This document shows positions 1 through 46,006 of a DNA stretch of 46,006 nt, piece by piece (position 1 is the stretch's first letter; the number at the start of each line of letters is the position of its first letter). Origin of the DNA: Deltaproteobacteria bacterium (lineage in GTDB: Bacteria > Desulfobacterota > Desulfobulbia > Desulfobulbales > JAJRZW01); the NCBI GenBank assembly GCA_024275015.1, contig JAJRZW010000046.1, forward strand, positions 1 through 46,006, read 5' to 3'. The notes beneath the pieces are model-generated. The model saw only the letters and a program-made list of their open reading frames with translations. It had not been told where the DNA came from and ran no database searches. A program made the translations under genes and the position numbers.

Positions 1-750
1 CTCGAAAGCGAGCTCTTCGGCCATATGAAGGGTGCCTTTACCGGCGCCCACCTTGATCGTCCCGGCCTCTTTGTCGAGGCGGACAATGCCACGATTTTTT
101 TAGATGAGATCGGTGAGATGCCCTTGGCCCTGCAGGTTAAGCTGCTAAGGGTGCTCCAGGAGGGCGAGGTCCGTCCCCTTGGCGGCCGCGGCGGGATAAA
201 GGTTAATGTCCGGGTTATCGCCGCCACCGCCCGGGACCTTGGCCGCGAGATAAAAAAAGGCGCCTTCCGTGAAGACCTGTTTTACCGTTTAAACGTGATG
301 CCGATCGCTATTCCTCCCCTGCGGCAGCGGCTTGCCGATCTGCCCATGCTCTGCCGTTATTTCGTCTCGCGTTTCAACACTCGTCTTGCCCTTGATGTCA
401 AGGGGATAGACCCCGAGGCCATGCGGATTCTGATGTCTTACTCCTGGCCCGGCAATGTCCGTGAGCTTGAGAATCTGATTGAACGGGCCATGGTCCTTGC
501 CGACGGTGATGTCCTTGGGGTATCGGAGTTTGCCTCCGGTCTGACTGCGTCCGGCCCCACCATTGACGGGGAACTGGCCGGGCTGGGCTTTTCCCTTAAA
601 AAGGCCAAGGTGGTGGTGGAGGCCGGGCTGATAAGGCGGGCGCTTACGGCCACCTCGTGGAATCGCAGCCGGGCCGCGGAACTTCTTGAAATCAGTTTTC
701 CTTCGCTTCTTAGCAAGATAAAGACTTATGGCCTTGATCAGGAAGAGTGA
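1..750 (+). CDS. Sigma-54-dependent transcriptional activator, C-terminal part (5' end outside the window)
   Basis: The reading frame is open from base 1 and ends at a TGA. It holds the second half of an AAA+ sigma-54 activator domain: the GAFTGA loop that contacts sigma-54 is at codons 11-16, followed by a Walker B-like FLDEIG, the sensor segment VRVIAAT, the [11 protein letters not shown] block and the [11 protein letters not shown] sensor II block. The C-terminal 45 residues form a Fis-type helix-turn-helix ([15 protein letters not shown]). The receiver or other sensory N-terminus and Walker A lie upstream of the window, so the signal is unknown. NtrC-family proteins hydrolyse ATP to open sigma-54 promoters. 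Its target cannot be told from the sequence; the next gene is 530 bp downstream behind two repeats. Confidence 0.95.
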
Positions 751-871
751 TGTTTTTTTGGGTTTTGTCCTGCGTCTGACTGTATATACCTATGTAATTT
801 TTAAATAAATAATTGCTTATTTGTCCTGTTGATGATAGTAAAATAGCTATTAATTGTAGTAAATATTTCAG

Positions 872-1245
872 TATCCTGGATCCGTGACGTTCAGGAACGG
901 CGCAGATGCAAGGAGGCAAGCACGTTGATTATACTTCGGTATATCAACGGCTTGCCGGCACCGCAGAGGCGCCGTTACCGGACGCCCGAAGGGCGGCGGG
1001 GTGAAATTCCCGTCGACGTGAAAATCCGGTAAAAACACATGAATTAAGATGGATACATACTCGGTTACTACTAACAGACTGTTGAAAAAGCCGTCCTGGC
1101 TTTTTCAACTCCTGGTTGGCCAAAACAAGTTCCGGCCAACCTCTCGATTTCACTGGTTTTTTCAACCCGCTGAAATCGGCGGCGCGTCCGTGCGCCGCAA
1201 CCAGCCCGTTTTTCAACGGGCTGCTAAGCCGTTACGGATTCAGGA
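872..1245 (+). repeat. Dispersed repeat family A, copy 1, interrupted by repeat B1
   Basis: The left end reads CTGGATCCGTGACG (from about 876) and the right end reads GTTACGGATTCAG (ending about 1243), so the ends are imperfect inverted repeats. Inside is a long hairpin: GGCAAGCACGTTGAT at about 915 pairs with ATCAACGGCTTGCC at about 943 across a TTCG loop, enclosed by an outer AACGGCGC/GCGCCGTT pair. The block up to about 1066 matches copy 2 near 4.4 kb. Copy 2 continues directly to the right end, whereas here repeat B1 lies between. No coding potential was recognised. The element separates the sigma-54 activator from the OmpA-family gene. Confidence 0.75.
1071..1227 (+). repeat. Dispersed structured repeat family B, copy 1 (full length)
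   Basis: A chain of five stem-loops: GTTGAAAAAGCC/GGCTTTTTCAAC, GGTTGGCC/GGCCAACC, GATTTCA/TGAAATC, GCGGCGC/GCGCCGC and AGCCCG/CGGGCT. The ends (CTAACAGACTGTTGAAAAA and, in reverse complement, TTAGCAGCCCGTTGAAAAA) are imperfect terminal inverted repeats. CTAA flanks both sides, as expected of a target-site duplication inside repeat A. The architecture is that of a MITE-like non-autonomous element. Confidence 0.85.
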
Positions 1246-1283
1246 GTCTTTATCCGGGGACAAAAAGCTCATTAGGAGAAAAG

Positions 1284-3716
1284 ATGCGTAATAAAACCGT
1301 ACATCTTTGTCTGCTTGCCGTCGTTTCTTTAATGATTGCCGCCTGCGCCGCCACTGAAGACGGAGTGGTGACCTATGTGGAAAAAAACAACAGTGGCATG
1401 ACCACTTACGTGGATAACAGCGCGCGGAAATCCATTACTTATGTCGATTCCGCGGCCACGGGGATAAGTGCCGGCCGCACCCATTCCGATCCCTTTGCCC
1501 GGGTTAAGGCTGCGGTCATGACCCCGCAGCAACGCGCCTTTGTCGCGGCCCGGACCCCGGCGGAATATGACAATTTTGTCCGGAAGAACAAACCCTCGGA
1601 GTTGGCCTTTGTCGCGGTTCAGCGTCTGGCCCGTCCGTATATTGCCCGTAAGGACTGGCAGGGGGCGGTAAAGGTGTATGAACGATACCGTGATGATTTC
1701 CCTGATATGGGCGGACGTTTCGCCCGGATAATCTCCTACCTTGAGACCCCGGGTGAGCACCTTGAGGTAAGTGGTCTCGGCAGTGGTATCAACACTGCCG
1801 CTGATGAGATAAGTCCGGTGGTCGCCGCTGACGGCAAGACCATATATTTTTCCCGTGAGTGTGGCGAATGCGGTGGGGGCGAGGATATCTATCTTGCCGG
1901 GGCCTTTGCCGGGGGATGGGGAACGGCGGGTAAATTCGGCCCCCCCCTGAATACCAACGCCGATGAGATGCCCCTTTCAGTGGCCGCCGACTCAAGCCGG
2001 ATCGCGGTATTTGGTAATTATAAAGATTCCTATGGCCGGGGTGATATCTATTATGTTGAGAAAGGAGTTGACGGGTGGTCGGGGCGTAAGCATTATCCCG
2101 AGCCGGTCAACACCGAAAACTTTGAGTCCGGCGCCATGTACACCGCTGACGGCAAGGCCATGCTTTTTATCTCCGACCGCCCGGGCGGGGTGGGAGAACA
2201 TGTCCGTAAAGGTGATTTTCACCACGGCAATTTCGCTGGAAATACCGACATTTACGTCTATATTCCCCATGAAAACGGGGAAAGCGAGGTGGTAAACCTC
2301 GGCCCGGTTATCAATACCCCCTATGCCGAGTATTCGCCTTACCTTCATCCCGACGGCAAGACCCTCTATTTCAGTTCCGACGGTCATGACGGCCTCGGCG
2401 GCCTTGACGTTTTCAAGTCCACCCGCTTAAGCGATACTTCCTGGACCCTGTGGAGTGAGCCGGTAAACCTGGGCAAAGACGTCAACGGCCCCTATAACGA
2501 CTGGGGTTATCAGGTGGCGACCAGCGGCGATAAGGCCTATTTCGCCTCCAACCGTCACGTCGGTTCGGTGGGCGGTAGTGATATCTTCAGCATCGGTCTG
2601 CCGAAAAAGGCGCAGCCCTCCGGGGTTATCACCATTTCCGGCGTTGTCCGCGATCCTGACGGCAATCCTCTTGCCGCTGATATCCGTTGGAATGACCTGA
2701 CGAAAAATCGTGAAGTCGGTCATGCCACCAGCGATCCCAATACCGGCGCCTATTTTCTTACCCTCCCGACCGGGGGGCAGTATGGTTACTACGCCGACAA
2801 GGATGGCTATATGGGTGAGTCCGAGTCCTTTGATCTGCGTAAGGATTATAAATTCAAGGAATATATCCTCGATATCGTCCTCTATCCCATAAAACAATTG
2901 ACTTCGCCGACTGCGATTAACACTGGGAGCGATGAGACCATTTCGGTGCCGCAGATGGTGGTGGATAAGGCGGTTGAACGTCCGATTCGCCTCAATAATA
3001 TTTTCTTTGCCTTTGGGAAATGGGAACTGCGCCCGGAGTCATTCATGGAGCTTGACCGCTGGACCAGGTTGATGCTCGATAACCCGGGTCTTACCCTTGA
3101 TGTCTATGGTCATACCGACAGTATCGGTTCCCAGGGTTATAATAAGAAACTTTCAGAGAAAAGGGCCGCGGCTGTATCAACCTATCTTGTCAAACATGGT
3201 ATTGCCGCCGATCGGATAAAGTCTTTTGGCCTTGGTGAGACCAGGCCGGTTGCCAGTAATGATACCGAGGAAGGACGGCAGCGGAATCGCCGGGTCGAGG
3301 TTAAGATAAACGTTGAGATGACGCCGTCGGCGGTCGAACCTGGTGCCGCGACCCCGGCGGCCGGGCCTGAGACGGCTGAGCCCGTGGTCGAACCTGGTGC
3401 CGCGACCCCGGCGGCCGGGCCTGAGACGGCTGAGCCCGTGGTCGAACCCGGTGCCGCGACCCCGGCGGCCGGGCCTGAGACGGCTGAGCCCGTGGTCGAA
3501 CCCGGTGCCGCGACCCCGGCGGCATTCGGGGAGGCTTCGTCAGGCCCGGTAACCCCTGAGCTCGTACCATACCAGCCAGGTTCCCCTGAGGCCGCGTCTC
3601 CGGCCCCGGAAAATTCGGCCTCAACTCCGGTCCCGGTCGCCGCAGAGCCGGAAACCATCCCTGACTGGCCGGAAACTACTGAAAATGAAGTGATAGCCCC
3701 GAGTCCCGGAGAATAA
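1284..3716 (+). CDS. Outer-membrane lipoprotein with PD40 beta-propeller repeats and C-terminal OmpA domain
   Basis: The start is the ATG at 1284, with TTAGGAG just upstream; the longer open frame to 1116 only runs through repeat DNA. A lipoprotein signal ends in IAAC, so Cys21 would be lipidated. After a helical TPR-like segment come at least five WD40/PD40-type strands (for example SPVVAADGKTIYFS and YSPYLHPDGKTLYFSSDG), a carboxypeptidase-regulatory-like segment (ISGVVRDPDGNPL) and an OmpA peptidoglycan-binding domain near residues 575-680 (VYGHTDSIGS, RNRRVEVKI). The tail of about 130 residues is Pro/Ala/Glu-rich with near-identical 18-residue repeats. Related proteins anchor the outer membrane to peptidoglycan or act in surface secretion systems; the precise role here is not known. 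Stop is TAA. Confidence 0.93.
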   Translation: MRNKTVHLCLLAVVSLMIAACAATEDGVVTYVEKNNSGMTTYVDNSARKSITYVDSAATGISAGRTHSDPFARVKAAVMTPQQRAFVAARTPAEYDNFVRKNKPSELAFVAVQRLARPYIARKDWQGAVKVYERYRDDFPDMGGRFARIISYLETPGEHLEVSGLGSGINTAADEISPVVAADGKTIYFSRECGECGGGEDIYLAGAFAGGWGTAGKFGPPLNTNADEMPLSVAADSSRIAVFGNYKDSYGRGDIYYVEKGVDGWSGRKHYPEPVNTENFESGAMYTADGKAMLFISDRPGGVGEHVRKGDFHHGNFAGNTDIYVYIPHENGESEVVNLGPVINTPYAEYSPYLHPDGKTLYFSSDGHDGLGGLDVFKSTRLSDTSWTLWSEPVNLGKDVNGPYNDWGYQVATSGDKAYFASNRHVGSVGGSDIFSIGLPKKAQPSGVITISGVVRDPDGNPLAADIRWNDLTKNREVGHATSDPNTGAYFLTLPTGGQYGYYADKDGYMGESESFDLRKDYKFKEYILDIVLYPIKQLTSPTAINTGSDETISVPQMVVDKAVERPIRLNNIFFAFGKWELRPESFMELDRWTRLMLDNPGLTLDVYGHTDSIGSQGYNKKLSEKRAAAVSTYLVKHGIAADRIKSFGLGETRPVASNDTEEGRQRNRRVEVKINVEMTPSAVEPGAATPAAGPETAEPVVEPGAATPAAGPETAEPVVEPGAATPAAGPETAEPVVEPGAATPAAFGEASSGPVTPELVPYQPGSPEAASPAPENSASTPVPVAAEPETIPDWPETTENEVIAPSPGE
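3333..3524 (+). repeat. In-frame 54-bp tandem repeats in the tail of the OmpA-family gene
   Basis: About three and a half copies of a 54-bp unit (starts at 3333, 3387, 3441, 3495) encode 18-residue repeats beginning VEPGAATPAAGPE. Units differ only by a few silent changes such as CCT versus CCC, which indicates recent expansion. The unit length is a multiple of three, so copy-number change alters linker length without breaking the frame. Confidence 0.95.
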
Positions 3717-3739
3717 TCGGGCCGCGACGAAAAAGGCAG

Positions 3740-4225
3740 TTATTCAAGATACCCTTCTTCAGTCTGACCAGCCTGTCTGATCGCCTCATAAAGGATAATT
3801 CCGCAGCTCATCGCCAGATTCAGGCTTCTGATCCCGGGGTTTTCCATGGGGATGGCGTAGCTTCGTTTCCGGTTGCGGTCTATCAGCTCTTCAGGCAGCC
3901 CCTTTGTCTCACGGCCGAAAATGAGGAAATCTCCGTTCTTGAATTGGGCCGAGGTATAGGGGGTGGTCACCTTCTTGCTGAAGAACTTCATCTGTTGTCG
4001 TGGTATTGCCGCGAGCAGCTCTTCAAGGTTCTGCCAATAAACGATATCAACGAATTTCCAGTAATCAAGCCCGGCCCGTTTCAGGTGTTTGTCATCGGTT
4101 TTGAACCCCAGGGGTTTGACCAGGTGAAGAGTGGTATTGGTGGCGCCGCAGAGGCGGGCGACGCTGCCGGTGTTAGGTGGGATCTCCGGTTGAACCAGGA
4201 CGATGTTGAACGGGGGGTCAGACAT
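3740..4225 (-). CDS. trmL: tRNA (cytidine(34)-2'-O)-methyltransferase
   Basis: A 161-residue SPOUT methyltransferase of the TrmL/YibK type, which methylates the ribose of the wobble base in tRNA-Leu isoacceptors using S-adenosylmethionine. Family landmarks are the N-terminal IVLVQPEIPPNTGSVARLC, the central FLIFGRETKGLP and the C-terminal IRSLNLAMSCGIILYEA, which build the trefoil knot that binds the cofactor. The length matches the family (about 155-160). The gene converges on the OmpA-family gene with only 23 bp between stops. Stop is TAA. Confidence 0.95.
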   Translation of the reverse strand: MSDPPFNIVLVQPEIPPNTGSVARLCGATNTTLHLVKPLGFKTDDKHLKRAGLDYWKFVDIVYWQNLEELLAAIPRQQMKFFSKKVTTPYTSAQFKNGDFLIFGRETKGLPEELIDRNRKRSYAIPMENPGIRSLNLAMSCGIILYEAIRQAGQTEEGYLE

Positions 4226-4407
4226 GAATAGTTGATGATCCAGGGCGGAATTTATGTCTCAGGCATGGCTGCGCCGCCGATTTTACCGATTTTAAAATCG
4301 TTTTCCATCCCCCGCTGCCGGGGCTTGCGGGAGCAAGCGATCAGTTACCACCCCTGAAATGCGAGAACAACCGTGTTCTGTAAGGGTTTCAGGAACGCCT
4401 GTTTACA
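4226..4407. other. Intergenic region upstream of trmL
   Basis: No gene was recognised in these roughly 180 bp. They must hold the trmL promoter, but no convincing -35/-10 pair was identified. A GC-rich segment near 4308-4335 can form a small stem. Confidence 0.4.
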
Positions 4408-4632
4408 CCTGGATCCGTATCGGGCGGGAACGGTGGCATATGCAGGGAGGCAAGCATGTTGATTATACTTGTTTGTTGGACTCGTAACAATTCCCCGCGG
4501 ATGCGTCTTTGGCGATTTCCAGAAAAAACGCCGGGCGGCGGGGTGTAATCTCCGCCGGAGTGAAAAACCGACAAAAACGCATGGATTCAGATAAATACAT
4601 ACTCGGTTGCCGCTAATTCGTCACGGATTCAG
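4408..4632 (+). repeat. Dispersed repeat family A, copy 2
   Basis: It shares with copy 1 the left end CTGGATCCGT, the block AGGGAGGCAAGCATGTTGAT, the GGGCGGCGGGGTG block and the right part GATACATACTCGGTT-like, then runs to the right end CGTCACGGATTCAG without any insertion. It is therefore the empty-site counterpart of copy 1. The second arm of the central hairpin is replaced by unrelated sequence, so this copy is partly decayed. It sits directly downstream of the M23 peptidase stop codon. Confidence 0.7.
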
Positions 4633-4633
4633 A

Positions 4634-5992
4634 CTACAGGAAGGTGACCACGTCCGGGTTGGCACTGACGCTTTTGACCATGATCAGTTTACGTCTGGCA
4701 TTGCCGGCAACCGTCATCATCCGGCGCATGGAGGCCACGGTTCGCTTAAGCTCGGCAAGTTTTTTCCCTTTAAGGGTTGATCGCGGTTTGAATTTAATCG
4801 AAAAGGGATTTTTGAAGCGACCGTTTTCGCTGATACGGTAATCAAGGTGGGGGCCGGTGGCCATGCCGGTGGCGCCGACATAACCGATGGTCTCTTTTTT
4901 CTTCACCCTGTCGCCGGGTTTAAGCCCCCGTTTAAAGCGGCTCAGGTGGCCATAATAGGTCTTGTATCCTGACCCGTGCGAGAGGACGATCTGGTTGCCG
5001 AATCCACCGTTATAGCCCATTTTAAACACCTTGCCGTCGGCGGCGGCCATGATTGGCGTCCCCCTGGGGGCGGCGAGGTCGACCCCTAAATGCTCTCTTA
5101 TGACTCCGAGGATGGGATGAAGACGGTGGTGGGAAAATCTGGAGGTCACTCTTCCCATGGGTACCGGTGAGCGGAGGAAAAAGGCCCCTAATTCGTGTCC
5201 CTGATCGTTGAAATAGGCCTTTTCTCTGCCGCTGTCAAATAGGAAGGCGTCAAGGATTTCACCGTCCTGTTCCTTTGCGTAGCGGGCGAAGCGGATCTTG
5301 CCGTAGCTGACAAAATCATAATAACGGTAGTATTCGTCAACAATCAGCTCAAAACGGTCCCCGGGTCTGGGTTCGGTGTTGAAGTCTATCTTCGAGGCAA
5401 AGATATCGGCAAAGGCGTAGATGAGGCGAGGGTCTTTGATGTCCCTGGGAAAGGCATCGTACAGAGAGGTCTTTACTGTTCCGGAGATCCTTATGGTCCG
5501 GCATTCGAGGAGGACATCTTTTTTTTCCACCTTAAAGCCGTCCGCCTGGCTCGTAATCGCGAAAACACTGAACGGCCCGGACTCGTAATAGCCTTTTTCA
5601 AGCTGGTTGCCGTCCTTTATGATCAGGGAATAGGTGTCACCGGCCTTGAGAGAGCTGAAGTCAACAAATCCTTTCAGACTTTTTACCACCTGATTGCGTA
5701 CCGTTGCCGGGACATGATTACGGTCGAATGATTTCCCTAACGTGTCTCCCGGCCGGATGGTTCCTCTGATTTCGCGGACATTTTCATCAACAAAGTCGGT
5801 GAAGTATTCCGGTTCGTGCTGCGGGGTGTGGTAATTGATGGTCTGATAATCGGACACCGAGGCAATGGCATTGCCGATGGTATCCGGCTCGTCTATATTG
5901 AATATACCGCTGAAAAACAGTAGCGCCGGGGCCATGAAAATGGCGATGGTGAAGAAATGAAAGGTTTTGAGGAAGTTTTTAAGAGCGTTCAT
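4634..5992 (-). CDS. M23 family metallopeptidase (LytM/peptidoglycan endopeptidase type)
   Basis: A 452-residue envelope protein. A hydrophobic segment at residues 10-30 is a signal anchor; the middle contains a LysM/OapA-like region (RPGDTLGKSF, GDTYSLIIKDGN); the C-terminal third is a LytM domain with SRFSHHRLHPILG, HLGVDLAAPRG and GATGMATGPHLDYRI. By alignment with LytM the metal and catalytic residues are His301, Asp305, His349 and His382. The final ligand, normally the second His of HxH, is Asp384 here. Such enzymes cut peptide cross-links in peptidoglycan or activate amidases. The stop is TAG, with a second in-frame TAG seven codons on. No clear ribosome-binding site precedes the ATG. 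Confidence 0.92.
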   Translation of the reverse strand: MNALKNFLKTFHFFTIAIFMAPALLFFSGIFNIDEPDTIGNAIASVSDYQTINYHTPQHEPEYFTDFVDENVREIRGTIRPGDTLGKSFDRNHVPATVRNQVVKSLKGFVDFSSLKAGDTYSLIIKDGNQLEKGYYESGPFSVFAITSQADGFKVEKKDVLLECRTIRISGTVKTSLYDAFPRDIKDPRLIYAFADIFASKIDFNTEPRPGDRFELIVDEYYRYYDFVSYGKIRFARYAKEQDGEILDAFLFDSGREKAYFNDQGHELGAFFLRSPVPMGRVTSRFSHHRLHPILGVIREHLGVDLAAPRGTPIMAAADGKVFKMGYNGGFGNQIVLSHGSGYKTYYGHLSRFKRGLKPGDRVKKKETIGYVGATGMATGPHLDYRISENGRFKNPFSIKFKPRSTLKGKKLAELKRTVASMRRMMTVAGNARRKLIMVKSVSANPDVVTFL

Positions 5993-6141
5993 GGCGTGAT
6001 GCTGCAGTTTGGTAAAACCTCAGTTATATCAAGATGTTATACGACGAGGCCGCTCTTGCGGAAGGGCACTGCAACAGCTAACTATTCTTTATTTTTAGCA
6101 AAATTTATCATTTCTGGCAAGTTGTTTATGGCAAAGGTTTG

Positions 6142-6299
6142 TTAACAGCCCGTTGAAAAACGGGCTGGTCGTGGACGATGTCCGCGTCGCCGATTTTATT
6201 GGTTTGAAAAATCCAATAAAATCGAGAGGTTATCCGGGGCTTATTTTGGTCGGTCGGGAGTTGAAAAAGCCATGGACGATTTTTCCAACCGTCTGTTAT
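6142..6299 (-). repeat. Dispersed structured repeat family B, copy 2
   Basis: Full-length copy in reverse orientation to copy 1, in the divergent gap between the M23 peptidase and lysC. It begins TTAACAGCCCGTTGAAAAA and ends GTCTGTTA. The third hairpin has the arms GATTTTATTGG/CCAATAAAATC, changed on both sides relative to copy 1 while pairing is kept. The terminal hairpin CAGCCCG/CGGGCTG is perfect. The remaining bases of the 5993-6403 gap hold no recognised gene. Confidence 0.85.
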
Positions 6300-6403
6300 A
6301 CCCTCGCGGCATGGGAATTCCGTTGCGTTGAATTGTTCCCTTGGATAATATCCTTCTGAAATTGGTAGGAGTTCGCCTTTATCCATGGTCAGGAATAAAA
6401 ATT

Positions 6404-7648
6404 ATGTCTCTTGTGGTTCAGAAGTTCGGCGGCACCTCGGTTGCTGATCCGGAAAAGATAAAGAATGTTGTTGACCGGGTCCTTAGGTTTGTCGGTCAGG
6501 GTCATCAGGTGGTCGTTGTCCTTTCAGCCATGGCCGGTGAGACCAACCGTTTTGTTGATCTTGCCTCGCGGATGCAGAAGATTCCTGACCCGCGGGAAAT
6601 GGACGTCCTCCTTGCCAGCGGCGAACAGGTTACGGTTTCCCTGTTTGCCATGGGGGTGAAGGCCAGGGGAGGTAAGGCGGGGTCCCTCCTTGGCGATCAG
6701 GTGCGGATTACCACTGATGCCGGTCACACCAAGGCGCGGATCAGGGAGATCGACCCCGGCCGGATCATGGCGCTCCTGGCCGCGGGTAACGTGGTGGTGG
6801 TTGCCGGGTTCCAGGGGGTAACCGAAAATGGTGACCTGACCACCCTCGGTCGCGGCGGTTCCGATACCACCGCCGTTGCCCTCGCCAGCGTCATTGGCGC
6901 TGATGTCTGTGAGATCTTCACCGATGTCGACGGGGTATTTACCACTGATCCCAATGTCTGCGCCTCGGCGAAAAAAATCGACCGGATCACCTATGATGAA
7001 ATGCTTGAACTGGCGAGCCTTGGGGCCAAGGTACTTGATATCCGTTCGGTCGGCATTGCCAAGAAATACGGGATTCCGATCCATGTGAGATCAACCTTTA
7101 CCGATAACGATGGAACCTGGGTAGTCAGGGAGGACGGGGAAATGGAAAGCAGGATGGTCAGCGGCGTCACCTACAGCAAGAACGAGGCCCGGATAACCGT
7201 GTCCAGGGTGCCTGATACCCCCGGGGTCGCCTCCCGTATCTTTACCCCGATCAGCGACGCCGGGATCGTGGTCGATATGATCATCCAGAACGCCAGGGCC
7301 GGTGACATGACCGACATGACCTTCACCGTTCCCCGCACCGATTACGATCGCGCCATGGAGATTGTCGCGGAGGTGGCGGCGGATATCGGCGCCGGGAAGG
7401 TGGGCAGCTCCACTAATATCGCCAAGGTATCAATCGTCGGGGTCGGGATGCGTAACCATGCCGGGGTCGCTTCAACCGCGTTCAGGGTTCTTTCCGACGA
7501 GGGGATTAACATCAGGATGATCAGCACCTCGGAGATCAAGGTCTCCTGCGTGATTGAAGAAAAATATACCGAACTGGCGGTCCGGACCCTTCATGACGCC
7601 TTTGGCCTTGGCGACGAGGCGCAACCGGTGGAGGAAGACTGGGGCTGA
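6404..7648 (+). CDS. lysC: Aspartate kinase
   Basis: Phosphorylates L-aspartate with ATP, the first step to lysine, threonine and methionine. The ATG at 6404 is chosen because the protein then begins MSLVVQKFGGTSV, the canonical family start (KFGGTS at residues 7-12), with AGGA nine bases upstream. Further landmarks are LASGEQVT, RGGSDTTAVALA and FTDVDGVFTTDP for substrate and nucleotide binding, then two ACT domains at the C-terminus (around TRVPDTPGVAS-like and VGVGMRNHAGVAS), the usual site of allosteric inhibition by lysine or threonine. The length of 414 fits the family. Stop is TGA. It sits 98 bp upstream of citramalate synthase, so the pair supplies aspartate-family and isoleucine precursors. 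Confidence 0.97.
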   Translation: MSLVVQKFGGTSVADPEKIKNVVDRVLRFVGQGHQVVVVLSAMAGETNRFVDLASRMQKIPDPREMDVLLASGEQVTVSLFAMGVKARGGKAGSLLGDQVRITTDAGHTKARIREIDPGRIMALLAAGNVVVVAGFQGVTENGDLTTLGRGGSDTTAVALASVIGADVCEIFTDVDGVFTTDPNVCASAKKIDRITYDEMLELASLGAKVLDIRSVGIAKKYGIPIHVRSTFTDNDGTWVVREDGEMESRMVSGVTYSKNEARITVSRVPDTPGVASRIFTPISDAGIVVDMIIQNARAGDMTDMTFTVPRTDYDRAMEIVAEVAADIGAGKVGSSTNIAKVSIVGVGMRNHAGVASTAFRVLSDEGINIRMISTSEIKVSCVIEEKYTELAVRTLHDAFGLGDEAQPVEEDWG

Positions 7649-7746
7649 ACGCCGGAAGTTGCAAAGGGAAAGACCGGCCTGATGCGGGCCTGCTGTCGAC
7701 ATAATAACGCAACCATCCGGGCTGTGAACCGTAATTAATTGAATCC

Positions 7747-9342
7747 ATGAAAAAAATCGAGATATACGATACCACCTTGAGAGACGGCACCCAGGCGGAG
7801 AATTTTAACCTTTCGGTTGAGGACAAGGTGAGGATCACCCTTCGTCTTGATGAGTTCGGGGTTGATTTCATCGAGGGCGGCTGGCCCGGGGCCAATCCCG
7901 CCTCCTCGGAATTTTTTGATGAAATTCGGCGTTACCACCTGAAACACAGCCGTTTGATGGCCTTCGGCAGTACCAGGATGTTCCGTAATCCGCCGGGGGA
8001 AGACGCCAACCTCGCCGCCCTGGTCGCGGCCGGGGCCGCCGGGATCACCATCTTCGGCAAGAGCTGGGACATTCACGTCACCGAGGCCCTGCGGATTGCC
8101 CTTGACGACAACCTCACCATTATCGAGGATTCCCTCGCCTTTTTAAGGCCCGGGGTCGATTTTCTTTTTTATGATGCCGAGCATTTCTTTGACGGCTATA
8201 AGGCCAGGCCCGACTACGCCCTTGAAACCCTGGCCCGGGCGGTTGCCGGCGGCGCCGACTGTCTGATTCTCTGCGATACCAACGGCGGTACCCTGCCGCA
8301 TGAGATCCGGGGGATCATCGCCGCGGTGCAGGAATTTTTCACTGCCAGGGGCGAGTCTCCCCGGTTGGGAATCCACGCCCATAATGATTCCGATACCGCG
8401 GTGGCCAATTCCCTCATCGCCGTTGATCAGGGCGCGGTTCAGGTTCAGGGGACCATCAACGGTTACGGCGAACGCTGCGGTAATGCCAATCTGACCTAGA
8501 TCATCCCCGCCCTGGCCCTGAAGATGGACTGCGAGCTCAGCATGGGGGAAAACATCAACCGCCTCAGCGATGTTTCGCGTTTTGTCAGTGAGCTGGCAAA
8601 CCTGTCGCCGAACCGTTACCAGCCCTTTGTCGGCGCTGCCGCCTTTGCCCATAAGGGTGGCATCCATGTCAGCGCGGTCAAGCGTAATCCCCTGACCTAT
8701 GAGCATATTGAGCCGGAAAAAGTTGGTAATCAGCGCCGGATTCTTATCTCCGACCAGGCCGGGCGCAGCAATGTCCTCCATAAGGCGAAGAAATTCGGCA
8801 TCGAGATCAAGCCCGATGACCCGGCCCTTGCCGCCATCCTCAAGGAGTTGAAGGATATGGAGAACCAGGGCTTTCAATTCGAGGGGGCTGAGGCCTCATT
8901 CGAGCTCCTGATGCGCCGGGCCGTCGGCGGTCGGAAACGTTATTTCGACCTCCATGGTTTCCGGGTCATCAGCCAGAAGGACGAGCGGGGCGCCCCGCCC
9001 CTTGACGAGGCGACGATCAGGATAGAGGTCGGTGGCGAGACCGTCCATACCGCCGCCCTGGGTGAGGGGCCGGTCAACGCCCTTGACAACGGTCTGCGCA
9101 AGGCCCTGACTCCGGCATATCCCGGCCTGGCCGAGATGCGTCTTGATGATTACAAGGTTCGGGTCCTGGCCAGCGATCACGGTACCGGGGCCCGGGTAAG
9201 GGTGTTGATCGAGTCGAGCGATAACTCTTCATCCTGGTCAACCGTAGGGGTCTCAAACGACATCATCGAGGCCAGCTGGCAGGCCCTGGTCGATTCCATC
9301 ACCTATAAATTGATGAAGGACGACCAGCGCGTCGACGGGTAG
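7747..9342 (+). CDS. cimA: Citramalate synthase, full-length frame interrupted by one in-frame TAG
   Basis: Condenses pyruvate and acetyl-CoA to citramalate, opening the threonine-independent route to isoleucine. The N-terminal half has the HMGL/isopropylmalate-synthase barrel: [10 protein letters not shown] near residue 7, [27 protein letters not shown] and [12 protein letters not shown]. The second half continues in the same frame with the family's [11 protein letters not shown] motif and a LeuA-type dimerisation domain near the end ([15 protein letters not shown]). The whole frame is 531 codons, the normal size for CimA. A TAG at 8497-8499 (codon 251) falls at the residue that is usually Ser in NANL-x-S-IIP. 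Either the gene is a recent pseudogene, TAG is decoded, or the base is an error. The terminal stop is also TAG. Confidence 0.9.
8497..8499 (+). other. In-frame TAG codon inside citramalate synthase
   Basis: Codon 251 reads TAG between [10 protein letters not shown] and [10 protein letters not shown]. The surrounding alignment to the family is uninterrupted on both sides and no frame change occurs. A single C-to-A change from TCG (Ser) would produce it. It is not preceded by a start-codon arrangement that would make the downstream half an independent enzyme. Confidence 0.95.
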
Positions 9343-9348
9343 GGTACT

Positions 9349-9744
9349 TTGTCGGGGGAAGAGCGCGACAACCGTCCGGGGCCATATCTGTCCGACAGCC
9401 GCGCCCTGATCCTGATTCTTCTGGCGGCACTGTTCCTCCTTCCCGCCTTACGTCGTCCGCCCCCGTGTCCGGAATATTCATCTCCCCATCCGGCCGCCCC
9501 CGTCGACCAGGCTGTTCTTCCTTTGCTTTGCTTTGGCCGGATAGACATAAACCACGCCGGTTACCGCACCCTGATCCGGATCCCGGGGATTGGTCCGTCC
9601 CGGGCCCGGGCGATTATAAAATTAAGGCGGACAAGGGGAAAGATCGGTGATTTGATGGAACTTGCCGTAATCCGCGGCATCGGTTCGCGAACGGTAGGGG
9701 AACTGACGGGGTTGCTGACAGCAGGAAGACCAGGGGAGGAGTGA
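9349..9744 (+). CDS. ComEA-like helix-hairpin-helix protein with N-terminal membrane anchor
   Basis: A 131-residue protein with one hydrophobic segment at about residues 20-37 (ALILILLAALFLLPAL) and a C-terminal pair of helix-hairpin-helix motifs (INHAGYRTLIRIPGIGPS, ELAVIRGIGSRTVGELTG), as in ComEA-type DNA-binding proteins of competence systems. The only upstream start is TTG at 9349, with no strong ribosome-binding site. It begins six bases after the cimA TAG and in the same frame, so it could depend on reinitiation or, if TAG is read, be made as a fusion. No other competence gene is nearby. Stop is TGA. Confidence 0.8.
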   Translation: MSGEERDNRPGPYLSDSRALILILLAALFLLPALRRPPPCPEYSSPHPAAPVDQAVLPLLCFGRIDINHAGYRTLIRIPGIGPSRARAIIKLRRTRGKIGDLMELAVIRGIGSRTVGELTGLLTAGRPGEE

Positions 9745-10130
9745 TGATTGCCCGGATCGGCCCGGATATTAGCTCATTGCGCTGATCCCGCCCCGGGGCA
9801 TTTGCGCCTGTTCCGGCGCTACGGTCTTTTCTGATATCTCAGGCGGGTTCTGGACCGCCGGGGCGTGGCATCGGCAGACACTTTAGCAGCCCGTTGAAAA
9901 AACGGACTGTATGCGGCGCATGGACGCGTCGCTGATTTCACCGGGAAAGAAAAACCCGGGGAAATCGAGAGGTTGGCCGGAACTTGTTTTGGCCAACCGG
10001 AGTTTAAAAAGCAAGGGACGGCTTTTTAAACGGTCTGTTAGGAGCGGCGTAAGAAGTGAACAGGGCGATCATCCGTCGCCGCAGTTATTCTCTGCCCCCC
10101 AGATTCAGCCTTCAGCCTGAAAAAGCCTTT
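9745..10130. other. Convergent intergenic region between the ComEA-like and PhnD-like genes
   Basis: These 386 bp lie between two converging genes and hold repeat B3 (9883-10040). The flanks (9745-9882 and 10041-10130) show no coding signal. A small GC-rich stem is possible near 9843-9860. No canonical U-tract terminator was seen. Confidence 0.5.
9883..10040 (-). repeat. Dispersed structured repeat family B, copy 3
   Basis: Full-length copy bounded by TTAGCAGCCCGTTGAAAAA and CGGTCTGTTA. The third hairpin pairs GATTTCACCGGG with CCCGGGGAAATC, again different in sequence from copies 1, 2 and 5 but still foldable. The TTA at both borders agrees with the other copies. Confidence 0.85.
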
Positions 10131-11036
10131 CTAAAATTTCTGGTACGGCGGCATATTGGTCCGTTTCGCCATCTCCCTGACCACGTCGAATTCACTGTCC
10201 TTGATGTCGCGATAGCCCTTGACCCAGGCCCGTTTTGCCACCCGTACCGTTTCGCCGTCGTATTTCACCGTGTCTTTGGCCCCCAGGGACAGAACCGCCT
10301 CCTTGAACCGCCGGGCCAGACCGGAATCAATTTTCTGGGTAACGGCGAAATTGCAGTAGGGGATGGGGGCAGCCTTGGCGATTATCCGGTAATCGTCGCG
10401 GACGATACGGTTATCGGCCGCCATTTCCTCAAGGTCGTTAAGGGGGATGGCACCGGCGTCGAATTTGCCGAACATCACCCCGTAAACCACCTTTTCATGT
10501 TTATCGCTGCCGGTGGGGATGGTGTAGAAGGCGAGGTCGTCTTCAGGGTCGATACCGTTGCGCTGCAGGAGGTCAATCTGGCTCATGAACCCGGTGGGGG
10601 CAAGCATCGGTCCGAATATCATTCGTCTGCCCTTGAGGTCGGCCAGGGTTTTTATGCCCGAATCGGCCCGGGTAAAGATGATCCCCTGGGAGCGGTAATC
10701 GTTGACCCCCTTGCGCTCCGCCGCCAATACCTCGACCCCGTTGAAGCGGTGGAGGGTCACATAAAGGAGTGAATTTGAGTGGGTGAAATCAAGGTTTTTT
10801 ATCTCCCGGGTAAACTGGATGGTGTCAATGGCCACGGTCTTGAATTTTACCCCCAGCTTTTTCCCCAGCCAGGCACTCATGGGCAGGAAACGTTCAAGGG
10901 TCTCCTGCCTTGAGTTGCAGATCATGTAGCCGATGCGGTAGGTGGGGATGCTCTTTGCCGTCTGCGGCGTTTTGCCGCCGTGTCCGCAGGCGCTGAGGGT
11001 AAGGATCGCGGTCAGGATAAGGATGAATTTTTTCAC
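10131..11036 (-). CDS. PhnD-like phosphate/phosphonate-family substrate-binding lipoprotein
   Basis: The preferred start is GTG at 11036, giving VKKFILILTAILTLSAC with a lipobox (LSAC), 17 bp after the preceding TPR gene; the longer frame overlaps that gene. The mature protein resembles the PhnD family of periplasmic type 2 binding proteins: IGYMICNSRQETLERFLPM near the start, a DFTHSNSLLYV segment and DLKGRRMIFGPMLAPTG. Orphan members are often sensors rather than uptake proteins. No permease or ATPase gene accompanies it. It is the last gene of the minus-strand cluster that starts with the NicO-type exporter. The stop is TAG; the next in-frame stop is a TAA 30 codons later. Confidence 0.85.
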   Translation of the reverse strand: MKKFILILTAILTLSACGHGGKTPQTAKSIPTYRIGYMICNSRQETLERFLPMSAWLGKKLGVKFKTVAIDTIQFTREIKNLDFTHSNSLLYVTLHRFNGVEVLAAERKGVNDYRSQGIIFTRADSGIKTLADLKGRRMIFGPMLAPTGFMSQIDLLQRNGIDPEDDLAFYTIPTGSDKHEKVVYGVMFGKFDAGAIPLNDLEEMAADNRIVRDDYRIIAKAAPIPYCNFAVTQKIDSGLARRFKEAVLSLGAKDTVKYDGETVRVAKRAWVKGYRDIKDSEFDVVREMAKRTNMPPYQKF

Positions 11037-11053
11037 GGTGTTTTCCCGGATGA

Positions 11054-11596
11054 TTATGGCGTTGCCGCCTCTTTTCTGGCCTTGATAATCATGGCCTGCC
11101 ATTTTTTCCGGTTTTTTCCGGATGATTTGCGGTTATTACGCAGGGCCGAGGCAAAGGCTGCCATGGCTTTTTTTTTCTCAGCCCTGGCTGTCCATGTAAG
11201 GCCCAGATGGTAGAAGACCATGACATCGGCGGGTTTAAGTGCTATCGCCTTATTTAAGAGGCTTAGGCTCTCTTCGGTTTTTCCCTGTCGCAGGCGGACA
11301 AGGCCGAGAAGATCAATGGCGTTGAAGTTGTCCGGATCCGTCGTCAGAACCGTTTTCAACTCCTTTTCCGCCTCGTCATAGCGTTTCAGGGCCTCCAGGG
11401 CGGCGGCGAATTTCAGCCTGGTTCTGATCTCCCCGGGTTTGAATTCAAGGAGGATGCGGTATTCCATCACCGCCAGCGCCGGCGGCATGTCCTGCTCCAC
11501 ATGGGCCGAGACCGGACGCCCCATGACTCCGGTAGTGACCATGATAACGGCCGCGATCACGATCAGACGCGGTGGATATGAGGCAGATACGGACAT
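11054..11596 (-). CDS. Exported tetratricopeptide-repeat protein
   Basis: A 180-residue protein with an N-terminal hydrophobic segment (LIVIAAVIMVTTGVMG), likely a signal peptide or anchor, followed by three TPR-like helical pairs (RLKFAAALEALKRYDEAEKE, FNAIDLLGLVRLRQGKTEES, VMVFYHLGLTWTARAEKKKA). The C-terminus is strongly basic. TPR domains are protein-interaction scaffolds. It is tightly packed between the two substrate-binding protein genes (gaps of 5 and 17 bp), which suggests that it works with them in the periplasm. Stop is TAA. Confidence 0.85.
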   Translation of the reverse strand: MSVSASYPPRLIVIAAVIMVTTGVMGRPVSAHVEQDMPPALAVMEYRILLEFKPGEIRTRLKFAAALEALKRYDEAEKELKTVLTTDPDNFNAIDLLGLVRLRQGKTEESLSLLNKAIALKPADVMVFYHLGLTWTARAEKKKAMAAFASALRNNRKSSGKNRKKWQAMIIKARKEAATP

Positions 11597-11601
11597 GGGG
11601 T

Positions 11602-12216
11602 TTAGATAATTTTTTTGCGCATGAGGAAATCCTTGGCTACGTTGTGGGCCTTGGCCCCATTACTGATCCTGGCGGTCATCTTGTTGAAATGATGGTCGTC
11701 GATGGCGTTGGCCAGTTTTTTCAATACCCTGGGCAGGAGGGGAAAATTGGTCAGAACATTATGACGGATCACCGCCGCGGTTACCGCCGTGGTGCTGCCG
11801 ATTTTTACATGATAACCAAAGGGAGGCATCCAGATAAGGTCAAGGTCGTTGTCTGTTTCATAGCCGTTCTTAACGGCGATAAAGTCTTTTTGCGGGTCGC
11901 CGCTTGGGGTGATCTTTATTTTCTGCATCCCCCTGGCGGTGTTTTCGATAATGATATCGGCGCGGACCTTTTCGTCTTCCGATTTAATCGCCTTGTACAT
12001 TGCCCGGTAATTGGGGAATTTTCTAAGTTTTACCGTAGTCCCGGTGCGTTCGTTGATCAGGGTGACCAGCATCTCCGCCATCAACGATTCTTCAGCCGTA
12101 CCGGTGGAACCTATATAAAGGGTGCGGCCGACACAGGCGATCCCGGGGCTGATTGTCGTAAACACCGTGGCGATGAAGACAAGAATGACGACAATAACGC
12201 TTGCTGTTTTTTTCAT
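11602..12216 (-). CDS. Orphan periplasmic substrate-binding protein, OpuAC/glycine-betaine-like
   Basis: A 204-residue protein with a signal peptide (VIVVILVFIATVFTTI) and a short binding fold resembling type 2 osmoprotectant-binding proteins: YIGSTGTAEESLMAEMLVTL followed by RTGTTVKLRKF, then IWMPPFGYHVK. It is shorter than the usual 270-300 residues, so it may have lost parts of the second lobe. No ABC permease or ATPase is nearby. The gene lies 16 bp after the NicO-type exporter and 5 bp before the TPR gene. The ligand cannot be read from the sequence. Confidence 0.75.
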   Translation of the reverse strand: MKKTASVIVVILVFIATVFTTISPGIACVGRTLYIGSTGTAEESLMAEMLVTLINERTGTTVKLRKFPNYRAMYKAIKSEDEKVRADIIIENTARGMQKIKITPSGDPQKDFIAVKNGYETDNDLDLIWMPPFGYHVKIGSTTAVTAAVIRHNVLTNFPLLPRVLKKLANAIDDHHFNKMTARISNGAKAHNVAKDFLMRKKII

Positions 12217-12232
12217 CCTGCTGCCTCTCTGG

Positions 12233-13000
12233 TTATTGCAAAAAACCCATGATCGAATTGAAAAGGGTATAGGCGCCGAGGGTGGTAATTACCACCGCGC
12301 TCAATATCCCGAGTCTGTGGCTTAACTTCTTGTTGTCTCCCAGTTTGCGGGTAAGGTCGCCGGCGTGGGAAAGGGCCACGCCGATGGTCATCATCACCAG
12401 CCCGAGTCCGAGGCTGAAGAACAGGGCCACCGTCAGCCCCTGGGCCGTGCGCCCGGCGCCGATGGCTGCCAGCAGGGTGGCGATGGCCGCCGGGCAGGGG
12501 ATCAGTCCCCCTGAGACCCCGAGGAGAAGAAGACGCCACATATCGGTCTTCTCCGCCACTGCCGCGTTTTCGTCACCACCGCGTTCCAGCACCTGGCCGT
12601 GGCTATGGCTATGGGCATGCCCGTGGTGATGATCGTGATCGTGGGAATGATGATCGTCCTTGCAGAAAAAATGCATGTGGGTATGGCCGCCACCGCCGTG
12701 GAGACGTTCCTTCAGCATCCATAGCCCGACCCCGAGAATCAGCACGGAGGAAAAGAGCCCCATCCAGGTATGAAGCTGGGCGTCGGAGAACCTGCCGGCC
12801 ATGAGTTTGGCGATGATGCCGAGGATGATGACGCTGAAGGTGTGGGTAAAGGTAACGATCAGCCCCAGGATGAGGCCGTCGATGGCCCGTCCCTTGGTGC
12901 CGATCATGTAGGCGGCAATCAGGGACTTTCCATGCCCGGGTTCAAAGGCGTGCATGGCGCCGAGGGCAATGGCGCCCATGTACATGGTAACGGGGGTCAT
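12233..13000 (-). CDS. NicO/RcnA-family nickel/cobalt exporter
   Basis: A 255-residue integral membrane protein with about six hydrophobic segments. The family signature HAFEPGHGKS is at residues 17-26. A loop at residues 101-135 is packed with histidines (HTHMH, HHSHDHDHHHGHAHSHSHG), as in RcnA and NicO efflux proteins, where it binds Ni(II) or Co(II). The second half carries GVSGGLIPCPAAIATLL, typical of the family. It is the first gene of a four-gene minus-strand cluster; the next gene starts 16 bp downstream. Export direction and metal are inferred from the family. Stop is TAA. Confidence 0.9.
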   Translation of the reverse strand: MTPVTMYMGAIALGAMHAFEPGHGKSLIAAYMIGTKGRAIDGLILGLIVTFTHTFSVIILGIIAKLMAGRFSDAQLHTWMGLFSSVLILGVGLWMLKERLHGGGGHTHMHFFCKDDHHSHDHDHHHGHAHSHSHGQVLERGGDENAAVAEKTDMWRLLLLGVSGGLIPCPAAIATLLAAIGAGRTAQGLTVALFFSLGLGLVMMTIGVALSHAGDLTRKLGDNKKLSHRLGILSAVVITTLGAYTLFNSIMGFLQ

Positions 13001-13047
13001 ATAGCTTTCCTGGTCTTGTTCATGGCCGATGGTTCGTGAAAATTTCT

Positions 13048-13161
13048 GTTACAGGTCTGTTCTGTCGTTTGGCCAACCTCTTGATTTCACCGGATTTTTC
13101 AACCCGGCAAAATCGGCGGCGCGGACATGCGCCTGACAGTCCGTTTTTCAACGGACTGTTA
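13048..13161 (+). repeat. Dispersed structured repeat family B, copy 4 (left part decayed)
   Basis: The right two-thirds are recognisable: GGCCAACCTC, the third hairpin (GATTTCACCGG and CCGGCAAAATC), GGCGGCGCGGACATGCGCC and the terminal hairpin CAGTCCG/CGGACTG. The first hairpin is reduced to a remnant (GTTACAGGTCTGTT). The right end lies 16 bp past the stop codon of the downstream lyase gene. Confidence 0.75.
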
Positions 13162-13176
13162 TTGCTCCCCGGGGTA

Positions 13177-14625
13177 TTACGGTTCAATCCCGCATTTTCC
13201 TCCCGGGGCCGCGAGGGGGCAGGTGGTCGGGGTCAGGGATACTCCCGGATCAATTGCTCTGAGGTTTTCACTTTTTTTTATCACCGCTTCGGTGATTTCC
13301 CGGGCCCGGCCCACATGTTTTTCCGGGACAGTGACCCGGCGTAGTTCCTCTACCGTGAACAGCCCGGCAGTCTCTTGCTGGCGGATCACGGTTTCAAGAA
13401 ATGATTCCCGGGATTCCCGCGCCGCCATTGCCGCCCGGTAGAGTATTTCATGGGCCTTCTTTTTCCCTGTCCTGGCGGCAATTAAGAACATTAACGCCTC
13501 AGAGCCGACAAGACAAGCGTTCATGTCAAGATTACGTTCCATTTCCTTCCGATGGACGATCAGGCCCTTGAGGATTTTTGTTATCTGGTCAAGGGCCGCG
13601 GCGAGGTACATGGAACTGTCGGTTATCGAGACCCATTCGACCCTCACGGCCCGATAGTCGCGTTCGTGTTCGTTGATCAGGGTATCAAGACCGGCGGCGG
13701 CGGTGGCCTTTAAAAGTTTGGCCAGCACCACCACCTGTTCGCATTGTTCCGGGTTGCGTTTGTGCGGCATGGTGGTGCTGCCGATCTTGCCCAGGTGAAA
13801 GGGTTCCTCCATCTAGCCGATTTCGTCCCGGGAGAGCTGGCAGATTTCGTTGGCTATTTTGCCGAGGCTGCCGCCGATCAGGGCGAACAGGGATGTGACC
13901 TCGGCCATTCGGTCGCGGGATGAGTGCCAGCAGGTATCCGGGACCTTGAGATCAAGACGGGCGGCAAAGTCACGCAGCAGTTCTTCCCGTTCGCCGGTGA
14001 AGGCGCTCATGGTTCCGACGCCGCCGAAGAGCTGGCAGACCAGGACCCTCGGCGCGGTTTCACTGAGCCGTTGCCGGTGGCGCAGGAGTTCATCAAGCCA
14101 GACCGCGAACTTAAGCCCTAAAGTGGTGGGCAGGGCCGGCTGCCCGTGGGTCCGGCCTACGACCAGGGTGTCGCGGCCGGCAAAGGCCAGTCTCGCGACC
14201 TCGCGGATAACGAGGTCAAGATCGCGAACGATGATCGCCAGTGTGTCTTTGAGCTCAAGAACCTGGGCCGAGTCCTGTATATCCTGGGTGGTGGCGCCGA
14301 AATGGATGTATCCCGCCGCCTCTTCGTCGCTTAAGCGGTGCCATTGATCCAACAGCGGGATAAGGGAGTGGTTGGTCTCTTCTATCCCCCGGCTGATCGC
14401 TTCGAGGTTGAAACGGGAAAGATCAGCGGACGCGGCCAGGGCCTCGGCCGCGTCCGCCGGGATCATTCCCAGCCCGGCCTGGCTTTCGGCCAGGGCGACC
14501 TCGACCGCGAGCCAGCGGGTCATGCGGCGATAGGGGCAGAAAACCGCGCTGATCTCGTCGGTGGTGTAGCCCCCGCGATAGAACGGTGAGCAGGTGATAT
14601 GGGATACGGCCTTGGCGCAGCTCAT
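13177..14625 (-). CDS. Adenylosuccinate-lyase/cycloisomerase family lyase, frame interrupted by one in-frame TAG
   Basis: A member of the fumarase/aspartase superfamily, whose enzymes eliminate fumarate (or open lactones) from C-N or C-O substrates. The first 270 codons carry the N-terminal signature (SPFYRGGYTTDEISAVF), FGATTQDIQDSA and GRTHGQPALPTTLG. After the TAG at 13813-13815 (codon 271) the same frame continues with MEEPF, the catalytic-loop signature GSTTMPHKRNP at codons 282-292, and a complete C-terminal domain to a TAA. Overall length is 482 codons, somewhat above the usual 435-460. In the paralogue next door the TAG position is Glu (VGELAEP). Substrate is uncertain: 3-carboxymuconate cycloisomerase-like and adenylosuccinate lyase are both possible. 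Confidence 0.85.
13813..13815 (-). other. In-frame TAG codon inside the first lyase gene
   Basis: The minus strand reads GAA ATC GGC TAG ATG GAG GAA CCC. In related lyases the TAG position is usually Glu, and one G-to-T change from GAG would create it. An ATG follows at once, but a protein started there would lack the N-terminal domain and half of the active site. Confidence 0.95.
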
Positions 14626-14687
14626 TGATTCATTCTACGGTTTTTTTGGTTGAGGAGCGGCTTCAGCCGCGAATCCAGACGGTCAGG

Positions 14688-16031
14688 TTAAAAAAATTCG
14701 TCCCCGATAATCTTTCGGGCAATCTCCACGCAATGGCCGATATTGTTTGCCGGGTGCCGCAGGTGCCGGTAATCCTCTTCCTTCAGAACCGCGGCTATAT
14801 CGTCATCGCCCCGCAGTAGTTCTTCAATACCCGTATCCGTGGCCCGGCGGTAAATATCGCCAAGTATTTCCCTGGCCCGCATCTTTCCGAAGACCCCGGC
14901 AAGGCGGAACATCAGCCATTCGCTCATGGCCGCGTCACTGTTCTTTTTAAGATTGGCGAGCATCCGGTCCGTCCTGACCTCAATCCCATCGACAATCATT
15001 ACAGTATAGTTCAGGGCGGCGCCGGTGTAAATGAAGATCTCCGGCATTGCCAGCATTTCCGACCACAGACAGCGGCCGTCGCGTTCGTGCTGGTGGGCCA
15101 TGGCCCCGGTCACGGTCCGGGCCAGCCCCCGCACCTGCCGGGCCAGTACGCATACCCGCTGCGAGATCACCGGGTTACGCTTATGGGGCATGGTCGAGCT
15201 TGAGGCCGCACCCGGGGCCGGTGGTTCGGCCAGTTCCCCGACCTCGGTGCGGCAGAGCTCGAATATCTCGCCCGCGATCCGTTCGCAGCCACCGGCAACG
15301 ATGGCCAGAAAAGATGCGCATTCGGCCATCCGGTCGCGGCTGTTATGCCAGGCGGCCCCGCTCCATGAAAGGCCCAGTCGTTCCATCACCATCGCCGCCA
15401 CCCTGAAGGCCTTATCCCCCAGCCCGGCCATTGATCCCACCGCTCCGCCGATCTGGCCGACAAGGAGTCTGGGTTTCATTTCCCCCAGGCGTTCAAGATC
15501 CCGGCGGATCTCGGCCAGCCAGTTTGCGGTTTTAAAGCCGAAGGTGATCGGCAGGGCCACCTGGCCGTGGCTGCGGCCGGCCATAGGGGTTTCAATGTGT
15601 CTGCGGCTCAAGGCCAGCAGCAGTCCTTCCAGACGGACGAGATCGGCCTCGATTATCGCAATTGCCTCCCTGAATTCCAGCACGGCCCCGGTATCGAGTA
15701 CATCCTGGGTGGTGAGGCCGTAGTGGACAAACTCCCCGGCCTCGGGGGCGCAGATCCTTTTAAGCTCTCCGATGACCGGCATTATGGAGTTGCGGCTGGT
15801 TTTGTAGGCGGCGGCGACCCGTTTGAGATCGAGATTTTCCATTCCCGCTTTGGCGCATATCTCTTTTGCCGCTGTTGCCGGGATAATCGCGAGTTCCCCC
15901 TGGACCGCGGCCAGGGCCGACTCAATCGTCAGCCAGCGGGAAAAACGTTTTTCCTCGGCAAAAACCGCCTTCATCGCCGGGGTGGAGAATAAATCCGCCT
16001 GATATTGAAAGTCTATCGCCTGGGACGGCAT
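14688..16031 (-). CDS. Adenylosuccinate-lyase family protein (intact paralogue)
   Basis: A 447-residue lyase of the fumarase/aspartase superfamily. The start at 16031 is preferred because AGGAG lies just upstream and the longer frame runs into repeat A. Landmarks are YGLTTQDVLDTGAVLE, GRSHGQVALPITFG, the segment CRTEVGELAEP and the active-site loop SSSTMPHKRNP. The order of domains and length match adenylosuccinate lyase and 3-carboxy-cis,cis-muconate cycloisomerase. It lies 62 bp upstream of the TAG-containing paralogue, from which it is clearly divergent, so the pair is an old duplication and not a recent copy. The absence of purine genes nearby argues that at least one of the two has a catabolic job. 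Stop is TAA. Confidence 0.88.
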   Translation of the reverse strand: MPSQAIDFQYQADLFSTPAMKAVFAEEKRFSRWLTIESALAAVQGELAIIPATAAKEICAKAGMENLDLKRVAAAYKTSRNSIMPVIGELKRICAPEAGEFVHYGLTTQDVLDTGAVLEFREAIAIIEADLVRLEGLLLALSRRHIETPMAGRSHGQVALPITFGFKTANWLAEIRRDLERLGEMKPRLLVGQIGGAVGSMAGLGDKAFRVAAMVMERLGLSWSGAAWHNSRDRMAECASFLAIVAGGCERIAGEIFELCRTEVGELAEPPAPGAASSSTMPHKRNPVISQRVCVLARQVRGLARTVTGAMAHQHERDGRCLWSEMLAMPEIFIYTGAALNYTVMIVDGIEVRTDRMLANLKKNSDAAMSEWLMFRLAGVFGKMRAREILGDIYRRATDTGIEELLRGDDDIAAVLKEEDYRHLRHPANNIGHCVEIARKIIGDEFF

Positions 16032-16071
16032 TTTTATGTGACTCCTGTACTTTTGCTGATTTCCGCCTGAA

Positions 16072-16212
16072 ATCATCCTGGATTCGTGAGGTTCGGGAAC
16101 GGCGCGGATGCAAGAAAGCAACTCGTTGATAATACTCAGGTATATCAACGAGTTGCCGACACGGCAGATGCGCCGTTCCCGGACGTTCTCCGGGCGGCGG
16201 GGTGGGTTAAGA
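16072..16212 (+). repeat. Dispersed repeat family A, copy 3 (right end missing)
   Basis: It shares the left part CTGGATTCGTGAGGTTCGGG, the AACGGCGCGGATGCAAG block, the central hairpin (GCAACTCGTTGAT and ATCAACGAGTTGC) and GGGCGGCGGGGTG. Hairpin arms differ from copy 1 on both strands but still pair, evidence of compensatory change. It lies between the dehydrogenase and lyase genes, which are read in the opposite direction. Confidence 0.75.
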
Positions 16213-16280
16213 AATCCCGCATGCCTGAGGGTATAGCCCGAGCTCGGGATTTCACCGGCCCGCCGTCCGGTGGTTGAGAA

Positions 16281-17444
16281 TCAATGCCGCTGTTCCCGTT
16301 TGTATCCGCTCTTGCTTTTCTTTCTCTCGGCGCAGATTGTCAACGCCGCCTTGTAAGGGCTTGTCCCTTCAGCCGCGGCCCGGTTAAAGACCTCAAGGGT
16401 CAACTCCCGGGTGCGGTTTGTCACATGCGCAAGCACATCCCCTGGTCGCGGGTGGGCGGAGGGGGCGAATAATCCCTCCATCGAGATAGACCCACCGGCC
16501 CCGGCAAGGAAATCCGGTACGGTCAATATTCCCCTCCGGTGCAGGGTCTCATATCCCCTCGGGGTAACCGCGAGGTTGGCCCCGGGGACCACCGCCCCGG
16601 CCTTTACCGTGTCCGCGTTGGCGGCGGTTATAACCCCTTCGATCGCCAGCGGCAGCAGCAGGTCGCAGTCGGCGTTGATAATTTCATCCCGGGGACGGAC
16701 CTTTATGGCGCGGTGGCTGAAAGAGGAGAGAATTCCCGGCGGCTGCGCCAATAATGTCGCTATATCAATTCCGGTTGCGCACCTGAGGCTCTTTTCGGCG
16801 TCGGCAACGGCCACCAGCCTTACCCCGTGTTTCTCAAGCCCGTGCAGGGCGCCCATAGCCAGGGTTCCGGCCCCCTGCACCGCGATGGTCGCGTTTTTCG
16901 GGGCAATTCCGAGGCGTTCAAGACAGGCAAGCGCCGCCCCGGTGACTCCGTATCCGGCCCGCACCGCGCCGAGTTTCTTGCCGTTAACCCCGGCCGCAAG
17001 AATCCGGTAGCGCGCGAGAAAATAATCAATCTCCCAGCCCATCGCCCCTGCCACCGCCATCTTAACCGATTTTATTCCGGCCGCATCCGCGGCCCGGGAC
17101 AGTTCATCCATCCCCACGTTGAGATCCGGTCCCATGGAGTACCCCGTTCGCACATAGGGGGCGATGGCGGCAAGAAAGCGGCTCATGGCCGCCTCTTTTC
17201 CCGGGGCCGCGGGGTTATAATCAATGCCGCATTTGGCCCCGTCAAGGCCGATCTCGGCGATCCGCATCTTAAGGGTCATGTTCCGGGCCATGGCGGCGAG
17301 GTGTTCCGGTCGTATCCCCGGACATACCCGCATGCCTCCGGCCGCGAGCCCGTGATCGAGGCAATCGATCACCAGCCAGCCGCCAAAGCCCTCGAGGGGG
17401 TCACGGTATTCAATTATCAGTGCTGGTCCGTCGGGAAGGTTCAT
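16281..17444 (-). CDS. Glu/Leu/Phe/Val-family amino-acid dehydrogenase
   Basis: An NAD(P)-dependent oxidative deaminase of the ELFV family. The dimerisation/catalytic domain has GGWLVIDCLDHG, AAGGMRVCPG, MTLKMRIAEIGLDGAKCGID (Lys residues of the active site) and GPDLNVGMDE; the Rossmann domain has VAVQGAGTLAMGA-like (IAVQGAGTLAMGA) nucleotide binding, then GANLAVTPRG. The length of about 387 is nearer leucine/phenylalanine dehydrogenases (about 360) than hexameric glutamate dehydrogenase (about 450). The ATG at 17444 is taken as start; a TTG at 17465, three bases after the upstream stop codon, is also possible. It is closely coupled to the JAMM gene and followed by two lyase genes. Stop is TGA. 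Confidence 0.88.
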   Translation of the reverse strand: MNLPDGPALIIEYRDPLEGFGGWLVIDCLDHGLAAGGMRVCPGIRPEHLAAMARNMTLKMRIAEIGLDGAKCGIDYNPAAPGKEAAMSRFLAAIAPYVRTGYSMGPDLNVGMDELSRAADAAGIKSVKMAVAGAMGWEIDYFLARYRILAAGVNGKKLGAVRAGYGVTGAALACLERLGIAPKNATIAVQGAGTLAMGALHGLEKHGVRLVAVADAEKSLRCATGIDIATLLAQPPGILSSFSHRAIKVRPRDEIINADCDLLLPLAIEGVITAANADTVKAGAVVPGANLAVTPRGYETLHRRGILTVPDFLAGAGGSISMEGLFAPSAHPRPGDVLAHVTNRTRELTLEVFNRAAAEGTSPYKAALTICAERKKSKSGYKREQRH

Positions 17445-17468
17445 CAGGATTTCAAGGCCTTTCAACTC

Positions 17469-18032
17469 TCATTTGATTCCCTCGCCTTCAGCATCAACCC
17501 TTACCTCGCGTTCAACGTCTCCCTCCACGAAAGCCCTGATCATCGGCGTTTCGGGTCTGACCATGGCGATAATAAACATCAACAACCGGCTGTCGCGGCC
17601 GAGGATGGTGTCGAGCAGGGTGGGGGTGTCGCGGTGAGGGTCTTCTTCCCACGCGACCCGGTGCATATGGTAGGTGCCGATAATTCTCAGGCCTTCATCC
17701 CGCAGAAGGCTGACCACGCCCCGTAACTCTTCGGGGTCGGCCACCCAGCCGCGACCGGAAAGAGGGGTCTCGGAGGGCACGGCGTATCGTGTCAGCTGTC
17801 GGTCCATGGCCTCGCGGTAAGGGGAGATGTTGCGGACATTGCGTCGCAGTTCAATTACCCTGGTCACGGCTGCCACCCGGCCGTGAATCCGACCGCCGAC
17901 AACCCCGAATGCCTTGGGCCGGGGCTCTTCACCGGCGAGGTATCGTCCGTCCAGTTTCCGCCGGCAATGCTTCAGAAGGTCACGGCGGACATCGGCGGGG
18001 ATAATGATTCTGTCAATGAGATCGGGATTCAT
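17469..18032 (-). CDS. JAMM/Mov34-fold protein with variant zinc motif
   Basis: A 187-residue stand-alone JAB/MPN-like protein. The expected zinc motif is His-x-His-x7-Ser-x2-Asp; here His122 and His124 (YHMHRV) are followed by Pro132 in place of Ser and Asp135. The upstream glutamate of the motif is not obvious: the segment RPKAFGVVGG has Lys where a Glu is usual. JAMM proteins cleave isopeptide bonds or act in sulphur-carrier processing, but no ThiS/MoaD-like partner is here. The gene is transcribed with the amino-acid dehydrogenase (gap of a few bases). Activity is uncertain given the substitutions. Stop is TGA. Confidence 0.75.
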   Translation of the reverse strand: MNPDLIDRIIIPADVRRDLLKHCRRKLDGRYLAGEEPRPKAFGVVGGRIHGRVAAVTRVIELRRNVRNISPYREAMDRQLTRYAVPSETPLSGRGWVADPEELRGVVSLLRDEGLRIIGTYHMHRVAWEEDPHRDTPTLLDTILGRDSRLLMFIIAMVRPETPMIRAFVEGDVEREVRVDAEGEGIK

Positions 18033-18067
18033 GGGTTTTTTGAAGGTTGATGGTCTCGTAACAAGTC

Positions 18068-18224
18068 TTAGTAGACTGTTGAAAAAGCCGTCCTGGCTTT
18101 TTCAACTCCCGGTTGGCCAAAACAAGTTCCGGCCAACCTCTCGATTACACCGGGTTTTTCAACCCGGTGTAATCAGCGGCGCGTCCATGCACCGCGACCA
18201 GTCCGTTTTTCAACGGACTGGTAT
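18068..18224 (+). repeat. Dispersed structured repeat family B, copy 5
   Basis: Full-length copy beginning TTAGTAGACTGTTGAAAAA, in the divergent gap between the JAMM gene and the giant cytochrome gene. Its third hairpin is the longest of all: GATTACACCGGGTT pairs with AACCCGGTGTAATC. The terminal hairpin is CAGTCCG/CGGACTG. Hairpins 1 and 2 match copy 1 almost exactly. Confidence 0.88.
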
Positions 18225-18702
18225 GTCTTTTTTTGTCATAAATCAGGCCGTAATTTGTCAGTTTTGCCCGATTGAGCGGGAAGGGGGTGGCAGAAAAATA
18301 AACTCGTCAGCCCCGCGAAAGCTGGAATCATCCCGCTATCCTCTGATCTTTCAAGTCAGGGACAGGTAGAGGCCCATTTATTGCATAAGATAAACTGAAA
18401 TAAACAATTAATAATCAAAATTTTCAGTTTTTCAGTATTTTTCCGATGTTTTTCGGTCAGGAGGTTTTCCGGGTTGACTGCGTGAGTCGGTTTGTGTTAT
18501 ATAGATTAAAGGAGTTTTTTAAAAAAGGGCCTTGGTTAAACGGCTTTTTTATGTTGTGAATTTTTGTTTTTCCGGTGATTCCATGGGGTTGTTCCGTGGG
18601 CTCCGGTTGTTCCTGGTAATTTTTGGTTTGTGTTTTGGGGGGGGCGTCGCGGTCGCGATGTCCGAAACGAAGTAAAGCAGTATGAATCAAGGGGGATGCA
18701 TG
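18225..18702 (+). other. Upstream region and leader of the multihaem cytochrome gene
   Basis: About 480 bp without a gene. From left to right: a GC-rich remnant near 18306-18330; an AT-rich inverted repeat (AAACTGAAA at 18392-18400 with TTTTCAGTTT at 18421-18430); the candidate promoter at 18474-18503; and a leader of roughly 190 nt. The leader includes a possible A/T-flanked stem at 18521-18550 (AAAAAAG with CTTTTTT around a GC core) and a G-run at 18643-18650. AAGGGGGA at 18689-18696 is the ribosome-binding site. No conserved GEMM riboswitch core was seen. Confidence 0.5.
18474..18503 (+). promoter_or_regulatory. Candidate sigma-70 promoter of the multihaem cytochrome gene
   Basis: TTGACT (one mismatch to the -35 consensus) at 18474-18479 and TATATA at 18498-18503 are 18 bp apart. 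They are the best pair in the region and lie about 200 bp before the start codon. Assigned by pattern only. Confidence 0.45.
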
Positions 18703-21700
18703 ATGAAGAGGCTGGCCTTTATAGCTGGTCTGCTGCTGCTCGTCGCGGCAGTGACCTCCGGTAGCGCCCGGGCCTATTATCTGGACGCGCCGCACAATGA
18801 GTCGAATGGCTTTACCTGTCGGACCTGTCATTCCAGTTCGTATGCAGCCGGTTCGAAACTTTACGGGTATACCGGCTCAGGGATTGACGATACGGCAAGG
18901 AATGCCCTCTGCCTGGTCTGCCATGACGGAACCAATGATGGTGGTTTGGGTGAGGTTGCCGCGCCGTCCAAGGTTCTGCATTCGTCCGCGGCAATGGGTA
19001 CGGCTTCTCACGCCACCACCGCCTGGACCACCCAGTGTACCGACTGTCATGATCCCCATTACCAGGCCCAGCTTGACTGGGCAGCGGCTGACGGCGGCAA
19101 GCTCTGGCTTGCCACTGGCACGGTTAACGGTGCTCCGACTCCTGTCGCCGCACCCACCGGTGGCCCGGCCGGGTCAACCATCATTAGCTATACCAGTATC
19201 GCCGGGCAGAATATCGGCGGGATCGACTGGTCACAGTTCAGCAACTGGACAAATAAAGGTGGTCTTGTAGACCCACTGCGGGCCACAGATGGTACCCGCG
19301 GTCTGATTCTGGTCCCCGACACCTCTTCTTCCAAAGATTCATTTGAAATCATCGCCGCCGATGCCACGACGATCACTGTCAAAGGCCAGATGAGCGCCAC
19401 TTCCGGCGCCACCTTCGGTATTATGTATGGCGACAATATCCGTTCCACCGTCAAGAACGCCGAGACCTATTCCGGAGCCGGTTCTATGGCGCGGACGGTA
19501 AAGTTTTTTGTCCCCAACGTTATTGCCAACGATTACGGCGGATTTGTCGACGAACGGGCGGTTAACACTCCCGTCGGTCTCTGTCAGGTATGTCATCCCC
19601 CCTATGTCGCCGGGGTCAGCCCGACTGATAATCACTGGAATACCAACAACTCAGGTGATAAGCATAACGCCACCGCCCGCTGTACCCAATGTCACAATCC
19701 CCTGGCCGCGTTCGCCGGCGGTGCTGATCATACCGCCAAGATCGTGGTCTATACCGGTAGTGTCACGCCCAGCGGCGGCGGCACCGCGGTCGCGGTTAAT
19801 TGCGACGACTGCCACAGTGACGTCAGCGCCGCTCCTGATTCCGCCCATCTCAACCGCGGCGCGGTCAACGCCAGTGCCGGCTCCACCGCTCCCATCTCCG
19901 ACGGCACCGGCTGCGGCGCCTGTCATGACACCGCTACTTCATCCCTTAATGGTAATATTGCCATAACCCGTCTTGGGCTGGCCGATGCCAACTTTGGTAC
20001 CGGTACCTATCCGGTTGACTGTTCCGCCTGTCATCCCAATAACCCCCAGGCCGTAGCCGACGGCACCCACGGCGGCCATTCCTCTTCCGCGTTTGGATGG
20101 GATTCCAATTGCGCCACCTGTCATCCCGACAACGGCGGCGGGGTGGTCAAGGACGTCCATAACAACAACTGTCTCAACTGTCATGACAATTCCAGCGGCG
20201 GCACCGGCACCACCATCCTCGGCAGCAGCGCCAACGGGGTTGACGGTGATGCCCGTACTTCAACCAATGGCGGTCCGGTCACCTCCGGTTCGACCCACAG
20301 CGAGACCTGTACTTCCTGTCATGGTATCGGCACCACCAATTCGATTCCCGATGCCCATCATCTCGCCTCAACCAATAATTACGCCCAGAACGGCGTCTGC
20401 ACCCAGTGCCATGATTCGTCAACCGCCAAGGCCACGGCCACTAACGGCGCCGGTAACCCGGCCGATCATTCCGGCCTCATAGCCGATTACACCAACTGCA
20501 CCAATTGCCATAGCGCCAATGTCGGCACCTCTCAGGGCGCGGTCATCGACTCGTCGACCAACAAGGTGCACGACTCCTGCGTGGCCTGCCACAACACCGA
20601 TTCCAGTCTCAAGACCCTGTCGCAGGTTGATACCACAAGGGTCGTTGCCATGCCCAATCCGGGTTCGGCCAGCAACGACGGCGGCGGCACCTGCGCCGCC
20701 TGTCATGGCGAGTACTTTCCGAACCATCAGAATATCGACCATGCCACCAGTCTGGTGACCAAGAGCGCCAATTGCGCCAACTGTCATAATGCCGCTCCCA
20801 CCGGCGCGGCCCGGGCCGCGGCCACTTCACCGTTCACCGGTACTGGTGAGGTTCATGCCACCAATACCTGTAGCACCTACCATCAGGCCACCGGCGTTCT
20901 GGTTGCGGCCACCTCTCTCGCCCCCGGCATCGCCGCTGGCGGCGGCACCTGCGAGACCTGCCATCTCGGCGGCGCACTGCCTAATACCTGGCAGTCAATT
21001 CATACCGCCGCTCCCGGCGTGAGCCATGGCACCAAGGTTACCCTGGCTGCCAATTGTGACGGTTGTCATACTACTATTACTCCCGGCGCCAGTGCTGCCG
21101 CTCGTGATGCGCTCACCGCGCCCTTTGTCGGCACCGGCGAGGTCCATAACACCAGTAACTGCGCCACCTGCCACGACACCACCACCGGCCTGACCAAGGC
21201 CGCTTCCGGTCTGGCCGTGGCCATCAGCCAGGGTGACTGTGAGACTTGTCATATCAGTACCAGCCAGACCTGGACCGGTATTCACAGCAGCGCCGCCGGC
21301 GTGAGCCACAGCAGCCGGGTGGATCTGGTCGCGCCGTGCTCCAACTGTCACGGCAACAATATTGCCGGTTCCGGTGCCAGGGACGCTATAACCGCGCCGT
21401 TCACCGGCTCGGGTGAGGTGCATTCCGGCAGCGGCTGTGCGACCTGCCATAACACCACTGACGGTTCCACGTTGACCAGCGGCTATACCAAAGCTGATAC
21501 GATAGCTGCCGGTGACTGTAGCACCTGCCATACCCAGACCTCCACCTGGCAGAGCATCCATGACGGCGCGAGCGGTGTTGATCACTCCACCAGGGTGTAC
21601 AACAACAGCCTCTGCGGTTCCTGCCACGACACCACCGCCGGCGGCAACGCCCCCGACGCCATCACCCCGCCCTATGTGGGCAGCGGCGAGGCCCACGCCA

Positions 21701-24700
21701 CCAACCGTTGTGATTCCTGCCACAACGCCAACGGCGGCACCCTGACCGTTGCCGCTCCCGGCGGCTCCGGCAACATCGCCGCCGGTGACTGCCAGAGCTG
21801 TCACGACCAGTACTTTGGCGCCCATCAGCACGACCACAGTGCCAGCGTGATCGTCACCTCTTCCTGTGCGTCCTGCCACGCGGCCGACACCGCTTCGCGG
21901 CCGGCGACATCTCAGGCCCTGCTTGCTTCCACCGCTCCGTTTGTGGCCGCGGGTGAGGTGCACAGCGCAAGCAGCTGCGCCACCTGCCACAACACCACCA
22001 CGGATGGTTCCCTGCGGGCCGGCACGGTTGGCGACGCCACCGTTTCCGCCGGTGCCGACGGCAAGTGGGAATGCGCCGAGTGTCACGCCAGCCAGTGGGA
22101 TTCGCTCCACGGCGGTGTGGCTACCACGGTCCATGACATAAGTGCCACCTCCTCCTGCGCCAACTGCCACGGCAACGCGGTGGCGGGTTCCAACGCCCGT
22201 GACGCGGTGACCGCGCCTTACGTTGCCTCCGGCGAGGTACACAACGACGGCGCCGGCACCACCTGCGCCACCTGTCATAACGTCACCACCGGCGCCCGGA
22301 TCACCGGCGCCAACGGCAAGGGCGATGCCACCGTTTCCGACGGCGGCGACGGCACCTGGGTCTGCGCCGAGTGCCACACCGCCACCTGGTATGTCCTGCA
22401 CATGAACTCCGCCAGTGACGGCGCCGCCTCCGGCGTTGATCACAGCGGCCGGGTGGATATCTATTCCGACGGCACCTACGGTTCCTGTGCCAACTGCCAC
22501 ACCGGCACCGCCGGCGGCGCAAGCGGCCTGATGCCGGTGAACAGCGGTGACGACAAGGTCCATGACGCCTGTACCGTCTGCCACGCCTCCGACGGCACGG
22601 TCAGCGGCACCACCACCTACGGCGGCAAGACCCTCGCGGCCGGAAACTGCTCCACCTGCCACGGCGCCTACTTCGACAGCCACGTCCACGGTCAGGACGG
22701 CGGCTATGTCGACCATGACGTGGTGTTCAACGCCTCGGTTGACATCTCCCAGACCGGCGGCGCGAGTAATTCCTGTTATAACTGTCACGATGACGCCGGT
22801 CTCGGCAAGGGTAGCGGTGCTCTCGGGACCTGGGCCGCGATCAAGACCGAGCATGCCACGGTTGGCGGCACTGCCCAGGCCTCGGCCTGCGCCACCTGCC
22901 ATGACTATGCCACCAACGGCAACCAGAGCGGTGACGCGGATACGCCGCTGCTCGCCACGGTCCAGACGGTTATCTCTTCCGGCACCGGCAACACCTGTAT
23001 TTCCTGCCACGTGCCCAAGAGCTATGCCGACAGCCCGTCCACTTCGCAGCACGGCGGTCACAGCGCGGCCGACTTCGGCTCTGACGCCCAGTGTACCACC
23101 TGTCATAATGACGGCGGCAAGGGGGTTGTGGAAGGCATCCACAACAACAACTGTCTGACCTGCCATACCAGCGCCTCCGGCGGTCTGACCACCGTAAGGT
23201 TCGACGGCGGCAACGCCGGGGTTGACTCCACCAACGGGGTTGACGCCGATCCGAGCCTTGCCATCAGCAGCGGCGCCCACAAGTCAACCACCTGTCTCGG
23301 TTGTCACAATATCAGTTCCGGCAATGTGGACGCCACCTCGGTGGGTGGTATTCATCACAACAGCGCCACCTACGGCGTGCTGAGCACCTCGACCCCGAGC
23401 GCCACCTGCGGGAACTGCCATACCGCGGTCGATCATACCGCGATGATCAAGGATACCCCGGGTGACTGTAACAGCTGTCATACCAACACTGCCGCGTCCG
23501 CCGGGGTCAACCCGCCGATCAGCGGCACCCTGGGCGATCCCAAGGTCCATGACGACTGCACCACCTGCCATGCCTTTGCCGGTAGCGGATGGAACGGTCA
23601 GCTTATCAGCCTGCCCAGTCCGCGCGGTCTGGTCTACGCCATGCCCGACGGCGGCACCATCGGCGGCACCGACGGCGGCGGCGACTGCGCCAACTGTCAT
23701 GACGCCACGGCCAAGAAGAGCCTGCATCATGGCTCAAGCCTGGCCACCGGCGGACAGTGCCAGGTGTGTCATGTCAACTCTGATACCAGCGGGGTGAATT
23801 CGGCCACGGCCCCGCCGCAGCTGGCCTGTCAGACCTGTCATGTGGACAACAGCAACGGTCTTGACATTATCAGTCTGCGGCTGAGCAAGTTGAGCGGTTC
23901 ACGGCCCAATCATCTGGAGAACAAGAACGCTAACCTCGGCAATGCCACAACCGATGGCAATGGTTTTGTCAGCACCCATAGTTTTACGGCTGCCTCAATA
24001 ACCGTGCAGGACTACCGCGCTTGTTTCTCCTGTCATAACGGCTCTTACCCGAACGCTCCGGTTGTCGTGCCGTTCCACGGCTTCCCGGGTGATCAGGCCA
24101 ATAATGACATCATGGCAAGCAACGCCAATATGCACACCAATATCGACGGGTCAAAGCTGCTGGTTGACGAGAGCAGTGGCGACAATATCCCGAGATACTC
24201 CATGTACTATCATCCTGGTCATATCAATTTCCGCCGGTTCAACACCAAGACCAACGGAACCAAGCTGTACGACCGGGGCGGCAAGAACGGCATCGGCGGC
24301 TATAACGAGCGTGGGTATGAAGACGGCAAGTACTTCACCACCGGCATGAGCTCGACCACTAACAGCGCCGCCAACGCCATACTCCAGGATATCCAGGAGA
24401 GCAAGAAAACGGTTCCGGATGACCTGGGCAACAATATCGACTTCGGTAATATCTTTGGCAAGAACAGTAGCCAGTTCGGTCAGACCAAGTCCACCAAGGG
24501 ATACAGCCTGACCTTTAACGCCAAGTTCACCAACTTCTCAACTCCGAGCGCCTCGAGCGGAATCGGGTATGGCGAACTGAACAACATTCCGTACTTCACC
24601 GCCCTTGCCCCGCCCAACGACCGGGTGTTCGTCAACTCGGCCGAGGTCAATACGAGCGGCAACCTGGTTGTCATTGCCGGCAACGACGAGGGCTGCAACA

Positions 24701-26562
24701 AGCTCACCGTGAAGGAGAGCGGCGGAAGCACTTACGGCAGCATGACCCTTAACGCCACCACCGGTTACTGCGAGCTGACCACCGCGGTCAGCGCGGTTCC
24801 GGCCGCGGTTGACGTGAGCAGTTCCGGCACCGGCACTCCGAGCGTGACCAATTATCCGGTCACCGACAACTCGGTCCAGCCGGGCACCATCACCCTGTCC
24901 GCCTCCACCTACTCGGTGAACGAGAACGGCGGCTCGGTGACCATTACGGTTAACCGCACCGGCGGATCGGGCGCGGTCACGGTCGATTACGCCACCAGCA
25001 ACGGTTCGGCAACGGCCGGCTCTGATTATACCGCCGCCTCCGGCACCCTGAGCTGGGCCGACGGCGACACCGCCGCCAAGACCTTTACCGTCTCTATCAT
25101 CAACGACACTTTGCAGGAGGGTGACGAGACGGTAAACATTGCCCTGTCCAACGCCACCGGCGGCGCCTCGCTCGGCACCCCGGGCAGCGCGGTGCTGACC
25201 ATTGTTGACGATGACCAGCCGGGTACCCTCTCCTTTGAACTGGGTTCCTACTCGGTCAGCGAGGGTGGCGGCTCAATCACCATCAATGTGACCAGGACCG
25301 CGGGTTCTGTCGGCGCGGTCGACGTCAGCTACGCCACCAGCGACGGCTCCGCCACCACCGCCGGCAACGACTATACCGCGACTTCCGGCACCCTGAGCTG
25401 GATTGACGGCGACACCGCCAGCAAGTCGTTCACCGTGACCATTCTCCAGGATACCGTGGTCGAGGGCGACGAGACCGTCAACCTGACCTTGTCGTCTGCC
25501 ACCGGCGGCGCGTCCATCGGCGGCACCAACCCGGTCACCCTGACCATTGTTGATGACGACAACTCGCCGCCGGCTTTCGGCAGCCCGACCTACACCGCCA
25601 GCCCGAACGCCACCGAGGGCAGCGCCTATACCACCACCACCATGGTGGGCGCGGCCACTGATCCGGAGGGTGACGCGATCACCTATGGTGACGCGGGCAC
25701 CGGTTCCTGTACCTGGACCAGCGTGGCAACGGACGGCACCATCACCGGCACCGCCCCGAGCGGTTCCGGCGGCACGAGCTGCACGGTTGACGTGACCGCC
25801 ACCGCCACCGGCGGCAGCGACACCGCGACGCTGACCATCAATATTGATGCGGCGCCTACGGCCATGAGTGGTGACGGCGGCCAGACGGTTGACGGTATCT
25901 TCCCGGGTGACAATTTCACCAGCAGTGACACTAATGTCTCGGTTACCGTCACCTTCACCACCGCCAACGCCGGTGACAAGAATAACTACTGGACCTTGTA
26001 CGACGAGGCCCAGAACGGCAGTACGTTGTGTGCTGGCACCTTCTCCTCCGGTGACGGCGGCAATACCTGGACCGCCTCGGTTGATTTTAGCCAGTGCGGC
26101 GGTTACACAGGCGTCGCCTTCATGGAGTACGGGATCGAGGACAACACCACTGGTGACAAGTTCAAGATCAAGTACCTGCCGATCACCCTCGGCAGCACCA
26201 GCGAGTACCTCAAGACCTTCAGCGACAGCGGGTACAGCAACGAGACCACCTCGTTTAATTCCAACGACATGGTCTATGTCGAGGTCAACAGTGCCGCGGT
26301 TCACAATATACTTAACGGCACCTGCGACGGCACCCAGGCCGCCAAGCTGGCCGGGTTCGATGACACCAAGTACATCGACAAGCTCGACTTCAGTTCGTGT
26401 AGCTATGAAGGCGGCAATGTCTACCGCTGGAGCTTTGATCTCAGTCAGCAGTCCATTACTTTCCCGACCGGCACCTACTGGTACCAGGGTGAGATGAAAC
26501 CTGCCGACAGCAGTGGCAATAGTAATATCAAGGTCGGTTTGGTAATCCAGGTCACCAAGTAA
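18703..26562 (+). CDS. Giant secreted multihaem c-type cytochrome (48 CxxCH motifs) with Calx-beta domains
   Basis: About 2,619 residues. The start at 18703 is preferred because AAGGGGGA lies seven bases upstream and a clean signal peptide follows (MKRLAFIAGLLLLVAAV, cleavage near SARA). By hand count there are 48 CxxCH haem-attachment motifs between residues 39 and 1778, plus one damaged motif (CSTYH at 20869-20883). A haem-free insert of about 170 residues separates motifs 3 and 4. An array of six modules of about 91 residues, each starting near TAPF-x-GSGEVH, lies at 20.8-22.5 kb. The C-terminal 550 residues have two Calx-beta domains (SVNENGGSVTITV, SVSEGGGSITINV), an Ig/cadherin-like domain and an unassigned end domain. 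The likely role is extracellular electron transfer, inferred from haem number and export. Confidence 0.95.
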   Translation: MKRLAFIAGLLLLVAAVTSGSARAYYLDAPHNESNGFTCRTCHSSSYAAGSKLYGYTGSGIDDTARNALCLVCHDGTNDGGLGEVAAPSKVLHSSAAMGTASHATTAWTTQCTDCHDPHYQAQLDWAAADGGKLWLATGTVNGAPTPVAAPTGGPAGSTIISYTSIAGQNIGGIDWSQFSNWTNKGGLVDPLRATDGTRGLILVPDTSSSKDSFEIIAADATTITVKGQMSATSGATFGIMYGDNIRSTVKNAETYSGAGSMARTVKFFVPNVIANDYGGFVDERAVNTPVGLCQVCHPPYVAGVSPTDNHWNTNNSGDKHNATARCTQCHNPLAAFAGGADHTAKIVVYTGSVTPSGGGTAVAVNCDDCHSDVSAAPDSAHLNRGAVNASAGSTAPISDGTGCGACHDTATSSLNGNIAITRLGLADANFGTGTYPVDCSACHPNNPQAVADGTHGGHSSSAFGWDSNCATCHPDNGGGVVKDVHNNNCLNCHDNSSGGTGTTILGSSANGVDGDARTSTNGGPVTSGSTHSETCTSCHGIGTTNSIPDAHHLASTNNYAQNGVCTQCHDSSTAKATATNGAGNPADHSGLIADYTNCTNCHSANVGTSQGAVIDSSTNKVHDSCVACHNTDSSLKTLSQVDTTRVVAMPNPGSASNDGGGTCAACHGEYFPNHQNIDHATSLVTKSANCANCHNAAPTGAARAAATSPFTGTGEVHATNTCSTYHQATGVLVAATSLAPGIAAGGGTCETCHLGGALPNTWQSIHTAAPGVSHGTKVTLAANCDGCHTTITPGASAAARDALTAPFVGTGEVHNTSNCATCHDTTTGLTKAASGLAVAISQGDCETCHISTSQTWTGIHSSAAGVSHSSRVDLVAPCSNCHGNNIAGSGARDAITAPFTGSGEVHSGSGCATCHNTTDGSTLTSGYTKADTIAAGDCSTCHTQTSTWQSIHDGASGVDHSTRVYNNSLCGSCHDTTAGGNAPDAITPPYVGSGEAHATNRCDSCHNANGGTLTVAAPGGSGNIAAGDCQSCHDQYFGAHQHDHSASVIVTSSCASCHAADTASRPATSQALLASTAPFVAAGEVHSASSCATCHNTTTDGSLRAGTVGDATVSAGADGKWECAECHASQWDSLHGGVATTVHDISATSSCANCHGNAVAGSNARDAVTAPYVASGEVHNDGAGTTCATCHNVTTGARITGANGKGDATVSDGGDGTWVCAECHTATWYVLHMNSASDGAASGVDHSGRVDIYSDGTYGSCANCHTGTAGGASGLMPVNSGDDKVHDACTVCHASDGTVSGTTTYGGKTLAAGNCSTCHGAYFDSHVHGQDGGYVDHDVVFNASVDISQTGGASNSCYNCHDDAGLGKGSGALGTWAAIKTEHATVGGTAQASACATCHDYATNGNQSGDADTPLLATVQTVISSGTGNTCISCHVPKSYADSPSTSQHGGHSAADFGSDAQCTTCHNDGGKGVVEGIHNNNCLTCHTSASGGLTTVRFDGGNAGVDSTNGVDADPSLAISSGAHKSTTCLGCHNISSGNVDATSVGGIHHNSATYGVLSTSTPSATCGNCHTAVDHTAMIKDTPGDCNSCHTNTAASAGVNPPISGTLGDPKVHDDCTTCHAFAGSGWNGQLISLPSPRGLVYAMPDGGTIGGTDGGGDCANCHDATAKKSLHHGSSLATGGQCQVCHVNSDTSGVNSATAPPQLACQTCHVDNSNGLDIISLRLSKLSGSRPNHLENKNANLGNATTDGNGFVSTHSFTAASITVQDYRACFSCHNGSYPNAPVVVPFHGFPGDQANNDIMASNANMHTNIDGSKLLVDESSGDNIPRYSMYYHPGHINFRRFNTKTNGTKLYDRGGKNGIGGYNERGYEDGKYFTTGMSSTTNSAANAILQDIQESKKTVPDDLGNNIDFGNIFGKNSSQFGQTKSTKGYSLTFNAKFTNFSTPSASSGIGYGELNNIPYFTALAPPNDRVFVNSAEVNTSGNLVVIAGNDEGCNKLTVKESGGSTYGSMTLNATTGYCELTTAVSAVPAAVDVSSSGTGTPSVTNYPVTDNSVQPGTITLSASTYSVNENGGSVTITVNRTGGSGAVTVDYATSNGSATAGSDYTAASGTLSWADGDTAAKTFTVSIINDTLQEGDETVNIALSNATGGASLGTPGSAVLTIVDDDQPGTLSFELGSYSVSEGGGSITINVTRTAGSVGAVDVSYATSDGSATTAGNDYTATSGTLSWIDGDTASKSFTVTILQDTVVEGDETVNLTLSSATGGASIGGTNPVTLTIVDDDNSPPAFGSPTYTASPNATEGSAYTTTTMVGAATDPEGDAITYGDAGTGSCTWTSVATDGTITGTAPSGSGGTSCTVDVTATATGGSDTATLTINIDAAPTAMSGDGGQTVDGIFPGDNFTSSDTNVSVTVTFTTANAGDKNNYWTLYDEAQNGSTLCAGTFSSGDGGNTWTASVDFSQCGGYTGVAFMEYGIEDNTTGDKFKIKYLPITLGSTSEYLKTFSDSGYSNETTSFNSNDMVYVEVNSAAVHNILNGTCDGTQAAKLAGFDDTKYIDKLDFSSCSYEGGNVYRWSFDLSQQSITFPTGTYWYQGEMKPADSSGNSNIKVGLVIQVTK
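20824..22485 (+). repeat. Repeated module array within the cytochrome gene
   Basis: Six related modules begin near 20824, 21115, 21391, 21664, 21931 and 22210 (spacings of 267-291 bp, about 91 residues). Each opens with T(A/S/P)P(F/Y), then G(E)VH or G(E)AH before a CxxCH, and usually contains two or three haem motifs. Similarity is clear in protein and moderate in DNA, so the array is not very recent. Confidence 0.8.
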
Positions 26563-26588
26563 ACCTCAACCTGTCATAAGACAGTCAA

Positions 26589-26622
26589 CCCCGGTGGAAC
26601 CAGTCTCCACCGGGGTTTTTTT
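26589..26622 (+). terminator. Rho-independent terminator of the cytochrome gene
   Basis: CCCCGGTGGA (26589-26598) pairs perfectly with TCCACCGGGG (26606-26615) across a seven-base loop and is followed by seven T residues. It starts 27 bp after the TAA stop codon. Confidence 0.95.
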
Positions 26623-26626
26623 GGTC

Positions 26627-26648
26627 GGGGCGACCGTCCTGTCGCCCC
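26627..26648. repeat. REP-like palindrome near the RAYT gene (1)
   Basis: GGGGCGAC and GTCGCCCC form an 8-bp stem with a six-base loop. It lies at the outer edge of the RAYT region, just past the cytochrome terminator, and shares the GGGGCGA core of the other palindromes here. Confidence 0.7.
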
Positions 26649-26649
26649 A

Positions 26650-26980
26650 TTGGTCGTTTTGTTTTTCGGCGTTGTCCGGTGGGGGATATGTCCGGTTCGT
26701 GTTATCCGTTATTTTCAATGATTCCGTTGGGGCGAAAAATTTTTCGCCCCTGCGCGCCGGTGCCGGAAACGGTTATTTGTTCCGCGTTGTCCATCACACC
26801 ATCCACGGTTCATGGCCGTATCGTGCGACGGGTTCGCCCGTCCTGTCGCCATTGCCGACATGGTCGCGGTCTGTTTCCCATTTTGCCGGGTTGTTGATGA
26901 TGTATTGCCGGATACGGTGCAATTCATTTTCATCCCGGACAATGTGTTCCCAATAATTGCGTTGCCATACATCGTGAACA
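26650..26980. repeat. Direct repeat, copy 1, covering the 3' end of the RAYT gene and its flank
   Basis: This stretch matches 28873-29211 in the same orientation over about 330 bp with only scattered differences. It includes the C-terminal coding part of the RAYT gene, its stop codon and the downstream palindrome. The two copies bracket the AAA/DUF4143 ATPase gene. Confidence 0.9.
26729..26750. repeat. REP-like palindrome (2), perfect 22-bp
   Basis: GGGGCGAAAAA is followed directly by its reverse complement TTTTTCGCCCC. It lies 44 bp past the RAYT stop codon. Confidence 0.9.
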
Positions 26981-27447
26981 TTGGCGTTTTGCCGAATCCA
27001 TTTGGTCACGCCGATTTTGAAACCACGCACAATGGAACCGATGGTTTTGGATGTCCCGCGTGGGGTGGGGTGGCGTAGGGGCGAAAAATTTTTCGCCCCT
27101 ACGTTCGCCCCCGCATTCGCCCCAACGGCAACCACCGCGCCATTCATTCCGACCATTCCGCCGTTTGTAACCGTATGGTTGTTCAAAAAAACGATGCCGT
27201 GGATATGGTTGGGCATCACAATAAATTCATCAACGGTTGCATGGGGAAAATGATCAGGGATTGCCTGCCAACATTTTTCTGCAACGTGACCCGCATCATT
27301 CAACCGCATTGCGCCATTGACAATATCCCCGAACAAACATTTCCTGTTGTGGGCGCAGATGGTGACGAAACAGGCGCCGGCCCTGGAATAATCATACCCC
27401 GTCAACCGGATGGAACGGCGATTATGGCGGGCAGGGTCATATTTCAT
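26794..27447 (-). CDS. REP-associated tyrosine transposase (RAYT, Y1/HUH family)
   Basis: A 217-residue single-domain Y1 transposase of the IS200/IS605-related RAYT group. Landmarks are the N-terminal RRSIRLTGYDYSRAGACFVT, the HUH motif VMPNHIHGIVF (His81-Ile-His83) and the C-terminal WQRNYWEHIVRDENELHRI followed by YIINNPAKW. RAYTs mobilise or maintain short REP palindromes, and several such palindromes surround this gene. A 30-bp perfect palindrome lies within the gene itself, encoding a GAKNFSPLR segment between the HUH half and the C-terminal half. The ATG overlaps the stop codon of a 22-codon upstream frame. Stop is TGA. Confidence 0.92.
   Translation of the reverse strand: MKYDPARHNRRSIRLTGYDYSRAGACFVTICAHNRKCLFGDIVNGAMRLNDAGHVAEKCWQAIPDHFPHATVDEFIVMPNHIHGIVFLNNHTVTNGGMVGMNGAVVAVGANAGANVGAKNFSPLRHPTPRGTSKTIGSIVRGFKIGVTKWIRQNANVHDVWQRNYWEHIVRDENELHRIRQYIINNPAKWETDRDHVGNGDRTGEPVARYGHEPWMV
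27074..27103. repeat. REP-like palindrome (3), perfect 30-bp, inside the RAYT coding frame
   Basis: CGTAGGGGCGAAAAA is followed by its exact reverse complement. The inserted sequence is read in frame, so the transposase gene stays open. The other palindromes in the region share the same core. Confidence 0.95.
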
Positions 27448-27512
27448 GCCGCCGGGGCCTCGTTCATCTCGTCAATGATCCGATCCATGTCCTCGCCGAA
27501 TAATTGCCGCAT
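27444..27512 (-). CDS. Short upstream frame coupled to the RAYT gene
   Basis: A 22-codon frame (starting MRQLFGEDMDR) begins at 27512 after a purine-rich GAGGGA/GGGA stretch. Its TGA overlaps the RAYT start codon as ATGA. The RAYT gene has no ribosome-binding site of its own, so translational coupling is plausible. No function is assigned to the peptide. Confidence 0.4.
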   Translation of the reverse strand: MRQLFGEDMDRIIDEMNEAPAA

Positions 27513-27556
27513 TTTCCCGGTCCCTCGTCATTCCGTGTGGATTTGATCTGTTTTAA

Positions 27557-28744
27557 TCAGCCTTCTGTCTTCCGGCTTCCGGATTGCGCCGGTGTGATTT
27601 CCGCCAGCGGACATACCCTGACCGTTTCGCTGAGAGGGTAACTTTCGTCTACCGGGGCTATGACCAGCGCCTGGTCGATGCGCAGGTCCTTCAGGCCGTT
27701 CCAGAAACCTTTTGTCGGGCGGGAAGTGGTTGACGCCTTGAATTCGAACGCCATTTTACGGGCCCCCCGGACCAGAACCAGGTCGATTTCCGCCCCTGCC
27801 GCCGTTCGGTAAAAATACGGTTCCCATCCCGGAAAGGTGGCAATGATGTTTTCCAGGGCCAGGGTTTCCCATGATGCCCCGAAAACCGGGTGCCCCATGA
27901 GATCGTCAAAGGTGTCGATGGCGAGCAGGGCATGGAGAATGCCGGTATCCCGGAGGTACACCTTTGGAGATTTGACCAGCCGTTTTTTCAGATTCGCTGC
28001 AAGGGGAGGGAGAATTCGTATCATAAACGTCTCCGCCAACAGGTCGATGTATGACCGGAAGGTTGTGTGCGAGACCCCAAGGGCGGAACCGAGCTGCGAA
28101 CTGTTGAGCAGCTGTCCCTGGGTGTGGGCGCACATTTGCCATACCCTCCGCAGGGTCGGAGCCGGTATGCGGACACCAAGCTGCGGGATGTCACGCTCAA
28201 GGAAGGTGCGAATAAAGTTTTCCCGCCACCTTTGGCTGGCCTTCCCGCTGCGCGCCAGCAGGCTGTCCGGAAATCCGCCGCGCAGCCAGTAGGCGTGGAT
28301 GGACGCGACTTTTGTCTTGCCGCTGATTTCGCCATAGAGGAAGGGGGACAGTTCCAGGTAGGCGATCCGGCCGGCCAGGGTTTCTGAACTTTGCCGGATG
28401 AGATCCCTGGACGCTGATCCAAGGAAGAGGAATTGTCCATTGCGGTTTCGGGAGTCGATGATTGCCCGCAGGGGCGCGAAAATTTCCGGCAGACGCTGTA
28501 TTTCGTCGAGACAGATCAACCTGTCTTTGTGGAGGGAGAAGAACAGCTCCGGCTCCTGAAGCTTTGCAAGGTCTGCCGGTTTTTCCAGGTCAAGATATAC
28601 AGCGTCCGGCAACCGGGCGATCACGGCCCGCGCCAGGGTAGATTTACCGCACTGCCTGGGGCCCAGTACGGCAACGGCGGGGAACTCCCGCAAGCACTCC
28701 CGGAGTTCTGATTCAAGATGGCGGGGGATGTATCTTTCTTGCAT
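27557..28744 (-). CDS. AAA-family ATPase with DUF4143 domain
   Basis: A 395-residue protein of the widespread AAA_14-DUF4143 family. The N-terminal ATPase has Walker A (LGPRQCGKSTLA, about residues 32-43), Walker B (LICLDEIQRLPE) and a sensor segment (FLFLGSASRDLI). A helical region follows (LGVSHTTFRSYIDLLAETF, winged-helix-like), then the DUF4143 part with a nuclease-like motif (GAEIDLVLV and MAFEFKAS, resembling PD-(D/E)xK). Family function is poorly known; members are typical of mobile or accessory DNA. It is flanked by directly repeated RAYT sequences. A perfect inverted repeat lies directly upstream of its ATG. Stop is TGA. Confidence 0.92.
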   Translation of the reverse strand: MQERYIPRHLESELRECLREFPAVAVLGPRQCGKSTLARAVIARLPDAVYLDLEKPADLAKLQEPELFFSLHKDRLICLDEIQRLPEIFAPLRAIIDSRNRNGQFLFLGSASRDLIRQSSETLAGRIAYLELSPFLYGEISGKTKVASIHAYWLRGGFPDSLLARSGKASQRWRENFIRTFLERDIPQLGVRIPAPTLRRVWQMCAHTQGQLLNSSQLGSALGVSHTTFRSYIDLLAETFMIRILPPLAANLKKRLVKSPKVYLRDTGILHALLAIDTFDDLMGHPVFGASWETLALENIIATFPGWEPYFYRTAAGAEIDLVLVRGARKMAFEFKASTTSRPTKGFWNGLKDLRIDQALVIAPVDESYPLSETVRVCPLAEITPAQSGSRKTEG

Positions 28745-28745
28745 A

Positions 28746-28780
28746 TTGCAAACGTATCACACGGTTTGCAAGGTTGCAAG
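28746..28780 (-). promoter_or_regulatory. Inverted repeat, candidate operator of the ATPase gene
   Basis: TTGCAAAC (28746-28753) and GTTTGCAA (28764-28771) are perfect 8-bp arms around a 10-base spacer, and a third TTGCAA half-site follows at about 28775-28780 on the opposite strand. The palindrome starts one base before the start codon, so a protein bound here would block expression. Which protein binds is unknown. Confidence 0.55.
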
Positions 28781-28872
28781 GGCGAGGTCAGTAAAGTAAA
28801 CCTTGGCCGGGGGTAAGGGGACGTCCATAAATTTATAAATTTATCGGCCCATTGCCGACGATCCGTTTCACC

Positions 28873-29211
28873 CCCATTGGTCGTTTTGTTTTTTTGCGTT
28901 GTCCGGGCGTTGTCCGGTTCGTGTTATCCGTTATTTTCAATGATTCCGTTGCCATGGTTCCGTAGGGGCGAAAAATTTTTCGCCCCTGCGCGCCGCCGCC
29001 GGGAACCGTTTGGTTTGTTTCGCGTTGTCCATCACACCATCCACGGTTCATGGCCGTATTGGGTGACGGGTTCGCCCGTCCTGTCGCCATTGCCGACGTG
29101 GTCGCGGTCCGTTTCCCATTTTGCCGGGTTGTTGATGATGTATTGCCGGATACGGTGCAATTCATTTTCATCCCGGACAATGTGTTCCCAATAATTGCGT
29201 TGCCATATTTT
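28873..29211. repeat. Direct repeat, copy 2
   Basis: Second copy of the 26650-26980 block, same orientation, on the other side of the ATPase gene. It contains the truncated RAYT 3' end and one palindrome. Differences include a small insertion near 28952 and substitutions around 28990-29010. Confidence 0.9.
28964..28987. repeat. REP-like palindrome (4), 24-bp
   Basis: AGGGGCGAAAAA followed by its reverse complement, in the same position relative to the truncated RAYT as palindrome (2) has to the intact gene. Confidence 0.9.
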
Positions 29212-29310
29212 GCCGCCGGGCGTGCCACGCATGGCGTTTATCCGTTTGGTAACGGCGGATTTGAATCCGGCCACCAACGCCCCCAACGAACGTGGTCGCG
29301 GTCCCATCGC
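29032..29310 (-). pseudogene. Truncated RAYT transposase (C-terminal half only)
   Basis: The C-terminal 90 residues match the intact RAYT almost identically (WQRNYWEHIVRDENELHRI, YIINNPAKWETDRDHVG). The N-terminal domain with the HUH motif is absent; homology ends at a palindrome (29312-29339) and unrelated DNA follows. It is a remnant without catalytic capacity. Confidence 0.88.
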
Positions 29311-29311
29311 C

Positions 29312-29339
29312 GTAGGGGCGACCGACCGGTCGCCCCTAC
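29312..29339. repeat. REP-like palindrome (5)
   Basis: GTAGGGGCGACC and GGTCGCCCCTAC form a perfect 12-bp stem with a four-base loop. It marks the break point of the truncated RAYT and corresponds in position to palindrome (3) in the intact gene. Confidence 0.9.
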
Positions 29340-29386
29340 TTTTTCAGGCCGGGGCAGTTTGACGAATCTGCCCCGGGTATGGGTTA

Positions 29387-29430
29387 TCAGACTGTTGAAA
29401 ACACCAGGACGGCTTTTCAACAGTCTGTTA
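29387..29430. repeat. Dispersed repeat family B, copy 6 (minimal form)
   Basis: Only the two ends of family B remain: CAGACTGTTGAAAA and TTTTCAACAGTCTG are perfect 14-bp arms around a 12-base loop, with TTA at both borders. It begins six bases past the pyruvate:ferredoxin oxidoreductase stop codon and may act as its 3' structure, although no U-tract follows. Confidence 0.85.
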
Positions 29431-29436
29431 TGTGCT

Positions 29437-32400
29437 TCAGGACTCGAGAGCCTTGAACCGGCCTTCGAGGAAATTCCAGGCCTTGTCCACGTCATTCTGG
29501 GCTTGGGTCAGCAGCGAATCCGCTTCTGTCGGATTCATCATCTTCAGCATCCGGTAGCGGTTTTCGTTAAGGGCGTAGTCGGTGAACGGTATCGATGGGG
29601 CCTTGGAATCGATGTGGAGTGGGTTTTTGCCCTGTTCTTCAAGGGCCGGGTTGTAGCGGTACAGGGGCCAGTGACCGCAGGCGACCGCTTTTTGCTGCTG
29701 CTGCAGACCGACGGCGAGATTGATGCCGTGGTTGATGCAGTGGGCATAGGCGATGATCAGCGATGGGCCGTCATAGGCCTCGGCCTCGGCTATCGCCTTG
29801 GTGACCTGGCCGGGGTTGGCGCCCATGGAGACCTTGGCGACATAGACGTTGCCGTAGGTGGAGAAGATCATGCCGATGTCTTTTTTCGGCATCTTCTTGC
29901 CTGCGGCGGCGAACTGGGCCGTGGCACTCCTCGGGGTAGACTTGGACATCTGCCCGCCGGTGTTGGAGTAGACCTCGGTGTCAAGGATCATGACGTTGAT
30001 GTTTTCCCCCGATGCGAGGACGTGGTCGAGACCGCCATAACCGATATCATAGGCCCAGCCATCGCCGCCGAAGATCCAGACGGACTTTTTCACCAGGTAA
30101 TCGGCGACATGGAGCAGACGTTTGGCGATTACCGAGCCACTGCCGGCGAGCTTATCCTTGAGGGCGGCCACCCGGTCGCGCTGGGCGTCGATTTCGCTCT
30201 GGATCTTCTGGTTCGCGCCGATAAGGTCATCGGCCATTTTCTTGCTGATGATCTTTTCCGCCACTGCTTTTTCCAGTAGTTCCGAGGCCTGGTATGCCAT
30301 TTTGTTGACCGTGTTCCGCATCCCTAAGCCGAATTCGGCGTTGTCTTCAAACGGTGAGTTGGACCAGGTCGGGCCGCGGCCGTCATTGTTTTTGGCATAG
30401 GGGGTGGTGGGGAGATTGCCGCCGTAAATGGAGGAGCAACCGGTGGCGTTGGCGATCATCATCCGATCACCGAACATCTGGGTTACAAGCTTGATGTACG
30501 GGGTCTCGCCACAGCCGGCACAGGCACCGGAGAACTCAAACAGCGGCCGCAGCAACTGGCTGCCTTTTACCGTTGCCGGATCTATCTCCTCCGGGTCGGC
30601 CTCGGGGAGACTGAGGAAGTAACGGACGTTGGCCGATTCCTGCGCCTGCAGTTTTTCGCTGTTGTCGACCATAACCAGGGCCTTGGTTTTGGCCGGGCAG
30701 GCGTCAACACAGAGAGTGCATCCGCAGCAATCCTCGGTGAACACCTGAACCGTGGTTTTGCGTCCCTTGAACTGTTTTCCCACCGCGTCCACGGCCTTGA
30801 AGTTTTTTGGGGCCTTTTTGAGATCGGCGGTTTTGCTGATCTTCATCCGGATCGCGGCATGGGGGCAGACAATTGAGCAACGACCGCACTGGATACAGTT
30901 TTCCGACAGCCATTCGGGTACCTTGACCGCGATATTACGTTTTTCGTACTGGGTGGTGCCGGTGGGCCAGGTGCCGTCGTCGGGGATCTGCGACACCTTG
31001 AGACTGTCACCATTGCCTTCGATCATGGTCGCGGTGACCTGTTTGACGAAATCAGGGGCATCATCGGGTACGGTGGCCGGAATCTCGTGGCCGTCTGTGG
31101 TTTTGGGGACCTTGACCTCGACAATTTTTTCGATCGCTCCGTCAACTGCGGAATAATTCATATTGACGACCTTGTCGCCCTTTTTGCCGTAGGTCTTCTT
31201 GATCGCGTCCTTGATCGCTTTGATCGCCTGCTTTTCGGTAAGGATGCCGGAGATCATGAAAAAGGCGGTCTGCATGATCATGTTGATCCGGGCGCCGAGC
31301 CCAAGGGCCTGGCCGAGGCCGATGGCGTCGATGATATAGAATTTCGCATTTTTATCGATCAGCTGTTTCTGAACCTTGGCCGGCATGTGCTTCCATACCT
31401 GGTCTTTGCTGAAGGTGGTGGTAAGGAGGAAGGTGCCGCCGGGCTCAAGGCGGGCGAGCATGTCGTATTTATCCAAAAAGGTGAAGTTATGGCAGGCGAT
31501 AAAATTGGCCTTGTCAATAAGATACGGTGCCACAACCTTATTCTTGCCGAAGCGCAGATGACTGGTGGTGATCGAGCCGCTTTTCTTGGAGTCGTAGACA
31601 AAGTAGCCCTGGGCCGAGTTGTCGGTCTCGGTGCCGATGATCTTGATCGTGTTCTTGTTGGCACCGACGGTGCCGTCGGAACCGAGGCCGAAAAACATGG
31701 CCCGGAACACGTCTTTGCCTTCGATATTGAATTCGTTGTCGTAATCAAGGCTTGAGAAGGTGACATCGTCATTGGGGCCGACACAGAAGTGGTTTTTCGG
31801 CGACAAGGAGGCCATGTTGTCAAATACCGCCTTGACCATTGCCGGGGTGAACTCGGCCGAACCAAGGCCGTAACGGCCCGAGATGATCACCGGCTGGGTG
31901 TTGATTGTGGAGGACTCAACGGCCTCGCCCACCGCGGCCCGGATATCAAGGTACAGGGGCTCGCCGGCGCTGCCGGGTTCCTTGGTCCGGTCTAAAACCG
32001 TGATTTTTTTAACCGTTGCCGGCATGGTATTCACCATAGCCTCGCAGTCAAAAGGACGGAAGAGACGGACGATAATAAGGCCGATCTTTTTGCCGCCGTC
32101 GGCAATCAGGTGGTCGATAGTCGCGGCCACGGTTTCGGCCCCGGAACCCATCATCACCACGATCTCCTCGGCATCAGGGGCGCCGTGGTAATCAAAGAGG
32201 TTGTACCGGCGCCCGGTGAGGGCGGCAAAGCGGTCCATGGTCTCCTGGACGATGGACGGACAGACGTTATAATATTTGTTAACCGTCTCACGGCCAGTGA
32301 AGTATACATCCGGATTCTGGGCTGTGCCGCGCATCATCGGACGGTCCGGGGTCAGGCCGCGCTCACGGTGCGCCATGATAAGATCCTCGTCGATGATCTC

Positions 32401-32976
32401 GTTCATATCATCATAGGTCAGCTGCTCCATCTTCTGGATCTCATGTGAGGTCCGGAATCCGTCAAAGAAGTGCATGAACGGGATCCTGCTCTTTAATGTC
32501 GACTGGGTGGCGATCAGGGCCATGTCCTGGCATTCCTGGACGTTCTGGGAACATAGCATGGCCCATCCGGTCTGGCGCGTGGCCATGACGTCGCTGTGGT
32601 CGCCGAAGATAGACAGGCCCTGACCGGCTAAAGAACGGGCAGTAACGTGAAAGACAGTGGGGGTAAGCTCACCGGCGATCTTGAACATATTGGGGATCAT
32701 CAGCAACAGACCCTGGGAGCAGGTAAAGGTGGTACACATGGCGCCGGTGGTCAGGGAACCATGCAGGGCTCCGGCAACCCCGCCCTCAGACTGCATCTGG
32801 GTTACCGCCGGGATGGTACCCCAGATATTTTCCTGACCGGCGGCCTTCTTGGCATCAGATTCCGCCGCCATGGGAGATGATGGGGTAATGGGATAAATGG
32901 TAATGACCTCGCTTGTGGCATAGGCCACATGGGTGCAGGCCTGATTGCCATCGACTGTTACCATTTTGCGTGACAT
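29437..32976 (-). CDS. nifJ: Pyruvate:ferredoxin (flavodoxin) oxidoreductase, single-chain
   Basis: Oxidatively decarboxylates pyruvate to acetyl-CoA and CO2 with ferredoxin or flavodoxin, a central reaction of anaerobes. The 1,179-residue chain has all domains of the homodimeric enzyme in order: the pyrimidine-binding domain (EVITIYPITPSSPMAE-like), domain II, the gamma domain (RFGKNKV region), two 4Fe-4S clusters (CIQCGRCSIVCP and CCGCTLCVDACP), and the thiamine-diphosphate domain with a further cluster ligand set (ACAGCGETPY, GGDGWAYDIGYGGLDH, VYSNTGGQMSKSTPR). AGGAG precedes the ATG. The gene is followed by the minimal repeat B6. It is read alone or as the last gene after the thioredoxin-like gene. 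Stop is TGA. Confidence 0.98.
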   Translation of the reverse strand: MSRKMVTVDGNQACTHVAYATSEVITIYPITPSSPMAAESDAKKAAGQENIWGTIPAVTQMQSEGGVAGALHGSLTTGAMCTTFTCSQGLLLMIPNMFKIAGELTPTVFHVTARSLAGQGLSIFGDHSDVMATRQTGWAMLCSQNVQECQDMALIATQSTLKSRIPFMHFFDGFRTSHEIQKMEQLTYDDMNEIIDEDLIMAHRERGLTPDRPMMRGTAQNPDVYFTGRETVNKYYNVCPSIVQETMDRFAALTGRRYNLFDYHGAPDAEEIVVMMGSGAETVAATIDHLIADGGKKIGLIIVRLFRPFDCEAMVNTMPATVKKITVLDRTKEPGSAGEPLYLDIRAAVGEAVESSTINTQPVIISGRYGLGSAEFTPAMVKAVFDNMASLSPKNHFCVGPNDDVTFSSLDYDNEFNIEGKDVFRAMFFGLGSDGTVGANKNTIKIIGTETDNSAQGYFVYDSKKSGSITTSHLRFGKNKVVAPYLIDKANFIACHNFTFLDKYDMLARLEPGGTFLLTTTFSKDQVWKHMPAKVQKQLIDKNAKFYIIDAIGLGQALGLGARINMIMQTAFFMISGILTEKQAIKAIKDAIKKTYGKKGDKVVNMNYSAVDGAIEKIVEVKVPKTTDGHEIPATVPDDAPDFVKQVTATMIEGNGDSLKVSQIPDDGTWPTGTTQYEKRNIAVKVPEWLSENCIQCGRCSIVCPHAAIRMKISKTADLKKAPKNFKAVDAVGKQFKGRKTTVQVFTEDCCGCTLCVDACPAKTKALVMVDNSEKLQAQESANVRYFLSLPEADPEEIDPATVKGSQLLRPLFEFSGACAGCGETPYIKLVTQMFGDRMMIANATGCSSIYGGNLPTTPYAKNNDGRGPTWSNSPFEDNAEFGLGMRNTVNKMAYQASELLEKAVAEKIISKKMADDLIGANQKIQSEIDAQRDRVAALKDKLAGSGSVIAKRLLHVADYLVKKSVWIFGGDGWAYDIGYGGLDHVLASGENINVMILDTEVYSNTGGQMSKSTPRSATAQFAAAGKKMPKKDIGMIFSTYGNVYVAKVSMGANPGQVTKAIAEAEAYDGPSLIIAYAHCINHGINLAVGLQQQQKAVACGHWPLYRYNPALEEQGKNPLHIDSKAPSIPFTDYALNENRYRMLKMMNPTEADSLLTQAQNDVDKAWNFLEGRFKALES

Positions 32977-33195
32977 TGCTTTCTCCTTTGGCTTTTAAAG
33001 TTGATTAAGTGAGAACTTTAACCTTCACCGCGATGAAGGATTCAAAACGTAAAAAAAGAAAAAATAGCCGAAAAACCGGACAATATCAATACCGCAGGAG
33101 AGAAAAGCGTGGCGTTGAAAAGAGAAATGATGACCGGGGCTTCAGGGGGGCTTGGAGAGTGCGATTGTTTTTGCATCAGGTGTGGTGATTGATCC
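32977..33195. other. Region upstream of the pyruvate:ferredoxin oxidoreductase gene
   Basis: About 220 bp without a recognised gene, ahead of repeat B7. It holds the AGGAG ribosome-binding site of the oxidoreductase and presumably its promoter; no clear -35/-10 pair was assigned. Confidence 0.4.
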
Positions 33196-33351
33196 TTAGC
33201 AGTCCGTTGAAAAAAGGGCTGGTCGCGGTGCATGGACGCGCCGCCGATTTTATTGGGTTTGAAAAAACAATAAAATCGAGAGGTTGGCCGAAACTTGTTT
33301 TGGCCGACCGGGAGTTAAAAAAGCCAGGACGGCTTTTTTAACAGTCTGTTA
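33196..33351 (-). repeat. Dispersed structured repeat family B, copy 7
   Basis: Full-length copy from TTAGCAGTCCGTTGAAAAA to ACAGTCTGTTA. The third hairpin reads GATTTTATTG and CAATAAAATC. Its last bases supply the TAA stop codon of the thioredoxin-like gene, so insertion or decay here touches a gene end. Confidence 0.88.
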
Positions 33352-33591
33352 GGATTCTATGAATCGGACGAGTTCGTTTTCGCTGAGAACAACTCCGCTG
33401 ATGTGTCTGTCATCCAGTCGGCAGGCGGGAAAGAGGCGGATGCCCTCCCGTATCGCGGTAAAGGGGTGAAGGGTTATGTCGAGCTCTCTCAGCCTGATCT
33501 CCGGGTGACGGGCGAGGACCCGCATCAGCGTTTTCCTGCTACGGTGGCAGCGGGGACATAAAAATGAATGATAAAAGGTCAACTCTTTCAT
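33349..33591 (-). CDS. Small thioredoxin/glutaredoxin-fold protein
   Basis: An 80-residue protein starting at the ATG at 33591, with AGGAAG upstream. ELTFYHSFLCPRCHRSRK contains a CxxC redox motif (Cys12, Cys15) at the end of the first strand, as in glutaredoxin-like proteins. A second half ending HISGVVLSENELVRFI fits the fold, with cis-Pro replaced or moved (RLFPACRL). It probably handles disulphides or persulphides; partners are not evident. The TAA is provided by repeat B7. Confidence 0.75.
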   Translation of the reverse strand: MKELTFYHSFLCPRCHRSRKTLMRVLARHPEIRLRELDITLHPFTAIREGIRLFPACRLDDRHISGVVLSENELVRFIES

Positions 33592-33693
33592 GGATTGCTT
33601 CCTGGTCAACGGGGTGGCGGAAAGCCTGTAATTTCTTATCCCGCAGGCCGAAATTATTGTTTAGTCATTTCGTGATTTGTTACGAGTCCATCG

Positions 33694-35658
33694 TCATTGA
33701 TTGAAAATAAGGTTTTTGATCCGGTGCTGTTCCCTCTGCGTCGGGATGAGAAAGTCGAGGTTATGGTTCCAGCGGCTTATGAAATGCCGGGTCAGGAGCA
33801 GACGCATATTGTTTTTTAATTGCACCAGGGAGTCGAAGTCGTGGTGAAAGTATTCTCCGTAGCTGTTGACCGTGATCATCTCTGATTCCAGGGTCTTTTC
33901 GTTTACCTGTTTCCTGCCCATGTTCACCACCACCAGGGCCCTTTCCAGTTTTTCCGGGGCCAGGAGCTGTTCCGGGGCGATGTGGCCGAAGACCACCAGG
34001 GGGAAATTAGTGAAAAAGGCGTCGCATAATTGCTGGATATCGACCAGGTTCAGGGGCAGGTAGGTTTTGGTGAGAAACAGTTCGGTCCCCGGGGTGAGGA
34101 TGTGGTTGATCGCCAGCCATACCACCAGGCGGACCAGGGAGCTGTCGCGATTGATGATCCTCGCGGCCTGGGTATCAATTGCGGTTCTGGTCTGGTCGCC
34201 CTGGAGGACATAATAAAAATCCTCATCCTGAACCCTGGCGACATGGAAGGTCAGTTTCTCCTGGGCCATGGCCTCCCGCGAGATACTTTTTACATAGTCG
34301 ATCTTGCCCTTTTTCTGTTCATAGAAACTGAAGAGTTTACGCCCGAGGACCGAGAGATCGCGCTCGGTGATGTCGACCCGGGTTTCATGGTCGATATGGT
34401 GGAATATCCACCGCAGACGGTTATAGGTGTCAACCAGATAACCGTGGATACGGTTGCCGAACTCCACAAGCTCCCGGTAGCTCCATTCGTGGATGGTTGA
34501 GAAATGGTGATGGTCCCTTGGCAGTAACTCCCAGTTGCGCATCAGGGACATGGTCAGGAGTATTCGTTTCTGCTGCCCGGGGATTCTTTTCTGCGAGGCC
34601 ATGCCTTCAAGGGTCTTGAGAAACATGCATTCCCGAATCAGGTCGGCACCTTTTCGGTCTTCCGCCTCTCTAAGGTAAAAACCGACGATTTCCCGGGCCA
34701 GAAGGAGATAGGGATCGATTTCAGCCAGGGGCAGTTTCGCCCGGTCCTTGCGGCTGATTTTTTCCGGGAAGGTGACCAGGCTTTTGATATGGGCTGAAAA
34801 CAGGGGCAGACGTTTATTCTTGTCCTGCATCAGTAATTCGAGATAGGCGAATTTGATCACTGACTTGTAAGGGCTGTCGAGGGCCTTGTTCATCTGCCAC
34901 AGGCAGGCGCCGAATATTTCCGACGGCGGCAGGTGGGCGAGATAGCCGAGGTCGATAAAGTGATCGCTGTTGATCGTTTGGTGGGACTTCAGGCGGCTTG
35001 AGTATTCCCGGTACTCATTTTCCGACAGTCCCGGCGGGATCAGCCACCACAGGAGCATTTTGCCCGCCACCAGAATGTGGGTGCGGAAGAGTTCGTCCTT
35101 TAACAGGATTTTAAGGGCACTGCCGGCGGATTCTTCATCGGTGGCGGTGTCGAAACGGTTTTCGCGGATCTGGTCGATGTCCATGAGAAAGAAGTGGATT
35201 TCAATTTCTTTCTCCATTCCCCAAGCCTCAAGGCGGCGGCATTTTTCCCGCAACAGTTCAAGCCCGGCCGGGGATATCTCGTCGAAACGGAGGCTGATCC
35301 AGTAGTCACAGTCGGATTTTTCGGTCTGGGCGATGGTACCGATGGAGCCGATGGTCTTGATTGAATGGATACATGGTTTTACGGCAAAGGGATTTGGAGT
35401 TCGTTCATCAAGACAGGTCGAGGTCGGGAACATCCGGCGGATAAGGGCGGCGTCAACCAGTTTGCGGGGTGAAAAGAGGTGGATGCCGAAGGCGCATTCG
35501 GGGTCGTCGATGAATCCCGGCAGGTCGGGATAGTTTGCGTGGAGAAGGAAGGGGATGATCTTGAACAGCAGGGTGGCCTTGGTCTCGTTGAAGGCGATGG
35601 CCTTGAGTTTTCGACTTTTATTATAGGCCAGATATCGTTCAATGCGCTTGCGGATCAA
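33694..35658 (-). CDS. cyaA: Class I adenylate cyclase (CyaA-like)
   Basis: A 654-residue homologue of enterobacterial adenylate cyclase, which makes cAMP from ATP. The nucleotidyltransferase-like N-terminus is well conserved: IKTIGSIGTIAQTEKSDCDYW (Asp116 and Asp118 match the SSDLDIW motif), EIEIHFFLMD, DELFRTHILVAGKMLLW and FGACLWQMNKALDSPYKSV. The start is TTG with GGAGG nine bases upstream. It is about 190 residues shorter than the E. coli protein, mainly in the C-terminal regulatory half. It lies 42 bp downstream of folP on the same strand. Stop is TGA. Confidence 0.9.
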   Translation of the reverse strand: MIRKRIERYLAYNKSRKLKAIAFNETKATLLFKIIPFLLHANYPDLPGFIDDPECAFGIHLFSPRKLVDAALIRRMFPTSTCLDERTPNPFAVKPCIHSIKTIGSIGTIAQTEKSDCDYWISLRFDEISPAGLELLREKCRRLEAWGMEKEIEIHFFLMDIDQIRENRFDTATDEESAGSALKILLKDELFRTHILVAGKMLLWWLIPPGLSENEYREYSSRLKSHQTINSDHFIDLGYLAHLPPSEIFGACLWQMNKALDSPYKSVIKFAYLELLMQDKNKRLPLFSAHIKSLVTFPEKISRKDRAKLPLAEIDPYLLLAREIVGFYLREAEDRKGADLIRECMFLKTLEGMASQKRIPGQQKRILLTMSLMRNWELLPRDHHHFSTIHEWSYRELVEFGNRIHGYLVDTYNRLRWIFHHIDHETRVDITERDLSVLGRKLFSFYEQKKGKIDYVKSISREAMAQEKLTFHVARVQDEDFYYVLQGDQTRTAIDTQAARIINRDSSLVRLVVWLAINHILTPGTELFLTKTYLPLNLVDIQQLCDAFFTNFPLVVFGHIAPEQLLAPEKLERALVVVNMGRKQVNEKTLESEMITVNSYGEYFHHDFDSLVQLKNNMRLLLTRHFISRWNHNLDFLIPTQREQHRIKNLIFNQ

Positions 35659-35700
35659 AAAAGTTTTCCTCCGGGTCCGTTTTTGGCCGGGGTTTGAGAC

Positions 35701-36507
35701 TCAAGGCATAATCCGGTTGGCGATGGTTATCGCCTGCCGGGTGAGTTTAACGTTGTGGACCCTTATATAGTCGACGCCGCGGGCGGCACAGAGACAGGAA
35801 ATCATGGCGGTGGCGCAATCCCTGTCCGGGGTTTCAAGCCCAAGGAGGCCGGAAAGAAATGATTTGCGTGAATGACCGATCAATACCGGTGGACCAATCC
35901 CGCTGATTTTTTTTATTCCGGCCAGGATAGCGAGGTTATGGGCCATGGTCTTGCCGAAGCCGATGCCGGGGTCGAGAATAATCTGTTCCTGGTCTATTCC
36001 TGCCTGCTCACAAAAGCGCAGGCGTTCCCGGAAAAAACTTTCGATATCCTTAACTACGTCATCGTACAGCGGGTTATCCTGCATGTCGCTCGGGGTTCCC
36101 CGCATGTGCATGATAACCACCGGCACCCGGCGTTCGGTGATCAGGGCGGCCATGTCCGGGTCAAATCTGAGACCGCTGACGTCGTTGACCATCGCCGCCC
36201 CGGCGTCAAGGGCGGCGGCGGCGACCGTGGCCTTGGTGGTGTCAACGGAGATCATGGCCCCTGATTCTTCGTAAATCGCCCTGACCGCCGGAACCACTCG
36301 TTTTATTTCTTCCTCTCTGGTAACCGGATCAGATCCGGGGCGGGTTGATTCGCCGCCGATGTCGATGATATCGACTCCGTCCGTGAGCATGGTTGCCGCG
36401 TGGGCGACGATTTCGGTAAGGTTACGGTGTCGGCCGCCATCGGAAAAGGAGTCGGGGGTTACGTTTAATATCCCCATTATCCTTGTCCGTGCCGGATGCT
36501 CAGGCAT
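35701..36507 (-). CDS. folP: Dihydropteroate synthase
   Basis: Joins p-aminobenzoate to dihydropterin pyrophosphate in folate synthesis. The 268-residue barrel protein has both family signatures: MGILNVTPDSFSDGG near the N-terminus and DIIDIGGESTRPGS, followed by VNDVSGLRFDP, DPGIGFGKTMAHN and VLIGHSRKSFL. Its ATG overlaps the end of ftsH by eight bases (ATGCCTGA), so the two are translationally coupled, a common arrangement in this phylum. Stop is TGA. Confidence 0.97.
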   Translation of the reverse strand: MPEHPARTRIMGILNVTPDSFSDGGRHRNLTEIVAHAATMLTDGVDIIDIGGESTRPGSDPVTREEEIKRVVPAVRAIYEESGAMISVDTTKATVAAAALDAGAAMVNDVSGLRFDPDMAALITERRVPVVIMHMRGTPSDMQDNPLYDDVVKDIESFFRERLRFCEQAGIDQEQIILDPGIGFGKTMAHNLAILAGIKKISGIGPPVLIGHSRKSFLSGLLGLETPDRDCATAMISCLCAARGVDYIRVHNVKLTRQAITIANRIMP

Positions 36508-38341
36508 CGGCGTCTTCGCCGGCGTCAGGAGCCGGTTCTTTCACCTCTTCAACCGGTGGTCCGAGGATTTTTTCGACCGCTTCGGTGTCAAGGGTTTCTT
36601 TCTCCAGCAAGGCCGCGGCCAGGGCCTTGAGCTTTTCGATATTGCGTGTGAGAAGGTCGGCAACAGTCGCGTTGGCGTCGACCACCAGTTTTTTTATCTC
36701 TTCGTCGATCTTGACCGCGGTGGCCTCGCTGTAGTCGCGGTGTTGCGAGATCTCGCGGCCCAGGAAAATCTGTTCCTCTTTTTTGCCGAACGACAGGGGA
36801 CCAAGTTCATCGCTCATGCCCCATTCGCATACCATCTTTCGCACCATGGCGGTCGCCCGTTCGATGTCGTTGCCGGCGCCGGTGGTTAGTTCATTAAAGA
36901 CAAGTTTCTCCGCCCCCCGGCCGCCGAGGAGGATCTTCAGATTGTTGAGGAGATAGGTTTTCGAATAGGTATGCTTTTCGTCCACCGGAAGTTGCTGGGT
37001 AAGGCCCAGGGCCCGGCCCCGGGGGACGATGGTCACCTTATGGATGGGATCGGTATCGGGGAGGATCCAGGCCATCAGGGCGTGGCCGGCCTCGTGGAAG
37101 GCGGTGATCTCTTTTTCTTTTTCGGTGATGATCATGCTGCGGCGTTCGGCCCCCATCATAACCTTGTCCTTGGCCTTTTCCAATTGTTCCATGCCCACTT
37201 CGGTGGCCCCGTCACGGGCGGCAAGCAGGGCCGCCTCGTTGACCATGTTTTCGAGGTCGGCTCCGGAAAAACCCGGGGTGCCGCGGGCGATGACCGCCCA
37301 GTCGATATCGTTTGCGAGCTTGGTCTTTTTGCCGTGAACTTCCAGGATCTTTTCCCGTCCCTTGACGTCCGGGATCGGAACCACTACCTGACGGTCGAAA
37401 CGGCCCGGACGCAGCAGGGCCGGATCAAGGACATCGGGTCGGTTGGTGGCGGAAACGATGATTACTCCCTCACTTGACTCAAAGCCGTCCATCTCCACCA
37501 GTAGCTGGTTAAGGGTCTGTTCCCGTTCGTCATGGCCGCCGCCTAATCCGGCGCCGCGGTGGCGGCCGACGGCGTCGATCTCGTCGATGAAAATGATGCA
37601 GGGGGCGTTTTTCTTGCCCTGGATGAACAGGTCCCGGACCCTGGAGGCGCCGACGCCGACGAACATCTCAACGAAATCGGAGCCGCTGATGGAGAAAAAC
37701 GGAACCGCGGCCTCGCCGGCAATGGCCTTGGCGAGCAGGGTTTTGCCGGTGCCGGGAGAACCCATGAGCAGGACACCTTTGGGGATCCGACCACCAAGGC
37801 GGGTGAACTTCTTCGGTTCCTTTAAGAAATCAATGATCTCGGAGAGCTCTTCCTTGGCCTCTTCGATCCCGGCCACGTCCTCGAAGGTGATCTTGCTCTC
37901 CTCCTTGTTCATCAGTCGGGCTTTGCTCTTGCCGAAACTCATGGCCTTGCCGCCGCCCATCTGCATCTGGCGCATAAAGAAGATCCATACCCCGATCAGC
38001 AGCAGCATCGGAAACCATGATATCAGCAAAGTCAGGTACCACGGGGTATCTTCCTTTTTTTTGACCCGGATATTGACTCCGTTGTCACGCAGACTTTTTA
38101 TCAGTTCCGGATCGTTGTTCGGGGCGGTGGTGGTAAAGGTGGTACCGCTTTTGGTGGTGCCGCTGATGTCGCCGTCTTTGATGAAGACGCCGTTAACCCC
38201 GCCCTCTTCAACCCGGCTTAAAAAATCCGAGTAACTGATCTGTTCGGTTGTGGCCTGCTGTTTGTTGAACATGTTAAACAGCAGAATCATGGTCAGGCCG
38301 ATGATCAGCCACATGGAAAGGTTTTTGTAAAAGGTGTTCAC
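36500..38341 (-). CDS. ftsH: ATP-dependent zinc metalloprotease FtsH
   Basis: A 613-residue membrane protease that degrades misfolded membrane proteins and regulators. There are two transmembrane segments (about residues 10-26 and 104-124) flanking a periplasmic domain. The AAA+ domain has Walker A (GSPGTGKT), Walker B (IIFIDEID), the second region of homology ([18 protein letters not shown]) and the pore motif FVG. The zinc site HEAGH lies in the protease domain ([14 protein letters not shown]). Length and order are canonical. Stop is TGA, inside the start of folP. Confidence 0.98.
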
Positions 38342-38533
38342 CAGATCCTCCCTGGAGGTCTTTTGGTTGGCTGTTTTCGTGGTTTATCCCCGTCGGGGGA
38401 AATTAAACATATCCTATTTAATGATGGCCTTTTAACAAAAAAAGCCGTTTGCGCAAAGTCGGGAGGGGTGTTGCCGTCTGCGTCTGTAAAATAGATAAGG
38501 GCTAACTCGGCACTTGTCCAGCATGATAAGAGG

Positions 38534-41761
<3,228 letters not shown>

Positions 41762-41801
41762 TTTCTCGTTTGTCCGCTTTTGTTGTTGACTGCGTCGGCA
41801 A

Positions 41802-41884
41802 CCGCCGGTTGACCAAAGCTTGGTTTCGGTCAACCGGCGGCGCGTCGATGCGCCGCAACAGCCCGTTTTTTAATGGACTGGTAT
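41802..41884 (+). repeat. Dispersed structured repeat family B, copy 8 (right half, variant)
   Basis: It keeps a GGTTGACC/GGTCAACC hairpin in the place of the GGTTGGCC stem, the GCGGCGC/GCGCCGC stem and the terminal CAGCCCG...GGACTG segment. The first and third hairpins are missing. It lies between carA and carB, about 20 bp past the carA stop codon. Confidence 0.75.
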
Positions 41885-41904
41885 TCTCCGGTTCCGGGAC
41901 CGGC

Positions 41905-43011
41905 CTATTTTTTCATAATGGCGATAAAATGATCGAACAGGTGTTCGGCGTCATGGGGGCCGGGGGCGTATTCCGGGTGGTACTGTACGGAAAATGAACA
42001 ATACTTCTTATGGCGCATGCCTTCGAGGCTGTTGTCGTTCAGGTTGATGTGGGTCATCTCCACCTCGTTCGGCAGGGTTGCCGGATCAACGCAGAAACCG
42101 TGGTTCTGGGAGGTAATGTCCACCTTGCCGGTCTCGAGGGCCTTTACCGGCTGGTTGCCGCCCCGGTGGCCGAATTTTAATTTATAGGTCTTGCCGCCGT
42201 AGGCCAGCCCCAGAATCTGATGCCCTAGGCAGATACCGAATACCGGTTTCCGCGGGAGGAGTTCCCGCACCGTTTCCACTACCCCCTCGACCCCTTCCGG
42301 GTCGCCGGGACCGTTGGAAAGGAAGATACCGTCGGGGTTCATTGCCAGAATTTCGGCCGCAGGGGTGGTTGCCGGTACCACCTGGACTGCGCAGCCTTTG
42401 CGGGAAAGGAGGCGCAGTTGATTGAATTTTATCCCTAAGTCGATGGCAACGACCTTGTATCTTCCCGCGACTGAGGAAGCAAAATTGTCGCCTTCGGCCG
42501 GTCCGTTATTCCAGCCGTAAGGGGCGGCGCAGGTTACTTCACGCACCAGGTCGCGCCCGACGAGACCGGCGGCGGCCCGCGCCTTTTTTATCAGCGATTC
42601 CGGAACCGGATCCGTGGTGGAGATTACCGCCCTCATCGCCCCGGCTTTTCTGATATGTCGAGTCAGGGCCCGGGTGTCAATCCCTTCGATACCGGGGATA
42701 TCGAAGCGTTTGAGAAAATCGCCGAGATTGCCGCTGGCGCGATAATTGCTGGGGATGTCCTGGTACTCCCGAACCACCAGACCGCTCAAATGGATTGCCG
42801 ACGACTCCATGTCTTCCTCGTTGACGCCGTAATTGCCGATCAGGGGGAAGGTCATGGTGACGATCTGGCCCCGGTATGAGGGGTCGGTAAGGATCTCCTG
42901 ATAACCGGTCATGCTGGTGTTGAATACGATTTCACCGACCGTGTCCACCGGGCCGGTGAAAGACCTGCCGGTAAAGGTCCGTCCATCTTCAAGGGCGATC
43001 AATGCTTTCAT
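41905..43011 (-). CDS. carA: Carbamoyl-phosphate synthase, small (glutaminase) subunit
   Basis: Supplies ammonia from glutamine to CarB. The 368-residue protein has the N-terminal CarA domain (FNTSMTGYQEILTDPSY, VREYQDIPSN, IDTRALTRHIR) and a class I glutamine amidotransferase domain with GICLGHQILGLA (nucleophile Cys) and SFSVQYHPEYAPGPHD (catalytic His/Glu). The start is MKALIALEDG. It is 57 bp downstream of waaA. The stop is TAG; reading through would add 24 residues to a TGA in repeat B8. Confidence 0.97.
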   Translation of the reverse strand: MKALIALEDGRTFTGRSFTGPVDTVGEIVFNTSMTGYQEILTDPSYRGQIVTMTFPLIGNYGVNEEDMESSAIHLSGLVVREYQDIPSNYRASGNLGDFLKRFDIPGIEGIDTRALTRHIRKAGAMRAVISTTDPVPESLIKKARAAAGLVGRDLVREVTCAAPYGWNNGPAEGDNFASSVAGRYKVVAIDLGIKFNQLRLLSRKGCAVQVVPATTPAAEILAMNPDGIFLSNGPGDPEGVEGVVETVRELLPRKPVFGICLGHQILGLAYGGKTYKLKFGHRGGNQPVKALETGKVDITSQNHGFCVDPATLPNEVEMTHINLNDNSLEGMRHKKYCSFSVQYHPEYAPGPHDAEHLFDHFIAIMKK

Positions 43012-43068
43012 GTCTGTTCCGAATATTTGGTTTTAAAGGCTTCAATTTGTTCCGTCTGCGTTCTTCGG

Positions 43069-44364
43069 TCACTCCGTAATCATATAACCAAGCGTGGACA
43101 GGGCTATTTTCCCCTGGCGGTCGGCGGCTCCGGCCTGGCTTGCGGCCGCGGCCCTTGCCGCGGCCGCGGCCCGGCGGTACTCTTCGCTTCCCGGGGGCAT
43201 GAGGATGATTCTCTCCCGTAGTTCGGCCATGGAATGAACCACAAAAGAGATACCGCTTTCTTCCATAATGGCCACGGCATCGGCAAAGTCTTTCATGTCG
43301 GGGCCGTAAAATACCGGAACTCCGTGGATCGCCGCCTCCATTATATTATGGCCGCCGCGATCCACAAGGCTTCCGCCGCAGAATACCCAGTCGGCCAGAC
43401 CGTAGAGCCCGGCAAGATCACCCATGGTGTCAACCAGGATTACCCTGGACCCGGCCCTGCTGCCTCTGCTCAGAAGGCTGAAGGCAATCTCCCGGCAATG
43501 GAGTTCTTTCTCCACGGCTTCAATTCGTTCAATATGCCTTGGTGCTAATATAAGGATAAGTCCGGGGATATTATCCTGCATCCGTCGGTACTGGTCAAGG
43601 ATCATCGCCTCTTCACCTGTGTGGGTACTGCCGGCCACCAGAACCCGGTCGTCCGCCTCCAGGTGTAATTGTCCACGATACTTCAGACTGCGTTCATGGG
43701 TTTCCCGGCCCAGGGTCTGGTCATATTTGAGGTTGCCACAGGTCCGGGTGCTTTTTTTCTTTGCCCCCAGATCCAGGTAACGGCGGCGGTCAAGATCGGT
43801 GATCGCGCCGATGGCGGCAAGGTCGGCTAAAATCGGTCTGACTATCCAGCGGAAATGCCGGTAACGGCGGCATGATCGTTCACTCATCCTCGCGTTCAAC
43901 AATATCGCCGGGCACTTGTCTTTTTTTAACCGGGTCAGGAGGTTCGGCCACAATTCCGTCTCCAGGCATATATATAATGATGGCCCGGCTCTTTTTACCG
44001 CCAGGGACACGCATTCGGGCAGATCAAGCGGGGCGAACACCGTTTCGACCTCAGGCGGCAGGATTCGCCGGGCGATTTTTCGCCCCTGCCTGGTGACGGT
44101 GGAGACCATGAAGTCGAGTTTCCTGTCTTTACCGTTTAATTGTTCGATCAGTATCGCCGCCGCCTTGACTTCACCGACACTGGCGGCGTGAATCCAGACC
44201 ACCCTGTGGTCATTGTTTCGCGGCCCCGGTATCCACCCTGACCGTTGTCGCAGTTCATTTTTCTCACCACGAAAAACAGGCAGGAAAAATGGCAGGGCCG
44301 ACAATACGATCAACTGGAGAACCCTGCATACGAGGCGATAGCATGCCAGTGACAGTGACTCCAT
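43069..44364 (-). CDS. waaA: 3-deoxy-D-manno-octulosonic-acid (Kdo) transferase
   Basis: Transfers Kdo to lipid A precursors at the inner membrane. The 431-residue glycosyltransferase has an N-terminal membrane-associated helix (VLQLIVLSALPFFLP), the family segments VWIHAASVGEVKA and ETELWPNLL, and a GT-B nucleotide-binding half with VAGSTHTGEE, GGSLVDRGGHNIMEAA and VPVFYGPDMKDF. The length is typical (about 420-430). This indicates a lipopolysaccharide outer membrane. AGGAT lies just before the ATG. It is the first gene of a block with carA and carB. Stop is TGA. Confidence 0.95.
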   Translation of the reverse strand: MESLSLACYRLVCRVLQLIVLSALPFFLPVFRGEKNELRQRSGWIPGPRNNDHRVVWIHAASVGEVKAAAILIEQLNGKDRKLDFMVSTVTRQGRKIARRILPPEVETVFAPLDLPECVSLAVKRAGPSLYICLETELWPNLLTRLKKDKCPAILLNARMSERSCRRYRHFRWIVRPILADLAAIGAITDLDRRRYLDLGAKKKSTRTCGNLKYDQTLGRETHERSLKYRGQLHLEADDRVLVAGSTHTGEEAMILDQYRRMQDNIPGLILILAPRHIERIEAVEKELHCREIAFSLLSRGSRAGSRVILVDTMGDLAGLYGLADWVFCGGSLVDRGGHNIMEAAIHGVPVFYGPDMKDFADAVAIMEESGISFVVHSMAELRERIILMPPGSEEYRRAAAAARAAAASQAGAADRQGKIALSTLGYMITE

Positions 44365-44809
44365 CCTTATCCTGTCTGTCCGAATCTTTTAGACGGAAAT
44401 AAATTAAAGGCCCTGCTGTCTCTATAAAGGCATCAAGACCGAAGATAAGCTTTATCAAGGGGCGTTCCGGGTATATCGGCCGGAATCCTTGTTTTTAGAC
44501 GACTTTGTTTTGCCGGGGCAGACCTTTCCACGCTGCTGGTGAGGATCAAGCTGGAAAGGGGTGGATACGAGGCCGGGATGTCGTTGGCCGGGGTAAAACG
44601 CCTGTGCCGGTATAACCTCGACAAAATCAAGGCATTAAAACTGGAAATGTCAGGGTCGTCAACCTAAAAGCGGACAAGGGAAAGGTGAAATTTCCCCGAA
44701 AGAATCAGCAGCCCGGTGAAATCGAGAGGTTGGCCGAAACAAAATTTGGGCTAACCGGAGAGAGGAAAAGCCATGGACGGCTTTGTCAGCATGGCGCTGA
44801 AAAGGGAGT
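44365..44809. other. Intergenic region with an orphan coding-like stretch and repeat B9
   Basis: On the plus strand a frame without a clear start runs from about 44455 to a TAA at about 44667. It would encode about 70 residues with a coding-like composition (for example LLVRIKLERGGYEAGMSLAG), which may be the remnant of a lost gene. No family was recognised. Repeat B9 occupies 44705-44790. The upstream signals of waaA must also lie here. Confidence 0.35.
44705..44790 (-). repeat. Dispersed structured repeat family B, copy 9 (decayed)
   Basis: It retains CAGCCCGGTGAAATCGAGAG, GGTTGGCCGAAACAAA and AAAAGCCATGGACGGCTTTG, matching the middle and right parts of copies 3 and 7. It lacks the terminal hairpin. 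It ends 20 bp from the stop codon of the radical SAM gene. Confidence 0.75.
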
Positions 44810-45826
44810 TTATTTCCAGACCCCGGCAAGTTCCTGGCCGCAATTGCGGCAAACGCCTTCGCTTATCCCGCTCTGCCTTGAGATAAAGCCGGTCCTTTCA
44901 ATCAGTATCGCCCCGCATTTGGGGCAGAGGGTATTCTCGTTCTTATTTCCAGGAATATTACCGGTATAGACATGGACCAGTCCGGCTTTGCGGCCGATAT
45001 CCCGGGCCCGTGCAAGGGTGGTGATCGGGGTCGGTGGCGTATTGGTGAGTTTATAGGTGGGGTGGAAACGGCTTACATGCCAGGGGATTTCTGTATCGAC
45101 CCCGGCGATAAATGCGGCGATCTGCGATAATTCGGCCTCGCTGTCGTTAAGGCCGGGAATAATAAGGGTGGTGATTTCAACCCATACCCCGAGCCGGGAC
45201 ATCAGTTTTATGGTGTCCAGCACCGGCTTTAGGCGGGCGCCGCATATCTCGCGGTAGAAATCGTCGGAAAATGATTTCAGGTCGATGTTGCTGCCGTCGA
45301 GCGATGGTGCAAATTCCCGGGTCGCTGCCTCCGATGTGTAGCCGTTGCTGACCAATATATTGCGCAGTCCCGCTTTTTTGCCAAGCCGGGCGCAATCCAG
45401 GGCGAATTCCACGAAGACCGTGGGCTCGACATAGGTGTAGCTTATGGAGTCGCAGCCGGCCGCCATTGCCGCGGCAACCACTTCCTCCGCCGTTTTTACC
45501 CGGCCCCTGATTTCGCCTGCGTGGTGGCCGGGATATTGTGATATTTCGAAATTCTGGCAGTGACGGCAGCGGAAATTACAGCCCACTGTGGCGATGGAAT
45601 AAGTGATTGATCCGGGGAGGAAGTGAAACAGGGGCTTTTTCTCCACCGGGTCGACGTTCTCACTGACCAGGCGGCCGTAAACCAGGGAATAGAGGACCCC
45701 GTCGCGGTTTTCCCTGACCCCGCAAATACCTCGACGTCCGGCCTTTATCAGGCAGTTATGGGCACATAATCCGCAGCGGACAGTACCGTTGGTCTGGTCT
45801 TCGACGGTATAGAAACGCGCTTTCAT
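44810..45826 (-). CDS. amrS: AmmeMemoRadiSam-system radical SAM enzyme
   Basis: A 338-residue radical SAM protein related to PflA-like activases. The 4Fe-4S cluster motif CNFRCRHC lies at residues 83-90 (CxxxCxxC). An N-terminal Cys-rich segment (CGLCAHNC, CGVRENRDG) and a C-terminal zinc-ribbon-like pair (CPKCG, CRNCG) are typical. Other family segments are YVEPTVFVEFALD, NILVSNGYTS, DIDLKSF-like and PWHVSRFHPTYK. The family is named for its usual association with AMMECR1 and Memo proteins; neither partner is in the window. Substrate unknown. Stop is TAA. Confidence 0.93.
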   Translation of the reverse strand: MKARFYTVEDQTNGTVRCGLCAHNCLIKAGRRGICGVRENRDGVLYSLVYGRLVSENVDPVEKKPLFHFLPGSITYSIATVGCNFRCRHCQNFEISQYPGHHAGEIRGRVKTAEEVVAAAMAAGCDSISYTYVEPTVFVEFALDCARLGKKAGLRNILVSNGYTSEAATREFAPSLDGSNIDLKSFSDDFYREICGARLKPVLDTIKLMSRLGVWVEITTLIIPGLNDSEAELSQIAAFIAGVDTEIPWHVSRFHPTYKLTNTPPTPITTLARARDIGRKAGLVHVYTGNIPGNKNENTLCPKCGAILIERTGFISRQSGISEGVCRNCGQELAGVWK

Positions 45827-45849
45827 TTGATGGTCTTGTGAAAAATAAT

Positions 45850-45994
45850 GGGATGGCTAAGGTAAGATGGCGTCGTAAGAATTCCGATCTACTGCGTCGT
45901 AGCGCATTTTTGTTCGCTCGACATACCATATGTATGGTCTCGCTCACAAAAATACACTACTCCTTGTATATCGAAATTCTTACTTAGCCATCCC
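45850..45994. repeat. Imperfect inverted-repeat element at the window end
   Basis: GGGATGGCTAAG (45850-45861) and CTTAGCCATCCC (45983-45994) are perfect 12-bp ends. Inner arms GTAAGAATTCCGAT (45875-45888) and ATCGAAATTCTTAC (45970-45983) pair with one mismatch. The centre around 45920-45940 is also palindromic (CCATATGTATGG). The 145-bp unit is MITE-like but unrelated to families A and B. It lies just upstream of the radical SAM gene. Confidence 0.75.
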
Positions 45995-46006
45995 GTGACT
46001 TATTAC

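Follow-up and report, generated by a model that had tools for sequence, protein, structure and literature searches.

Introduction

Giant cytochromes are already known from the literature, as are cytochromes joined to S-layer or fibronectin domains (PMC9012536, PMC7327174, PMC10553843). In archaea they include the S-layer-fused giants MHC-A and MHC-B of ANME and the MHCs of Methanoperedenaceae, with up to 113 haems (PMC9012536, PMC7327174); in bacteria, a report on activated sludge describes giants with up to 112 haems from Saprospiraceae and Paludibaculum (PMC11495043). Porin-cytochrome conduits and OmcS-like filaments have been described in the sulfate-reducing partners of methanotrophic archaea, and a role in partner recognition has been suggested for OetF, a fibronectin-domain cytochrome that syntrophic sulfate reducers encode close to their OetABI conduit (PMC10553843). 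Such conduits and OmcS-like filaments are also described for iron-reducing Desulfurivibrionaceae (PMC12545173). How electroactive bacteria choose and hold an electron partner is an open question in the field.

Here, we analyse a giant cytochrome gene in a 46,006-nucleotide stretch (hereafter the window; contig JAJRZW010000046.1 of assembly GCA_024275015.1) from a member of the Desulfobulbales, in which a conserved haem array is joined to a Calx-beta stalk and to a tip that appears to have been exchanged relative to its closest relative.

Results and discussion

An intact, monocistronic gene for a predicted 48-haem protein

The gene occupies positions 18703–26562 (coordinates refer to the forward strand of the window unless stated otherwise), within a frame that opens at 18682 and runs to 26562 with no internal stop, and it is a single intact ORF. 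The likeliest start is the ATG at 18703, with an alternative at 18700 and a GGGGGA ribosome-binding site just 5′; the codons upstream of the preferred start are also open in the orthologue described below. From 18703, the chain has 2,619 residues, in line with the figure of about 2,600 in the initial annotation; residue numbers used here are counted from 18682. Its N-terminus reads as a Sec signal peptide (18703–18774), MKRLAFIAGLLLLVAAVTSGSARA, followed by YYLDAPH after a probable cleavage site at SARA (residue 31). The peptide contains no lipobox, is kept in the orthologue and has a similar counterpart in a 32-haem paralogue, and it agrees with the earlier prediction of an exported chain. 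Downstream, an intrinsic terminator can be read directly at 26588–26622 (ACCCCGGTGGA-loop-TCCACCGGGGT, followed by a T run); since this terminator is strong and the 5′ gene lies on the opposite strand, the giant cytochrome forms a single-gene unit, unlinked to the conduit-like gene cluster found elsewhere in the genome.

A recount of CxxCH motifs, a value well below 48 being what the initial annotation had named as a refutation, gives exactly 48 (18817–24036; residues 46–1785), against a mean of 0.18 and a maximum of 2 in 1,000 shuffles of the same protein. The first five belong to an N-terminal module (18775–19728; residues 32–349), within which a haem-free insert of 182 residues separates motifs 3 and 4. 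Further on, an eight-haem block (block A, haems 7–14; 19912–20691) is duplicated as block A′ (haems 37–44; 22888–23685), three-haem segments of the two aligning with scores of up to 209, where the 95% level of the background is 80. Between the two copies stand tandem trihaem repeats of about 95 residues each (haems 15–33; 20692–22569; segment scores of up to 244). One further motif has decayed to CSTYH (20869–20883; residues 730–734), and is CATCH in the orthologue. There are 59 non-motif histidines before residue 1860 for the 48 haems, and Pfam places Cytochrome_C7 in 19 stretches (224.6 bits; cut-off 24.8). The protein thus has what a multihaem c-type cytochrome should have: many CxxCH motifs, a signal peptide, a cytochrome domain above cut-off and sufficient ligands for each haem.

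It does not qualify for any of the more specific families that were compared, scoring 43.3 bits against the 209.3 required for the OmcA/MtrC decahaem family (TIGR03507), 74.4 against 192.2 for the DmsE decahaem family (TIGR03508) and 17.5 against 40 for the nanowire_3heme domain (TIGR04257); nor is there an S-layer family among its Pfam matches. In a sequence search of the PDB, the only match to the haem part was 3oue, a ‘cytochrome c family protein’ (E 5.9e-4), with none to the OmcS-type filament 6ef8 or to other filament structures.

Purifying selection acts on the haem ligands

When genome contigs were scanned with the giant cytochrome, one true orthologue was recovered, along with two weak matches to the C-terminal region. 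The orthologue is encoded by a congeneric MAG, deposited as ‘Desulfobacterales bacterium’ (JALWTY010000132.1; loci L040/L043), and likewise carries 48 CxxCH motifs, of which 47 are common to both proteins; at one site where the window protein has CxxCH, it has CX4CH. Across the core of 2,392 residues, the two are 70% identical (dN 0.24, dS 0.82, dN/dS about 0.3), and within the haem region 96 of the 98 Cys (98%), all 48 motif His (100%) and 53 of the 59 other His (90%) are identical. The gene is, therefore, under purifying selection that is concentrated on the haem ligands. Because 53 of the 59 non-motif His are conserved, bis-His ligation would be possible for all 48 haems, and nearly all potential axial ligands are retained; the gene is, to judge from its sequence, functional.

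A Calx-beta stalk and an apparently exchanged tip

The haem array is followed by a haem-free connecting region with no domain assignment (24112–24867; residues 1811–2062), which lies partly in a segment (residues 1826–2320) that is about 50% conserved in the giants of genome G018. Two Calx-beta domains come next (PF03160; 24877–25215 and 25216–25560), the pair spanning residues 2066–2293 and scoring 153.6 bits in Pfam against a cut-off of 27. They align with the CBD1–CBD2 pair of NCX1 (PDB code: 3us9; E 4e-27), keeping the E, DDD and acidic residues of the calcium sites, and on both these grounds the protein is predicted to be a Calx-beta surface protein. An Ig-like domain (He_PIG/Big_9; 25591–25845) is 90% identical in the orthologue, although the match itself is weak and below the cut-off (19.6 versus 24 bits for He_PIG). 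The chain closes with a species-specific tip (25858–26559; residues 2393–2626), the DNA of which has a GC content of 55.7%, as against 62.5% for the haem part and 66.1% for the Calx-Ig part. A two-domain repeat within the tip was considered and rejected (z about 0.5). Alignment-free AlphaFold2 modelling gave no confident structure, with a mean pLDDT of 39 for residues 1809–2626 and 52 for the tip alone. The architecture given in the initial annotation (a Calx-beta pair followed by an Ig-like and an unassigned terminal domain) is thus recovered, with the Ig-like match falling below its cut-off; the fusion of these parts to an electron-transfer array, also claimed there, is real, and both the haem part and the stalk are conserved by selection.

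The tip behaves differently. Identity to the orthologue is 86–90% across the Calx-beta and Ig-like domains and then, after residue 2392, the sequences abruptly become unalignable, the window tip being replaced by unrelated sequence. The window tip has no match among the 257 other genomes of the order. The Ig-plus-tip cassette of the orthologue (residues 2293–2623) recurs once, with 68% identity, in another family (genome G010, locus L139), where it terminates a haem-free stretch of cadherin/Ig-type repeats (typed by eye) in a gene whose start lies beyond the contig. From these two species and one donor-like locus, we infer that the tip has been exchanged, rather than a count of events. The NCX1 alignment, together with a cassette that caps cadherin/Ig repeats elsewhere, makes it plausible that the tail mediates calcium-dependent surface attachment, as the initial annotation proposed.

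Giant cytochromes across the order

The homologue search proposed in the initial annotation returned, in addition to the orthologue, matches to the N-terminal module in 43 of the 258 genomes of the order, for which this module is a signature; when 395 genomes drawn evenly from the whole phylum were examined, matches outside the order were few and weak. Among the frames that were read, several carry 51–67 haems (L053, L047, L048, L097, L108, L099, L103 and L052), and one of these (L097) also has cadherin/Big_9 domains, with a sub-threshold fn3 match in another (L108). Other frames combine 12–33 haems with long haem-free tails, some of which contain 3–14 Calx-beta domains (L044, L045, L046 and L112); in some relatives, 12–24 haems precede haem-free tails of about 1,600–3,600 residues. 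Two of the giants can be set out individually: that at L044 4049–14155 has 31 haems followed by at least 14 Calx-beta domains, and that at L045 5001–14612 has 24 haems followed by at least 11.

At the upper extreme, joining L095 and L096 (genome G018, contig C173; 3–25409, reverse strand) gives a frame that runs without interruption for 8,469 residues or more and contains at least 252 CxxCH motifs; it begins with a signal peptide and is open at the contig end, and no repeated 40-mers were found in its DNA. Given the recurrence of 51–67-haem frames and this single frame of at least 252, the 48 haems of the window protein are high, but not exceptional in the order. The earlier description of its haem number as far above that of common multihaem cytochromes holds, therefore, for cytochromes in general and does not hold within the order. 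The published maximum that we found is 113 haems per chain (PMC7327174), and the order exceeds it through this one frame.

Neighbouring genes and candidate partners

The gene order around the giant is common to the genome of the orthologue (G001) and partly to that of a member of another family (G008), where it flanks a 58-haem giant. A conserved, divergent neighbour (17469–18032, reverse strand) encodes a protein of 187 residues that contains the motif GTYHMH, looks JAMM-like on inspection and has no Pfam match; the gene holds the same position beside the giants in both genomes (L043 11011–11559; L048 10241–10789). A Glu/Leu dehydrogenase-like gene accompanies this neighbour beside giants in three genomes. 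Genes for secreted proteins with CarboxypepD_reg and right-handed beta-helix domains adjoin giants of relatives (L043 11550–13598; L046 1486–3963; L048 10925–13032) and are absent beside the window giant. A Lyase_1-family gene of the window (13177–14625, reverse strand) is apparently split into two adjacent frames (13177–13812 and 13813–14625), its counterpart in L043 (16617–18062) being one frame; a frameshift, an in-frame stop or a sequencing error are possible causes.

The genome itself is a draft MAG of 76 contigs. It encodes DsrA, two GspD secretins above cut-off, three cytochrome-assembly matches and a 32-haem paralogue that shares its N-terminus with the giant (L029 4731–9893). The gene for this paralogue overlaps by about 30 bases with a 1,586-residue fn3/beta-propeller gene (L029 1–4761), which is cut by the contig end. 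The initial annotation had also recommended a search for outer-membrane conduit genes; a porin-cytochrome-like cluster is present on another contig (C14; L030/L031). Its genes encode a PPIase, an apparent lipoprotein with 26 haems, a cytochrome with 16, an NHL propeller, an OmcS homologue and a barrel-like protein of 700 residues. When an OmcS match was sought for two cytochromes of the cluster, one matched (E 1.4e-7) and the other did not. The gene set would fit the OetABI layout of a candidate barrel, an extracellular lipoprotein cytochrome and a periplasmic cytochrome, and the cluster resembles, in its predicted products, published porin-cytochrome conduits and OmcS-like filaments (PMC10553843; PMC12545173); the barrel and the OetABI identity have candidate status. 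The barrel-like protein is conserved in 32 of 58 relatives and giant homologues occur in 25 of the 58, without strict co-occurrence of the two.

Proposed function

On balance, we lean towards a secreted, outer-surface multihaem cytochrome, in which an electron-hopping array would be carried with a calcium-stiffened stalk and an exchanged recognition tip. The haems would be loaded in the periplasm by the cytochrome c maturation system and the folded protein exported by type II secretion, which is an assumption for a cytochrome of 2,600 residues. Electrons would then enter from the porin-cytochrome conduit of the genome, from OmcS-like filaments, or from both, and hop along (or be stored in) the haem array at the cell surface, while the Calx-beta/Ig stalk, stiffened by calcium, would present the tip. 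By binding a species-specific target (a partner cell, a mineral or the matrix), the tip would place the haem chain against an electron acceptor or donor. In OmcS, six haems occupy about 4.7 nm; packed in the same manner, 48 haems would perhaps span less than 40 nm, to which the tail might add some 20 nm. The reach of one molecule would, therefore, be roughly 40–60 nm, enough to cross surface layers or to link cells in contact but not to extend over micrometres, and the long distances of the initial annotation should read tens of nanometres per molecule.

Some of the evidence could be read otherwise. The haem number is far above the need of a bridge, and a single chain in one relative carries at least 252, which would suit a capacitor that stores electrons on the cell surface or inside the periplasm, buffering the cell when acceptors run out, with the adhesive tail as a matrix anchor only; such roles have been suggested for proteins with more than 100 haems (PMC11495043). 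We regard this as rather unlikely, as it leaves the exchange of tips between sister species on a conserved stalk unexplained, but storage and conduction are not mutually exclusive. That the protein is mainly an adhesin, its haem array a long stiff spacer or poorly loaded and electron transfer secondary, is suggested by those relatives in which few haems precede very long haem-free tails; in the window protein, however, conservation is highest at the haem ligands, and we consider this account improbable. The repetitive haem array, and the OmcS homologue elsewhere in the genome, might instead point to a polymerizing nanowire subunit akin to OmcS, OmcE or OmcZ. Against this, the haem part matches only 3oue among known structures, and a large, one-ended Calx-beta/Ig/tip tail would be unlike a stacking subunit, making such a role highly improbable. 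As for an assembly artefact or a decaying gene, the draft state of the MAG and the one decayed motif give it little weight beside the dN/dS value, the clean terminator and, above all, the presence of this gene, among neighbours in matching order, in an independent MAG (L040/L043), by which it is already refuted.

If the preferred reading, that of a tip-bearing surface cytochrome, is extended to the relatives, the order may, as a tentative proposal that we hold with less than even confidence, possess a series of ‘electro-adhesins’ whose haem arrays range in size from 12 to at least 252 and in many cases sit on calcium-binding or cadherin-like stalks, and in which recombining tip cassettes would set the choice of partner or mineral while the wire is conserved.

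Comparison with known systems

We found no paper describing a fusion of a multihaem cytochrome with Calx-beta domains, spelling variants and subscription journals being outside the scope of the search; what most merits following is the apparently exchanged tip, together with the series of giants across the order. A conserved haem array combined with an apparent exchange of tips between sister species would offer a natural test of partner choice.

The haem part most resembles 3oue, which we take to be GSU1996, the trihaem-domain ‘nanowire’ cytochrome of Geobacter: both are chains of c7-like trihaem units. The whole of that protein has 12 haems, whereas the window protein has 48, in a more complex order of repeats, and an adhesive tail that 3oue lacks. 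The tandem Calx-beta pair is shared with NCX1, which is an animal exchanger and not a functional relative. Like the activated-sludge giants, the window protein is a very large multihaem chain that would be secreted; those giants belong to other phyla, and adhesion domains are not described for them in the accessible portion of the report (PMC11495043). The MHCs of ANME and Methanoperedenaceae, proposed to act in extracellular electron transfer, likewise combine very many haems per exported chain with non-haem surface domains; they are, however, archaeal and have S-layer domains and transmembrane anchors, whereas the window protein has a Calx-beta/Ig/tip tail and no visible anchor, and comes from a Gram-negative bacterium with DsrA. 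OetF, from related bacteria, also joins a cytochrome to an adhesion-type domain; the window protein differs from it in the type of that domain, in its 48 haems, in being unlinked to conduit genes and in a tip that appears to have been exchanged.
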